Positions 1 through 44,415 of a stretch of DNA of 44,415 nucleotides are shown here, piece after piece (within the stretch, counting starts at the first letter, position 1; each line of letters begins with the position of its first letter). The notes beneath the pieces were generated by a model. That model worked only from the letters and a program-made list of their open reading frames with translations. It had not been told where the DNA came from and did not search any database. Position numbers and translations under genes: made by a program. This DNA is from Candidatus Omnitrophota bacterium. GTDB lineage: Bacteria; Omnitrophota; Gorgyraeia; Gygaellales; Profunditerraquicolaceae. Where the stretch lies: NCBI GenBank assembly GCA_028717245.1, contig JAQUOD010000006.1:51846-96260 (forward strand), read 5' to 3'.

Positions 1-858
1 GTTGCTGACACTACCGGAGAAATCACCCAGAAATCCTTAACCGTTACCGCCGTTACGGACACTAAGGCTTATGATGACACCACAAGTTCTACCGGTGTTC
101 CTACGATTACTTCCGGCAGCCTGGCATCTGGCGATACTGCTACTTGGACCCAGACCTTTGATAACAAGAATGTCGGTACCGGCAAGACGCTGACACCGGC
201 CGGAACAGTAAACGATGGCAACGGCGGGCTTAACTATAATGTAACTTTTGTGAATAACACTACTGGTGTTATTACTCCAGCAGCCGCTAGCAAACTCGTC
301 TTTATTCAGCAGCCCACTGATACCACTGCCGGTTCAAACATTACACCTGCAATAAAAGTAGAGATAAGAGATGCTTACGACAACTTACTTACTGCTGACA
401 GCACCTCTACAATCACCATAAGTTTACAAAATAACCCCGGTAGCGGCGGGCTCTCGGGGACGCTTACGCAGACTACTTCAAACGGCGTAGCTACCTTTAG
501 CGGCCTTTCCATAAATAAAGCAGGGTCAGGATATGCCTTAAAAGCTGCCTCCGGTACTCTGAATCCTGCTATTTCAGCGTCGTTTAATATTGCCGCTAAT
601 CCCTCGGATTCCCAATTATCCAACGCCGAAGTTATCAGGGCATTAATAGAAGTAGGCCTTTATCAATTCACGCCTTTTACCCCGGGCGGCGGCGCGGGGT
701 ATTTATACCATCCTATAACACCGACGGATGCCTCTGCTTTTGAGCAGTTTATGCTGCAAGCCAGCGATTACAGTTTCTTTGACGGTGTATTAAACTATAC
801 TGGGAATCAGGAATTGACGCCATTCTTCCAAGAATTAGATAAGAAAGGCCAGCATTAA
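1..858 (+). CDS. C-terminal part of a repetitive surface/adhesin-like protein (5' truncated)
   Basis: The reading frame is open from base 1, so the gene begins upstream of the window; at least 285 residues are present. Residues about 11-85 resemble a YDG/MBG-type repeat of large bacterial surface proteins (K-AYDDTTSSTG, then NVGTGKTLTPAGTV and a closing GVITP). Residues about 90-200 form an Ig-like module of the invasin/filamin type (KLVFIQQPTDTTAG, VEIRDAYDN, GVATFSGLSI). The last 80 residues have no recognised domain and contain a Gly/Pro patch (TPFTPGGGAGYLYHP). No membrane anchor or LPXTG is visible at the C-terminus. An exported adhesin or outer-surface protein is inferred. A strong terminator follows the stop codon. 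Confidence 0.7.
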   Translation, partial: VADTTGEITQKSLTVTAVTDTKAYDDTTSSTGVPTITSGSLASGDTATWTQTFDNKNVGTGKTLTPAGTVNDGNGGLNYNVTFVNNTTGVITPAAASKLVFIQQPTDTTAGSNITPAIKVEIRDAYDNLLTADSTSTITISLQNNPGSGGLSGTLTQTTSNGVATFSGLSINKAGSGYALKAASGTLNPAISASFNIAANPSDSQLSNAEVIRALIEVGLYQFTPFTPGGGAGYLYHPITPTDASAFEQFMLQASDYSFFDGVLNYTGNQELTPFFQELDKKGQH

Positions 859-888
859 TTAAAAGAATAAATATGCATTTTACTCACG

Positions 889-920
889 CCCCGCATTTTT
901 AAAATAATGCGGGGTTTTTT
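889..920 (+). terminator. Rho-independent terminator of the surface-protein gene
   Basis: CCCCGCATT (889-897) pairs perfectly with AATGCGGGG (906-914) around an 8-nt loop and is followed directly by six T. It lies 30 bp after the surface-protein stop and isolates that gene from the ATPase gene downstream. Confidence 0.93.
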
Positions 921-932
921 ATTTAAAAGTCC

Positions 933-960
933 TTGACAATTTAAAGTTATACTTTAAAAT
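933..960 (+). promoter_or_regulatory. Promoter with overlapping palindromic operator for the DUF4143 ATPase
   Basis: TTGACA (933-938), a 16-nt spacer and TAAAAT (955-960) form a good sigma-70-type promoter. A perfect 8-bp inverted repeat, TTTAAAGT (940-947) and ACTTTAAA (951-958) with a TAT centre, covers the spacer and the -10 box, so a bound dimer would block RNA polymerase. The -10 box ends 7 bp before the ATG at 968 and no Shine-Dalgarno sequence lies between, so the message may be leaderless. Autoregulation is inferred, not shown. Confidence 0.7.
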
Positions 961-967
961 AACAAGT

Positions 968-2188
968 ATGTATATCACCCGCTTGGTTGAAAAGACATTA
1001 AGGCAAGCCGTTAAGTCTTTTCCCGCTGTTTTTATCGGCGGGCCGAGAAGGTCCGGCAAGACGACTTTAGCGCGCAAACGCCTCAAGGGTTATAATTATG
1101 TCCTGCTTGATGAGATAGATGTGCGTTCGCTGGCTATCGAGGACCCTCGGGGGTTTTTGGAGAAATATCCGCCTCCGGTTATTATTGATGAAATACAAAG
1201 CGCCCCCGGGCTCCTATCACATATTAAAGCGCGCATTGAGCATAATAAGAAACCGGGCCAGTGGGTTCTGACCGGCTCCCAACAGTGGGCCCTGATGAAA
1301 GGTATCAGTGAAACCTTGGCAGGTCGTATTGCGATCCTGCACTTATTTCCTTTTTCTCTGGAAGAACTACAGAAAAACCCGCGGCTAAATTTAAGCGAGG
1401 CGGGTGGTTTTCTCAATGCCCTTTCGCATGCCAAGGAGTTTCCGGAGAAGATTATTCCGCTTGGGAAATGGATTTTAGGGGGAGGGTATCCTGAGGTTGC
1501 GCTTAACAAAAAAATATCCCGCAGGCTATGGTTTTCCAGTTATCTGCAGACCTATGTGGACCGCGATGTCCGCAGCTACATTAAACAATCAAACCTTCAT
1601 GATTTTGAAAGATTTGTCAAGCTTCTGGCGGCGCGCACGGCTTGCGAGCTCAATTGCTCGACGCTTTCGCGGGATATAGGAGTTTCTGTCCCTACGATAA
1701 AATCATGGCTTACCCTTTTGGAGGCAAGCGGGCTTATTTTTTTTCTCCAACCATACTATAAAAATTTTGGCAAAAGAATTGTTAAGTCGTCCAAGTGTTA
1801 TTTTATGGATACGGGGCTTGTTTCATACCTGGTAGGCCTTCAGGGCGAAATGCATGCCCTTCAAGGGCCGATGGCAGGCGCCCTTTTTGAGACGGCGTGC
1901 GTGTCCCAGTTTTATAAGCGTTTTTCCGCTTTTGCCGATTCTTGTTCGCTTTATTATTACCGCAGTACTGATGGTTTGGAAGTAGACCTTTTAGTCGAAA
2001 CCGGCAAGGCAACTTATCCTATTGAAATCAAATTATCCTCGACCGTTGACTATGGGCGTATAAGGCCATTGATAAAGTGGTTAGAGGTCGCGCGTAACGA
2101 ATATGCCCGCGGATTGGTTATTTCTACCTCTAAAGAACTAGGTGCGATAGGCAAAGGTGTGGTGAACTGCCACTATTCCCTGATCTGA
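968..2188 (+). CDS. AAA+ ATPase with DUF4143 domain
   Basis: 406 aa. The N-terminal AAA domain has Walker A GPRRSGKT at residues 25-32, Walker B VIIDEIQ at about 71-77, a sensor-like VLTGSQQ near 100-106 and a conserved SETLAGR segment near 114-120. The C-terminal half matches the DUF4143 layout, with a PD-(D/E)XK-like strand EVDLLVETG...YPIEIKLSS near residues 337-360. A winged-helix-like segment (CSTLSRDIGVSVPTIKSWLTLLEASGLI) lies around 226-253. These proteins are common orphan ATPases in Bacteria and Archaea and their function is not established. It stands alone between a terminator and an unrelated gene, with its own promoter and overlapping palindrome. The wHTH could bind that palindrome, which is my inference. 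Confidence 0.88.
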   Translation: MYITRLVEKTLRQAVKSFPAVFIGGPRRSGKTTLARKRLKGYNYVLLDEIDVRSLAIEDPRGFLEKYPPPVIIDEIQSAPGLLSHIKARIEHNKKPGQWVLTGSQQWALMKGISETLAGRIAILHLFPFSLEELQKNPRLNLSEAGGFLNALSHAKEFPEKIIPLGKWILGGGYPEVALNKKISRRLWFSSYLQTYVDRDVRSYIKQSNLHDFERFVKLLAARTACELNCSTLSRDIGVSVPTIKSWLTLLEASGLIFFLQPYYKNFGKRIVKSSKCYFMDTGLVSYLVGLQGEMHALQGPMAGALFETACVSQFYKRFSAFADSCSLYYYRSTDGLEVDLLVETGKATYPIEIKLSSTVDYGRIRPLIKWLEVARNEYARGLVISTSKELGAIGKGVVNCHYSLI

Positions 2189-2264
2189 AGCGGTAGCGTA
2201 AAGTAAAGACACAAGTTATAAAAGAAAAAATTATCTGTTCATTTTAGGAAGGAGCGAATCCACT

Positions 2265-2804
2265 ATGAAAAAATACCTGGTTATATTATGCGTTTCGTTT
2301 TTATTTTTTGGCTGCACGGCCAAGCCTAAGGATAAAATAATACTGGCTAAGATTAACGATTATGAAATTACCCGGGAGGAATTCTATGCGGCCCTTAAGG
2401 ATTCCATGTATGGCATGGCCGATACCCCGGAATCAAGGCAGGAATTCCTGGATAACCTGATTAATCAGAAACTCATCCTGCAGGAGGCCCAGAAGAAGGG
2501 TCTGGATAAGGAAACAAACTTCTTAAAGACGATTGAAAGGTTCTGGGAGCAGTCATTGTTAAAAATAGCGCTGGATAAGAAGACTAAAGAGATTTCTTCC
2601 AATATGCGTATCGGCGATAAAGATATCCAGGAAGCATACCAAAAGATGTCCCAGGCCGGTGAGGCCGATAAAACTTACGATCAGATGTACAACCAGCTTA
2701 AATGGGAGCTCACCAAAGCTAAGGAGTCCGAAGAGATAAATAAATGGATAACGGAATTGCACAATAAGGCGCAGGTAAAAGTAGATTATGATTTATTAAA
2801 ATAA
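2265..2804 (+). CDS. Lipoprotein with SurA/PpiC-like N-terminal domain, no parvulin domain
   Basis: 179 aa. A short signal peptide ends in a lipobox, FFGC, with the acylated Cys at residue 17. The mature part, VILAKINDYEITREEFYAAL then LDNLINQKLILQEAQKKGLD, has the helix-rich pattern of SurA-type chaperone N-domains, in which a buried 'initiating' helix is followed by QKLILQEA. No PpiC rotamase domain follows, and the protein ends after a helical region (KWITELHNKAQVKVDYD) that resembles the C-terminal helix of the SurA core. It could be a minimal periplasmic chaperone. AGGAAGGAG (2246-2254) lies 10 bp before the ATG. It heads a cluster of three envelope genes through 3982. Confidence 0.75.
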   Translation: MKKYLVILCVSFLFFGCTAKPKDKIILAKINDYEITREEFYAALKDSMYGMADTPESRQEFLDNLINQKLILQEAQKKGLDKETNFLKTIERFWEQSLLKIALDKKTKEISSNMRIGDKDIQEAYQKMSQAGEADKTYDQMYNQLKWELTKAKESEEINKWITELHNKAQVKVDYDLLK

Positions 2805-2831
2805 GGTAAATAGAAAAAGGGGGAGGATAAG

Positions 2832-3413
2832 ATGCCGGCGACATATAAACGCAGGGTCTATTTTATCGATAAGAAATTCCAGGCTAATTTTATTCTGAAA
2901 TTTTGCGCCTTGGTGGCTGTTAGCGGCCTGCTTACTATCGGGATACTGTATCTTTTGGCCATGCAGTCTACTACGGTTTCTATCGTCAATTCCCGCGTGG
3001 TGGTAAAGACGACCGCTGATTTTATCCTGCCTATAATGGTGCAGACAGTAATCGTAGTGATGGTTATTGTCAGCATCGCCACTATCTTCGTGACGTTATT
3101 TGTTTCCCATAAGATTGCCGGCCCATTGTACCGTTTTAAGAAGACGATGAAAGAATTAGAAGCGGGGAATTTTGCCGAGGATTTCAGGATACGTCACCTT
3201 GACCAGCTGCAGGATTTGGCAGAGAGCTTTAACAATATGATCAAGAAGATAAGGGAAGAAGCTATTACCCTGAAGGGGAGCTTTAAAAAATTAGAGGATA
3301 AGCTGAATAATATCTCAGAACATGATATGCCGCAGGACAGGCGCTCGGCATTCCATGAATTAAAAGATATTTTAGGAGATCTAAATACTATAATCAAATA
3401 TTTCAGGACTTGA
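2832..3413 (+). CDS. HAMP-domain membrane protein without output domain
   Basis: 193 aa. TM1 spans about residues 20-43 and TM2 about 66-91, with only about 22 residues between them. A HAMP domain follows from residue 92 (SHKIAGPLYRFKKTMKELEAGNF ... DQLQDLAESFNNMI, to about 143), then a short coiled-coil tail. No kinase, cyclase or methyl-accepting domain follows, so it is a HAMP-only signalling adaptor or a membrane scaffold. It has a strong Shine-Dalgarno sequence (GGGAGG) and its stop overlaps the next start (TGATG). A second HAMP-only protein of the same plan occurs at 34393-34806. Confidence 0.85.
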   Translation: MPATYKRRVYFIDKKFQANFILKFCALVAVSGLLTIGILYLLAMQSTTVSIVNSRVVVKTTADFILPIMVQTVIVVMVIVSIATIFVTLFVSHKIAGPLYRFKKTMKELEAGNFAEDFRIRHLDQLQDLAESFNNMIKKIREEAITLKGSFKKLEDKLNNISEHDMPQDRRSAFHELKDILGDLNTIIKYFRT

Positions 3414-3982
3414 TGCCTCTTAAAAAGACAGCAAGGGCTATAGTTTTTCTTGCCGCTTTAGTTTTACTAAGCAGCGGTATTGCTTTTGCCTACGACGACG
3501 GCTTTGGTTCGGCCAAAAAGATAGAAGGCAAATATTTTACCATTTATTACCCCTCCCAACTGGAATCCTCCGTCCTCATTCAAAAATTAAATATGGGCGC
3601 CTCGGATAACTTGATGGCGGGCAAATCAGCGCCTTACGAAGTAGGCCTGGCGGATATGCTGGATACCCTTTTTATCCGGGTCTCCGATATACTGGATATG
3701 CATATCTATAGCTTTCACGGCACCGTCAAAGTCTGCGAAAACAAGGCGCAGTTGGGGCGTATCTACAAAGATATAGTTGGCAGGGAACTCAATACCGTAT
3801 CGTTTTTTGTTACCGATATGAATACTATTTATATCATGCCGGATAGTTTTAAGCGCGAGGTCCTTGGCCATGAGATGTCCCATTCGTTGATGAGCCGTTA
3901 TTTTGTAGTGCAGCCTCCCGAGAAGATCCATGAACTGCTGGCGATGTATGTAGAATATCAGTTGCGTAAAGGCAGCCAATAA
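3413..3982 (+). CDS. Secreted HExxH-containing putative zinc peptidase
   Basis: 189 aa from the ATG at 3413, which overlaps the preceding stop (TGATG); the TTG just before is a less likely start. Residues 1-24 are a signal peptide ending SGIAFA, with cleavage before YDDG. HEMSH at residues 153-157 is an HExxH zinc motif, and glutamates in the following helix (E174, E181 in HELLAMYVEYQL) could be the third ligand, as in gluzincins. An upstream strand with NTIYIMPD also fits a small zincin fold. No family name can be given with certainty. It is coupled to the HAMP protein and lipoprotein, which suggests an envelope-quality or signal-cleavage module. Confidence 0.72.
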   Translation: MPLKKTARAIVFLAALVLLSSGIAFAYDDGFGSAKKIEGKYFTIYYPSQLESSVLIQKLNMGASDNLMAGKSAPYEVGLADMLDTLFIRVSDILDMHIYSFHGTVKVCENKAQLGRIYKDIVGRELNTVSFFVTDMNTIYIMPDSFKREVLGHEMSHSLMSRYFVVQPPEKIHELLAMYVEYQLRKGSQ

Positions 3983-3996
3983 AATATAATAATAAA

Positions 3997-4026
3997 AGCT
4001 GTAAGCTGTAAGTCTTAAGCTATAGC
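3997..4026. repeat. Heptamer-periodic spacer repeat (AAGCTGT type)
   Basis: Degenerate 7-nt units (AAGCTGT, AAGCTGT, AAGTCTT, AAGCTAT) between the zincin gene and the tRNA. The same word family recurs at 20585-20602, 32887-32942 and 37296-37313. Confidence 0.7.
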
Positions 4027-4033
4027 GAACGAC

Positions 4034-4107
4034 GGCGGCGTAACTCAGCCTGATAGAGTAGTCGGCTCATACCCGATTTGTCACTGGTTTAAATCCAGTC
4101 GCCGCCA
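4034..4107 (+). tRNA. tRNA-Met (CAT); elongator Met or lysidine-type Ile not resolved
   Basis: Acceptor GGCGGCG (4034-4040) pairs with CGCCGCC (4100-4106), discriminator A4107, no encoded CCA. D stem ACTC/GAGT, anticodon stem GTCGG/CCGAT with loop CTCATAC (anticodon CAT, 4068-4070), T stem ACTGG/CCAGT. The G1-C72 pair argues against an initiator tRNA. The D loop reads AGCCTGATA (A at position 19) and the T loop TTTAAAT (U at position 56), so the usual G19-C56 tertiary pair appears replaced by A19-U56. Because tilS is also here, a tRNA-Ile2 identity is possible. Confidence 0.9.
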
Positions 4108-4132
4108 CTTAATTTTATTTTCAGGAGGAAAA

Positions 4133-4588
4133 ATGGAAACCTTGGAACCCATTTTAAAGCAGCATCCTTTTTTTAAGGGCCTGCCGGCAAAATATATTGA
4201 TTTTATCGTCGGATGCACGATACACCAAGTTTTTAAGGCGGGAGAAGTTATTTTGAAGGAAGGGGACTCTGCGGATAAATTTTATCTCATCCGTAGCGGG
4301 AAGGTAGCTATTTATATAGCCCAGCCTCAGGAGATTACCATACAGACTATAGGCGAAGGCGATATTTTAGGCTGGTCGTGGCTTATTTCGCCATACCGTT
4401 ATCGTTTTAGCGCCAGGGCCGTAGAAAACACGCGGGTGTTGGCCTTAGACGGCAAATGCCTTAGGGAAAAATGCGAAAAGAATTCTGATTTAGGGTATGA
4501 ACTGCTCAAGAGGTTGATGAATATTTTTACCGAACGCCTGGAAGCAACAAGGATACAGCTTTTGGACCTTTATAATATAAACCGTTAA
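4133..4588 (+). CDS. Cyclic-nucleotide-binding-domain protein (stand-alone, Crp-like sensor)
   Basis: 151 aa, a single cNMP-binding beta-roll: HPFFKGLPAKYIDFIVG at residues 11-27, then FKAGEVILKEGDSADKFYLI and GEGDILGWSWLI. There is no C-terminal helix-turn-helix. The phosphate-binding cassette differs from the Crp consensus, with PYRYRFSARA in place of R-x-A; this variant is familiar from stand-alone cNMP-like proteins and makes cAMP binding uncertain. Strong AGGAGG (4123-4128) precedes the ATG. It is followed 40 bp later by a PAS protein, so the pair may be a small sensory unit; the partner is unknown. Confidence 0.85.
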   Translation: METLEPILKQHPFFKGLPAKYIDFIVGCTIHQVFKAGEVILKEGDSADKFYLIRSGKVAIYIAQPQEITIQTIGEGDILGWSWLISPYRYRFSARAVENTRVLALDGKCLREKCEKNSDLGYELLKRLMNIFTERLEATRIQLLDLYNINR

Positions 4589-4628
4589 TGCCAAGCGCCG
4601 CTGATAAAACTTAAAGGAGCAGGATAAG

Positions 4629-5120
4629 ATGGAGAATGCAAATAAGCCCCAGGAAGAACTCCTCGCTGAATTAGCTTCGCTGCGTAAGCGGATTTCGGAA
4701 TTAGAGGCTTCACAGAAGATATTAATGACTAGCGAAGCAAAATACAGGCAGATAATAGAAAACGCAAACAGTATTATCATGGTGATGGATACCAAAGGCA
4801 ATATTACATTCTTTAACCAGTTCGCGCAGAGGTTCTTCGGTTTTTACGAGAAAGAGATACTGGGTAAGAACGTCGTCGGAACGATTGTTTCGGAAAAGGA
4901 TTTATCCGGCAAGGATTTGGTAGAGATGATCCAGGATATCGTGCAAAACCCCGAGCGGCATTCGGTGAATGAAAACGAAAATATACGCAGTAACGGAGAG
5001 CGCGTGCGGGTTCTATGGGCCAATAAAGCCATTATCGGCGAAGACGGGAGCATCAAAGAAATCCTCTGTATCGGTAATGCCGTTGCTACGAATATCCAGC
5101 CGCCATTCTGTTTTGGTTAG
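4629..5120 (+). CDS. PAS-domain sensor protein lacking an output domain
   Basis: 163 aa. Residues about 5-38 form a coiled coil (EELLAELASLRKRISELEASQ). A PAS fold follows from SEAKYRQIIENANSIIMVMD to VLWANKAIIGEDGSIKEILCIGNAVATNI (about 36-157). In typical PAS kinases this strand leads into 'DITERK' and a histidine kinase; here the protein ends abruptly with QPPFCFG. It is either a free-standing PAS adaptor or a truncated sensor. AAAGGAG lies 10 bp before the ATG. The gene ends 14 bp from the converging flippase gene, with no terminator visible between them. Confidence 0.83.
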   Translation: MENANKPQEELLAELASLRKRISELEASQKILMTSEAKYRQIIENANSIIMVMDTKGNITFFNQFAQRFFGFYEKEILGKNVVGTIVSEKDLSGKDLVEMIQDIVQNPERHSVNENENIRSNGERVRVLWANKAIIGEDGSIKEILCIGNAVATNIQPPFCFG

Positions 5121-5134
5121 TTAAAAAAAAGAAG

Positions 5135-6424
5135 TTACAGGGAATGCTCAGGAAGGCAGTAATTTTTTAAAATTTTAACCGTCGCAATAAAAATCCCCGC
5201 CTCAAGTATTACCGTTGCCCAGGCAGCCCCCAGATAAGAGAAGAAATATATCAAGGCGAATATCATCGGCACCCCTGCCAGCGCTGCGATGACATGGAGT
5301 TTAGAATAAATATCCTGCCTGCCGCAGACCAACAAGAACTGCACCTTAAAGGCATTGGCGCCCACAAAGAATACTGACACTAACAGTAATCGTAAGGCCA
5401 GGACAGCTTCTTTGTATTCTATGCCGCAGACGGCTTTTATCAGCCAGGGCGCAAGCAGGAAGATAATCGGCAGGGATATGATGAAGCCCCTGGCAGCGAC
5501 GCCCTGAATTTTATACATAAAATCCGCGGCCTTTTTCTTATTTTTCTGAAAGATTTTGTTTAACCTCGGATATATCGCCTGCGAAAAAGAATCCATAGGA
5601 AAGGTCTGAATGACATTAGCTATCCGCTCGGCGATAGAATAGTATCCCGTAAGGGTATTATTGGTCAAAAGGCCTACGGCAAAAACACGGGTAACCGTAT
5701 AGGCATTTATGGCGATGATGGAAGAGAAGACATGCCAGCCCTTTTTTACTTCCTGCCGGATTTTCCCCCAGCCCTGAAAAACAAGGGCGACTTTGAATTC
5801 TGTAAATACAATATATAGCCCAAGGGCCCCGCTGACCAGAAAGGCCAGGGAATTTATAAAAGGGATATACAGGTAATCCGCCGGGCCCTTCACGAATATA
5901 AAGATACCCGAGGCGTATATCGTTCCAGCGATTATATTCAATACGGCTATATATTTCATTTTTTCTATCCCCATAAAGAACCAGGCCGGAAAGAGGACAT
6001 TGCCTATAATAGCCCCGAAGCTCAGCAGATAAACCATCCAGTCTTCTTTAAATTTAGGGATGAAATTCAGGATTAAAAAGAGGATGAAAAAGCTTATGAT
6101 GGCTAAGGTAATTTTTACCGTCATTACTGAGGAGAAAACGGCGGAGACCCTGTTTTTTTCTTTTCTGTATAATGAGATTTCCCGGGTTGCGGAGACGCTG
6201 AAGCCATAGTCCACCAGGATAAGGAAATATTGCGTAAACGCCTGCGCAAAGGCAATCAGGCCGAATTTTGCCGGGCCGATTACCCGCACCAGGTAGGGCA
6301 GGATAATTATCGGCAGGATATAGTTTATGCCCTGCAGCGTAGAGAGGGAGAAGGCGTTGCTTAAGACTGTCTTACGCTCTTCTCTGGAGGCCATGCGGTA
6401 AATCGTTTTTATTAACGACAGCAT
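5135..6424 (-). CDS. Polysaccharide flippase (Wzx/MurJ-like, MATE/PST superfamily)
   Basis: 429 aa with 12 or more predicted membrane helices and the layout of oligosaccharide flippases (LSTLQGINYILPIIILPYLVRVIGPAKFGLIAFAQA near the start, then GYYSIAERIANVIQ and FSQAIYPRLNK). It would move lipid-linked glycans across the inner membrane. The frame extends upstream to 6487, but the ATG at 6422-6424 has AAAGGAG (complement of 6429-6435) at ideal spacing, so I place the start there. It is the only - strand protein gene in the window and stands apart from any glycan cluster, so its substrate cannot be told. Confidence 0.88.
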   Translation of the reverse strand: MLSLIKTIYRMASREERKTVLSNAFSLSTLQGINYILPIIILPYLVRVIGPAKFGLIAFAQAFTQYFLILVDYGFSVSATREISLYRKEKNRVSAVFSSVMTVKITLAIISFFILFLILNFIPKFKEDWMVYLLSFGAIIGNVLFPAWFFMGIEKMKYIAVLNIIAGTIYASGIFIFVKGPADYLYIPFINSLAFLVSGALGLYIVFTEFKVALVFQGWGKIRQEVKKGWHVFSSIIAINAYTVTRVFAVGLLTNNTLTGYYSIAERIANVIQTFPMDSFSQAIYPRLNKIFQKNKKKAADFMYKIQGVAARGFIISLPIIFLLAPWLIKAVCGIEYKEAVLALRLLLVSVFFVGANAFKVQFLLVCGRQDIYSKLHVIAALAGVPMIFALIYFFSYLGAAWATVILEAGIFIATVKILKNYCLPEHSL

Positions 6425-6494
6425 ATTACTCCTTTCGGTTCTATCCTTGTTTAATTTACACTTTAAAAGGAGAGAAGTCAATATCAAAAAAAGG

Positions 6495-6523
6495 TTTCAT
6501 TCGGGGGTGAGGAGTAATATAAT
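6495..6523 (+). promoter_or_regulatory. Possible promoter for the tilS operon
   Basis: TATAAT at 6518-6523 with a poor -35 (TTTCAT, 6495-6500) at 17-nt spacing, in the gap between the divergent flippase and tilS genes. Confidence 0.4.
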
Positions 6524-6565
6524 ATGTCCTAAGCTTTAAGGCGGCATCAATTAAAGGGGTAGTGT

Positions 6566-7555
6566 ATGTTTTTAGAGAAAGTAAAAGATACTATTAAAAG
6601 ATACAACCTTATAGCTAAGGGAGATAGGGTCTTAGTGGGCGTATCCGGCGGCCCGGATTCTCTGGCTTTGCTTTATCTGCTTAATGATTTAAAAAGAGCC
6701 CTGGATCTGAAACTGCATATAGCGCATTTAGACCACTGCCTCAGAGAAGATTCTCGCGGAGACAGGATTTTTGTGGAGGGCCTGGCGCGGAAACTGAAAT
6801 TGCCCGTTACTACCGCAGGAATTAATGTCAGGCAGCTGGCCAAACGGGGCGGGTCGCTGGAGGAGATAGCCAGAAATGCGCGCTTGGGTTTTTTGTTTAA
6901 AGCAGCCAAAGATACAAAATCCGCAAAGATCGCCCTGGGCCACAATCTTGATGACCAGGCGGAAACCGTGCTCATGCGTATCTTAAGAGGCGCGGGGTTA
7001 TACGGATTATCCGGGATTTCTCCGAAGAGAAAGATTCGCGGTTATGAAATTATCCGGCCTTTGATAGAAACAAGGCGCAGCGAAATAGAGGCATACCTGA
7101 AGAAAAAAAAGATTAAGCCGCGCATTGATAAATCTAACTTGGAAGATATTTATTTCAGGAATAAGATCCGTAACCGGCTCTTGCCGTTACTGGAAAAAGA
7201 ATACAATAGAAATATCCGGGAGGTGTTGAGTAATATGGCCCAGAGCTTAGGCTGCGATTACGATTATCTGCTGCGCTGTGCCGAACGCAGGATTAAGGGC
7301 TCACGTTCCGGGCTCAACCTTAGAAGGTTGAAGAAGCTACACCCTGCGCTGCAGAGATTAATGCTGCGTATGAGTATCGCTAAAGTAAAAGGCGATACGC
7401 GCAGGATTACCTTCCAGCATATAAAAGAAATCGAGGATTTGATTTACAACCGCCCGGTTCATTCTATAGTCGACCTGCCTAAGGGGGTATCTGTAGTAAA
7501 AAGCAAGAGTTATCTCTCCTTTTTCCGCAAGGCGAAATCTTCAATAAATACTTGA
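6566..7555 (+). CDS. tilS: tRNA(Ile)-lysidine synthase
   Basis: 329 aa. The PP-loop SGGPDS is at residues 27-32. AHLDHCLRE, ARNARLGFL and GHNLDDQAETVLMRILRGAGLYGLSGI are the classic TilS motifs. The C-terminal part carries a helical region and ends with LPKGVSVVKSKSYLSF. The enzyme converts C34 of tRNA-Ile(CAU) to lysidine with ATP and lysine, so AUA is read as Ile. Length fits the shorter class of the family. AAAGGGG precedes the ATG. It opens the run tilS-ftsH-folP-cdaA that is also seen in Deltaproteobacteria. Confidence 0.95.
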   Translation: MFLEKVKDTIKRYNLIAKGDRVLVGVSGGPDSLALLYLLNDLKRALDLKLHIAHLDHCLREDSRGDRIFVEGLARKLKLPVTTAGINVRQLAKRGGSLEEIARNARLGFLFKAAKDTKSAKIALGHNLDDQAETVLMRILRGAGLYGLSGISPKRKIRGYEIIRPLIETRRSEIEAYLKKKKIKPRIDKSNLEDIYFRNKIRNRLLPLLEKEYNRNIREVLSNMAQSLGCDYDYLLRCAERRIKGSRSGLNLRRLKKLHPALQRLMLRMSIAKVKGDTRRITFQHIKEIEDLIYNRPVHSIVDLPKGVSVVKSKSYLSFFRKAKSSINT

Positions 7556-7580
7556 TTTTATTAGTATTTAAATATATAAT
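7552..7580 (+). promoter_or_regulatory. Promoter for ftsH
   Basis: TTGATT (7552-7557), 17-nt spacer, TATAAT (7575-7580). The -35 box overlaps the tilS stop codon. This allows ftsH and downstream genes to be transcribed independently of tilS. Confidence 0.7.
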
Positions 7581-7605
7581 AAAACTTCTAAAAGAAAGGT
7601 GAAAA

Positions 7606-9468
7606 ATGCTAAACAATAGAATCCCTAAATCCAAGAAAAACAATATACTTAGGCGTTTCCCCTGGTCCTGGTTGGTAATAATCGGACTTTTCTACCTTCT
7701 TATTAATTCTATAAACATACCTGTTAGCGGCATACCCAAAGAGATATCCTATAGCGATTTCTACGCCGCCTTAAGAGATAACCCGGAAAAGATCAGGTCT
7801 GTGACCAAGATTGAAACTGTGCTCCAGGGTGAATTCAGCGATAATTCCAGGTTCTTTTTAAATATTCCCGATAATGATACGCAGCTGCTTGACCTGATGC
7901 GCCAGAACTTAAAGCATTTTGAGGTTAAGCCGCCTCGCACCCTTTTAGCAAACCTGTTGTATTCGCTGGGGCCGGTGGTCCTGTTGATATTCTTCTGGTG
8001 GATGATGGCGGCAAGGGGCGAACAATTAGGCAACCGGATCATGGGTTTTGGCAAGATGCGGCCAAAGATGCACAGCGAAAAAGAGGGCGAGAAAGCCACT
8101 TTTGATGATGTGGCAGGAGTTGATGAAGCCAAAGAAGAATTGCAGGAGGTCATAGAGTTTTTAAAGGACCCGAAGAAATTTCAAAAACTGGGAGGAAAAA
8201 TTCCTAAAGGAGTTTTACTCGTCGGGCCGCCGGGCTGCGGGAAAACTTTGATTGCCCGCGCCGTAGCCGGAGAAGCCGGGGTGCCGTTCTTTAGCATTTC
8301 CGGTTCGGATTTTGTGGAGATGTTTGTGGGCGTGGGAGCCAGCCGCGTGCGGGATTTATTTGAGCAAGGCCGTAAGGCGGCAAAGGCATCCGGCAAGGGC
8401 GCGATTATTTTTATTGATGAAATAGATGCTGTCGGCAGGTTACGTTTTTCGGGTATCGGCGGAGGGCATGACGAGAGGGAGCAGACCCTGAATGCGCTTT
8501 TGGTGGAGATGGACGGTTTTGATACGCAGCAGGGCCTGATTCTTATCGCTGCTACCAACCGGCCGGATACATTAGACCCGGCAATTCTGCGCCCTGGAAG
8601 ATTTGACCGCAATATCATCGTGCATTTACCTGACATCAAAGGAAGAGAAGAGATACTCAAGGTACATACGCGCAAAATAAAGCTTAGCCCTACAGTAAAC
8701 TTAAATTCCATTGCCAGCCAGACCCCGGGGTTTTCCGGAGCGGATCTGGCAAACCTTTGTAATGAGGCAGCGCTCATGGCTGCCCGTTTTAATAAAGATG
8801 CGGTGGAGATGGTTGATTTTGAGAAGTCCGTGGAAAGAGTGCTGATGGGCCCGGAAAAGAAGAGCCATATTATATCCAAAAAGGAAAAAGAGATTACCGC
8901 GTTGCATGAATCCGGGCATGCATTGCTATCTCTACTATTGCCTGAAGTGAACCCCTTAAAGAAGGTCTCCATTATCCCGCGGGGTTTAGCCGGAGGCTAT
9001 ACCTTTACCCCGCCGCTGGAAGACAGGCACTATTGGACAAAGACAGAATTGATTTCGGAGATTGCCATGATGTTAGGCGGCAGGGCTTCCGAAGAGATAA
9101 ATTTAAACGAGGTCACTACTGGCGCCCAGAATGATCTGGAGATGGCGACGTTAATGGCCCGGCGCATGGTCTGTCAGTTCGGGATGTCCGATAAATTAGG
9201 TAATGTTACGCTGGGGAGAAGGGAAGGGCTGGTATTCCTGGGCCGGGATATCGTAGAAGAAAGAAATTATAGTGAGGAGACCGCTCACCAGATCGATGAA
9301 GAAGTAAAGAAAATAGTAAGTGATGCTTATGTAAAAGCCAAGGAGTTACTGCAGCAGAATTCAGAAAAATTAAAGTTTTTAAGCAACGCGCTTTTGGAAA
9401 AAGAAGTTTTAGACGGCGAAGAAGTCAAACGTATGCTTGGCATAGAAAAGAAAGACCTCACCGTATAA
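7606..9468 (+). CDS. ftsH: ATP-dependent zinc metalloprotease FtsH
   Basis: 620 aa. Two N-terminal membrane helices (about 19-38 and 118-136) flank a periplasmic segment. AAA module: Walker A GPPGCGKT at 207-214, Walker [12 protein letters not shown], second region of homology [20 protein letters not shown]. Protease: HESGH at 434-438 with the third zinc ligand Asp in NDLEMAT near 511. It degrades membrane and some soluble proteins. The loop after the Walker B Asp-Glu has [25 protein letters not shown], the usual pore and intersubunit region. The start has AGAAAGGTG upstream. The gap to folP is 7 bp. Confidence 0.97.
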
Positions 9469-9475
9469 AGACTAA

Positions 9476-10711
9476 ATGCGCATCCTTCGGATATCGGACC
9501 AAAAAACATTAAGGCAGATAATGCAGGATATTGGGGTAGATAATTACGGCATTGAAATTATGCTGCCCAAGGCGGTTCATCATTTAGTCAGAATTAATTC
9601 CCTCTCCTGTATCGCAGCAAATATACTTAAACAAGAGATGCTTTCTTTGGGCGCAGAAGCAGCGCTAGCCCGGGGCGCCTTGACCGGTAAAACAAAGAAG
9701 ACAGACTGTCTTTTAATGGCCACGCTTTCTCAATTCAAGCGGCTCGCGGAAAAACTAAAACAGCAGCCCTTTGGCCTGAATAGATTAGCCGATGATTTAT
9801 CCGGTAATCTCGCTAATTACGGAAAGGATGAGTTCAGGCTGGACCTGGGCAGGCATAAATTACGCCTTACGCCAAACAAAACCTGTATTATCGGTATCAT
9901 AAATATTACCCCGGATTCATTCAGCGGGGACGGATTCTTTCAGGGACTGTCCCCGACAGGGCCAAGAGAAATTATTCCTAAGGGGACTGTCCCTGAACGA
10001 GCTTTTGATTTCGCAGAGAAGATGGTTGAGGACGGTGCGGATATCATTGATATAGGAGGCGAATCCAGCCGGCCCGGAGCAAAGCCGATTTCCGTCAAAG
10101 AAGAATTAAGCCGGACGATACCAGTAATTAAAAAGATTGCCCGCAAAATCAAAGTCCCGGTCTCCATTGATACGTACAAACCCGAGGTCGCCAGGCAGGC
10201 ATTGGATTGCGGCGCGGCGATAGTCAATGACATCACAGGTTTAAGGAACGATAAAATGATAGGCGTGGCGGCTAAATATAAGGCAGGGGTAGTGATTATG
10301 CATATGAAGGGAAACCCCCGCACTATGCAGAAGAATCCCGTATATAAGTCGCTATTGGATGAAGTAATAGAATATTTAGATAAGGCGATGCATAGGGCTG
10401 TCGCAGGAGGGATAAATAGGGAGAAAATTATTCTTGACCCCGGTATCGGATTTGGTAAGGCGTTTACGCATAATTTAGAGATACTGAAGAACCTGAGGGA
10501 GCTTAAGATTTTAGGCAGGCCTTTGTTAGCCGGTGTTTCCAGAAAATCGTTCCTGGGTAAAATACTGAACGCAGAGCCCGGGATGAGGATTTTCGGCAGC
10601 GTATCTGCCTGTATCCTCGCAGCTAAAAATGGGGCCAATATGGTCAGGGTCCACGACGTGAAGGCATTAAAGCAGGCCTTAACCGTTTTAAATACTATAA
10701 ATAGTATATGA
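9476..10711 (+). CDS. folP: Dihydropteroate synthase with N-terminal extension and an in-frame repeat insert
   Basis: 411 aa. Residues 1-130 are an alpha/beta extension known from long DHPS proteins (ANILKQEMLSLGAEAALARG, QPFGLNRLADDL). The TIM-barrel core carries GIINITPDSFSGDG, IIDIGGESSRPGA, SIDTYKPEVA, NDITGL, HMKGNPRTMQ, LDPGIGFGK and GVSRKSFLG, so all pterin and pABA site motifs are intact. It condenses DHPP with p-aminobenzoate for folate synthesis. Residues 156-173 are an 18-residue insert right after the PDSFSGDGFF loop, encoded by a palindromic element (see repeat entry). No Shine-Dalgarno sequence is visible, and it probably relies on coupling to ftsH. Its stop overlaps the cdaA start (ATGA). 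Confidence 0.95.
   Translation: MRILRISDQKTLRQIMQDIGVDNYGIEIMLPKAVHHLVRINSLSCIAANILKQEMLSLGAEAALARGALTGKTKKTDCLLMATLSQFKRLAEKLKQQPFGLNRLADDLSGNLANYGKDEFRLDLGRHKLRLTPNKTCIIGIINITPDSFSGDGFFQGLSPTGPREIIPKGTVPERAFDFAEKMVEDGADIIDIGGESSRPGAKPISVKEELSRTIPVIKKIARKIKVPVSIDTYKPEVARQALDCGAAIVNDITGLRNDKMIGVAAKYKAGVVIMHMKGNPRTMQKNPVYKSLLDEVIEYLDKAMHRAVAGGINREKIILDPGIGFGKAFTHNLEILKNLRELKILGRPLLAGVSRKSFLGKILNAEPGMRIFGSVSACILAAKNGANMVRVHDVKALKQALTVLNTINSI
9941..9995. repeat. Coding palindromic element (GGGACWGTCCC family), long form, in folP
   Basis: Arms CAGGGACTGTCCCC (9941-9954) and GGGGACTGTCCCTG (9982-9995) are reverse complements except at the central base. From GGG to CCC the element is exactly 51 nt (9943-9993) with a 27-nt interior. 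It is read in frame as QGLSP ... KGTVPE. It falls between the first DHPS loop and helix 1, where family members have no such sequence. Confidence 0.85.
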
Positions 10712-11496
10712 ATATATTAAATATATCAAATAGTATTAGTTATATTCTAATCATAAAGACCTTGATTGAGGTATCCATACTCTGGTTTGTAATTTATCAT
10801 GTGATACTATTTTTTGAAGGCACGCGCGCCATCCAGGTTCTACGCGGCATAATTATCCTTCTGCTCTGTTTTTTTCTATTCCAGAAACTGGACTTCGAGA
10901 TATTAGACTGGATACTCAGGAAATTATTCGCCATATCGGTTATCGCCGTTATGATTATCTTCCATCCTGAGATAAGGCAGGGCCTTGCGCGGTTAGGCCA
11001 GCGCTATATTTTTAGCCCGGTCTTAAAGGAAGAGGAGCTGGATTATATATTGCAACAGATAGCCAAAGCCGCCGAAGAACTTTGTAAAAATAAGGTCGGC
11101 GCGCTTATCGCCATAGAGAAAAATGATTCTTTAAGCACTTACGTAGGAAGCGGAGTCTTAATAGATGCAGTCGTATCTGCGGATTTAATCCAGAACATAT
11201 TTACGCCCAACAGCCTCCTGCATGACGGGGGGCTGGTTATACAGCACGGCCGCATTATCGCCGCGGGTTGCTTATTCCCGCTTACGGAAAATCAGGATTT
11301 AAGCCGGATATACGGGACGCGCCACCGCGCTGCCTTAGGTTTAAGCGAAGAGGCAGACGCGGCCATTATTGTAATCTCCGAAGAAAGACAGGACATCTCT
11401 TTAGTTTATCGCGCTAAGTTGTACAAGGATTTGAGCCATGAAGAGATGGCCTATAAGGTTAAAGAGATCCTAAAACTCAAAAAAGAAGATGCCTAA
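10708..11496 (+). CDS. cdaA: Diadenylate cyclase CdaA
   Basis: 262 aa. Three N-terminal membrane helices (about 12-32, 41-58, 68-84), then a DisA_N/DAC domain: LHDGGLVI (usually LHDGAVII) and GTRHRAALGLSE, the metal/ATP-binding DGA and RHR motifs. The DGA to DGG change is conservative and activity is expected. It makes c-di-AMP from two ATP at the membrane. The ATGA overlap with folP implies translational coupling. It is followed directly by a very short CdaR-like membrane peptide instead of full-length CdaR and GlmM. Confidence 0.94.
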   Translation: MNILNISNSISYILIIKTLIEVSILWFVIYHVILFFEGTRAIQVLRGIIILLLCFFLFQKLDFEILDWILRKLFAISVIAVMIIFHPEIRQGLARLGQRYIFSPVLKEEELDYILQQIAKAAEELCKNKVGALIAIEKNDSLSTYVGSGVLIDAVVSADLIQNIFTPNSLLHDGGLVIQHGRIIAAGCLFPLTENQDLSRIYGTRHRAALGLSEEADAAIIVISEERQDISLVYRAKLYKDLSHEEMAYKVKEILKLKKEDA

Positions 11497-11629
11497 AGAA
11501 AAAATCAGCCTTGGTTACCGTATAACCCACTGGTTTACTTGTCATCCCTGGCTTAAGCTTATTGCGTTAATATTGGCAGTGATGGCCTGGTTTTATGTCA
11601 GGGGCGAGATAAAACAATTTAATTATTGA
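11489..11629 (+). CDS. 46-aa membrane microprotein resembling the N-terminal anchor of CdaR/YbbR
   Basis: A short frame starts with ATG inside the last codons of cdaA (8-bp overlap) and stops 1 bp before pdxJ. The peptide starts MPKEKISLGYRITHW and carries one membrane helix, WLKLIALILAVMAWFYVRGE. That is the hallmark start of YbbR/CdaR proteins, in which a W-x-KL...LA...W-(F/L)-Y-V-R-G-E helix precedes several periplasmic YbbR domains. Here the peptide stops after six more residues, so no YbbR domain exists. In related operons this slot holds cdaR and often glmM. It may be a remnant of a deletion or a genuine short CdaA partner. Confidence 0.72.
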   Translation: MPKEKISLGYRITHWFTCHPWLKLIALILAVMAWFYVRGEIKQFNY

Positions 11630-11630
11630 G

Positions 11631-12344
11631 ATGCCGGCCTTATTAGGCGTAAATATTGACCACGTAGCTACTTTAAGGGAAGTCCGCCATGGCATTGAGC
11701 CGGAACCTGTATTCGCGGCTTTAGTTTGTCAGGCAGCAGGAGCGGATAGTATAGTAGCGCATTTAAGGGAAGACCGCAGGCATATTAAAGAGCGGGACCT
11801 GTATCTTTTAAAAGAGTTGGTGAAGGTAAAGCTAAATTTAGAAATGTCTGTGGCAGAAGACATCGTTGAGATTGCCTGTAAAACAAAACCCGGCCAGGCA
11901 ACTTTAGTGCCGGAGAAGAGGCAGGAAATTACTACCGAAGGCGGCCTGGATGTAGCAGTTCATTTTAAAAAAATCGGGCAGGTTTTTAGCCGTTTGGACA
12001 AAAAGGGGATTGCCGTAAGTTTGTTTATTGATCCGGATAAGAAGCAAATCGATGCCACTAAAAAATTAGGCATAGGTATGATAGAGCTGCATACCGGCCG
12101 TTATGCCGGAGCCAAGGATAAAAAAGAAGAAGATAAATATTTCAGGGAATTAGAGGCGGCAGCGCATTATGCCAGGAATAAAGGGATGCAGGTTTTTGCG
12201 GGGCATGGCTTAAATTATTATAATGTCGCCAGGATCGCTAAAATAAAAACGATAGAAGAATTAAATATCGGATATTCTATTGTCTGCCGCGCGGTATCGG
12301 TGGGTTTAGGCAGGGCAGTCAAAGAAATGAAGGCGCTCATATGA
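11631..12344 (+). CDS. pdxJ: Pyridoxine 5'-phosphate synthase
   Basis: 237 aa TIM barrel. Motifs LGVNIDHVATLRE, VAHLREDRRHI, ATLVPEKRQEITTEGGLDV, ELHTGRYA and FAGHGLNYYNV are diagnostic of PdxJ. It condenses 1-deoxyxylulose-5-phosphate with 3-amino-1-hydroxyacetone phosphate in the DXP-dependent vitamin B6 route. Length is standard. The start lies 1 bp after the microprotein stop and the stop overlaps the acpS start (ATGA), so it is tightly coupled. Confidence 0.96.
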   Translation: MPALLGVNIDHVATLREVRHGIEPEPVFAALVCQAAGADSIVAHLREDRRHIKERDLYLLKELVKVKLNLEMSVAEDIVEIACKTKPGQATLVPEKRQEITTEGGLDVAVHFKKIGQVFSRLDKKGIAVSLFIDPDKKQIDATKKLGIGMIELHTGRYAGAKDKKEEDKYFRELEAAAHYARNKGMQVFAGHGLNYYNVARIAKIKTIEELNIGYSIVCRAVSVGLGRAVKEMKALI

Positions 12345-12697
12345 TTATCGGGACCGGCGTGGATATAACGGAGGTCAGCCGGCTGCGCCAGGCAGTAGAA
12401 AAGTGGGGCGAGGAATTCTTAAGCCGCGTATTTACTAAAGAAGAATTGAAGAACGCCAAGACGCGCGGCAGCCTCTATCAGCACCTTGCGGGGAGGTTTG
12501 CGGCTAAAGAAGCGGTATTTAAGGCATTAGGTAACGCAAAGCTGAATTGGCAGGATGTAGAGATTTTAAATGATAAACAGGGTAAGCCTTCTTGCATGAT
12601 TTTAAATGGCAAAGGCAAAAAAATAGAAGCGCACATATCCATTTCGCATGTAAAAAATTATGCGGTTGCCAACGCAATTATTACGCAGAAAAGTTAA
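12341..12697 (+). CDS. acpS: Holo-[acyl-carrier-protein] synthase
   Basis: 118 aa, normal length. GTGVDITEVSRL at the N-terminus supplies the Mg-binding Asp; RVFTKEEL, HLAGRFAAKEAVFKALG (the second metal Glu) and HISISHVKNYAVANAI follow. It transfers 4'-phosphopantetheine from CoA to ACP in fatty-acid synthesis. Starts in the ATGA overlap with pdxJ; its last 38 bp overlap the nnrD frame. CoA supply genes coaB and coaX are elsewhere in the window. Confidence 0.96.
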   Translation: MIIGTGVDITEVSRLRQAVEKWGEEFLSRVFTKEELKNAKTRGSLYQHLAGRFAAKEAVFKALGNAKLNWQDVEILNDKQGKPSCMILNGKGKKIEAHISISHVKNYAVANAIITQKS

Positions 12698-13523
12698 CAC
12701 CCATAAAGGCGACTTTGGGCATATTTTTATTTTAGCCGGTTCGTTGAAATTTTCCGGGGCAGCAGCATTGGCTAGCGAAGCAGCGATGCGTAGCGGAGCG
12801 GGGTCAGTTACTTTAGGCATACCTGAAAGCTTAACCCGGGCAATGATAAAAATAAAGGCCAGGGAAGTAATGATACTGCCTTTGCCGAAAACTAAAGAAG
12901 GCACGCTAAGCATTGCCGCTTATAAAAAGATAAAAGATTTTTCTACAAAGGCCGATGTATTAGTGGTTGGCCCGGGGTTGACTCAGGATAAGTCAACTCA
13001 AGGGTTGGTACGTAAGGTTATTACGCAGGTAAATAAGCCTATGGTTATCGACGCAGACGGTCTGAATGCGTTAGCCGGTTATTTGAACATCTTACTAGCG
13101 ACTAGCGACCAGCGACCAGCGACTATATTAACTCCGCACCCTGGCGAAATGGCTAGGCTTTTAGGCATAAGCGTAAAAAAGATAGAGCGCAACCGTAAAA
13201 AAATTGCCCAAGGCTTTGCGAAAAAATATAAGGTAACCGTGGTTTTAAAAGGGCACGATACCATAGTTGCGGATTATGGCGGGAATTTATATCTAAATAA
13301 GACCGGTAATCCCGGCATGGCTACGGCAGGAAGCGGCGATGTTTTAACCGGGATGATTGCCGCTTTTTTAGGCCAGGGACTGAACGCTTTTAATGCGGCA
13401 AAATATGCGGTTTATCTGCACGGTTTAGCCGGAGATCTGGCGGCTAAAGAAAAAACGCAGATAAGTATGCTCGCTTCTGATATAATAGATAAGATACCGC
13501 AGGCAATCAGGAAGTGTAGTTAA
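12660..13523 (+). CDS. nnrD: ADP-dependent NAD(P)H-hydrate dehydratase (single-domain NnrD)
   Basis: 287 aa ribokinase-like fold. HKGDFGHIFILAGSLKFSGAAALASEAAMRSGAGSVT at the N-terminus, VIDADGLNAL, TPHPGEMARLLG and AGSGDVLTGMIAAFLGQG are NnrD signatures. It repairs damaged NAD(P)HX. The NnrE epimerase domain often fused to it is absent. Residues about 145-155 (LATSDQRPATI) are encoded by a heptamer repeat array that lies just before the conserved LTPHPGE strand and looks like an insertion. I use the ATG at 12660, which overlaps acpS; this start is plausible but has no Shine-Dalgarno sequence. Confidence 0.92.
   Translation: MRLPTQLLRRKVNTHKGDFGHIFILAGSLKFSGAAALASEAAMRSGAGSVTLGIPESLTRAMIKIKAREVMILPLPKTKEGTLSIAAYKKIKDFSTKADVLVVGPGLTQDKSTQGLVRKVITQVNKPMVIDADGLNALAGYLNILLATSDQRPATILTPHPGEMARLLGISVKKIERNRKKIAQGFAKKYKVTVVLKGHDTIVADYGGNLYLNKTGNPGMATAGSGDVLTGMIAAFLGQGLNAFNAAKYAVYLHGLAGDLAAKEKTQISMLASDIIDKIPQAIRKCS
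13094..13123. repeat. In-frame heptamer array in nnrD (CTAGCGA/CCAGCGA)
   Basis: Four 7-nt units, CTAGCGA twice then CCAGCGA twice, give the peptide ATSDQRPAT inside NnrD. The same kind of array, with unit CCAACGA, sits in thrC (19689-19717) and encodes TTNDQRPTT in the same frame. Confidence 0.85.
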
Positions 13524-13616
13524 AATGGCTATTACAAACTAAAAATAAACAAAAGAAATTTGTGGTTATGGCTTCCAAATATGAATCGAGATTTGATTTA
13601 CTTGAAAAATAGGTCC

Positions 13617-13689
13617 GCTGGCGTAGCTCAGTTGGTAGAGCTCCTCACTTGTAATGAGGAGGTCGCCCGTTCAATTCGGGTCGCCAGCT
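13617..13689 (+). tRNA. tRNA-Thr (TGT)
   Basis: Acceptor GCTGGCG (13617-13623) with CGCCAGC (13682-13688), discriminator T, D stem GCTC/GAGC, anticodon stem CCTCA/TGAGG, loop CTTGTAA (anticodon TGT at 13650-13652), T arm with TTCAATT loop. CCA is not encoded. It opens a Thr-Tyr-Gly tRNA order typical of bacteria, here interrupted by repeats and a GIY-YIG gene. Confidence 0.95.
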
Positions 13690-13702
13690 TTTATCGAAAT
13701 TT

Positions 13703-13726
13703 ATGGGCAGGTACCCAAGTGGCCAA
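13703..13726 (+). repeat. Duplicated 5' end of tRNA-Tyr (direct repeat with 14168-14191)
   Basis: 24 bp identical to 14168-14191, which spans two upstream bases and the first 22 nt of tRNA-Tyr. The copies are 465 bp apart and bracket the three 62-bp repeats and the GIY-YIG gene, so they look like the target duplication or attachment sites of an inserted segment. Confidence 0.9.
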
Positions 13727-13727
13727 T

Positions 13728-13913
13728 CCGCCTACGCTCACTGCGTTCGCTACGGCGGACCCGCCGAAGCACGAAGTGCATAGGCGGGACCGCCTACGCT
13801 CACTGCGTTCGCTACGGCGGACCCGCCGAAGCACGAAGTGCATAGGCGGGACCGCCTACGCTCACTGCGTTCGCTACGGCGGACCCGCCGAAGCACGAAG
13901 TGCATAGGCGGGA
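13728..13913. repeat. Three identical 62-bp tandem repeats built of two palindromes
   Basis: Units start at 13728, 13790 and 13852 and are 62 bp each without visible change. Each holds a hairpin bounded by CCGCC and GGCGG, then CCCGCC ... GGCGGG with an inner GCAC-GAA-GTGC stem. The high identity implies recent amplification. Not a CRISPR: there are no unique spacers. Confidence 0.93.
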
Positions 13914-13925
13914 GGGGGTATATAA

Positions 13926-14207
13926 ATGGCTTTCGTATATGTCTTAAAGAGTTCAAAGGATAATAAACTATACGTAGGCTCAACTCGCCAGAATATAAAA
14001 GAGCGGATAAATCGCCATAATAATGGACAAGTTCAGTCTACTAAATATAGACGACCACTTTCTCTTTTATATAGTGAGCATTTCGATGATTATTCACATG
14101 CCAGAAAAAAAGAATTATATTTAAAATCTGGCAGTGGCAGAGAGCATTTAAATAGAATTTTAGTAAGATGGGCAGGTACCCAAGTGGCCAAAGGGGGCAG
14201 ACTGTAA
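13926..14207 (+). CDS. GIY-YIG nuclease-like protein, 3' end running into tRNA-Tyr
   Basis: 93 aa. FVYVLKSS (3-10) and KLYVGST (14-20) are the two GIY-YIG strands; R27 in KERINRH and E63 in RKKELYLKSGSGREHL are the expected catalytic Arg and Glu. This is the small single-domain (YhbQ/UPF0213-like) class, with no DNA-binding extension. The last 13 codons (RWAGTQVAKGGRL) come from the start of tRNA-Tyr, so the natural 3' end seems to have been replaced by the tRNA. Together with the 24-bp tRNA duplication and the tandem repeats upstream, it may be cargo or driver of a tiny mobile segment. GGGGG lies 8 bp before the ATG. Confidence 0.85.
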   Translation: MAFVYVLKSSKDNKLYVGSTRQNIKERINRHNNGQVQSTKYRRPLSLLYSEHFDDYSHARKKELYLKSGSGREHLNRILVRWAGTQVAKGGRL

Positions 14208-14252
14208 ATCTGTTGCACTTGTGCTTCGTAGGTTCGAATCCTACCCTGCCCA
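14170..14252 (+). tRNA. tRNA-Tyr (GTA)
   Basis: Acceptor GGGCAGG (14170-14176) with CCTGCCC (14245-14251), discriminator A14252, anticodon loop CTGTAAA (anticodon GTA), long class II variable arm, T loop TTCGAAT. CCA not encoded. The first 38 nt overlap the end of the GIY-YIG frame. Confidence 0.95.
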
Positions 14253-14258
14253 TTTTAG

Positions 14259-14330
14259 TTAATCGTTATTCGTTAATCGTTATTGGATTGGTAGATAGAC
14301 CTTTAACAATTAACCATTAACCAATAACGA
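14259..14330. repeat. Heptamer-periodic inverted repeat (TTAATCG/TTATTGG)
   Basis: Units TTAATCG, TTATTCG, TTAATCG, TTATTGG are followed after 20 nt by reverse-complement-like units TTAACAA, TTAACCA, TTAACCA, ATAACGA; CGTTATTGG and CCAATAACG pair perfectly. Same architecture as the other 7-9 nt arrays at gene junctions. Confidence 0.75.
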
Positions 14331-14334
14331 AAGT

Positions 14335-14407
14335 GCGGGAGTAGTTTTCCGCCAAGCAATTTCATAACGGGCGGAATCCCGTCTGAAGATTTATTATTTG
14401 GACGGGA
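14335..14407 (+). other. Overlapping alternative hairpins between tRNA-Tyr and tRNA-Gly
   Basis: CGGGA and TCCGCC on the left (14336-14353) can pair with GGCGGA and TCCCG on the right (14371-14381). TCCCGTC (14377-14383) can instead pair with GACGGGA (14401-14407). The two structures exclude each other. Further on, TCATTTTTT and AAAAAATGA (near 14428-14456) form another hairpin. The remainder of 14253-14499 holds no gene I can see. Confidence 0.5.
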
Positions 14408-14499
14408 CAGTGGTAGAACAATAGTCATTTTTTGTGGCTAACTTATATAAAAAATGATCCTGAGCTGCGGTAGCAGCGAAGGACCTTACGAATAGTAAT

Positions 14500-14573
14500 G
14501 CGGGCATAGCACAGAGGAAGTGCAGTAGCCTTCCAAGCTACCTACACGGGTTCGAGTCCCGTTGCCCGCTCCA
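14500..14573 (+). tRNA. tRNA-Gly (TCC), CCA encoded
   Basis: Acceptor GCGGGCA (14500-14506) with TGCCCGC (14563-14569), discriminator T, genomic CCA (14571-14573). D stem GCAC/GTGC, anticodon stem GTAGC/GCTAC, loop CTTCCAA (anticodon TCC), T loop TTCGAGT. Only 7 bp separate it from the next ATG. Confidence 0.95.
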
Positions 14574-14580
14574 TACGGTT

Positions 14581-15375
14581 ATGATAGAACGCGAATTCTT
14601 AGAGCAGGTTTTTATTGACGCCTTTGACCTGGATGATGCCTGGTTTCAGTGTTTATCTGAAATCCTGGAAAAGGGCCATGTCTATACCATTACCCGCGGC
14701 AGTTATGAAGGCCAGAAGCGCTTAGAATTTGATTTTGCCGTGGTCAGGGTGCGTAAGCCAGGCCATCAGATTATACCGATTATTCCCGAAGGGATGAGCA
14801 TACCTGCGCCTACAGATATGGAATACATCCATGGGTATTTAAATTACCTGATGACCGGGGTCAAAACCGCAACAGAAGATTATACTTACGGCGAAAGGCT
14901 GGTCGGGCCGGAAGCCAAACTCAAACCGGACGTCCAGGGCAAAGAAATGGCTAAAGAGATGCCGCTACGCGTAAACCAGATAGAGGAAGTCATTAAGATT
15001 TATAAAAAGCAGGGATTTGGGACGAATCAGGCGGTAATGGAGATCGGGATGCCTTCGGATATAAAATTAGCTGACCCGCCATGCCTACGGCTCATAGATA
15101 CCAGGATACGTTACGGCAGGCTGCATTTTATTTTATATTTTCGCTCCTGGGACCTTTGGGGCGGATTTCCTTCTAACCTGGGGGGGTTACAATTAGTCAA
15201 ACAATATATGGCAGAAGAGATTGGCGTAGAAGACGGTGAAATTATCGCTGTCAGCAAAGGGCTGCATCTTTACGATTACAGTTGGGATTTAGCCAAGATG
15301 CGCACCAACAAAACTAATCCTCTCGCGTTCAAGGATATGGCTCATGACGTAGAAGGGGCTAAGGAAGATGGTTAA
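14581..15375 (+). CDS. Thymidylate synthase-like (ThyA fold) protein
   Basis: 264 aa. The C-terminal half carries the ThyA pattern: ADPPCLRLIDTRIRYG places a Cys at the PPC(H/L) catalytic site, and YFRSWDLWGGFPSNLGGLQL matches the RS-x-D ... G-x-P-x-N-x-(A/G) dUMP-binding segment, followed by GLHLYDY. The His of PPCH is Leu. The N-terminal half is not ThyA-like, and the layout resembles divergent archaeal-type synthases. It may methylate dUMP or modify another pyrimidine nucleotide. It starts 7 bp after tRNA-Gly without a clear ribosome-binding site, and its end overlaps the PilZ gene by 8 bp. Confidence 0.75.
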   Translation: MIEREFLEQVFIDAFDLDDAWFQCLSEILEKGHVYTITRGSYEGQKRLEFDFAVVRVRKPGHQIIPIIPEGMSIPAPTDMEYIHGYLNYLMTGVKTATEDYTYGERLVGPEAKLKPDVQGKEMAKEMPLRVNQIEEVIKIYKKQGFGTNQAVMEIGMPSDIKLADPPCLRLIDTRIRYGRLHFILYFRSWDLWGGFPSNLGGLQLVKQYMAEEIGVEDGEIIAVSKGLHLYDYSWDLAKMRTNKTNPLAFKDMAHDVEGAKEDG

Positions 15376-15871
15376 AGAGGCCGGTTATAGCGGCCATGAA
15401 CGCCGCAGCTTCATCAGGCTGGATTATGTCACTCCCCTTGCCTATAAAGTATGCAAGGAGGAGACGATCCATAAATTGCTGGAAGGCTATACCTCAAACG
15501 TAAGCCCTTCAGGCGTGCTTTGTACTATAAAGGATAAAGTAAAAGAGAACGATATCTTATGGCTTTCTTTTGACCGGGATACTTTGGATATCTGCCATGA
15601 TTTAGAAAGCAGGAGTTTTATTTATCAAAATGGCGTAATTGGGAAAGTGGTCAGGGTAGAGCAGAAAGGCGATGATACTTACGAAGCAGGCATCCAGTTT
15701 ATTACCCGCGAAGAAAAAGATTCTACCCGCATATATCCAAAAATATACTTTACTAAAGGTGAAGAAGACGAAGAGACAGAAGAAGGGCAGGAAGCAGGGT
15801 TATCGGAAGGAGAGGTTAAAGAAGAAGTGCAAGAGGATATGCAAGATAATAGAGAGAATGAAGAAATTTAA
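15368..15871 (+). CDS. PilZ-domain protein with acidic C-terminal tail
   Basis: 167 aa. The N-terminal RRSFIR (RxxxR) and NVSPSG (D/N-x-S-x-x-G) are the two c-di-GMP-binding motifs of PilZ. The domain ends near residue 125 and is followed by about 40 residues dominated by Glu/Asp. It overlaps the upstream ThyA-like gene by 8 bp and gpsA by 14 bp, so all three are likely cotranscribed. The tail may be a flexible or partner-binding segment; the output is unknown. A second PilZ protein lies just before hom. Confidence 0.88.
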   Translation: MVKEAGYSGHERRSFIRLDYVTPLAYKVCKEETIHKLLEGYTSNVSPSGVLCTIKDKVKENDILWLSFDRDTLDICHDLESRSFIYQNGVIGKVVRVEQKGDDTYEAGIQFITREEKDSTRIYPKIYFTKGEEDEETEEGQEAGLSEGEVKEEVQEDMQDNRENEEI

Positions 15872-16856
15872 TATTACAGTTTTAGGCGATGGGGGATGGG
15901 GGGCGACGTTAGCAATGTTACTCTACCGTAAAGGTTTCAAAGTTACTCTTTGGGGCGTATTCCCGGATTATATTTCTTATTTAAATAAAAAGAGAGTTAA
16001 TACCAGATTCCTACCCGGTATAAGAATACCTTCCGGCATAGAGATTACATCCTGTTTAAATGAAGCAGTGTCTGATAAAGATTTACTGGTTTTGGCTATC
16101 CCTTCGCAATATTTACGTGGTATTCTTAAGAGAATCAAGCGGCTGGATTATCCCCGGCATGCCGTATATTTAAGCGTTACCAAGGGTATAGAGATAGGTA
16201 CGCTGAAAAGGATGTCCGAAGTTATACGCGATGAGATGGGCAAGATAAAATTAGCAGTGCTCTCCGGGCCGACGGTTGCCCATGAAGTTGCTAAAGGAAT
16301 ACCCACTGCCTGTGTGGTTGCTTCCGGCGATAAGGATTTAAGAAAATACCTGCAGGGTATTTTTATGGCCGAGAGGTTCAGGGTTTATACCAATGACGAC
16401 GTTATCGGTGTAGAATTAGGGGGGAGCCTGAAGAACGTTATTGCTATTGCCTGCGGTATCTCTGATGGCCTGGGTTTTGGCACAAATACAAAGGCAGCCC
16501 TTTTATCGCGGGGGTTGGTGGAAATTTCCCGGCTCGGTTCCAGTATGGGCGCAAAGGCAAAGACCTTTAGCGGTATAAGCGGCCTCGGAGATTTAGTGAC
16601 TACCTGTATTAGCCCTTATAGCAGGAATAGGTTTGTGGGCGAGCGGATAGGCAGAGGTAAGTCCTTAAAACAGGTAACCGCGCATATGCAGATGGTGGCA
16701 GAGGGTATCCCTACGGCAAAATCCGCGTATGCCTTGAGCCTAAAATATAAGGTAGATATGCCTATTATCAGGGAAGTTTACGCTGTTCTTTATAAGGATA
16801 AATCTGCTAAAGAAGCAGTCAGGGATTTGATGACTCGGGAGAGAAAAGAAGAATAA
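15858..16856 (+). CDS. gpsA: Glycerol-3-phosphate dehydrogenase [NAD(P)+]
   Basis: 332 aa. The Rossmann motif VLGDGGWGATLA is at the N-terminus. LSGPTVAHEVAKG, VELGGSLKNVIAIACGISDGL (catalytic Lys), NTKAALLSRGL and SGISGLGDLVTTC are GpsA signatures. It reduces DHAP to sn-glycerol-3-phosphate for phospholipid synthesis. The frame extends upstream to 15672, but the Rossmann motif and family length fix the start at the ATG 15858, inside the end of the PilZ gene. Confidence 0.96.
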   Translation: MKKFNITVLGDGGWGATLAMLLYRKGFKVTLWGVFPDYISYLNKKRVNTRFLPGIRIPSGIEITSCLNEAVSDKDLLVLAIPSQYLRGILKRIKRLDYPRHAVYLSVTKGIEIGTLKRMSEVIRDEMGKIKLAVLSGPTVAHEVAKGIPTACVVASGDKDLRKYLQGIFMAERFRVYTNDDVIGVELGGSLKNVIAIACGISDGLGFGTNTKAALLSRGLVEISRLGSSMGAKAKTFSGISGLGDLVTTCISPYSRNRFVGERIGRGKSLKQVTAHMQMVAEGIPTAKSAYALSLKYKVDMPIIREVYAVLYKDKSAKEAVRDLMTRERKEE

Positions 16857-16957
16857 CGGGGCGTGGTCATCCTCCTACGCCCTTTGGATTTACAGTAATA
16901 GCTGTGGCGGGCTTCGGAGGATTTCGCCACGAAGACAAAAAGATTAACGGGGCGTGG
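16854..16957. repeat. Duplicated 5' end of tRNA-Pro flanking a palindromic insert
   Basis: TAACGGGGCGTGG occurs at 16854-16866 and again at 16945-16957, where it runs into tRNA-Pro. The first copy supplies the gpsA stop codon. The 78 bp between them hold ATCCTCC/GGAGGAT and GTGGCG/CGCCAC inverted repeats. Same arrangement as at tRNA-Tyr, on a smaller scale. Confidence 0.75.
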
Positions 16958-17025
16958 CTCAGTTTGGCTAGAGCGCTTGAATGGGGTTCAAGAGGTCGAC
17001 AGTTCAAGTCTGTCCGCCCCGACCA
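16948..17025 (+). tRNA. tRNA-Pro (GGG), CCA encoded
   Basis: Acceptor CGGGGCG (16948-16954) with CGCCCCG (17015-17021), discriminator A, genomic CCA (17023-17025). Anticodon stem CTTGA/TCAAG, loop ATGGGGT (anticodon GGG). T loop TTCAAGT. Confidence 0.95.
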
Positions 17026-17066
17026 ATTTATAGAATAGGATTAAAGGCAAAAAGGAGGTAGGCGAA

Positions 17067-17420
17067 ATGAACTACGAAGGACCGGAAAGAAGGCAACACC
17101 CGCGCATAACTGCCCGTTTTATTGTTTCGTATCGCATACTTGAGGAAGCCAACAACATAGATATTTCCCAGACTAAAAACGTAAGTTTAGGCGGCATGCT
17201 CTTAACCACAAACAGGGCATTCAGCATAGGCACTAACCTGGCTTTAGAGATACGTTTACCTTTTGACGCTAACCCGATTATGATTGTGGCTAAAGTTATG
17301 GAATCGCGCGAAATCAGCAAAGACCTGATTTACGATACCAGGCTTCAATTCCTGGCGATAGACGAAAGGCATAGGAGCGTAATTAAGGATACCGTAGATT
17401 ATTATCTCAAGAAAGGATAA
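17067..17420 (+). CDS. PilZ-domain protein
   Basis: 117 aa, essentially one PilZ domain. ERRQHPR provides RxxxR and NVSLGG the D/N-x-S-x-x-G motif, both needed for c-di-GMP binding. The C-terminus ends in a helix (RHRSVIKDTVDYYLKKG). AAGGAGG stands 9 bp before the ATG, one of the best ribosome-binding sites in the window. It ends 3 bp before hom, an unusual partner that suggests only shared transcription. Confidence 0.9.
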   Translation: MNYEGPERRQHPRITARFIVSYRILEEANNIDISQTKNVSLGGMLLTTNRAFSIGTNLALEIRLPFDANPIMIVAKVMESREISKDLIYDTRLQFLAIDERHRSVIKDTVDYYLKKG

Positions 17421-17423
17421 GTA

Positions 17424-18719
17424 ATGAGAAAGATAAATGTAGGCCTGATTGGTTTTGGCAATGTTGGCTCAGGCGTAGTAAAAATTCTCTCTGAAAAAAA
17501 GGCCCTATTAAGCGCAAAGATAGGTTTAGAGATAAATGTCAAAAAAATCTGTGACAAGGACATTGCCTCTAAACGTAATGTTACCGTGGATAAAGGCCTT
17601 TTGACCAGGGATGCCCGGGAGATTATTGACGATCCCCAGATAGACATTGTCGTAGAGTTAATGGGCGGTATCCACCCGGCCAAGGACTATATTACTGAGG
17701 CACTGAAGAAGGGTAAGAATGTGGTTACCGCGAATAAAGCGCTCCTCGCTCAGGAGGGCAGGGAATTATTTGCCCTGGCGCAGGACCGCGGCAAGAGTAT
17801 TTATTTTGAGGCCTCGGTAGGGGCAGGTATTCCGATTATAAAATCATTGCGCGAAGGATTGGTGGCGAATAAGTTTTACAGTATTTTTGGCATAGTAAAC
17901 GGAACTTCTAATTTTATATTATCACAGATGTCACATAATAACTGTAGTTTTAATGATGCCCTTTCTGAGGCCAAGGCCAGGGGCTTCGCCGAAAAAGACC
18001 CCAGTTTGGATATAGAAGGCATAGACTCGGCGCATAAATTAATCCTGTTGACTTATCTGGCTTTCGGGAGATTGGTGAGCATGGATGAAGTATTTATCGA
18101 GGGTATTTCGCGGGTATCCCCGGCGGATATTAATTACGCCAAAGAAATGGGGTTTGAAATAAAATTATTGGCTATTGCCAAAAAGGAATCCGATGAATTG
18201 GAGATAAGGGTCCATCCTACCCTTATACCTAAGGCGCACCTGCTCTCTTCGGTTGGCGGCATATTCAACGCGATATACGTATCCAGCGATTTAGCCGGCA
18301 ACCTGCTTTTTTATGGCCCGGGCGCCGGGCAATTATCCGCTGCCTCTGCTGTAGTATCAGACCTGGTGGATTTGACCCAGGGTATTAAGGCAGGGATGTT
18401 TAGGCCCACTTTAAATATAGGAGTGGATAAATCCGTAAAGAAATTACGGCGCATAAACGAAATTGAAAGTAAATATTACATACGTTTTATGGCCCTGGAT
18501 AAGCCCGGCGTATTGGCAAAGGTTTCCGGGGTGCTGGCTAAATTCGGCATCAGCATAGCTTCGGTTACCCAGAAGGAGAGGAGAAAGACGCAGGTTGTGC
18601 CTATTATGATGATCATCCACGAGGCCAAGGAAAAAGACCTGCGCTCTGCCCTTGCAATAATTGACCGGATGGATATCATAAAGCAAAAGTCAGTAGCGAT
18701 AAGAATAGAGGAAGTATAA
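17424..18719 (+). CDS. hom: Homoserine dehydrogenase with C-terminal ACT domain
   Basis: 431 aa. The NAD(P) fold has GLIGFGNVGSGVVKIL at residues 7-22. The catalytic domain has VNGTSNFILSQM, AKARGFAEKDPSLDIEGIDSAHKL (catalytic Asp/Lys region) and ISRVSPADI. An ACT domain occupies about 350-425 (YIRFMALDKPGVLAKVSGVLAKFGISIASVTQ), so feedback inhibition by threonine is likely. It reduces aspartate semialdehyde to homoserine. Followed by thrC and a probable homoserine kinase. Confidence 0.96.
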   Translation: MRKINVGLIGFGNVGSGVVKILSEKKALLSAKIGLEINVKKICDKDIASKRNVTVDKGLLTRDAREIIDDPQIDIVVELMGGIHPAKDYITEALKKGKNVVTANKALLAQEGRELFALAQDRGKSIYFEASVGAGIPIIKSLREGLVANKFYSIFGIVNGTSNFILSQMSHNNCSFNDALSEAKARGFAEKDPSLDIEGIDSAHKLILLTYLAFGRLVSMDEVFIEGISRVSPADINYAKEMGFEIKLLAIAKKESDELEIRVHPTLIPKAHLLSSVGGIFNAIYVSSDLAGNLLFYGPGAGQLSAASAVVSDLVDLTQGIKAGMFRPTLNIGVDKSVKKLRRINEIESKYYIRFMALDKPGVLAKVSGVLAKFGISIASVTQKERRKTQVVPIMMIIHEAKEKDLRSALAIIDRMDIIKQKSVAIRIEEV

Positions 18720-18723
18720 ATAT

Positions 18724-18748
18724 TGTTTGAATGTTTAAATGTTTAAAA
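18724..18748. repeat. Octamer-periodic spacer repeat (TGTTTAAA type) before thrC
   Basis: Units TGTTTGAA, TGTTTAAA, TGTTTAAA; the same words recur at 19842-19878 after thrC and 38704-38722 before guaA. Confidence 0.7.
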
Positions 18749-18764
18749 GTTAAAGGGGAGCCAA

Positions 18765-19841
18765 ATGCAATATAGTGGCGTGATTGAAAGATATAAAAAA
18801 TATCTACCGGTGACAAGAAAGACGCCCGTTATTACTTTAAAAGAGGGCAATACTCCTTTAATACATGCCCGTTATTTAAGCAAGCTGATGGGCAAAGGTT
18901 ATGAAGTCTACCTGAAATACGAAGGCCTTAATCCCACGGGTTCTTTTAAGGACAGGGGCATGACCCTGGCTATTTCCAAAGCCTCTGAAGAAGGCGCAAA
19001 GGCAGTGATGTGCGCTTCTACGGGCAATACCTCGGCATCAGCTGCGGCCTATGCTGCGGTTGCAGGCCTTAAGTGTATCGTACTTATACCTCGCGGCGCG
19101 ATTGCCTTAGGCAAGCTTAGCCAGGCACTCATCCACGGGGCAAAGGTTTTAGCCGTGGATGGGAACTTTGACGACGCCTTGAATTTAGTCAGGGAAATTA
19201 CTGAAGATTATCCCATAACTTTAGTCAATTCCCTAAATCCCTACCGTATAGAAGGCCAAAAGACAGGTAGTTTTGAAATCTGCGACTGTTTAGGTTCTGC
19301 GCCGGATTTTCAGGTTATACCAGTGGGTAATGCCGGGAATATTACTGCTTATTGGAAGGGATATAAAGAATACAAAGAATCAGGTAAAATTAAAAAATTA
19401 CCGAAGATGCTGGGTTTTCAGGCTGCGGGTGCCGCCCCCATTGTTAAAGGCTATCCTGTAAAAAATCCCAGGACCATTGCCACAGCTATACGTATTGGTA
19501 ATCCTGCCAGTTGGAAACAGGCAGAGCGCGCGCGCGATGAATCCGGCGGCCTGATTGATATGGTTTCCGATAGCCAAATCCTGGCTGCCTATAAATTATT
19601 AGCGCAGAAAGAGGGCGTATTTGTAGAGCCAGCCTCTGCAGCTTCTGTCGCGGGTTTATTAAAATTAGTGAAAAGGGGATATTTTAAACCAACGACCAAC
19701 GACCAACGACCAACGACAAAAATAGTTTGTATCCTTACCGGTCATGGATTAAAAGACCCTGACCGGGCGATAAAGAGTATAAAAGAACCGAAAGTAGTAA
19801 AGCCCAACTTAAAAGCGGTATTGAGAGAGATTGGGTATTAG
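18765..19841 (+). CDS. thrC: Threonine synthase
   Basis: 358 aa, PLP fold type II. The PLP Lys is K62 in [11 protein letters not shown], and the phosphate loop is [21 protein letters not shown] and [16 protein letters not shown] are typical of the shorter bacterial/archaeal ThrC class. It converts O-phosphohomoserine to threonine. Residues about 309-318 ([10 protein letters not shown]) come from a heptamer array inserted between GYFK and the conserved [14 protein letters not shown] strand. AAAGGGGAG lies 3 bp before the ATG. Octamer repeats flank the gene on both sides. Confidence 0.95.
19689..19717. repeat. In-frame heptamer array in thrC (CCAACGA x4)
   Basis: Four units CCAACGA plus C, giving [10 protein letters not shown]. 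Three units (21 nt) are exactly seven codons, so the array can expand by threes without frameshift. The counterpart lies in nnrD at 13094-13123. Confidence 0.88.
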
Positions 19842-19878
19842 TATTGTTTAAATGTTTAAATGTTTAAATGTTTGAATG
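19842..19878. repeat. Octamer-periodic spacer repeat (TGTTTAAA type) after thrC
   Basis: Three or more TGTTTAAA units and one TGTTTGAA unit, starting right at the thrC stop codon. Confidence 0.7.
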
Positions 19879-19905
19879 CCCAAAATTAATTAGTAGCTTA
19901 ACCCG

Positions 19906-20592
19906 GTGAGCCTAAAAAATAAAAGAATTTTGATTACCGCAGGGCCGACGTGGGTCCCTATAGATAGCGTAAGGGTTATCAGTAACATTGCCACAGGCGA
20001 AACCGGAAGGCTCCTGGCGCGTAAACTTATAAGTTTAGGTGCTAAGGTTACTCTTTTATTGGGTGCGGTAGAATCCTGTTGCCTGGATAAGAAGATAAAT
20101 CCCGCTCTTTCTTATGACGACAATAGACAGTGTCGTAGAAAGGGCGGGATAAAGTTAATCCGTTTTAAGTTCTTTGGCGAATTAAGAAATAGGCTTAATA
20201 AAGAATTAAGCGCAAAAAAGTATGATTATATAATACACTCTGCGGCTATTTCGGACTTTAAACCAACGCGCATATTTAACGGAAAACTTGATTCGCAAAA
20301 GGCAATCAGCTTAAAATTAAAACCACTGCCTAAGGTCTTTAGGGATATACAGCGGGTTTCTCCTAAAAGCAGGCTGGTGATGTTTAAACTGGAAGCCGGG
20401 GTTTCTGATAACACTTTAATTCAACGGGCAAAAGCAGCACAGCATAAAGCAGGCGCTGAATTCATAGTAGCAAATACCCTCAGGCCTTACCGCGCCTTTG
20501 TTATTGATAGAAGAGGTAATATTTTATCGGCGAATAGCAAGAATGATTTAGTAAGGAAATTAATCAAGAGGATACAATTTTTATGCTTATAG
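19906..20592 (+). CDS. coaB: Stand-alone phosphopantothenate-cysteine ligase (CoaB)
   Basis: 228 aa from a GTG start. RILITAGPTWVPIDSVRVISNIATGETG at residues 7-34 and HSAAISDFKP are CoaB motifs; KLEAGV and AEFIVANTL follow. It ligates cysteine to 4'-phosphopantothenate in CoA synthesis. The CoaC decarboxylase domain normally fused upstream is missing. Residues about 65-82 (NPALSYDDNRQCRRKGGI) are encoded by a 52-bp palindrome and look inserted. The last codons and stop lie within a heptamer spacer repeat. The pantothenate kinase coaX is at 32961. Confidence 0.88.
   Translation: MSLKNKRILITAGPTWVPIDSVRVISNIATGETGRLLARKLISLGAKVTLLLGAVESCCLDKKINPALSYDDNRQCRRKGGIKLIRFKFFGELRNRLNKELSAKKYDYIIHSAAISDFKPTRIFNGKLDSQKAISLKLKPLPKVFRDIQRVSPKSRLVMFKLEAGVSDNTLIQRAKAAQHKAGAEFIVANTLRPYRAFVIDRRGNILSANSKNDLVRKLIKRIQFLCL
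20099..20150. repeat. Coding palindromic element in coaB
   Basis: ATCCCGCTCTTTCT (20099-20112) pairs with AGAAAGGGCGGGAT (20137-20150) except for one G-T, and inner ACGACA (20117-20122) pairs with TGTCGT (20131-20136). The hairpin is read in frame within CoaB. Sequence unrelated to the GGGACWGTCCC family. Confidence 0.8.
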
Positions 20593-20602
20593 CTTACAGC
20601 TG
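20585..20602. repeat. Heptamer spacer repeat overlapping the coaB stop
   Basis: Words of the GCTTATAGCTTACAGC family contain the coaB stop (TAG, 20590-20592) and end 4 bp before the next ATG. Confidence 0.65.
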
Positions 20603-20606
20603 AAAT

Positions 20607-21812
20607 ATGAAATACATAGTTTTAGTCGGCGACGGTATGGCGGATTATCCCTTAAAAGAGCTGGGGGAACGTACGCCCTTAGAGGTGGCGCGCACGCCAA
20701 ATATGGATTTTATTGCCAAGCACGGCAGGCTCGGCCGGATTAAAACCATACCCAAAGATATGGCGCCTGCTTCAGACGTAGCTAATATTTCTATCTTTGG
20801 CTATAACCCCGCAGAATATTATACGGGCAGGGGGCCTCTGGAAGCGGCAAACCTAGGCATAGATTTAAAAGAGGACGAGGTAGCTTTCCGTTGCAACCTG
20901 ATCACAGTTTCCGGCGATAGGCTCGTTGATTACAGTGCAGGCCATATCAACTCCAAAGAAGCGGCAGTATTAATTAAATTTATTGACCGCAGCTTAGGTT
21001 CGCAAGAGATTAAATTTTATCCGGGGGTCAGTTACAGGCACTTGATGGTCATCAAAGATATCCAGGGAATGCCTTTAGGGGATCTACAATGCAGGCCTCC
21101 CCATGATATTACTGGCCAAGGTATTACTCAGAATTTCCCCCGGGGAAAAGGCAGGGATACCATCATAAAGTTGATGCAGGACTCGCGTAAAGTTTTGGAA
21201 GGGCATGAAATAAATCTGGTGAGGATTGACCTAAAAGAGAACCCTGCGAATATGATTTGGCTGTGGGGCCAGGGCAAAAAACCAAATATGCCTACGTTTC
21301 GTGAAAAATACGGCCTGACAGGCAGCGTAATCTCCGCGGTAGATTTAATCAGGGGCTTAGGCAGGATAATAGGGTTAGAGGTGATTAAAGTTGCGGGTGC
21401 TACCGGTTATTATGATACTGATTATGAAGGCAAGGCCAGGGCAGCATTAAAGTCCTTAGAAAAAGACGATTTTACTTTTGTGCATGTGGAAGCGCCTGAT
21501 GAGGCCGGGCACAACGGGGATTTAAGAGAGAAGATTACTGCTATTGAAAGGTTTGACCAGTTGGTAGCCGGCACAATATTGAATGCCTTAAAACATAAAG
21601 ATAATTTCCGTATCCTAGTTTTACCTGACCATGCCACGCCGGTTTCGGTCAGGACCCATACCGCTGACGTAGTGCCTTTCGGGATATTCGGTAAAGGGAT
21701 CGTCGGTAGGGGTTTTTTGAATTACAGCGAAAAAGAAGCAGAGAAGTCAGACCTGTATTTTGAGCAGGGCCATGAATTAATGGATTATTTTATCAAGGCG
21801 AGCGAAGCTTAA
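20607..21812 (+). CDS. Phosphoglycerate mutase-family protein, probable homoserine kinase
   Basis: 401 aa, alkaline-phosphatase superfamily, archaeal-type cofactor-independent phosphoglycerate mutase (ApgM) branch: VLVGDGMADYPLKELGERTPLEVARTPNMD at the start, SDVANISIFGYNPAEYYTGRGPLEAA around residues 53-78, HVEAPDEAGHNGD and PDHATPVSVRTHT for the metal site. Proteins of this branch beside hom and thrC are annotated as proposed homoserine kinases (TIGR02535 type), and no thrB is visible here. I therefore infer phosphorylation of homoserine for ThrC, although mutase activity remains possible. No Shine-Dalgarno sequence is visible, and the 14 bp before the ATG are spacer repeat. Confidence 0.85.
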   Translation: MKYIVLVGDGMADYPLKELGERTPLEVARTPNMDFIAKHGRLGRIKTIPKDMAPASDVANISIFGYNPAEYYTGRGPLEAANLGIDLKEDEVAFRCNLITVSGDRLVDYSAGHINSKEAAVLIKFIDRSLGSQEIKFYPGVSYRHLMVIKDIQGMPLGDLQCRPPHDITGQGITQNFPRGKGRDTIIKLMQDSRKVLEGHEINLVRIDLKENPANMIWLWGQGKKPNMPTFREKYGLTGSVISAVDLIRGLGRIIGLEVIKVAGATGYYDTDYEGKARAALKSLEKDDFTFVHVEAPDEAGHNGDLREKITAIERFDQLVAGTILNALKHKDNFRILVLPDHATPVSVRTHTADVVPFGIFGKGIVGRGFLNYSEKEAEKSDLYFEQGHELMDYFIKASEA

Positions 21813-21816
21813 ATAT

Positions 21817-23406
21817 ATGAATTCTCTCATCATTGTTTTTGTTACGCTGATATTGTTCTTCTGGGCTTATAGGTTTTATGCTGCCAAGTTTATATTATTA
21901 TGGCAGGTTGACCCTAAGCGGCCGACGCCGGCATATGCCAAATATGACAGCGTAGATTATATCCCCGCGAAGAACTGGCTGGTCTTATTTGGGCACCATT
22001 TTGCTTCTATTGCCGGAGCAGGCCCGGTCATCGGGCCGGTGATTGCGGTGATGCTCTGGGGGTGGTTGCCGGCATTACTATGGGTATTGATAGGTACGGT
22101 TTTTATCGGCGGGGTGCACGATTTTGGCTCGTTAATTACTTCCATAAGGGAGGGTGGTTCATCCGTAGCCGATATCGCAGAGCATGTGGTATCCAGACGC
22201 GCTAAAATATTATTTTGTTTATTCGTCTGGCTGGCTTTGATTTTAGTCATTGCTGTTTTTGCCTATCTTTGCGCCGATACCTTTGTGAAAGAGCCGAAAA
22301 TTGTCCTGCCGTCATTAGGGCTTATACCGGTAGCTATGCTTACAGGCTATCTTTTGTATAACTTGAGATTAAACAGCGTATTCACTACCATATTAGGCCT
22401 TTTATTACTGGCGGGATTAATCTTCTTAGGCAATATCCTGCCCGTAAACAGCAATATAGCAGCCTGGCTTTTGGTGTTGTTCATTTATTGTTATTTCGCC
22501 TCAGTCCTGCCCGTAAATATACTTTTACAGCCGCGCGACTATCTTTGTAGTTTTTTGTTATTTTTCGGGGTAGGCGCAGGTTACCTGGGTTTATTGTTAT
22601 CGCGGCCTAAAATGATTATGCCTTATTACCACCAATGGAGTTCAAGCGAAGGTTACCTCTGGCCGGCTTTATTCATTACCGTTGCCTGCGGAGCGGTTTC
22701 GGGGTTCCATGCCTTAATCGCCAGCGGTACTTCCTCTAAACAGATCGCTAACGAGCGCCATGTCAGGAGAGTCGGATACGGCGGCATGGTCGCCGAAGGG
22801 ATAGTCGCGGTATTGGCTATCATCGCTACGGCTATTTTATTCGGCGCTAAAGAAGATTTCGGCATGATTTTAAAAAACCTAGGGCCCATTGCCATATTCG
22901 GGAAAGGGTATGGTTTGATTACCAATAATATTTTAGGCGGCAACGGGCATTTTATCGCTATCACTATTTTAAATGCCTTTATACTGACTACGCTGGATAC
23001 AGCCACCAGGATATCGCGTTATTTGACTAAAGAATTATTCCATATAAAAAATCGCTATTTTTCTACTGCCGTGATTATAATTTTAAGCGCAGCCTTGGCC
23101 TTGAGCGGAAAATGGAATAAGATCTGGCCGGCCTTCGGCGCATCCAATCAGTTGGTGGCGGCATTGGCTTTATTTGTTTTAAGCTGCTGGCTCTTATCTA
23201 AGAATAAAAGCGTGAAGTTTACCTTATTGCCGGCATTCTTTATACTGATTACCACTGTCGCGGCATTAGTGCTTCAGACAATAAAATATTTTACCCATAA
23301 AGACGTAGTACTTTTGACGGTGACCCTTTGTTTGCTTGCCCTGGCAGGTTTTATGGTCGGGGAGATTATAAAGGTTATGTTTATCAGGAGAAAAAAATAT
23401 GCATAA
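21817..23406 (+). CDS. cstA: CstA-family membrane transporter
   Basis: 529 aa, about 14-16 hydrophobic segments. FGHHFASIAGAGPVIGPVIAVMLWGW at residues 58-84 and GGVHDFGSL near 100 are CstA signatures; SGFHALIASGTSSKQIANERHVRRVGYGGMVAEG is the second conserved block. Family members import peptides or pyruvate during starvation. It lies between the homoserine kinase-like gene (4-bp gap) and lysC (8-bp overlap), so it is probably expressed with amino-acid synthesis; pyruvate would feed the citramalate synthase downstream, which is inference only. Confidence 0.93.
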   Translation: MNSLIIVFVTLILFFWAYRFYAAKFILLWQVDPKRPTPAYAKYDSVDYIPAKNWLVLFGHHFASIAGAGPVIGPVIAVMLWGWLPALLWVLIGTVFIGGVHDFGSLITSIREGGSSVADIAEHVVSRRAKILFCLFVWLALILVIAVFAYLCADTFVKEPKIVLPSLGLIPVAMLTGYLLYNLRLNSVFTTILGLLLLAGLIFLGNILPVNSNIAAWLLVLFIYCYFASVLPVNILLQPRDYLCSFLLFFGVGAGYLGLLLSRPKMIMPYYHQWSSSEGYLWPALFITVACGAVSGFHALIASGTSSKQIANERHVRRVGYGGMVAEGIVAVLAIIATAILFGAKEDFGMILKNLGPIAIFGKGYGLITNNILGGNGHFIAITILNAFILTTLDTATRISRYLTKELFHIKNRYFSTAVIIILSAALALSGKWNKIWPAFGASNQLVAALALFVLSCWLLSKNKSVKFTLLPAFFILITTVAALVLQTIKYFTHKDVVLLTVTLCLLALAGFMVGEIIKVMFIRRKKYA

Positions 23407-24619
23407 AGGTTTAATTGTGCAAAAGTTCGGCGGATCATCCGTGGCTAATATTGAGCGCATACGGAATGTGGCCAAAAGAGTTGTAAATTACAGGAAGAAA
23501 GGATACGATTTAGTGGTCGTGGTTTCTGCCTTGGGAGACACTACAGATGAATTAATAGGACTGGCAGCCCGGATTAATACCGAACCCTCGGAGCGGGAGA
23601 TGGATATGCTTTTATCCACCGGAGAGCAGATTTCTGTGGCGCTTCTGGCTATGGCCATCCATAAATTAGGGTTTGAAGCCATATCTTTTACCGGAGCGCA
23701 GGTGGGGATAATCACCGATACCAGCCACACCCGCGCCAGGATTATAAAAATAAATACCGATAAAATAAAAGAAGAATTGAAACGGGGCAGGATTGTGATT
23801 GTTGCTGGTTTTCAGGGTGTCGCCCTGAATCAGGATATTACTACTTTAGGCAGGGGCGGTTCGGATTTAACTGCCGTGGCCCTGGCAAAGGAACTGAGGG
23901 CGCGCGAATGCGAGATATACACCGACGTAGAGGGGATTTATACGACGGACCCGCGCATAGAGTCTAAGGCAAAAAAAATTAAGGCCATAACTTATGACGA
24001 AATGCTGGAGATGGCGTCATTGGGCGCTCAGGTGATGCAGGCGCGCTCCATTGAAGTAGCTAAAAAATTTGACGTGCCTATACATGTGCGTTCATCTTTC
24101 TTAGATAAGGGCGGGACAATGATTATTAAGGAGGTCAAGAGGATGGAAGAGGTAGTGGTCAGCGGCATAACCGCAAATAAAAACGAAGCAAAGATTACGG
24201 TCTGCGATGTCCCTGACCGGCCGGGTGTGGCAGCGAGGATATTCAAGGAATTATCCGGCAAGGGGATAAGTGTGGATATGATTGTGCAGAATGTCAGCCA
24301 TACGCGTCAGACTGATATCTCTTTTACGGTAAGTAAGGCAGAGTTGCGCAAGGCGCTAAGGATTACTAAAAAAATAGCCGGAGGCATTAACACCGGGGAT
24401 GTCCTGGAAGATCAGAATATAGCCCGTATATCCATAGTAGGTGTAGGTATGAAGTCTCATCACGGTGTTGCCGCTACCATGTTCGGGGCCCTGGCGGAAA
24501 ATAAAATTAATATTGAGATGATTTCTACTTCCGACATAAGTATATCCTGTATTATACAGAAGAAATTTGCTGAAACTGCGGTGAAGGCGTTACACGAGAA
24601 GTTTGGATTAGCAAAATAG
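23399..24619 (+). CDS. lysC: Aspartate kinase
   Basis: 406 aa. KFGGSSVANIERI at residues 8-20, VVVVSALGDTTDEL, LGRGGSDLTAVALA and YTDVEGIYTTDPRI define the kinase domain; two ACT domains follow (KITVCDVPDRPGVAARIFKEL and ISIVGVGMKSHHGVAATMFGAL), so lysine/threonine feedback is expected. First step of lysine, threonine and methionine synthesis. It starts inside the end of cstA behind AGGAG. Its TAG stop is part of the outer arm of an imperfect REP-like palindrome. Confidence 0.96.
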   Translation: MHKGLIVQKFGGSSVANIERIRNVAKRVVNYRKKGYDLVVVVSALGDTTDELIGLAARINTEPSEREMDMLLSTGEQISVALLAMAIHKLGFEAISFTGAQVGIITDTSHTRARIIKINTDKIKEELKRGRIVIVAGFQGVALNQDITTLGRGGSDLTAVALAKELRARECEIYTDVEGIYTTDPRIESKAKKIKAITYDEMLEMASLGAQVMQARSIEVAKKFDVPIHVRSSFLDKGGTMIIKEVKRMEEVVVSGITANKNEAKITVCDVPDRPGVAARIFKELSGKGISVDMIVQNVSHTRQTDISFTVSKAELRKALRITKKIAGGINTGDVLEDQNIARISIVGVGMKSHHGVAATMFGALAENKINIEMISTSDISISCIIQKKFAETAVKALHEKFGLAK

Positions 24620-24691
24620 GGACGGTTCTCAATTACGGTAAGAACTGTCCCCCATAGGGACACTTTTCGGTTAGGTTGAGAACCGTCCCTA
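24617..24691. repeat. REP-like palindromic element containing the lysC stop codon
   Basis: TAGGGACGGTTCTCAA (24617-24632) and TTGAGAACCGTCCCTA (24676-24691) are perfect reverse complements, 16 bp. The 43-bp interior contains CTGTCCCC and an inner TGTCCC/GGGACA hairpin, words shared with the coding palindromes in folP and valS. Such GGGACGGTTCTC elements resemble targets of REP-associated tyrosine transposases; no transposase gene is in the window. Confidence 0.88.
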
Positions 24692-24705
24692 TAAGAGAGG
24701 GTAAA

Positions 24706-26292
24706 ATGTCCAAAGTAAAATTATACGATACAACTCTGCGCGACGGCGCGCAGGGTGAGGGCATATCCTATTCTGTTATGGATAAGGTTAATATCGCGCG
24801 AGAGCTCGACAGGCTAGGCGTAGATTATATTGAAGGCGGCTGGCCCGGTTCTAACCCCAAAGATATGGAATTTTATCTGAAGATGGCCAAAAAACCCCTG
24901 AAGAAGAGTGAGCTCGTTGCCTTTGGTTCAACCCGTAGGGCGCACACCAAAGCCGGCGATGATAATAACCTCAGGGCGCTTGTGAAATCTCAGGCCAAAG
25001 TAGCGGCTGTTTTTGGAAAAACATGGGACTTGCATATTAAAGACGTCCTGAAGACTACGCTCGATGAGAATTTAAAGATGATTAAGGATACAGTGAGTTT
25101 TCTCGCCGGGCGCGGTTTGACTGTATTTTATGATGCCGAGCATTTTTTCGATGCCTATAAAGCCAATAAAGTTTACAGCCTGAAGTGTTTACTCACTGCA
25201 CAGGAGGCAGGCGCTAAGGCAATAGTCTTGTGCGATACCAACGGCGGGGCCCTGACTTCGGAAGTAGCAAAAGTCATTAAGGAAGTGCGGCCAAAGATCC
25301 GTGTTTGGTTAGGCATCCACTGTCATAATGATGCGGATTTGGCAGTGGCTAATTCTCTGGCTGCGGTAGAAGAAGGATGCGATATGGTGCAAGGCACAAT
25401 TAATGGTTACGGAGAGCGCTGCGGCAATGCGGATTTAATCCCGATTATTGCCAACCTGAAATTAAAAATGGGCGTTGATTGTATCAGTAACGATAAACTA
25501 AAAGAAATTACCCATGTTTCGCATTTTGTCAGCGAGATAAGCAATATGAAACAAAAAAGCGACCAGCCTTACGTGGGTGTCTCCAGTTTCGCCCATAAGG
25601 GAGGGGTGCATATCAATGCGGTAATGAAGAATCCCGAAACTTACGAACATATTGATCCCGTATTGGTAGGAAACCGGCGCAGGATCCTGGTTTCGGAGTT
25701 AGCGGGTAAGACTGGGGTGTTAATCCGCGCTAAAGAGTTGGAACTGGATTTAAATAAAGATGACCCTGGCACCAAGAAAATTTTGCAGCTGCTGCAGAAA
25801 TTAGAACATCAGGGTTATCATTTTGAGGCAGCAGAGGCTTCGTTAGAATTGCTGATAAAGAGGGCGCTGAAGAAATGCCGGAAATTCTTTGATTTAGAGG
25901 GTTTTCGCATCGTAATAGAGAAGCGCTCTGACAAAAAGATTGTCTCCGAAGCTATTATTAAACTGAAGGTAAAAGGCATAAGAGAGCATACTGCCGCCGA
26001 AGGCGACGGCCCAGTAAACGCGCTGGATAATGCTTTGCGCAAGGCGCTCAAGGATTTTTATCCCACATTATCTAAAATGCATCTTTCTGACTTTAAGGTA
26101 CGCGTGTTGGATGAAAAAGCAGGCACGGCTGCGCCTGTGCGTGTACTTATCCAGTCACAGGATGAAAAAGATACCTGGAGCACTATCGGCGTTTCCGAAA
26201 ACATCATTGAGGCAACCTGGCAAGCTTTGGTAGACAGCATAGAATATAAATTATTGAAAGATCAAAATGCGCAGGCTGCGAGGCTCAATTAG
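24706..26292 (+). CDS. cimA: Citramalate synthase (CimA-type, 2-isopropylmalate synthase family)
   Basis: 528 aa. The HMGL-like barrel begins with KLYDTTLRDGAQGEGISYS and has VDYIEGGWPGSNP, CDTNGGALTSEV, GIHCHNDADLAVANSLAAV and GTINGYGERCGNADL. A linker and LeuA-type dimer/regulatory domain occupy about 380-520. This length and motif set fit the Geobacter-type citramalate synthase, which makes (R)-citramalate from pyruvate and acetyl-CoA for threonine-independent isoleucine synthesis. The frame extends to a TTG at 24676 inside the REP-like element, but GAGAGGG before the ATG at 24706 decides the start. Confidence 0.9.
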   Translation: MSKVKLYDTTLRDGAQGEGISYSVMDKVNIARELDRLGVDYIEGGWPGSNPKDMEFYLKMAKKPLKKSELVAFGSTRRAHTKAGDDNNLRALVKSQAKVAAVFGKTWDLHIKDVLKTTLDENLKMIKDTVSFLAGRGLTVFYDAEHFFDAYKANKVYSLKCLLTAQEAGAKAIVLCDTNGGALTSEVAKVIKEVRPKIRVWLGIHCHNDADLAVANSLAAVEEGCDMVQGTINGYGERCGNADLIPIIANLKLKMGVDCISNDKLKEITHVSHFVSEISNMKQKSDQPYVGVSSFAHKGGVHINAVMKNPETYEHIDPVLVGNRRRILVSELAGKTGVLIRAKELELDLNKDDPGTKKILQLLQKLEHQGYHFEAAEASLELLIKRALKKCRKFFDLEGFRIVIEKRSDKKIVSEAIIKLKVKGIREHTAAEGDGPVNALDNALRKALKDFYPTLSKMHLSDFKVRVLDEKAGTAAPVRVLIQSQDEKDTWSTIGVSENIIEATWQALVDSIEYKLLKDQNAQAARLN

Positions 26293-26313
26293 ATAAATTT
26301 TTGAAACGAGGGA

Positions 26314-26367
26314 CAGGCGTTGGTGGATTCCATTGAGTATAAACTCTTAAAAGATAAAACAAGATAG
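26314..26367 (+). pseudogene. Relic of a second cimA-like 3' end
   Basis: In one frame this segment encodes QALVDSIEYKLLKDKTR and a stop. The first 14 residues equal the real CimA C-terminus (QALVDSIEYKLLKD), yet the DNA differs at many synonymous positions. That points to a diverged paralogue or earlier version of the gene of which only the tail survives, rather than a recent duplication. Confidence 0.7.
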
Positions 26368-26378
26368 GGAGGCGGCGC

Positions 26379-27074
26379 ATGCTTAAAAAAGGATTAGGCC
26401 TAAGTTTAGTCTTATTGTTCTTGCTCTATCTGCCTGTTTTTGCCGCAGAGCCGCAGAGTTCAACCGAGGAATCCTTCACCATCACCACCTATTATCCTTC
26501 GCCGTATGGCGTATACAACCAACTGCAGACCAACAGGTTTGCCGTGGGCGATACAAACGATAGCAATGGCACCTTAGATGCCGGTGACCAGCCGCCGGAA
26601 AACGGGCAAATAGCTGTGGCTAGAAGCGTCATCTACAAACCTGTGGATAAAGATACCCTTTCCAATCCGCAGCTAGGCGAAGTCATATATAGCGATAATG
26701 CGCTTTGGATATATACTAACAAGGGTTGGGGTAAGTTGAGCGCACAATCTAATTATGAGAGCTGTATTGGTTATTGTACGAATAGTGATATCGCCTCCTG
26801 TCCGAGCGGTCAAGGATATACCATGATAGCTTCAACGAGCGGCTGTGGATCATTCGATACTGGCACGGAGTTAGGGTTAGGTTATCGTATATACGCAAGG
26901 GTTGACTCGGTCACTACAGGTAACCTGTGTTTTGAGAAGTACTGCACTGTAGTAGAGTGGCCTTCAAACCGAGTGTTAGATAGCGAGAAGTGTGAAACTA
27001 AATACTTTCCTGGCTACATGTCACAACCACAAATTACGTCATTGTCCTCTAGTTGTGCGGCTTGTTGTAAATAG
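26379..27074 (+). CDS. Secreted protein with YPSPYGVYN motif and Cys-rich C-terminus
   Basis: 231 aa. Signal peptide residues 1-22 (LSLVLLFLLYLPVFAA). The mature N-terminus has FTITTYYPSPYGVYNQLQTNRF, a motif I associate with families of exported Omnitrophota-type proteins; then GEVIYSDNALWIYTNKGWGKL, a pattern seen in surface fibre or pseudopilin-like proteins. The C-terminal 100 residues hold about 11 Cys (CIGYC, CGSF, CFEKYC, CETK, CAACC), suggesting disulfides. Function unknown. AGGGAGG, overlapping the stop of the relic above, is its ribosome-binding site. The DNA directly after the stop is a simple AAAC/AAAAC repeat. Confidence 0.75.
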   Translation: MLKKGLGLSLVLLFLLYLPVFAAEPQSSTEESFTITTYYPSPYGVYNQLQTNRFAVGDTNDSNGTLDAGDQPPENGQIAVARSVIYKPVDKDTLSNPQLGEVIYSDNALWIYTNKGWGKLSAQSNYESCIGYCTNSDIASCPSGQGYTMIASTSGCGSFDTGTELGLGYRIYARVDSVTTGNLCFEKYCTVVEWPSNRVLDSEKCETKYFPGYMSQPQITSLSSSCAACCK

Positions 27075-27121
27075 AAACAAACAAACAAACAAAACAAAAC
27101 AAACAAAACAAAACAAACAAG
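27075..27121 (+). repeat. Simple repeat (AAAC/AAAAC)n
   Basis: About ten AAAC or AAAAC units follow the stop codon directly. The length is likely variable by slippage. The rest of the 27075-27257 gap is AT-rich and holds no gene or terminator I can support. Confidence 0.9.
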
Positions 27122-27257
27122 ACGCTGTTGATAATCCTATTATTAACAATGAGTTAGACAATAATTCTTTTATTGATTAAGTTAAGATTATGGATTATGG
27201 GGATGTCCTCCGAAGTACCACCCTTAGTTACTATAACTATTTGTAATTTAGAAAGTT

Positions 27258-30080
27258 ATGAGAGAGTTTTTTAAAAGGATGAATGAATTACCCAGTCGTT
27301 ATAACCCCAAGGAAACCGAAGATAAGTGGTATAAGTTTTGGGAGGAGAATAATTTATTTTCTGCGAAAGCAAATCCCGCCAAGAAACCCTTCTCTATAGT
27401 TATCCCTCCGCCTAATGTTACGGGTATCCTGCATATGGGCCATGCCCTGAACAATAGCATTCAAGACATACTTATTCGTTATCACAGAATGAAGGGCGAA
27501 GAATCGCTCTGGATGCCGGGGACTGACCATGCCGGTATTGCCACCCAGAATGTAGTAGAAAAGGCAATTGCTAAAGAGAATCTAAAACGCCAGGACTTAG
27601 GCAGGGAAAAATTCATTGAGAAAGTCTGGGAGTGGAGAGAGCAATATGGTTCAACTATCATCCATCAGCTGAAAAAATTAGGCGCTTCCTGCGATTGGCA
27701 GCGCATCCGCTTTACGATGGATAAAGAGTATTCCGAGGCAGTAATTGAGGTATTTGTCAGGCTTTATGAAAAAGGCCTGATTTACCGCGGAAGTTATATT
27801 ATTAACTGGTGCCCGCGCTGCCAGACTGCGCTATCTGATGAAGAGGCACCGCACCGCGAATTACAGGGGAATCTTTATTATTTAAGATATCCTTTTAAGG
27901 GACAGTCCCCTAAGCATAACTTCGATATAGCTATTTCGGGGACAGTCCCTTATATAGTAGTTGCCACTACCCGCCCGGAAACGATGTTAGGCGATACGGC
28001 AGTGGCGGTTAATCCCAAAGATAAACGCTATAAGAGCCTTATCGGCAAAACCTTAATTCTGCCTTTAGTGAACAGGGAAATAAAAATCATTGCCGATAGT
28101 ATGGTGGATATGAAATTCGGCACGGGTGCGGTGAAAGTAACGCCTGCGCACGACCCCAATGATTATGCCTTAGGCAAAAAATACAACTTAGAATTCATCA
28201 ATATTATGTATCCGGACGGTCGCCTCAATGATAATGCCGGCGACTATAAGGATATGGATAGGTTTGAGGCGAGAGAAGTTATCCTGGAAGACCTGAAAGA
28301 AAAAGGTTTACTGGAAAAAATCCAGCCCCATCAATTATCCTCCGGGCATTGTTACCGCTGCCATACTATCATTGAGCCGTATTTATCTAAGCAATGGTTT
28401 GTAAAGATGAAGCCGCTGGCTAAGCCGGCTATTGAGGCAGTCAAGAAAGGAAAAATTAAATTCCATCCTAAGCGCTGGATGAAGGTTTATTTAAACTGGA
28501 TGGAGAATATCCAGGACTGGTGCATATCGCGGCAGATCTGGTGGGGGCACCGTTTGCCAGTATATTATTGTAAAAATTGTGAAAAACAGGGACTGTCCCC
28601 GCAGATGTTAGGCCAATTAAAGACCAAGGGGACTGTCCCTAAAAACGATGGCGTCATTGTGTCCAAGACTAAACCCGGAAAATGCCCGGATTGTAACTCA
28701 ACGGATATTTATCAGGACGAAGACGTTCTAGATACCTGGTTTTCGTCGTGGCTCTGGCCGTTTGCTACGTTCTATTGGCCAGTACGGAAGGGTCAGTCCC
28801 CTTCGGGGACAGACCCTGTCAAGGATTTAAAATATTTTTATCCCACCTCTGTTTTAGTAACTGCCCCGGAAATAATCTTTTTCTGGGTGGCCCGGATGAT
28901 TATGGCGGGGTTGGAATTTATGCGGGAGATGCCCTTTAAGGATGTTTATATCCACGGCACAGTGCGCGATATAGAAGGCAAAAAGATGTCCAAGTCCCTG
29001 GGTAATATTATTGACCCTTTGGATATTATCAATGAATATGGCGCGGATGCCTTGCGTTTTAGCCTGATCTCCATTACTGCCGAAGGGCAAGACATATTTT
29101 TATCGCAGGAGAGATTTGAACAGGGCAGGAATTTCGCTAATAAAATCTGGAATGCCTCCAGGTTTATCCTGATGAATTTAGAACAGGGACAGTCCCCTGC
29201 GGGGACAGTCCCTGTTAAGACAGACCTGTGCGAGTTTTTCAGAAAAGAAGACCTCGGTATTATCAACCGCTGGATATTAAGCAGGTTCTACTCGGTTTTA
29301 AAAGGCGTAAATAAAAACCTGGATAATTATAAATTTAACGAAGCGGCAAACCTCTTGTATGCTTTTTTCTGGCATGAATTCTGTGATTGGTATCTGGAGA
29401 TAGTTAAAACCGATATAAAAAATAAACATAATCAGGTAATTATGTATAAGGTGTTAGAAAAATCTTTAAGGATAATGCACCCTTTTATGCCTTTTATTAC
29501 CGAAGAGATCTGGCAGATTTTAAATAGAGCTGTAAGCCATGAGCCGGTAAGCAGGAGTATAATGGTTGAGCCCTGGCCGCATATACAGGAGAATCTCATT
29601 GATAGGAAAGCAGAATCATGGACGAATACGCTCTTTGAAGTGATTAACGCCATCAGGAATATGCGCGCAGAACTGGAGATTCCTCTTCAGGATAAAATAG
29701 ATGTTCAGCTTTATATAACCAATAAAGAAAAGAAGGCCCTGCTTGAATCTTTAGAGTTATGTATCCGGAATTTAGCGGGTTTAAAAAATATTACCTTTAA
29801 AGAAAACTATTCCCACAGCCCCGGCCAGTTTAGCGCGGTACTGAAGGATATCCACGTAGTCATACCTTTGGGCGAAATGCCAGAAGGAGAAAATTATCAG
29901 AAGAAGATAGGGCAAAAAATCAGCAGGTTAGAATCCGAAATAAAAGCAAAAGAGAATATCCTGGCTAATGGTAATTTTACTAAGAGGGCACCCATAGAGA
30001 TTGTGGAGAAGGAGAAAATGAAATTAAAGGATTTCAGGGAGATGCTCAAAAAACTAAAGGCGGTGAAAGATGGATTCTAA
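27258..30080 (+). CDS. valS: Valyl-tRNA synthetase carrying four in-frame palindromic inserts
   Basis: 940 aa, long for a ValRS without extra domains. HMGH at residues 59-62 and KMSKS at 576-580 are the class I signature sequences; the editing domain has TTRPETMLGDTAVAV. DEDVLDTWFSSWLWP and FFWVARMIMAGLEFM are ValRS-specific. A C-terminal coiled coil (about 880-935) binds tRNA. Four segments, residues 214-231, 444-461, 511-520 and 643-652, are repeat-encoded, begin (K/Q)G(Q/L)SP and fall in loops; they account for about 56 extra residues. A zinc-knuckle-like CKNC ... CPDC pair brackets the second insert. The ATG at 27258 is used; 27279 is an alternative. Confidence 0.96.
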   Translation: MREFFKRMNELPSRYNPKETEDKWYKFWEENNLFSAKANPAKKPFSIVIPPPNVTGILHMGHALNNSIQDILIRYHRMKGEESLWMPGTDHAGIATQNVVEKAIAKENLKRQDLGREKFIEKVWEWREQYGSTIIHQLKKLGASCDWQRIRFTMDKEYSEAVIEVFVRLYEKGLIYRGSYIINWCPRCQTALSDEEAPHRELQGNLYYLRYPFKGQSPKHNFDIAISGTVPYIVVATTRPETMLGDTAVAVNPKDKRYKSLIGKTLILPLVNREIKIIADSMVDMKFGTGAVKVTPAHDPNDYALGKKYNLEFINIMYPDGRLNDNAGDYKDMDRFEAREVILEDLKEKGLLEKIQPHQLSSGHCYRCHTIIEPYLSKQWFVKMKPLAKPAIEAVKKGKIKFHPKRWMKVYLNWMENIQDWCISRQIWWGHRLPVYYCKNCEKQGLSPQMLGQLKTKGTVPKNDGVIVSKTKPGKCPDCNSTDIYQDEDVLDTWFSSWLWPFATFYWPVRKGQSPSGTDPVKDLKYFYPTSVLVTAPEIIFFWVARMIMAGLEFMREMPFKDVYIHGTVRDIEGKKMSKSLGNIIDPLDIINEYGADALRFSLISITAEGQDIFLSQERFEQGRNFANKIWNASRFILMNLEQGQSPAGTVPVKTDLCEFFRKEDLGIINRWILSRFYSVLKGVNKNLDNYKFNEAANLLYAFFWHEFCDWYLEIVKTDIKNKHNQVIMYKVLEKSLRIMHPFMPFITEEIWQILNRAVSHEPVSRSIMVEPWPHIQENLIDRKAESWTNTLFEVINAIRNMRAELEIPLQDKIDVQLYITNKEKKALLESLELCIRNLAGLKNITFKENYSHSPGQFSAVLKDIHVVIPLGEMPEGENYQKKIGQKISRLESEIKAKENILANGNFTKRAPIEIVEKEKMKLKDFREMLKKLKAVKDGF
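27896..27952. repeat. Coding palindromic element, long form, copy 1 in valS
   Basis: GGGACAGTCCCC (27899-27910) and GGGGACAGTCCC (27938-27949) span exactly 51 nt with a 27-nt interior; TAA/TTA extend the arms. Read as KGQSP ... SGTVP between strand YPF and YIVVATTRPE of the editing domain. Confidence 0.9.
28587..28640. repeat. Coding palindromic element, long form, copy 2 in valS
   Basis: GGGACTGTCCCC (28589-28600) and GGGGACTGTCCC (28628-28639), 51 nt overall, 27-nt interior. Read as QGLSP ... KGTVP inside the CxxC ... CxxC knuckle. Confidence 0.9.
28789..28817. repeat. Coding palindromic element, short form, copy 3 in valS
   Basis: GGGTCAGTCCCC (28790-28801), TTC, GGGGACAGACCC (28805-28816), 27 nt overall. 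Matching changes in both arms (GGGTC and GACCC) keep the hairpin paired. Read as KGQSPSGTDP. Confidence 0.9.
29182..29216. repeat. Coding palindromic element, short form, copy 4 in valS
   Basis: A 16-bp inverted repeat (29182-29197 and 29201-29216) around TGC, mismatched only at the arm centre. GGG to CCC is 27 nt. Read as QGQSPAGTVP. Confidence 0.92.
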
Positions 30081-30921
30081 GTTAGACCCGGTCAAGTTGG
30101 ACGCTATTATCCGTCATGCTTTAATTGAAGACATCGGTAAGGGTGACATCACCACGCAGCTGACCATCCCGCAGGATAAGGAAATTAACGCGCAGTTGCT
30201 GGTAAAGGAAGACTGTATAATCTGCGGCCTAGAGGTCGCAGAAAGAGTTTTTAAAATGAGCGACAGCAGTATAAATTTTAAACCTCTGGCTAAAGAAGGC
30301 CAGTTTGTGAAAAAAGGCAAGGCAGCAGCAGGGCTTAGCGGCCGCGCCGGCAGCATCCTTACCGCGGAAAGGGTAGCGCTTAATTTACTGACTATGCTTT
30401 CCGGTATAGCCACCAAGACCAGGGAATACGTAAGGCAGATAGAGCCTTATAAGACAAAAATCAGCGATACCCGTAAGACTATTCCTGGCCTGCGAGAGTT
30501 ACAAAAATATGCGGTCAGGGTCGGAGGAGGGCACAACCACAGGATGGGGCTGGATGAAATGATCCTGATTAAGGATAACCATATTAAGGTGACAGAAGGT
30601 TACACTAAGCTGCCTAGCGTCCCTAAAGGTTTTAAGATTGAAATAGAGGCGCAGAACCTGGAAGAATTTAAACATGCCCTGAAGTTTAAACCGGATGTGA
30701 TTATGCTGGATAATATGGGCCTAAAAGAAATAAAAGAAGCCGTGAAGATCAGGAATAAGACTGAATTTACCAGCCATCACCCGCCTACCAAATTAGAGGC
30801 CTCAGGTGGGGTGGATTTTAAAAGCGTAAAGAATATTGCCGCCGCAGGCGTGGATATTATTTCCATCGGAGAACTGACCCACTCTATAAAATCAGTCGAT
30901 ATAAGTTTAGAGATTTTATAA
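30070..30921 (+). CDS. nadC: Nicotinate-nucleotide pyrophosphorylase (quinolinate phosphoribosyltransferase)
   Basis: 283 aa. IRHALIEDIGKGDITTQL at the N-terminus, ILTAERVALNLLTMLSGIAT, ISDTRKTIPGLRELQKYAVRVGGGHNHRMGL and IEIEAQNLEEF are NadC motifs including the quinolinate-binding Arg and His residues. It makes nicotinate mononucleotide from quinolinate and PRPP. It overlaps the end of valS by 11 bp and lies 3 bp before uvrB. nadA and nadB are not in the window. Confidence 0.96.
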   Translation: MDSKLDPVKLDAIIRHALIEDIGKGDITTQLTIPQDKEINAQLLVKEDCIICGLEVAERVFKMSDSSINFKPLAKEGQFVKKGKAAAGLSGRAGSILTAERVALNLLTMLSGIATKTREYVRQIEPYKTKISDTRKTIPGLRELQKYAVRVGGGHNHRMGLDEMILIKDNHIKVTEGYTKLPSVPKGFKIEIEAQNLEEFKHALKFKPDVIMLDNMGLKEIKEAVKIRNKTEFTSHHPPTKLEASGGVDFKSVKNIAAAGVDIISIGELTHSIKSVDISLEIL

Positions 30922-30924
30922 TTT

Positions 30925-32904
30925 ATGGAGAAATTCAAGCTGGTTTCTGCTTATCAGCCCTGCGGCGACCAGCCCCGGGCAATCGAGGAACTGGCGGATG
31001 CGCTTTTATCCGCAAATCGCTACCAGACCTTATTAGGGGTTACCGGCTCAGGCAAGACCTTTACCTTAGCCAATGTTATCGCCAAAGTCAACAAACCCGC
31101 CTTAGTTATATCCCACAATAAGACCCTCGCCGCGCAGCTCTATTCGGAATTCAAGGAATTCTTTCCGTACAATGCCGTAGAGTATTTCGTCAGTTATTAC
31201 GATTACTACCAGCCGGAGGCGTATGTGCCGGCTACGGATACCTATATAGAAAAAGACGCCTCTATTAACGACAGGCTTGACCGTTTAAGGCTTTCATCCA
31301 CCAGTTCTTTAATGTCGCGCCGCGATGTGCTTATTGTCGCTTCGGTATCCTGTATTTATAATCTGGGTTCGCCTGATGATTACCAAGGATCAATGGTTTT
31401 TATGGAGAAAGGCGAGGCCATCGCACGCGATGCGCTGATTTTAAAATTTATCCAGATACAGTACGAGAGGAATGATTATGAATTCATCCGCGGGAGAATC
31501 CGGGTCAGGGGCGATGTGGTAGAGGTATTCCCTTCTTACCAGGAGAAGGCCTTGCGTATAGAATTCCTGAATGATCGGATAGAGAAGATTTCCGAGGTCA
31601 ATCCAATATCCGGTGAAATATTAAGCACGTTGGATAAAATAGCAATATATCCGGCTAAGCACTTTATCGTTTCCGAAGATAAAATTGATACTGCGCTTAA
31701 ATCCATAGAGTCCGAATTACAGGTTCAGCTTGAATTTTTAAGAAAAAAGAATAAATTATTGGAAGCACAGCGCTTAGAATCGCGCACCAAATACGATATG
31801 GAGATGCTTAAGGAAATCGGCTATTGCCACGGCATAGAAAACTATTCGCGCCATTTCTCCGGCCGGCCTGCGGGCTGCCGGCCATATTGTTTAATTGATT
31901 ATTTCCCGGATGATTTCCTGGTTATAATAGATGAATCCCATGTAACAATTCCGCAGATAAGGGGTATGTATGAGGGCGACCGGGCAAGAAAAGAAGTCCT
32001 GGTAGAATATGGCTTTCGGCTGCCTTCCTGCCTGGATAATCGTCCCATGAAATTTGATGAATTTGAGGGCCTGGTAAAACAGGAGATATTTGTCTCCGCT
32101 ACGCCTAATGAATATGAAATAAAAAAGAGCCAGGATGAGGTTATTGAGCAGATTATCCGACCTACGGGCCTGGTTGACCCTGAGATTTTAGTCAGGCCCA
32201 GCGACGGGCAAATCGAAGACTTGATCGTAGAAATCAAAAAACGCTCCGGCAGGAATGAGCGGGTATTGGTGACTACCCTGACTAAAAGGATGGCCGAGGA
32301 TTTAACTGCTTATTTACAGGAAAAGGGGTTAAGGGTAAAATATATGCATTCTGAGATAGAGACTATTGAGCGTTCAAAGATACTGCGGGATTTAAGGCGG
32401 CAGGAGTTTGATTGTTTGGTGGGCATAAACCTGCTTAGGGAAGGGCTGGATTTGCCTGAGGTGTCGCTGGTTGCTATTCTGGATGCCGATAAAGAAGGAT
32501 TTCTGCGCTCAGCTACTTCTTTGATTCAGGTGGCCGGCCGCGCCGCGCGTAATATTAACGGGACGGTAGTCATGTATGCGGATACCATGACCGGTTCGAT
32601 AAAAAAAGCAATTGCGGAGAGCAACCGCAGGAGAAAAATACAGTTGGAGTTTAATGTTAAAAACAAGATTACCCCGCGTTCCATCCAGAAGGCGATCAGG
32701 CAGGGGATTGAGGGCTTGGAAGAGGCTGAAGAATTCGTGGCGAATTTAACCGGTGAAGCAAAAGACGAATATGAGTTGAATAAATATATTTCGCAGTTAC
32801 AATATGAGATGGAACTGGCAGCAAGGAACCTGCAGTTTGAGAAGGCAGCGGTTATTAGAGATAAAATAAGGGAGCTAAAGGCAGTTGTAAGCTTTAAGCG
32901 GTAA
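30925..32904 (+). CDS. uvrB: UvrABC system protein B
   Basis: 659 aa, normal length. Walker A GVTGSGKT at residues 38-45; the damage-verifying hairpin [13 protein letters not shown] lies near 91-103; [21 protein letters not shown] and [30 protein letters not shown] are helicase motifs; a UVR domain ends the protein (about 615-655) for UvrC binding. Nucleotide-excision repair. No Shine-Dalgarno sequence is seen, so coupling to nadC is likely. The last codons (VSFKR, stop) lie within a heptamer array, so repeat DNA has become the C-terminal end. Confidence 0.97.
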
Positions 32905-32942
32905 GCTTTAAGCTTAAGACTTAGAGCTTACGGCTTATAGCT
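32887..32942. repeat. Eight heptamer units spanning the uvrB 3' end
   Basis: Eight successive 7-nt units ending mostly in GCT (GTAAGCT, TTAAGCG, GTAAGCT, TTAAGCT, TAAGACT, TAGAGCT, TACGGCT, TATAGCT). The first 18 nt are the end of uvrB, including its stop. Confidence 0.85.
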
Positions 32943-32960
32943 AAAATAATTCTTAAATAT

Positions 32961-33695
32961 ATGTTATTAGCCATTGATATAGGTAATACCAATATAACCT
33001 GCGGTATATTCAGAGGGGATAGAATCCTGAAAAGATTTACTATCCCGACGCAGGATTATGGTTTGGAAAAAATAAGAAAACTGCTGGGTAGAATAGATAT
33101 CCGGGCCAGTATCATCTGTAGTGTTGTCCCGCGTATGACTGGTATTTTAGCGCAGGGCCTGAAGAAGCTGATGGGTAAACGGCCATATATTATAGGTAAG
33201 GATGTAAAAGTCCCTATAGAGAATCTTTACCGCAATCCCAAGCAGGTAGGCCAGGACCGTTTAGTCAATGCCTATGCAGGCGTTATACTTTATGGCGCGC
33301 CTTTAGTTGTGGTGGATTTCGGCACAGCTGTTACCTTTGATATTATTTCCGGAAAAAAAGAATATTTAGGCGGGATGATTTTGCCCGGTTTGAAGATATC
33401 TCTGGACGCCCTCGCCGAGCGGACCGCGCTATTGCCTAAAATCAGCTTAAGGGCCCCGAAGGAATTTATCGGCCGCGACACCAAAAACAGCATACGTAGC
33501 GGCTTAGTTTATGGCTTTGCTAGCCTCACTGATGAGCTGGTAGCCAGGATTAGAAAAAAAATCGGCCGCAAAGCCAAGGTAATCGGCACAGGCGGCGATA
33601 TCAATTTAATCAGCGGGTATTGTAAAAGGATAGATAAAATAGACAGGGATTTGACGCTTAAGGGATTAAATTTTATTGCACAAGGCATAATTTAG
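32961..33695 (+). CDS. coaX: Type III pantothenate kinase
   Basis: 244 aa, ASKHA fold. LLAIDIGNTNITCGIF (phosphate 1 motif), NPKQVGQDRLVNAYAG (pantothenate site), VVVDFGTAVTFDII (phosphate 2) and GGMILPGLKISLDALAERTALLP are CoaX motifs. It phosphorylates pantothenate, the first step of CoA synthesis, and joins the separate coaB gene. No Shine-Dalgarno sequence is visible after the heptamer repeat. Confidence 0.95.
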   Translation: MLLAIDIGNTNITCGIFRGDRILKRFTIPTQDYGLEKIRKLLGRIDIRASIICSVVPRMTGILAQGLKKLMGKRPYIIGKDVKVPIENLYRNPKQVGQDRLVNAYAGVILYGAPLVVVDFGTAVTFDIISGKKEYLGGMILPGLKISLDALAERTALLPKISLRAPKEFIGRDTKNSIRSGLVYGFASLTDELVARIRKKIGRKAKVIGTGGDINLISGYCKRIDKIDRDLTLKGLNFIAQGII

Positions 33696-33710
33696 GAGTA
33701 AAATAGAGCC

Positions 33711-34406
33711 ATGATGAAAAGGAAGATAAGGTTTACGCTATCGGTCATAGCTGTTTTAGGGATATCCGCATTTTTAATTTCTCCTGCTTTTGCGGCGCGG
33801 ACAGATAAGTGGTTTTCTTTTGATAAAAAGGATGCCCTGGCCGAATGGGATGAGAAGATATTCAAGGGCAGGGTCTTATATTCCGTGAGAGTAGAGAAGA
33901 GAGGGGGATATTTAACCGCTTACAGTAATAATTCCGCCTCAGGTATTTTTTATGAAATCAGTTTCCACCCTAAAAAATATCCTATAGCCAGCTGGAAATG
34001 GAAGGTGATCAAATTTCCCGATAAGGCCAGTGGCGAGCCCGCAACCAGCCAATGGATAGAGAAAGATGATTACGCTGCCAGATTCTATGTAATCTTCCCC
34101 AGTTTTTTCTTTACCAACACCAAGAGCCTGGAATACGTCTGGGATAAAAGCCTCCCTAAGGGGACACTAATGAGCAGCCCCTATTATAGAAATATAAAAA
34201 TCATTGTGGCGGAATCCGGAGAAGAAAATTTAGGGAAATGGGTTTTTGAAAAAAGAAATATTTACGCAGATTTTAAGAAGGCCTTCGGCAGGGAACCAGG
34301 TAGCGTAGGGGCGATAGCCATTATGACAGACACGGATAACACCGTCAGTACCGCAGAGGCGGATTACGACGAAATAAAAGTGGGGTATAAAGATGGAGAA
34401 AATTAG
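33711..34406 (+). CDS. Secreted DUF3047 protein
   Basis: 231 aa. Signal peptide to about residue 28 (SAFLISPAFAA). The mature part has the DUF3047 pattern: YPIASWKWKV, DDYAARFYVIFP, LEYVWDKSLPKGT, YYRNIKIIVAESG, WVFEKRNIYADFKKAFGREPG and AIAIMTDTDNT. It is likely a periplasmic beta-sandwich; the family has no assigned function. TAGGAG stands before the ATG. The last 14 bp overlap the HAMP gene. Confidence 0.85.
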   Translation: MMKRKIRFTLSVIAVLGISAFLISPAFAARTDKWFSFDKKDALAEWDEKIFKGRVLYSVRVEKRGGYLTAYSNNSASGIFYEISFHPKKYPIASWKWKVIKFPDKASGEPATSQWIEKDDYAARFYVIFPSFFFTNTKSLEYVWDKSLPKGTLMSSPYYRNIKIIVAESGEENLGKWVFEKRNIYADFKKAFGREPGSVGAIAIMTDTDNTVSTAEADYDEIKVGYKDGEN

Positions 34407-34806
34407 AAGGAAAAAGAAGTATATGGGCACTTCTTTTCAAAAGAGGCTCTTGGTTTTAATTTTTGCCTCCGCCGTAATACCTACGGCTATCGTATCCGCA
34501 GTCTTGTATTACCTGATATTCAATCTCCTGGCCTGGCATATCGGAATCCCGGAGATCATCGCTTACAACCTTATACCGGTTTTAAGAAAGATAAATTTTA
34601 TTATCCTTATATCCCTGCCTGTTATTTTTCTTTTAATTTGGCTGATGGCGATGGAATTATCCCATAGGATAGCCGGGCCCCTCTTTAGAATAGAGAGGGA
34701 ACTGGAGGAGAGGATTGCCGGTAAAGGCCAGGGCCATATCAGGCTGCGGCCAAAGGATGAACTCAAGACGCTGGTAGATAAAATCAACCGTCTGCTCAAT
34801 AAATAG
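34393..34806 (+). CDS. HAMP-domain membrane protein without output domain
   Basis: 137 aa. TM1 about residues 18-45, TM2 about 68-88, then HAMP (SHRIAGPLFRIERELEERIAG ... DELKTLVDKINRLL). Same plan and same SH(K/R)IAGPL junction as the protein at 2832-3413, with the tail cut even shorter. The gene is coupled to the secreted DUF3047 protein, as the other is to a secreted zincin, so each may sense or anchor its periplasmic partner. Confidence 0.85.
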   Translation: MEKIRRKKKYMGTSFQKRLLVLIFASAVIPTAIVSAVLYYLIFNLLAWHIGIPEIIAYNLIPVLRKINFIILISLPVIFLLIWLMAMELSHRIAGPLFRIERELEERIAGKGQGHIRLRPKDELKTLVDKINRLLNK

Positions 34807-34834
34807 TTCGTTTTCCCTCACTACCACCCGTTAC

Positions 34835-35090
34835 TTATTTGTTGTAAATCGCTAAGTTATTTTTTAGCGGGCGGCTTGGTTTGTTTTTGAACAGCATATA
34901 GTTTATGCGAGCGTTATTTATAATGTCCAGCGGGTGACGCGGGGGATGCCTCGAGGAAAATTTGACGAGAGGCTCACCACGCGGTGAGGACCCGCTGCTT
35001 TGTATGAGGGTAAAATTAAAGCGGTGCTGCGAGAAAGCAAGACAAGACAGCCGCTAAAGTGGTATCTATGATAAATCTTACAACAAATAA
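34835..35090 (+). ncRNA. Candidate structured RNA, copy 1 (upstream of groES)
   Basis: TTATTTGTTGTAA (34835-34847) pairs perfectly with TTACAACAAATAA (35078-35090) and closes a 256-nt region. Inside, TTTAGCGG/CCGCTAAA (34863-34870 with 35051-35058), CTTG/CAAG and CAGCGGGT/ACCCGCTG (34928-34935 with 34990-34997) form further stems. A block at 34890-34913 matches the copy at 43961-43984 (other strand) in 21 of 24 positions, and AGCGGTGCTG plus GAGAAA (35020-35036) is also shared. No known family fits in my reading. No gene is seen in 34807-35264. Confidence 0.68.
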
Positions 35091-35102
35091 TAAAAAAAAT
35101 TC

Positions 35103-35130
35103 TTGACAAAATATTTTTTTCTTTTATAAT
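35103..35130 (+). promoter_or_regulatory. groES-groEL promoter
   Basis: TTGACA (35103-35108), 16-nt spacer, consensus TATAAT (35125-35130). Confidence 0.9.
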
Positions 35131-35156
35131 TAGCACTCTGTAGAAAAGAGTGCTAA
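35130..35156 (+). promoter_or_regulatory. CIRCE operator (HrcA binding site)
   Basis: TTAGCACTC-N9-GAGTGCTAA, a perfect CIRCE element that begins on the last base of the -10 box. It shows that groESL is repressed by HrcA and induced by heat or misfolded protein. hrcA is not in the window. Confidence 0.97.
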
Positions 35157-35247
35157 TTGAGTTCATTGAGTTCATAGAGTTTGTAGGGTTTATTGAGTTT
35201 GATAACTCAAAGAACTCAAGTAACTCAAAAAACTCAATTAACTCAAA
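35157..35247. repeat. Nonamer array and its reverse complement in the groES leader
   Basis: Five 9-nt units of the TTGAGTTCA type (35157-35201) are followed, after one base, by five units of the TAACTCAAA type (35203-35247). They would fold into a long hairpin in the groES 5' UTR just before AAGGAGG. Same family at 40288-40369. Confidence 0.9.
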
Positions 35248-35264
35248 ATAAGGAGGTGTAAGAG

Positions 35265-35555
35265 ATGAACATTCAACCATTGGGAGACCGCGTAGTGGTA
35301 AAGCCTTTAGAGGCAGAGGCAAAGACAAAGGGCGGCATAGTTTTGCCTGATACTGCCAAAGAAAAGCCCCAGGAGGGCAAGGTAGTAGCTGTAGGTAAAG
35401 GCAAAATTTTAGAAAACGGCACTATGCACGCGTTAGAAGTAAAAGTCGGGGATAAGGTGTTATACGGAAAATATTCCGGTAACGAAATTACCACTAAAGA
35501 AGGCGAAGAATTGCTGATTATGCGCGAGGAAGACATCTTAGCTATAATGAAATGA
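35265..35555 (+). CDS. groES: Co-chaperonin GroES
   Basis: 96 aa, standard length. [37 protein letters not shown] carries the mobile loop that docks on GroEL. AAGGAGG lies 8-10 bp before the ATG, after a long repeat hairpin in the leader. First gene of the CIRCE-controlled groESL operon. Confidence 0.98.
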
Positions 35556-35560
35556 AGGGG

Positions 35561-35633
35561 GTGTCAGGGTATCAGGTGTCAAAGTATCAAAGTTTTTTCT
35601 TTGACACTCTGACACATTGACACTTTGATACAC
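35561..35633. repeat. Octamer array and its reverse complement between groES and groEL
   Basis: Units such as TGTCAAAG and TATCAAAG (35561-35592) face CTTTGACAC, TCTGACAC, ATTGACAC, TTTGATAC (35599-35633). Predicted intercistronic hairpin ending shortly before the AAAGGAGG of groEL. Confidence 0.88.
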
Positions 35634-35641
35634 TTATTTAA

Positions 35642-37294
<1,653 letters not shown>

Positions 37295-37316
37295 ATCAGC
37301 TATAAGCTGTAAGTAA

Positions 37317-37350
37317 GGGGCGAAGGTAAAACTTCGCCCCTTTTATTTTC
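37317..37350 (+). terminator. groESL terminator
   Basis: GGGGCGAAG (37317-37325) and CTTCGCCCC (37332-37340), perfect 9-bp stem with 6-nt loop, followed by TTTTATTTTC. The 18 bp before it are a heptamer spacer (AGCTATAAGCTGTAAG). Confidence 0.95.
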
Positions 37351-37376
37351 AGAAGGGACAGGTACAATCTCAGTTC

Positions 37377-37412
37377 CGCACCAGGTGCAAAGCTAATCGG
37401 GCACCTGGTGCG
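37377..37412. repeat. Double palindrome upstream of guaB
   Basis: CGCACCAGGTGC (37377-37388) and GCACCTGGTGCG (37401-37412) are perfect reverse complements, and each arm is itself a palindrome around one base (GCACC-A-GGTGC). This is the same design as the GGGAC-W-GTCCC elements with other letters; 12-nt interior. No T tract follows on either strand, so it is not a terminator. Confidence 0.8.
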
Positions 37413-37422
37413 AAAATAATTA

Positions 37423-37451
37423 TTGACAAGGAGTGAATGTTGGTATAAAAT
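37423..37451 (+). promoter_or_regulatory. guaB promoter
   Basis: TTGACA (37423-37428) with TAAAAT (37446-37451) at 17-nt spacing, 92 bp before the guaB start. Confidence 0.7.
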
Positions 37452-37542
37452 TTGTTTCTATCGTTTCTTAAATTACCCGCAAAAAAGACATGTCAGATTA
37501 TAACTATTTGGAAAATAATAACTTATATCAAGGAGTAAAGCT

Positions 37543-38703
37543 ATGGCAGAGTGGATAGGCATAGGCAGGCGCAGCCGCAGGTGCTACGGTTTTGACGAAA
37601 TCGCGCTTGTGCCCGGGGCACAGACCGTAAACCCCCAGGAGGTAGATACTGCTTTTAAGATTGCAGGCAGAGAATTCAAGGTGCCCATATTAGCCGCAGC
37701 CATGGACGGGGTTGTGGATGTGCGTTTTGCCATTGAGATGTCTAAATTAGGCGGCATCGCCGTATTAAATCTCGACGGCGTGCAGACGCGCTATGAAAAT
37801 CCGGATGAGGTCTTGAAAAAAATTGCCAGGGCTACACCTGATAAAGCTACCGAATTAATCCAGTCATTCTATAATATCCCTGCTAAAGAAAAGCTTATCT
37901 CTAAGAGGATAAGAGAGATTAAAAGCAATAAGGGCACGGCAGTAGTGAGTTGTATACCTGCCCATGCGGAAAAGTTTGCGAAAATTGCCGTTAGCGCCGG
38001 CGCGGATATGTTTGTCGTACAGTCCACTGTTACTACCACAAAACATATCGCTAAAGAATATAGCAGCCTGGACTTATTTAAATTCTGTAAATCCACAAAG
38101 ATCCCGGTGATTATCGGAAATTGCGTGACCTACGAGACGACGCTAGCGCTTATGGAAACGGGCGCGGCAGGTTTGTTAATCGGGATCGGGCCGGGCGCTG
38201 CCTGTACTACCCGGGGGGTCCTGGGGATCGGCGTGCCGCAGGTAACTGCTACGGTAGATGCTGCCGCGGCGCGGGATTTTTATTTTAAAAGCAAGGGCAA
38301 ATATATACCTATAATTACCGACGGCGGGATGAACCGCGGCGGCGATATATGCAAGGCATTCGCCTGCGGAGCGGATGCGGTGATGATTGGTTCCAGCTTC
38401 GCGCGGGCAAAAGAAGCCCCGGGTAAAGGTTACCACTGGGGCATGGCTACCTCGCACGTAAACCTGCCGCGCGGAACGCGTATCCACGTGGGCACAACCG
38501 GCTCGTTAAAAGATATCCTCTTTGGGCCGGCTAAGGTAGACGATGGCTCGCAAAACCTGATAGGGGCGCTGAAGACCTCCATGGGTTCATTGGGTGCTTC
38601 TGACTTAAAAGAGATGCACGATGTAGAGATTATTATCGCCCCTTCAATACAGACCGAAGGAAAAATCTTTCAGGTCGGCCAGCGGGTGGGGATGGGAAAG
38701 TGA
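37543..38703 (+). CDS. guaB3: IMP dehydrogenase family protein, GuaB3 type
   Basis: 386 aa without CBS domains, shorter than canonical GuaB (about 485). The barrel has ILAAAMDGVVD, GNCVTYETTLALMETGAAGLLIGIGPGAACTTRGVLGIGVPQ with the catalytic Cys at 221, ITDGGMNRGGDICKAFACGADAVMIGS and a flap with TRIHVGTTGSLKDILFGP. These features match the GuaB3 group found in actinobacteria, cyanobacteria and others. Position next to guaA supports IMP to XMP conversion. AAGGAG precedes the ATG. Confidence 0.92.
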   Translation: MAEWIGIGRRSRRCYGFDEIALVPGAQTVNPQEVDTAFKIAGREFKVPILAAAMDGVVDVRFAIEMSKLGGIAVLNLDGVQTRYENPDEVLKKIARATPDKATELIQSFYNIPAKEKLISKRIREIKSNKGTAVVSCIPAHAEKFAKIAVSAGADMFVVQSTVTTTKHIAKEYSSLDLFKFCKSTKIPVIIGNCVTYETTLALMETGAAGLLIGIGPGAACTTRGVLGIGVPQVTATVDAAAARDFYFKSKGKYIPIITDGGMNRGGDICKAFACGADAVMIGSSFARAKEAPGKGYHWGMATSHVNLPRGTRIHVGTTGSLKDILFGPAKVDDGSQNLIGALKTSMGSLGASDLKEMHDVEIIIAPSIQTEGKIFQVGQRVGMGK

Positions 38704-38722
38704 TGTTTAAATGTTTGAATGT
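38704..38722. repeat. Octamer spacer repeat (TGTTTAAA type) before guaA
   Basis: TGTTTAAA, TGTTTGAA and a partial unit directly after the guaB stop, as around thrC. Confidence 0.65.
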
Positions 38723-38740
38723 TAGAGGTGGAATAATAAA

Positions 38741-40282
38741 ATGGGCAGACAAGTAATTTTAATTTTGGATTTTGGTTCGCAATATACCCAGTTGATTGCG
38801 CGGCGCGTGCGGGAGAATAAGGTATTTTCTAAAATCATACCTTATAATACCAGCGCCAAAGAGATAGCCGCGATAGCACCAAAGGGTTTAATTCTTTCCG
38901 GCAGCCCCTTGTCAGTGGTAGAGAAGAAGGGCCGCTATCCGGATAAAGGTATTTTTAAATTAGGCGTGCCGATTTTAGGCATCTGCTACGGTATGCAGGT
39001 TATCACAGAGGTTTTAGGCGGCAAAGTCAAACATACCAAAGAGCGCGAATACGGTAAGACAGAATTATTCATTGATGATAACCGCGATTTATTCAGCGGC
39101 CTTCCCGGAAATCTGACCTGTTGGGCCAGCCACGGCGATTATGTCTCGAAATTGCCCCCTGGATTCCATGCCGTTGCGCATACCGGTAATGCCCCTATTG
39201 CCGCTATGGGTAACCGCAGGATGAAGGTATTCGCAGTGCAGTTCCATCCCGAAGTAACTCATACCGACAGAGGCAGCCAGATTTTGGGGAATTTTCTCTT
39301 TAAGGTTTGCGGTTGCCTCGGCCGTTGGACAATGCAGTCATTTGTCCGTGAGTCCATAGATAACATCAAAAAGACAATAGGCAAGGACAAGGTAGTCCTG
39401 GGTTTAAGCGGCGGAGTGGATTCTTCGGTAGCGGCGTTATTAATCCATAAAGCCATAGGCAGAAGGTTAAGGTGTATCTTTATAGATAACGGCCTATTAA
39501 GAAAAGACGAGCCGCAGCAGGTAAAAAAGATATTCCGCACTATTTATCATTTGAACCTGGGTTATGTGGACAGGGGCAAGCGTTTCTTAAAACGCTTAGA
39601 AGGCATCACTGACCCTGAAGAAAAGAGAAAGATTATCGGCGATGAGTTTGTTAAGGTCTTTGAAGAAGAAGCTGCCAAGGTAAAGGGGTCAAAGTTTCTG
39701 GGCCAGGGGACGTTGTATCCTGACGTGATTGAGTCTATCTCAGTTACCGGAGCGCCTTCGAGTAAAATCAAAACACATCATAATGTAGGGGGCCTGCCCA
39801 GCCGGATGAAACTCAAGCTCATCGAGCCGCTACGGGATTTATTTAAAGACGAGGTGCGCCGTATCGCCATGGAGTTGGGTATGCCTAATGCAATAATTTA
39901 CCGTCAGCCTTTTCCCGGCCCGGGTTTAGCCATAAGGATCATAGGCGAGGTGACTCCTGCGCGCCTTAATCTTTTACGCGAAGTAGACCGGCGCGTAGTC
40001 GAAGAAGTCAAAAACGCCAACCTCTACGAGCAGCTCTGGCAGTCTTTTGCCATACTCCTGCCTATAAAAAGTGTCGGGGTGATGGGCGATGAGCGGACCT
40101 ATGAGAATGTGGTAGCGCTGCGCTGCGTGTCCAGTTTTGACGGTATGACCGCGGACTGGGTCAAACTCCCCTACGAGGTCTTAGAAAAGATTTCCAACCG
40201 CATTATCAATGAAGTTAAGGGCGTAAACCGCGTAGTTTACGATATCTCATCCAAGCCTCCCGCGACCATTGAGTGGGAATAA
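38741..40282 (+). CDS. guaA: GMP synthase (glutamine-hydrolysing)
   Basis: 513 aa. The class I amidotransferase domain (1-190) has Cys82 in GICYGMQ and the His-Glu pair in VQFHPEVTHT. The ATP-pyrophosphatase P-loop LGLSGGVDSSVA is near residue 224, and the dimer domain ends with YDISSKPPATIEWE, the standard C-terminus. It converts XMP to GMP and completes the guanine branch with guaB3. The start has GAGGTGG upstream. Confidence 0.98.
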   Translation: MGRQVILILDFGSQYTQLIARRVRENKVFSKIIPYNTSAKEIAAIAPKGLILSGSPLSVVEKKGRYPDKGIFKLGVPILGICYGMQVITEVLGGKVKHTKEREYGKTELFIDDNRDLFSGLPGNLTCWASHGDYVSKLPPGFHAVAHTGNAPIAAMGNRRMKVFAVQFHPEVTHTDRGSQILGNFLFKVCGCLGRWTMQSFVRESIDNIKKTIGKDKVVLGLSGGVDSSVAALLIHKAIGRRLRCIFIDNGLLRKDEPQQVKKIFRTIYHLNLGYVDRGKRFLKRLEGITDPEEKRKIIGDEFVKVFEEEAAKVKGSKFLGQGTLYPDVIESISVTGAPSSKIKTHHNVGGLPSRMKLKLIEPLRDLFKDEVRRIAMELGMPNAIIYRQPFPGPGLAIRIIGEVTPARLNLLREVDRRVVEEVKNANLYEQLWQSFAILLPIKSVGVMGDERTYENVVALRCVSSFDGMTADWVKLPYEVLEKISNRIINEVKGVNRVVYDISSKPPATIEWE

Positions 40283-40287
40283 AATAG

Positions 40288-40369
40288 TTATTGAGTTTAT
40301 AGAGTCCATTGAGTTCATAGGGTTTGAGAACTCAATAACTCAACGAACTCAATAACTCAACGAACTCAA
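40288..40369. repeat. Nonamer array and reverse complement abutting the dnaE start
   Basis: Units of the TTGAGTTTA type are followed by AACTCAAT/AACTCAACG units that run up to the ATG. There is no Shine-Dalgarno sequence between the array and dnaE, so initiation must use another signal. Confidence 0.88.
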
Positions 40370-43300
40370 ATGCCTCGAAGTGAATTTATCCACCTCCATT
40401 TACACACCCAATACAGCCTTCTTGACGGCGCCTGCCGTATACGCGAACTCTTAGAACAGGCAAAACTCTATAAAATGGATTCCCTTGCCATTACCGACCA
40501 CGGGAATATGTTCGGGGTAATTGATTTTTATTTAGAGGCCCGCAAAGCCGGGATTAAGCCTATTATCGGCTGCGAGGTTTATATTGCTCCGGGAAGCCGC
40601 CTGGACAAAGGTGCCGGCGGGATGGATGAAGCGTCGTATCACCTTATACTTCTGGTTAAAGACGAAACCGGATACCAGAACCTGATAAAATTAGTCTCAC
40701 TCGGGTATCTGGAAGGATTTTATTATCGCCCGCGTATTGATAAAGAGACACTCTCTAAGTATAAAAAAGGCCTTATTGGCCTGAGTGCCTGCTTAAAAGG
40801 CGAAATACCTACCCTATTGCAGCAGCGCCGCTTTAATGACGCCTTAAAAGCCGCGGATGAATTTTCCAATATATTAGGCAAAGATAACTTCTATCTTGAG
40901 ATACAGGAGAATCTTATCCCGGAGCAAAAGATAGTGAATGAGGGATTAATTAAGATATCCAAGGAGTTAAATATCCCTCTTATCGCCACCAACGACGTGC
41001 ACTATCTGCGCAAGGAACACGCTAGGAGCCACGAGGCCCTGCTTTGCATCCAGACCCAGACTACGCTCGATGACCCCAACAGGATGCGTTTTCAGACCGA
41101 TGAATTTTATTTTAAGTCTCCCCAGGAGATGAAGGAGATGTTTAAGGATACGCCGCAGGCCATTGCCAATACCCTGGAGGTAGCCGGCCGTTGTAACCTG
41201 GAGCTGGATTTTTCCAAAATACACCTGCCCCGTTATGAACCACCCGAGGGAAAAACTAAAGAGGAATTTTTAAAGGAACTCTGCGAAGAGGGTTTAAGGG
41301 TGAGGTTCCCGCAGGCAGATTCCGCTATAAAAGAGAGGCTGGAGCACGAACTAAAGATTATCAAGAGCAGGGGATTTATCAGTTACTTCCTGATTGTTTG
41401 GGATTTCATACGTTACGCCAAAGACAGCCATATCCCCGTAGGCCCTGGCCGGGGTTCGGCTGCGGGGAGCCTGGTGAGTTATCTTTTAGGCATTACTGAT
41501 ATCAACCCTTTGAAATACGGCTTACTCTTTGAACGTTTCTTAAACCCTGAAAGGCTGGGGCTGCCGGATATCGACATAGATTTCTGTTATGAAAGAAGGA
41601 ATGAGGTTATTGATTATGTAACCAAAAAATACGGCCAGCACAATGTCGCCCAGATTATTACCTTCGGGACAATGCAGGCGCGCGCGGTAGTCAGGGATGT
41701 GGGCAGGGTAATGGGTATTGCCTATGCTGATGTTGACCGCATTGCCAAATTAATCCCGCCTGACCCCAGCCTTACCTTAAAGGATGCCTTAGAAAGCGAG
41801 GCAGAGCTAAAGAACCTATATAAGAATGACCCCCAGATAACCAAATTAATTGATACTGCCTTATCGCTTGAGGGATTGAACCGCCACGCCTCTACCCATG
41901 CCGCAGGGGTAGTGATTGCCGATAAGCCGCTTGAGGAATATACGCCTCTCTTTAAAACGCAGGATGACCAGATAACCAGCGGTTATAGTATGTCGGTCTT
42001 AGAAAAGATCGGCTTATTAAAAGTAGATTTCCTGGGCCTTCGGACATTGACCGTTATTGATGAGACCGTAAAGATCATTCAAAAAACCAGAGGCAAAACT
42101 ATTGATATTGAAAATATGCCTTTGGACGACTCCAATACCTATAAACTTTTAGCCTCTGGCCATACTATGGGAGTATTCCAGGTGGAGAGTTCCGGTATGC
42201 GGGAGCTATTGAAAAAATTAGAGCCGGAGCGTTTTGAGGATTTAATCGCGCTTTTAGCCTTATACCGGCCCGGGCCAATGGGGTCTGGGATGTTGGATGA
42301 TTTCATGCAGCGCCGGCACAACCGCGTCCCGATAAAATACCAGCACCCCAAACTTGAGAAAATCTTAAAAGAAACCCACGGTATTATCGTTTATCAGGAA
42401 CAGATTATGCAGATTGTCTCGGAGCTGGCGGGTTTTAGCCTGGCGCAGGCTGACCTTTTGCGCAGGGCAATAGCCAAAAAGATACCGGAGGTAATGGAGC
42501 AGCAGAGGAAAAATTTTGTTTTAGGCTGCGCGAAGAACGAGATTAGCGAATCCGTGTCTAACCGGATATTCGACTTGATAGAATATTTTTCCGGGTATGG
42601 ATTTAATAAATCACATTCGGCTGCCTATGCCATGATCTCTTACCGCACCGCTTATCTTAAAGCGAATTTTCCGGTTGAGTTTATGTGCGCGCTCCTGACT
42701 TCAGAAAGGGATAACACCGATAAAATCGTGGAGTATGTCAACGAAGCCACGCATATGGGGATTAAGGTTTTGCCCCCTGATATCAATGAGAGTGAGGCTT
42801 TATTTAAAGTAGTAGACGATAAAACTATCCGTTTTGGGCTTTTGGCAGTAAAGAATGTAGGTGGCGGGGCCGTAGAGTCTCTGGTTCAGGCCAGGCAGAA
42901 AGACGGGCAATTTGAGTCATTAGAAGATATGTGCCAGCGTATTGATTCCAGGCTGGTTAACCGTAAGGTGCTGGAGAGTTTAATCAAATGCGGGGCGCTG
43001 GACGGATTCAGGCTGGCCCGCGCCCAGATGTTTGTGGCGCTGGATACTACGCTTGAGTTTACCTCCAGGATGCATAAGGAAAAGGCAAAGGGCCAGATGT
43101 CTTTTTTTGAAGGCGGGTTCTCTGAGAATGGTTTTAAAAATACCTTGAATAATCTGCCTTCGGTAAAAGAGTGGCCCGAACCGCAGTTGCTTGCTTTTGA
43201 AAAAGATATGTTAGGTTTTTATGTCACCGGGCATCCTCTGGCGCGCTATGCCCAGCAGTTGAAACGTTTTACCTCTTCTTCTACCAATAATCTTTCTCAG

Positions 43301-43807
43301 TATGAGGACGGCCGTGAGATAAAAATAGTAGGCCTGATTGCCAAGATAAAACAGACAGTTACCCGGGCAAAGCAGGAGAAGATGGCGATTTTAAAACTGG
43401 AAGACTTGGATGGGGCGGTAGAAGTGCTGGTTTTTCCGGCTGCCTTTATGAAGTCAGCCAAATATATTCAGCCGAATACCGTGGTGATGGTCAGGGGCAG
43501 GCTTAACCTGAAGGAAGATACGCCGAAAATTATTGCTAACGACCTATTCCCTATGGATGAAGTCTATAAATTAATCAGCAGCGTAAATATTAATCTTTCA
43601 GGTATAAGAGAAAATCTTTTTGAGTCCTTAAAAGAATTACTAGCCCAACATTCCGGAAGGGTCCCTATTTATCTGCACTTAGATACTCCCGCTAAATCCA
43701 GGATACATTTAGTGGTCGGCGAAGGGCTCTACGTTTTGCCTTCAGAGCAATTAATCGGGGATATCGAATCCCTGCTTGGCGAGGAGAGAGTATCCCTGGC
43801 AATATAG
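40370..43807 (+). CDS. dnaE: DNA polymerase III subunit alpha
   Basis: 1145 aa, DnaE1 type. PHP domain at the start (FIHLHLHTQYSLLDG, H8/H10/H12; LAITDHGNMFG). Catalytic aspartates D400, D402, D404 in LPDIDIDFCYERR, with VGPGRGSAAGSLVSYLLGI before them. Helix-hairpin-helix and the LLRRAIAKK and GYGFNKSHSAAYAMISYRTAYLKANFPVEF region follow. An OB-fold lies near 990-1065 (REIKIVGLIAKIKQTVTRAKQEKMAILKLEDLDG). Replicative polymerase. The 5' end lies directly against a repeat array. No terminator on the + strand; a - strand RNA candidate begins pairing 15 bp after the stop. Confidence 0.98.
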   Translation: MPRSEFIHLHLHTQYSLLDGACRIRELLEQAKLYKMDSLAITDHGNMFGVIDFYLEARKAGIKPIIGCEVYIAPGSRLDKGAGGMDEASYHLILLVKDETGYQNLIKLVSLGYLEGFYYRPRIDKETLSKYKKGLIGLSACLKGEIPTLLQQRRFNDALKAADEFSNILGKDNFYLEIQENLIPEQKIVNEGLIKISKELNIPLIATNDVHYLRKEHARSHEALLCIQTQTTLDDPNRMRFQTDEFYFKSPQEMKEMFKDTPQAIANTLEVAGRCNLELDFSKIHLPRYEPPEGKTKEEFLKELCEEGLRVRFPQADSAIKERLEHELKIIKSRGFISYFLIVWDFIRYAKDSHIPVGPGRGSAAGSLVSYLLGITDINPLKYGLLFERFLNPERLGLPDIDIDFCYERRNEVIDYVTKKYGQHNVAQIITFGTMQARAVVRDVGRVMGIAYADVDRIAKLIPPDPSLTLKDALESEAELKNLYKNDPQITKLIDTALSLEGLNRHASTHAAGVVIADKPLEEYTPLFKTQDDQITSGYSMSVLEKIGLLKVDFLGLRTLTVIDETVKIIQKTRGKTIDIENMPLDDSNTYKLLASGHTMGVFQVESSGMRELLKKLEPERFEDLIALLALYRPGPMGSGMLDDFMQRRHNRVPIKYQHPKLEKILKETHGIIVYQEQIMQIVSELAGFSLAQADLLRRAIAKKIPEVMEQQRKNFVLGCAKNEISESVSNRIFDLIEYFSGYGFNKSHSAAYAMISYRTAYLKANFPVEFMCALLTSERDNTDKIVEYVNEATHMGIKVLPPDINESEALFKVVDDKTIRFGLLAVKNVGGGAVESLVQARQKDGQFESLEDMCQRIDSRLVNRKVLESLIKCGALDGFRLARAQMFVALDTTLEFTSRMHKEKAKGQMSFFEGGFSENGFKNTLNNLPSVKEWPEPQLLAFEKDMLGFYVTGHPLARYAQQLKRFTSSSTNNLSQYEDGREIKIVGLIAKIKQTVTRAKQEKMAILKLEDLDGAVEVLVFPAAFMKSAKYIQPNTVVMVRGRLNLKEDTPKIIANDLFPMDEVYKLISSVNINLSGIRENLFESLKELLAQHSGRVPIYLHLDTPAKSRIHLVVGEGLYVLPSEQLIGDIESLLGEERVSLAI

Positions 43808-43821
43808 ACAAATGAACCTGT

Positions 43822-44033
43822 CAGTTTTCTCGCTTAACAAGGTAGTGGGTCCTGTCAAGGCTATTTTCTCCAGCACCGCTCCAAATTCCCCATCGAGGAA
43901 TTTGTCGCTTGGAGTTTGTGCTCACTCTCACTGACTTTGTATTAGCAGGTGAACCCTGGCCGTTCGCACAAACTACATGCTGTTCGAAAACAGCCTTGCC
44001 ACCCACTAAACCCTTACGTTAGCTCGAAAACTG
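43822..44033 (-). ncRNA. Candidate structured RNA, copy 2 (downstream of dnaE)
   Basis: Homologue of the RNA at 34835-35090, on the opposite strand. A closing stem joins 44026-44033 to 43822-43829 (CAGTTTTC/GAAAACTG on the RNA strand), and AGTGGG pairs with CCCACT (44007-44002 with 43849-43844). A CTGTT-TTCG-AACAG hairpin is followed by GCATG-TAGTT-TGTGC, where copy 1 has GCATA-TAGTT-TATGC. The stem is kept by G-U pairs only if the - strand is the RNA. A variable AAATTCC/GGAATTT hairpin (43883-43903) replaces different hairpins in copy 1. Confidence 0.62.
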
Positions 44034-44070
44034 CCAGATGCATCATTTAGCGGATAGCTAGAATTGATAA

Positions 44071-44247
44071 ATTTTAGTGTTTTGCTGGAGCGTGCATTAG
44101 AAAATCTTTGGCAGGAGTGCACAAGGGATTACGTCGAGCGAAAGCCGAGCAACCTACTCTTACCCGGGTAAGGCTCGAGCGACAGCGAGACGTAAACCGC
44201 AGTGCGTCAGCAAAGATTTTCAGCACGCGGAAGCGAAACGCTAAAAT
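44071..44247 (+). ncRNA. Rod-shaped RNA, candidate 6S RNA
   Basis: A 177-nt region folds end to end. ATTTTAGTGTTTTGCT (44071-44086) pairs with 44232-44247 over 16 positions including two U-G pairs, which fixes the + strand. GCGTGC/GCACGC, the 11-bp GAAAATCTTTG/CAAAGATTTTC, then an internal loop (44111-44128 opposite 44196-44210), then TTACGTC/GACGTAA, CGAGC/GCTCG and a CTTAC/GTAAG tip follow. Length, a central asymmetric bubble about 40 nt from the 5' end and 50 nt from the 3' end, and the long closing stem match 6S RNA. No sequence signature was checked. Confidence 0.55.
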
Positions 44248-44327
44248 AATAACCCAAGGCAGCCGTTAGAGAGCATATGAATTTTTACCATAAAGTAAAA
44301 TATCTTTCGCACTTTTGATATTGCCAT

Positions 44328-44415
44328 ACAAATAAAAAAGGCATATCCTCTTAGGTTGATAACGCAAATTATTAACCTAACCGGGCTGTTAAGCCCAGCA
44401 AAGGAGGATACGCCT
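44328..44415 (-). terminator. Three-way-junction hairpin followed by T tract (- strand), at window edge
   Basis: On the - strand, AGGCGTATCCTC (44415-44404) pairs with GAGGATATGCCT (44350-44339), with one G-U, around two hairpins (GGGCT/AGCCC and TTAGGTT/AACCTAA), and TTTTTTATTT follows at 44338-44329. The + strand has an A-C mismatch instead of G-U. It looks like the end of a - strand transcript entering from beyond the window. The 80 bp between this and the rod RNA (44248-44327) show nothing I recognise. Confidence 0.5.

Follow-up and report, generated by a model that had tools for sequence, protein, structure and literature searches.

Why does the beginning of a tRNA-Tyr gene occur twice, on either side of a small nuclease gene, in the genome of an Omnitrophota bacterium? 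The question was raised by a sequence-only reading of a 44,415-nt stretch of DNA (hereafter, the window), in which tRNA-Thr, tRNA-Tyr and tRNA-Gly genes follow one another (Table 1). That reading described a 24-bp exact direct repeat that covers the tRNA-Tyr start and brackets three identical palindromic repeats and a small GIY-YIG gene ending within the intact tRNA. All these features were recovered: the two exact copies scored 24 compared with 12 at most in shuffled sequences, which is far beyond chance, three 62-nt units precede the ORF, and the 93-aa product matches the Pfam GIY-YIG family (PF01541, E=8.6e-16).

Anatomy of the tRNA-Tyr locus

The identification of the repeat as the start of tRNA-Tyr holds, with its extent refined to nt −1 to 23. 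Since AGGGGG resumes the tRNA sequence (nt 24-29) after the palindromes, the left copy amounts to a remnant some 29 nt long whose D-loop position holds the array. The 62-bp repeats are therefore present between the tRNA copies, as had been described, but not as simple cargo, because they sit inside the remnant at a loop position. AGGGGG doubles as a Shine-Dalgarno-like stretch, the ATG of the ORF following within 8 nt, and at the other end the intact tRNA-Tyr supplies the final codons of the ORF and its TAA stop, which is anticodon-loop sequence. The locus thus contains a unit, composed of the GIY-YIG ORF and a second tRNA 5′ copy, inside the ancestral tRNA-Tyr position, with a 5′ remnant upstream and a complete tRNA downstream. 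Further along, a second remnant without a nuclease gene, carrying two palindromes (14347-14376 and 14377-14407), precedes the intact tRNA-Gly.

Table 1. Features of the tRNA-Thr/tRNA-Tyr/tRNA-Gly locus (positions within the window)
Feature	Position	Strand	Basis or remark
tRNA-Thr(TGT)	13617..13689	+	Upstream neighbour; ARAGORN, Rfam
tRNA-Tyr 5′ remnant, nt −1 to 23	13703..13726	+	24/24 identity to 14168-14191
Three tandem 62-bp double-palindrome repeats	13727 (or 13728)..13913	+	Remnant D-loop position, after nt 23
AGGGGG, remnant continuation (tRNA nt 24-29)	13913..13918	+	From sequence; k+1 continuation in most other loci
GIY-YIG nuclease ORF, 93 aa	13926..14207	+	Stop inside tRNA-Tyr
tRNA-Tyr(GTA), intact, re-formed downstream of the insertion	14169..14253	+	ARAGORN; Rfam 60.6 bits
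Second remnant, partial tRNA-Gly: GCGGGAGTAGTTT / double palindrome 14347-14407 / CAGTGGTAGAACAATAGTC	14335..14426	+	Sequence
tRNA-Gly(TCC), intact	14500..14573	+	ARAGORN, Rfam

An insert flanked by direct repeats of tRNA sequence recalls an integrase-type genomic island or a prophage that uses the tRNA as its attachment site. That idea was not borne out: the insert is shorter than 500 bp and holds the repeats and one nuclease ORF only, no integrase is present, and the repeat corresponds to the 5′ end of the tRNA, with no 3′-end att site. A PHROG search gave no match, and of two scans of viral contigs the first returned nothing and the second one fragmentary relative, without a tRNA, which speaks against a phage origin and leaves an island or prophage extremely improbable. 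A group I or group II intron with a nuclease ORF was ruled out too, since no catalytic intron RNA surrounds the ORF (the Rfam matches in the window are tRNAs only) and the downstream tRNA is intact.

The window protein combines the GIY-YIG domain with the catalytic Tyr, Tyr, Arg and Glu that define the superfamily; Y5, Y16, G18, R27, H31 and E63 are invariant among nine diverse members. It matches UPF0213 structures (E=2.5e-12), and its AlphaFold2 model (pLDDT 94) places UPF0213 proteins first among solved relatives, followed by Slx1 and I-TevI as fold matches. TIGR01453 is matched by the N-terminal part alone, under the cut-off. Most relatives measure 80-120 aa and, like the window protein, extend scarcely beyond the catalytic domain. 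Homing enzymes of the I-TevI type typically carry a DNA-binding domain; no separate C-terminal one is evident in the 93-aa window protein, which thereby falls outside that type. Judging from substitution rates (dN/dS 0.07-0.31 among tRNA-adjacent relatives, where measurable), the nuclease is under strong purifying selection. Silent sites between species are mostly saturated, which weighs against asserting recent movement.

Empty sites in relatives and recurrence at other tRNA genes

The order Thr-Tyr-Gly-thymidylate-synthase-like gene is conserved in relatives, and comparison of tRNA-Thr/Tyr junctions, which the sequence-only reading had proposed, revealed empty sites. In nine relatives with uninterrupted junctions, 9-140 nt separate the two tRNAs (below 75 nt in eight), compared with 479 nt in the window, in which 13 nt lie between tRNA-Thr and the remnant; the Thr-Tyr-Gly order, said to be split, has been widened at this spacer but is itself kept. 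The gyrA/tRNA-Glu/glmS site is empty in about a dozen relatives, with 8-82 nt between gyrA and the tRNA, and several of these empty sites hold palindrome-only partial copies. At the six sites with a GIY gene, the tRNA lies 355-578 nt from gyrA and a remnant occupies the old position. As the remnant is found where the tRNA used to be and the occupied tRNA is farther away, it is the remnant that represents the start of the original tRNA, and the tRNA re-formed downstream has been displaced. Occupied and empty alleles at a conserved site, the pattern expected of homing elements, are therefore present at both Thr/Tyr and gyrA/tRNA-Glu/glmS. The empty junctions, the ancestral position of the remnants and the equivalent insertions described below support the proposal that a 5′-end insertion duplicated the tRNA start, and occupancy is patchy rather than fixed across the phylum. 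Three loci of one family (L232, L233, L239) have an unrelated 150-aa ORF between gyrA and tRNA-Glu.

The genome to which the window belongs contains two small GIY-YIG genes, each directly upstream of a tRNA that it overlaps (Tyr and Glu). A profile derived from tRNA-adjacent members yielded 163 small GIY ORFs of the phylum. On the same strand as the ORF, a tRNA lies no more than 250 nt downstream in 78 cases and no more than 250 nt upstream in 22; on the opposite strand there is none in either direction. Because of how that profile was made, the 69 ORFs fetched by the window protein alone provide the less biased figure: a downstream same-strand tRNA accompanies 21 of them, 15 of which also have a 5′ remnant, when by our own estimate tRNA density would give fewer than one downstream tRNA. 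A 5′ remnant of the same tRNA lies upstream in 56 of the 78 loci, against a chance level of about 6% obtained with mismatched tRNAs. The arrangement was also found in Giovannonibacteria, at a tRNA-Lys (L008); in the class to which that locus belongs, 16 of 33 ORFs are followed by a tRNA on their own strand, none by one on the other strand, and 11 show remnants. GIY-YIG genes at tRNA 5′ ends with matching partial copies, which the sequence-only reading had suggested looking for, thus occur in a second lineage and, as dozens of equivalent insertions, at other tRNAs. About 40% of the related GIY ORFs lie near no tRNA, and this weighs against a homing reading. The notion that GIY genes downstream of tRNAs have 3′ remnants as a rule was dropped, since the threshold was reached in two of 16 cases (plus L056 by eye).

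Nuclease relationships were examined in a tree of 154 domains, which has few alignment columns and many weak forks. tRNA adjacency clusters on it, requiring 21 changes compared with 51.7 after shuffling, and isotype clades can be distinguished: two for Glu, one for fMet and one for Arg, the window protein falling in a group with Tyr and Ser-TGA. On this tree, nuclease lineages follow the tRNA isotype and would represent target-specific lineages. Both Glu clades are found at the same tRNA within one family, a poor fit to simple vertical descent.

These results bear on the proposal that nothing here is mobile, that is, that replication slippage or recombination generated partial tandem tRNA duplications and a UPF0213-like host housekeeping gene was retained between the copies by chance. 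In agreement with it, the same genome has nuclease-free partial duplications at Lys-TTT, Lys-CTT, Phe and Gly, relatives have them too, and the best match of the remnants is their own tRNA. The proposal leaves unaccounted for the isotype-specific nuclease clades, the patchy occupancy of one conserved site and the fact that GIY ORFs specifically fill duplications at many isotypes, in two lineages and always on the same strand. We consider it quite unlikely.

The source of the restored tRNA part can be approached through the remnants. Those of tRNA-Glu share 98% identity with their own intact copy compared with 85% for that of other species, which makes the duplication local, recent or homogenised. 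In L151, the acceptor strand of the remnant differs at three positions from the intact tRNA, which pairs with itself, and L140, L029 and L098 are weaker cases of such a difference. Because the acceptor-stem comparison produced off-by-one or palindrome-interrupted artefacts (L025, L111, L132, L078, L122, L129), only these four loci are cited as suggestive. Their mismatches fit the entry of an entire foreign allele of the tRNA, with co-conversion, although a later compensatory change may account for them instead.

Remnants and palindromic repeats

Across loci, the general layout consists of tRNA nt 1 to k, a palindrome, nt k+1 to m, the GIY ORF and a complete tRNA. The remnant end m lies at about 27-62, and the GIY ATG often follows within 20 nt. 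Inserts of at least 15 nt are present in 54 of the 56 remnants, with folding z-scores below −2 in 52 (−6.6 for the window insert). Values of k cluster near 13, at 17-23 and at 35-39, which correspond to the D-loop edges and the anticodon loop; in L039, L075 and L099 a hairpin stands in place of the anticodon arm. The tRNA resumes exactly at k+1 in most two-piece remnants, as judged by a search confined to nucleotides after k and hence also by inspection of the printed loci, in which no target-site duplication is visible by eye. Mirror forms, with the intact tRNA followed by the GIY gene and a 3′ remnant, are found in L087, L154 and L056, and tandem insertions in L045 and L107.

One could suppose that the palindrome-bearing remnant acts as a tRNA-like leader through which the GIY-YIG gene is controlled, in a stable host regulation unit. 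In its favour, the tRNA stems are mostly free of palindromes and the remnants are nearly identical to the intact tRNA; yet the truncation points vary, the anticodon arm is sometimes lost (the three loci just mentioned) and occupancy is patchy between close relatives, all of which make a leader very unlikely.

Palindrome-only remnants, without a nuclease gene, exist on either side of tRNAs and weigh against the homing reading. In the genome of the window, whose tRNAs were surveyed through the search loci, such 5′ remnants of 13-16 nt lie at −54 to −96 nt relative to tRNA-Lys-TTT, Lys-CTT and Phe (L194, L197, L208), and in the two Lys remnants a palindrome arm runs into sequence complementary to the tRNA start. 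In L226, L228 and L230, the intact tRNA-Glu is followed by nuclease-less 3′ remnants of it (as tandem copies in L226 and L228) whose T-loop position is taken by palindromes. A third tRNA-Glu copy (nt 18-75) follows the intact tRNA in L025 (1827-1950, reverse strand), and its anticodon-loop palindrome is shared with the upstream remnant.

No intact 62-mer occurs elsewhere in the genome. The two main palindrome motif patterns occur in this genome 12 and 41 times (1 and 10 in controls), and six of these 53 occurrences fall in tRNA remnants, whose combined length is a few hundred bases only. That palindromes generally insert into hairpin loops was rejected, given that a significant flanking stem surrounds only one of 23 other genomic palindromes. 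One palindrome type is restricted to tRNA-fMet GIY loci and one tRNA-Glu remnant that lacks a nuclease, in a genome where an fMet element is present as well, and a 20-bp palindrome recurs across remnants of several isotypes in both lineages. The palindromes are either a component of the system or dispersed repeats that persist only in surplus tRNA copies.

If they are a component, the palindromes might be the primary mobile units, hitting tRNA loops with GIY-YIG as their mobilising nuclease, much as in REP/RAYT but with a different enzyme. The loop positions in most of the 56 remnants (54 with an insert), the usually exact tRNA continuation, the palindrome type confined to fMet loci and one same-genome Glu remnant, and the concentration in tRNA remnants (6/53) are in line with this explanation. 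Against it, palindrome position and sequence differ among orthologous gyrA/tRNA-Glu/glmS loci, as if inserted independently of the ORF, and most other genomic palindromes lie outside hairpin loops; we regard it as unlikely. Nuclease and tRNA-loop palindromes might instead form one two-part mobile system, in which a minimal, structure-selective nuclease opens tRNA genes at loops, autonomous units carry the nuclease and a rescue tRNA, and palindrome-only partial copies of the tRNA are non-autonomous and mobilised in trans. This is a tentative possibility, on the unlikely side.

Other unusual sequences were noticed at these loci. In four relatives (L162, L164, L170, L173), tRNA-Tyr has an anticodon-loop insert that by eye resembles a group I intron, and in L162 a helix-turn-helix ORF overlaps the tRNA-Tyr 5′ end. 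A LAGLIDADG_3 ORF lies between a tRNA-Leu 5′ fragment and the intact tRNA-Leu(TAA) in L169 (2968-3627, − strand), which is the same architecture with another homing-nuclease family. The tRNAs downstream of the GIY elements in L010 and L011 (fMet and probably Asn) are interrupted by intron-like sequences, so that two kinds of selfish DNA meet on one tRNA. The GIY ORF of L037, with no same-strand tRNA nearby, ends in the perfect palindrome ATTTCGAACGGGGTTTACCCCGTTCGAAAT, and the half-sites of this palindrome are found again on both sides of the gene.

A proposed mechanism and its relation to known systems

The reading that we favour, with a probability of roughly two in three, is that of a minimal mobile element, free-standing and homing-endonuclease-like, which targets a tRNA gene and restores it by its own copy. 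We infer cleavage and mobility from sequence patterns: the nuclease would cut an unoccupied tRNA gene, and the occupied copy would serve as repair template, so that the unit is installed. The unit would bring the missing 5′ part of the tRNA, at some loci perhaps the whole tRNA, and consequently the essential tRNA would stay functional and the host survive. The palindromic repeat at the D- or anticodon loop of the leftover tRNA piece may have been collected afterwards or may have arrived with it; in the window it would then have been amplified to three copies. Against homing, remnant and intact copy are usually identical in sequence, although the intact copy would have to escape being cut again.

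If this reading is true, tRNA genes of many uncultured bacteria are frequent homes for tiny selfish nuclease genes that survive through repair of the essential gene they break, in what looks like a widespread and largely unnoticed kind of selfish DNA. It would account for many tRNA-overlapping genes annotated as 'GIY-YIG nuclease family' and for tRNA fragments around intact tRNAs, and would join fungal mitochondrial mobile ORFs, phage SegB and CPR rRNA insertions in one strategy. The elements would also offer a compact model for target finding by homing enzymes with almost no DNA-binding domain and for how RNA-gene loops acquire palindromic repeats.

Among known systems, REP/RAYT (REPIN) elements associate an HUH tyrosine transposase (RAYT) with REP palindromes; palindromes are present here too, but the linked enzyme is a GIY-YIG protein, which sets the elements apart. 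The UPF0213 or small GIY-YIG proteins BH0048 and EF2693 are the nearest solved relatives in sequence, BH0048 also in fold; they differ in being structural-genomics entries, and we know of no tRNA context for them. We found no published description of a bacterial tRNA arrangement of this kind in the open-access literature.

CPR rRNA genes contain non-intron insertions bearing GIY-YIG at the tops or bases of stem-loops (PMC11270868). As in our loci, GIY-YIG ORFs occur in structural RNA genes of similar bacteria without an intron signature; the target is rRNA, however, and in the parts of that article available to us gene-end restoration is not described and the main text does not mention tRNA. 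SegB of phages T4/T6 is a free-standing GIY-YIG homing endonuclease beside tRNA-Tyr that is implicated in cutting tRNA-containing DNA, the tRNA and nuclease being amplified in tandem (PMC13096335 and earlier studies cited there). SegB is a larger protein of phages, for which no palindrome-bearing tRNA remnant is described, whereas the elements reported here reside in bacterial chromosomes at many isotypes. A parallel in working, as with SegB, is provided by fungal mitochondrial mobile ORFs with duplicated gene ends, in atp6 of Allomyces and atp6, atp9, cox2 and nad3 of Glomus (PMC3630166). There, a GIY-YIG or LAGLIDADG ORF has entered an essential gene and brought a substitute for the gene end, and the native end persists as a relic. 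Those ORFs are mitochondrial and invade the 3′ ends of protein-coding genes, whereas the elements described here occupy bacterial tRNA genes, mostly at their 5′ ends, with a much smaller nuclease and palindromes in the relic. Nevertheless, the ORF, the duplicated target end and the native relic are all present in both, a likeness of working that implies no claim of descent.

What the first reader, a model, noticed from the sequence alone, without database searches (positions are those of the whole stretch)
34835..35090. Long structured RNA before groES, homologous to one after dnaE
A 256-nt region closed by a perfect 13-bp stem lies upstream of the groES promoter. It shares a 24-nt block (21 identical, all differences transitions) and a second block (AGCGGTGCTG, GAGAAA) with 43822-44033 on the other strand, in the same order and spacing logic. 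Coding potential is absent. I could not match it to RNase P, tmRNA, SRP or 6S RNA. It may be an undescribed RNA class.
Basis: partly seen in the sequence, partly recalled or inferred. Interest (0 to 1): 0.78.

Follow-up and report, generated by a model that had tools for sequence, protein, structure and literature searches.

The report
Dispersed pseudoknotted hairpin repeats of Omnitrophota
The two structured stretches are not a pair of RNA genes but two worn copies of a mobile-looking DNA repeat, present at about 45 places in this one small genome and found across the bacterial phylum Omnitrophota, whose single strand folds into an elaborate, evolutionarily conserved shape; what spreads it and what it does are unknown.

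Summary
Both regions are copies of a ~170-nt element (34862-35058 +; 43841-44011 -), at about 45 places in a 1.61-Mb genome. The family occurs in 128 of 285 sampled genomes of the phylum, patchily. No Rfam family matches. 115 aligned copies show very strong covariation (48 of 52 pairs changed on both sides), a three-way junction, conserved tandem G.A motifs and a loop-loop pseudoknot absent from the search model. So a single strand, RNA or ssDNA, is selected to fold.

It behaves as a dispersed repeat: orientation relative to genes is random; the groES copy is absent from 29 relatives' groES loci; near-identical copies sit at unrelated loci; all 15 close pairs are head-to-head doublets.

Best explanation: a non-autonomous REPIN/MITE-like mobile element whose folded strand is recognised by an unidentified enzyme. 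RAYT/Y1, TnpB-type and IS110 genes do not account for it. 'Undescribed RNA class' is partly supported; a groES/dnaE link is not. Transcription is untested.

The parts
34862..35058 (+). Element copy 1 (degenerate): outer stems P1/P2 of the family; the P3-P4-P5 lobe is replaced by a short hairpin element
   Evidence: cmsearch R2 48.2 bits, E 3.2e-10; R1 62.4 bits
34835..35090 (+).
   Evidence: read from sequence; fold z -4.85
34928..34997 (+). Short (A-type) hairpin element CAGCGGGTGACGCGG...GAGGACCCGCTG nested inside copy 1; 14 copies aligned in this genome
43841..44011 (-). Element copy 2 (full length, B-type), antisense to dnaE and starting 34 nt after its stop codon; the middle pair of its pseudoknot is mismatched (GCC / GAT)
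   Evidence: R2 170.0 bits, E 2.5e-40
44012..44046 (-). Spacer of a head-to-head doublet, holding the recurrent C motif CTCGAAAACTGCCAGAT (written as on the + strand)
44047..44274 (+). Remnant of the doublet partner (TTAGCGGATAGC...CCAAGGCAGCCGTTAGA); not detected by the covariance model, read by eye
44071..44240 (+). A further hairpin repeat (D-type) inside the partner remnant, with copies of up to 97% identity elsewhere in the genome
35103..35130 (+). groES promoter TTGACA-N16-TATAAT, downstream of the element
   Evidence: read from sequence
35130..35156 (+). CIRCE-type HrcA operator TTAGCACTC-N9-GAGTGCTAA
   Evidence: read from sequence; same motif in many groES loci of relatives

Best explanation
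It is a non-autonomous, dispersed (mobile) element of Omnitrophota, about 170 nt, often arranged as head-to-head doublets. SHOWN: it is multi-copy and patchily distributed; near-identical copies lie in unrelated surroundings; its single strand has a conserved fold (P1/P2 stem, three-way junction, arm P3/P4 with a GGSCANGG internal loop, hairpin P5 whose loop pairs with that internal loop, tandem G.A steps). INFERRED: an enzyme supplied in trans recognises this folded strand, as ssDNA during replication or as a transcript, and copies it into intergenic, often already palindromic DNA, giving nested hairpins. Copies decay after insertion, as both window copies have. No groES or dnaE function is implied.
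For: About 45 places in the own genome; hits in 35 of 58 relatives and 128 of 285 phylum genomes, 0 to tens of copies. Copies 99% identical over 230-240 bp in unrelated flanks in one relative, and 100% over 143 bp with different termini in another. Orientation relative to co-directional genes 40 sense, 52 antisense. groES site without the element in 29 relatives' loci. All 15 close pairs head-to-head. Covariation score 0.547 against 0.169 shuffled; pseudoknot pair 74-208 GC 62 / CG 29 with at least 6 flips on a tree.
Against: No target-site duplication was found and no transposase was identified: Y1_Tnp numbers do not follow copy numbers, TnpB-type genes are absent from nine high-copy genomes, and IS110 is in one of nine. 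No exact empty site at the base level was obtained. Some copies share a neighbourhood between genera (ruvB-queH, folD-metF, panE, mreB-aroA), which could mean old retained copies with a function, although orientation differs between genomes at some of these sites.
Confidence: 0.62

Rival explanations
1. A multi-copy family of true non-coding RNA genes with a host function, amplified in some lineages: the transcript folds into the pseudoknotted three-way junction and acts in trans.
For: RNA-like features: covarying pseudoknot, invariant unpaired GGSCANGG/GA and tandem G.A; shared neighbourhoods in some genera.
Against: Random orientation, copy number from 0 to tens, absence from more than half of the genomes, and degenerate copies look like a repeat, not a gene. 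Transcription not tested.
Confidence: 0.2
2. Pure DNA palindromes: nested inverted repeats whose arms are kept complementary by template switching during replication, with no selection on a folded strand.
For: Few G.U pairs (6.7% of MFE pairs, against 9.8% in RNase P RNAs of the same group); outer stems differ between copies with identical cores yet stay self-complementary in some of them; template switching can make such changes in one step (PMC8794818).
Against: It does not predict covarying pairing between two non-adjacent loops, nor invariant unpaired letters and conserved G.A mismatches.
Confidence: 0.1
3. A guide-type RNA of an RNA-guided mobile system (HEARO/omega-RNA-like, or an IS110 bridge RNA), left as solo copies.
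For: Structured, mobile-looking and multi-copy, as HEARO is said to be (PMC9755519 links HEARO RNA to IscB-type nucleases).
Against: No Rfam HEARO match; TnpB-type domain absent from nine high-copy genomes and IS110 in one of nine. IscB itself was not searched for. No gene family recurs beside the copies except shared housekeeping neighbours and an ORF6N-like gene.
Confidence: 0.04
4. A cis-acting leader or attenuator of groES (and of dnaE).
For: Position only.
Against: It ends before the groES promoter and CIRCE; not found at 29 relatives' groES loci; the dnaE copy is antisense and downstream.
Confidence: 0.01

Closest known systems
REPINs / BIMEs (REP doublets mobilised by RAYT)
   Same: Extragenic, high copy, palindromic, singlets and inverted doublets with a spacer, dispersed (PMC3116915)
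   Different: Units are ~170 nt rather than 20-40 nt, with a three-way junction and pseudoknot; not linked to RAYT genes: the two Y1 genes of this genome carry other flanking repeats and two high-copy relatives have none
MITEs and ERIC/Correia-type intergenic palindromic elements
   Same: Short, non-coding, terminal inverted repeats GCGGGT..ACCCGC, nested insertions
   Different: No target-site duplication detected; more elaborately structured than plain terminal-repeat elements (comparison from general knowledge)
HEARO / omega RNA (RF02033)
   Same: Structured RNA-like element spread as a mobile element
   Different: No match in Rfam searches; no TnpB-type gene in nine high-copy genomes; IscB not searched
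Rickettsia palindromic elements
   Same: Palindromic dispersed repeats confined to one bacterial lineage
   Different: Those enter coding and RNA genes (general knowledge); these are mostly intergenic; no relation tested

Membership tests
REPIN/RAYT system | Copies organised as inverted doublets | tested here: met
   15 of 15 close pairs head-to-head, spacers 20-80 nt
REPIN/RAYT system | Cognate RAYT (Y1_Tnp) in genomes with many copies, flanked by the repeat | tested here: not met
   Relatives with 21 and 25 copies have no Y1_Tnp match; own Y1 genes carry other flanking repeats
REPIN/RAYT system | REP unit of 20-40 nt | tested here: not met
   Unit ~170 nt
MITE of a DDE transposon | Terminal inverted repeats | tested here: met
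   GCGGGT..ACCCGC, with covarying outer pairs
MITE of a DDE transposon | Target-site duplication | tested here: not met
   Matching flanks near the chance level for lengths 1-12; element ends may be misjudged where nested
MITE of a DDE transposon | An autonomous relative with the same ends | not tested
Any Rfam family, HEARO included | Covariance-model score at the curated threshold | tested here: not met
HEARO/omega RNA | Linked IscB/TnpB-type nuclease | tested here: inconclusive
   PF07282 absent in nine genomes; IscB not searched
Structured RNA class | Conserved secondary structure with compensatory changes | tested here: met
   pseudoknot and P5 pairs were not in the model that made the alignment
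Structured RNA class | Transcription as RNA | not testable with these tools
   No expression data available

The most novel reading that the evidence does not exclude
A new class of mobile structured nucleic acid: a pseudoknotted three-way-junction RNA or ssDNA that is itself the recognised form of the element, spreads through a whole phylum as head-to-head doublets and nests in other hairpins, through a mobilising enzyme not yet described.
Probability: 0.33. Interest if true: 0.85.

Novelty: new variant of a known kind. Interest (0 to 1): 0.66.

Why it matters
Dispersed bacterial repeats are usually short plain hairpins or transposon remnants. A 170-nt repeat with a covarying tertiary contact, conserved across a phylum of largely uncultured bacteria, makes the question of what recognises folded single strands to spread repeats directly testable. 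It also supplies a covariance model for annotating Omnitrophota genomes, where these stretches could otherwise be mistaken for RNA genes or regulatory leaders.

Tried and rejected
Known RNA families: none. RAYT/Y1 as mobiliser: own genes have other repeats, and presence does not follow copy number. Reverse transcriptase: the one RVT_1 match looks like a diversity-generating retroelement (Avd-like ORF plus RT, judged from sequence) and is unlinked. TnpB-type and IS110 families. Insertion into RNase P RNA genes: no element there. Plasmids and phages: no match; three viral contigs share a short motif but not the element. Recurrent gene beside copies: only shared housekeeping neighbourhoods and an ORF6N-like gene. 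Strand asymmetry of folding as proof of RNA: about 60% of it is reproduced by shuffled sequences of the same composition, so not used. Literature searches found no earlier description in the open-access papers held, which is not proof that none exists.

Full report
What was checked. The region reads as described: a 13-bp perfect closing stem, the 24-nt block shared with the opposite strand after dnaE, and the second shared block. Both stretches fold well below shuffles and no Rfam family is near. The neighbours are groES, groEL and dnaE by Pfam.

It is not a two-copy RNA. The 256-nt query has 41 matches in the 1.61-Mb genome and the dnaE-side copy has 28. Aligning about 20 of them gave a ~170-nt element (B-type), plus a ~70-nt short form with the same ends (A-type). 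A covariance model (R1) finds 48 matches, about 45 distinct places, in the own genome. It finds copies in 35 of 58 related genomes, and the refined model R2 finds them in 128 of 285 genomes drawn from the phylum (at most nine candidates were scored per genome there, so copy numbers are floors). Named hits are all Omnitrophota (one pattern scan only). The pattern is patchy: close relatives range from none to tens.

The window copies. Copy 2 (43841-44011, minus strand) is full length (170 bits). Copy 1 (34862-35058) is a shell: its P3-P5 lobe is gone and an A-type hairpin sits at 34928-34997 (48 bits). A second locus in the genome has the same shell-plus-A build at 77% identity with different flanks. 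Next to copy 2, across a 35-nt spacer, a partner remnant (44047-44274) carries yet another hairpin repeat (D-type, 44071-44240), itself multi-copy. The locus is therefore a set of nested repeats.

Structure. 115 aligned copies keep 92% of cells paired; 48 of 52 pairs show changes on both sides; the covariation score is 0.547 against 0.169 in shuffles and at most about 0.10 for slid partners. The alignment was fitted to R1, which favours R1's pairs, but several well-supported pairs were not in R1: 44-185 and 45-182 at the junction, the P5 stem, and the pseudoknot 73-75 with 207-209 between the P4 internal loop and the P5 hairpin loop. At its centre GC occurs 62 times and CG 29 times, both states occur within single genomes, and a tree needs at least six flips. 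Unpaired letters of the GGSCANGG loop, three G.A tandem sites and single invariant bases are conserved while stems vary freely. This argues that one folded strand is under selection. It does not tell RNA from ssDNA: G.U pairs are fewer than in RNase P RNAs of the same group (for the RNase P set), and the strand asymmetry of folding energy is mostly compositional. Template switching, which makes compensatory changes in one step (PMC8794818), may account for part of the stem covariation but not for the loop-loop pairing. In the window, copy 2 itself has a mismatch at the pseudoknot centre (GCC / GAT) and copy 1 lacks it.

Behaviour. Orientation relative to co-directional neighbour genes is 40 sense and 52 antisense (crude ORF calling). 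The groES-upstream copy is found only in the own genome among 30 groES loci. In one relative three copies agree at 99% over 230-240 bp in different surroundings; in another, two copies have identical 143-bp cores but different termini, one pair of termini being a perfect 10-bp self-complement. All 15 pairs closer than 150 nt are head-to-head with spacers of 20-80 nt (pairs collected). No target-site duplication was detected. Some neighbourhoods recur across genera (ruvB-queH, folD-metF, panE, mreB-aroA), with orientation differing at some, so either sites are permissive or some copies are old.

What mobilises it is open. RAYT/Y1 genes do not follow copy number and the own Y1 genes carry other flanking repeats. 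TnpB-type genes are absent in nine high-copy genomes and IS110 is in one of nine. The only RT found looks like a diversity-generating retroelement.

Comparison. REPINs (PMC3116915) share the dispersed, extragenic, inverted-doublet arrangement, but the unit size and the RAYT link fail. MITEs share terminal inverted repeats, but no target duplication was seen. HEARO (PMC9755519) is a structured RNA spread with a nuclease; no Rfam match and no TnpB-type gene was found here, and IscB was not searched.

Verdict. It is filed as a new variant of dispersed palindromic repeats that is arranged like REPINs but fails two REPIN criteria, with the open possibility that it is a new class of mobile structured nucleic acid.

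Noticed in passing
window 44071-44240: A separate ~170-bp hairpin repeat (D-type), with copies of up to 97% identity at several loci of the genome and a diverged one in a relative.
   Followed up: partly
window 24617-24690: Repeat shared with the flanks of a Y1 transposase gene (GGGACGGTTCTC / AAAGTGTCCCC type), i.e. a RAYT-type REP, unrelated to the element studied.
   Followed up: no
window 37353-37420: Inverted repeat (GCACCAGGTGC type) shared with the flanks of the second Y1 gene.
   Followed up: no
window 35157-35250: groES 5' leader made of repeated GAGTT.. then AACTC.. words that can form a long hairpin between CIRCE and the start codon.
   Followed up: no
L140 6-1715: Avd-like ORF followed by a reverse transcriptase, probably a diversity-generating retroelement in the own genome.
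   Followed up: no
L093, L113, L116, L143, L194: ORF6N-like protein genes near element copies in five genomes; chance association not excluded.
   Followed up: no
L234, L247, L249, L252, L257: RNase P RNA matches in Omnitrophota vary from 332 to 562 nt, so several carry insertions; not this element.
   Followed up: partly
L030 796-1015: A B-type copy carries a further palindrome (TTCGACTTCGCTCAGGGCTCGTCCTGAGCTTGCCGAAGG type) inside its P5 hairpin.
   Followed up: no
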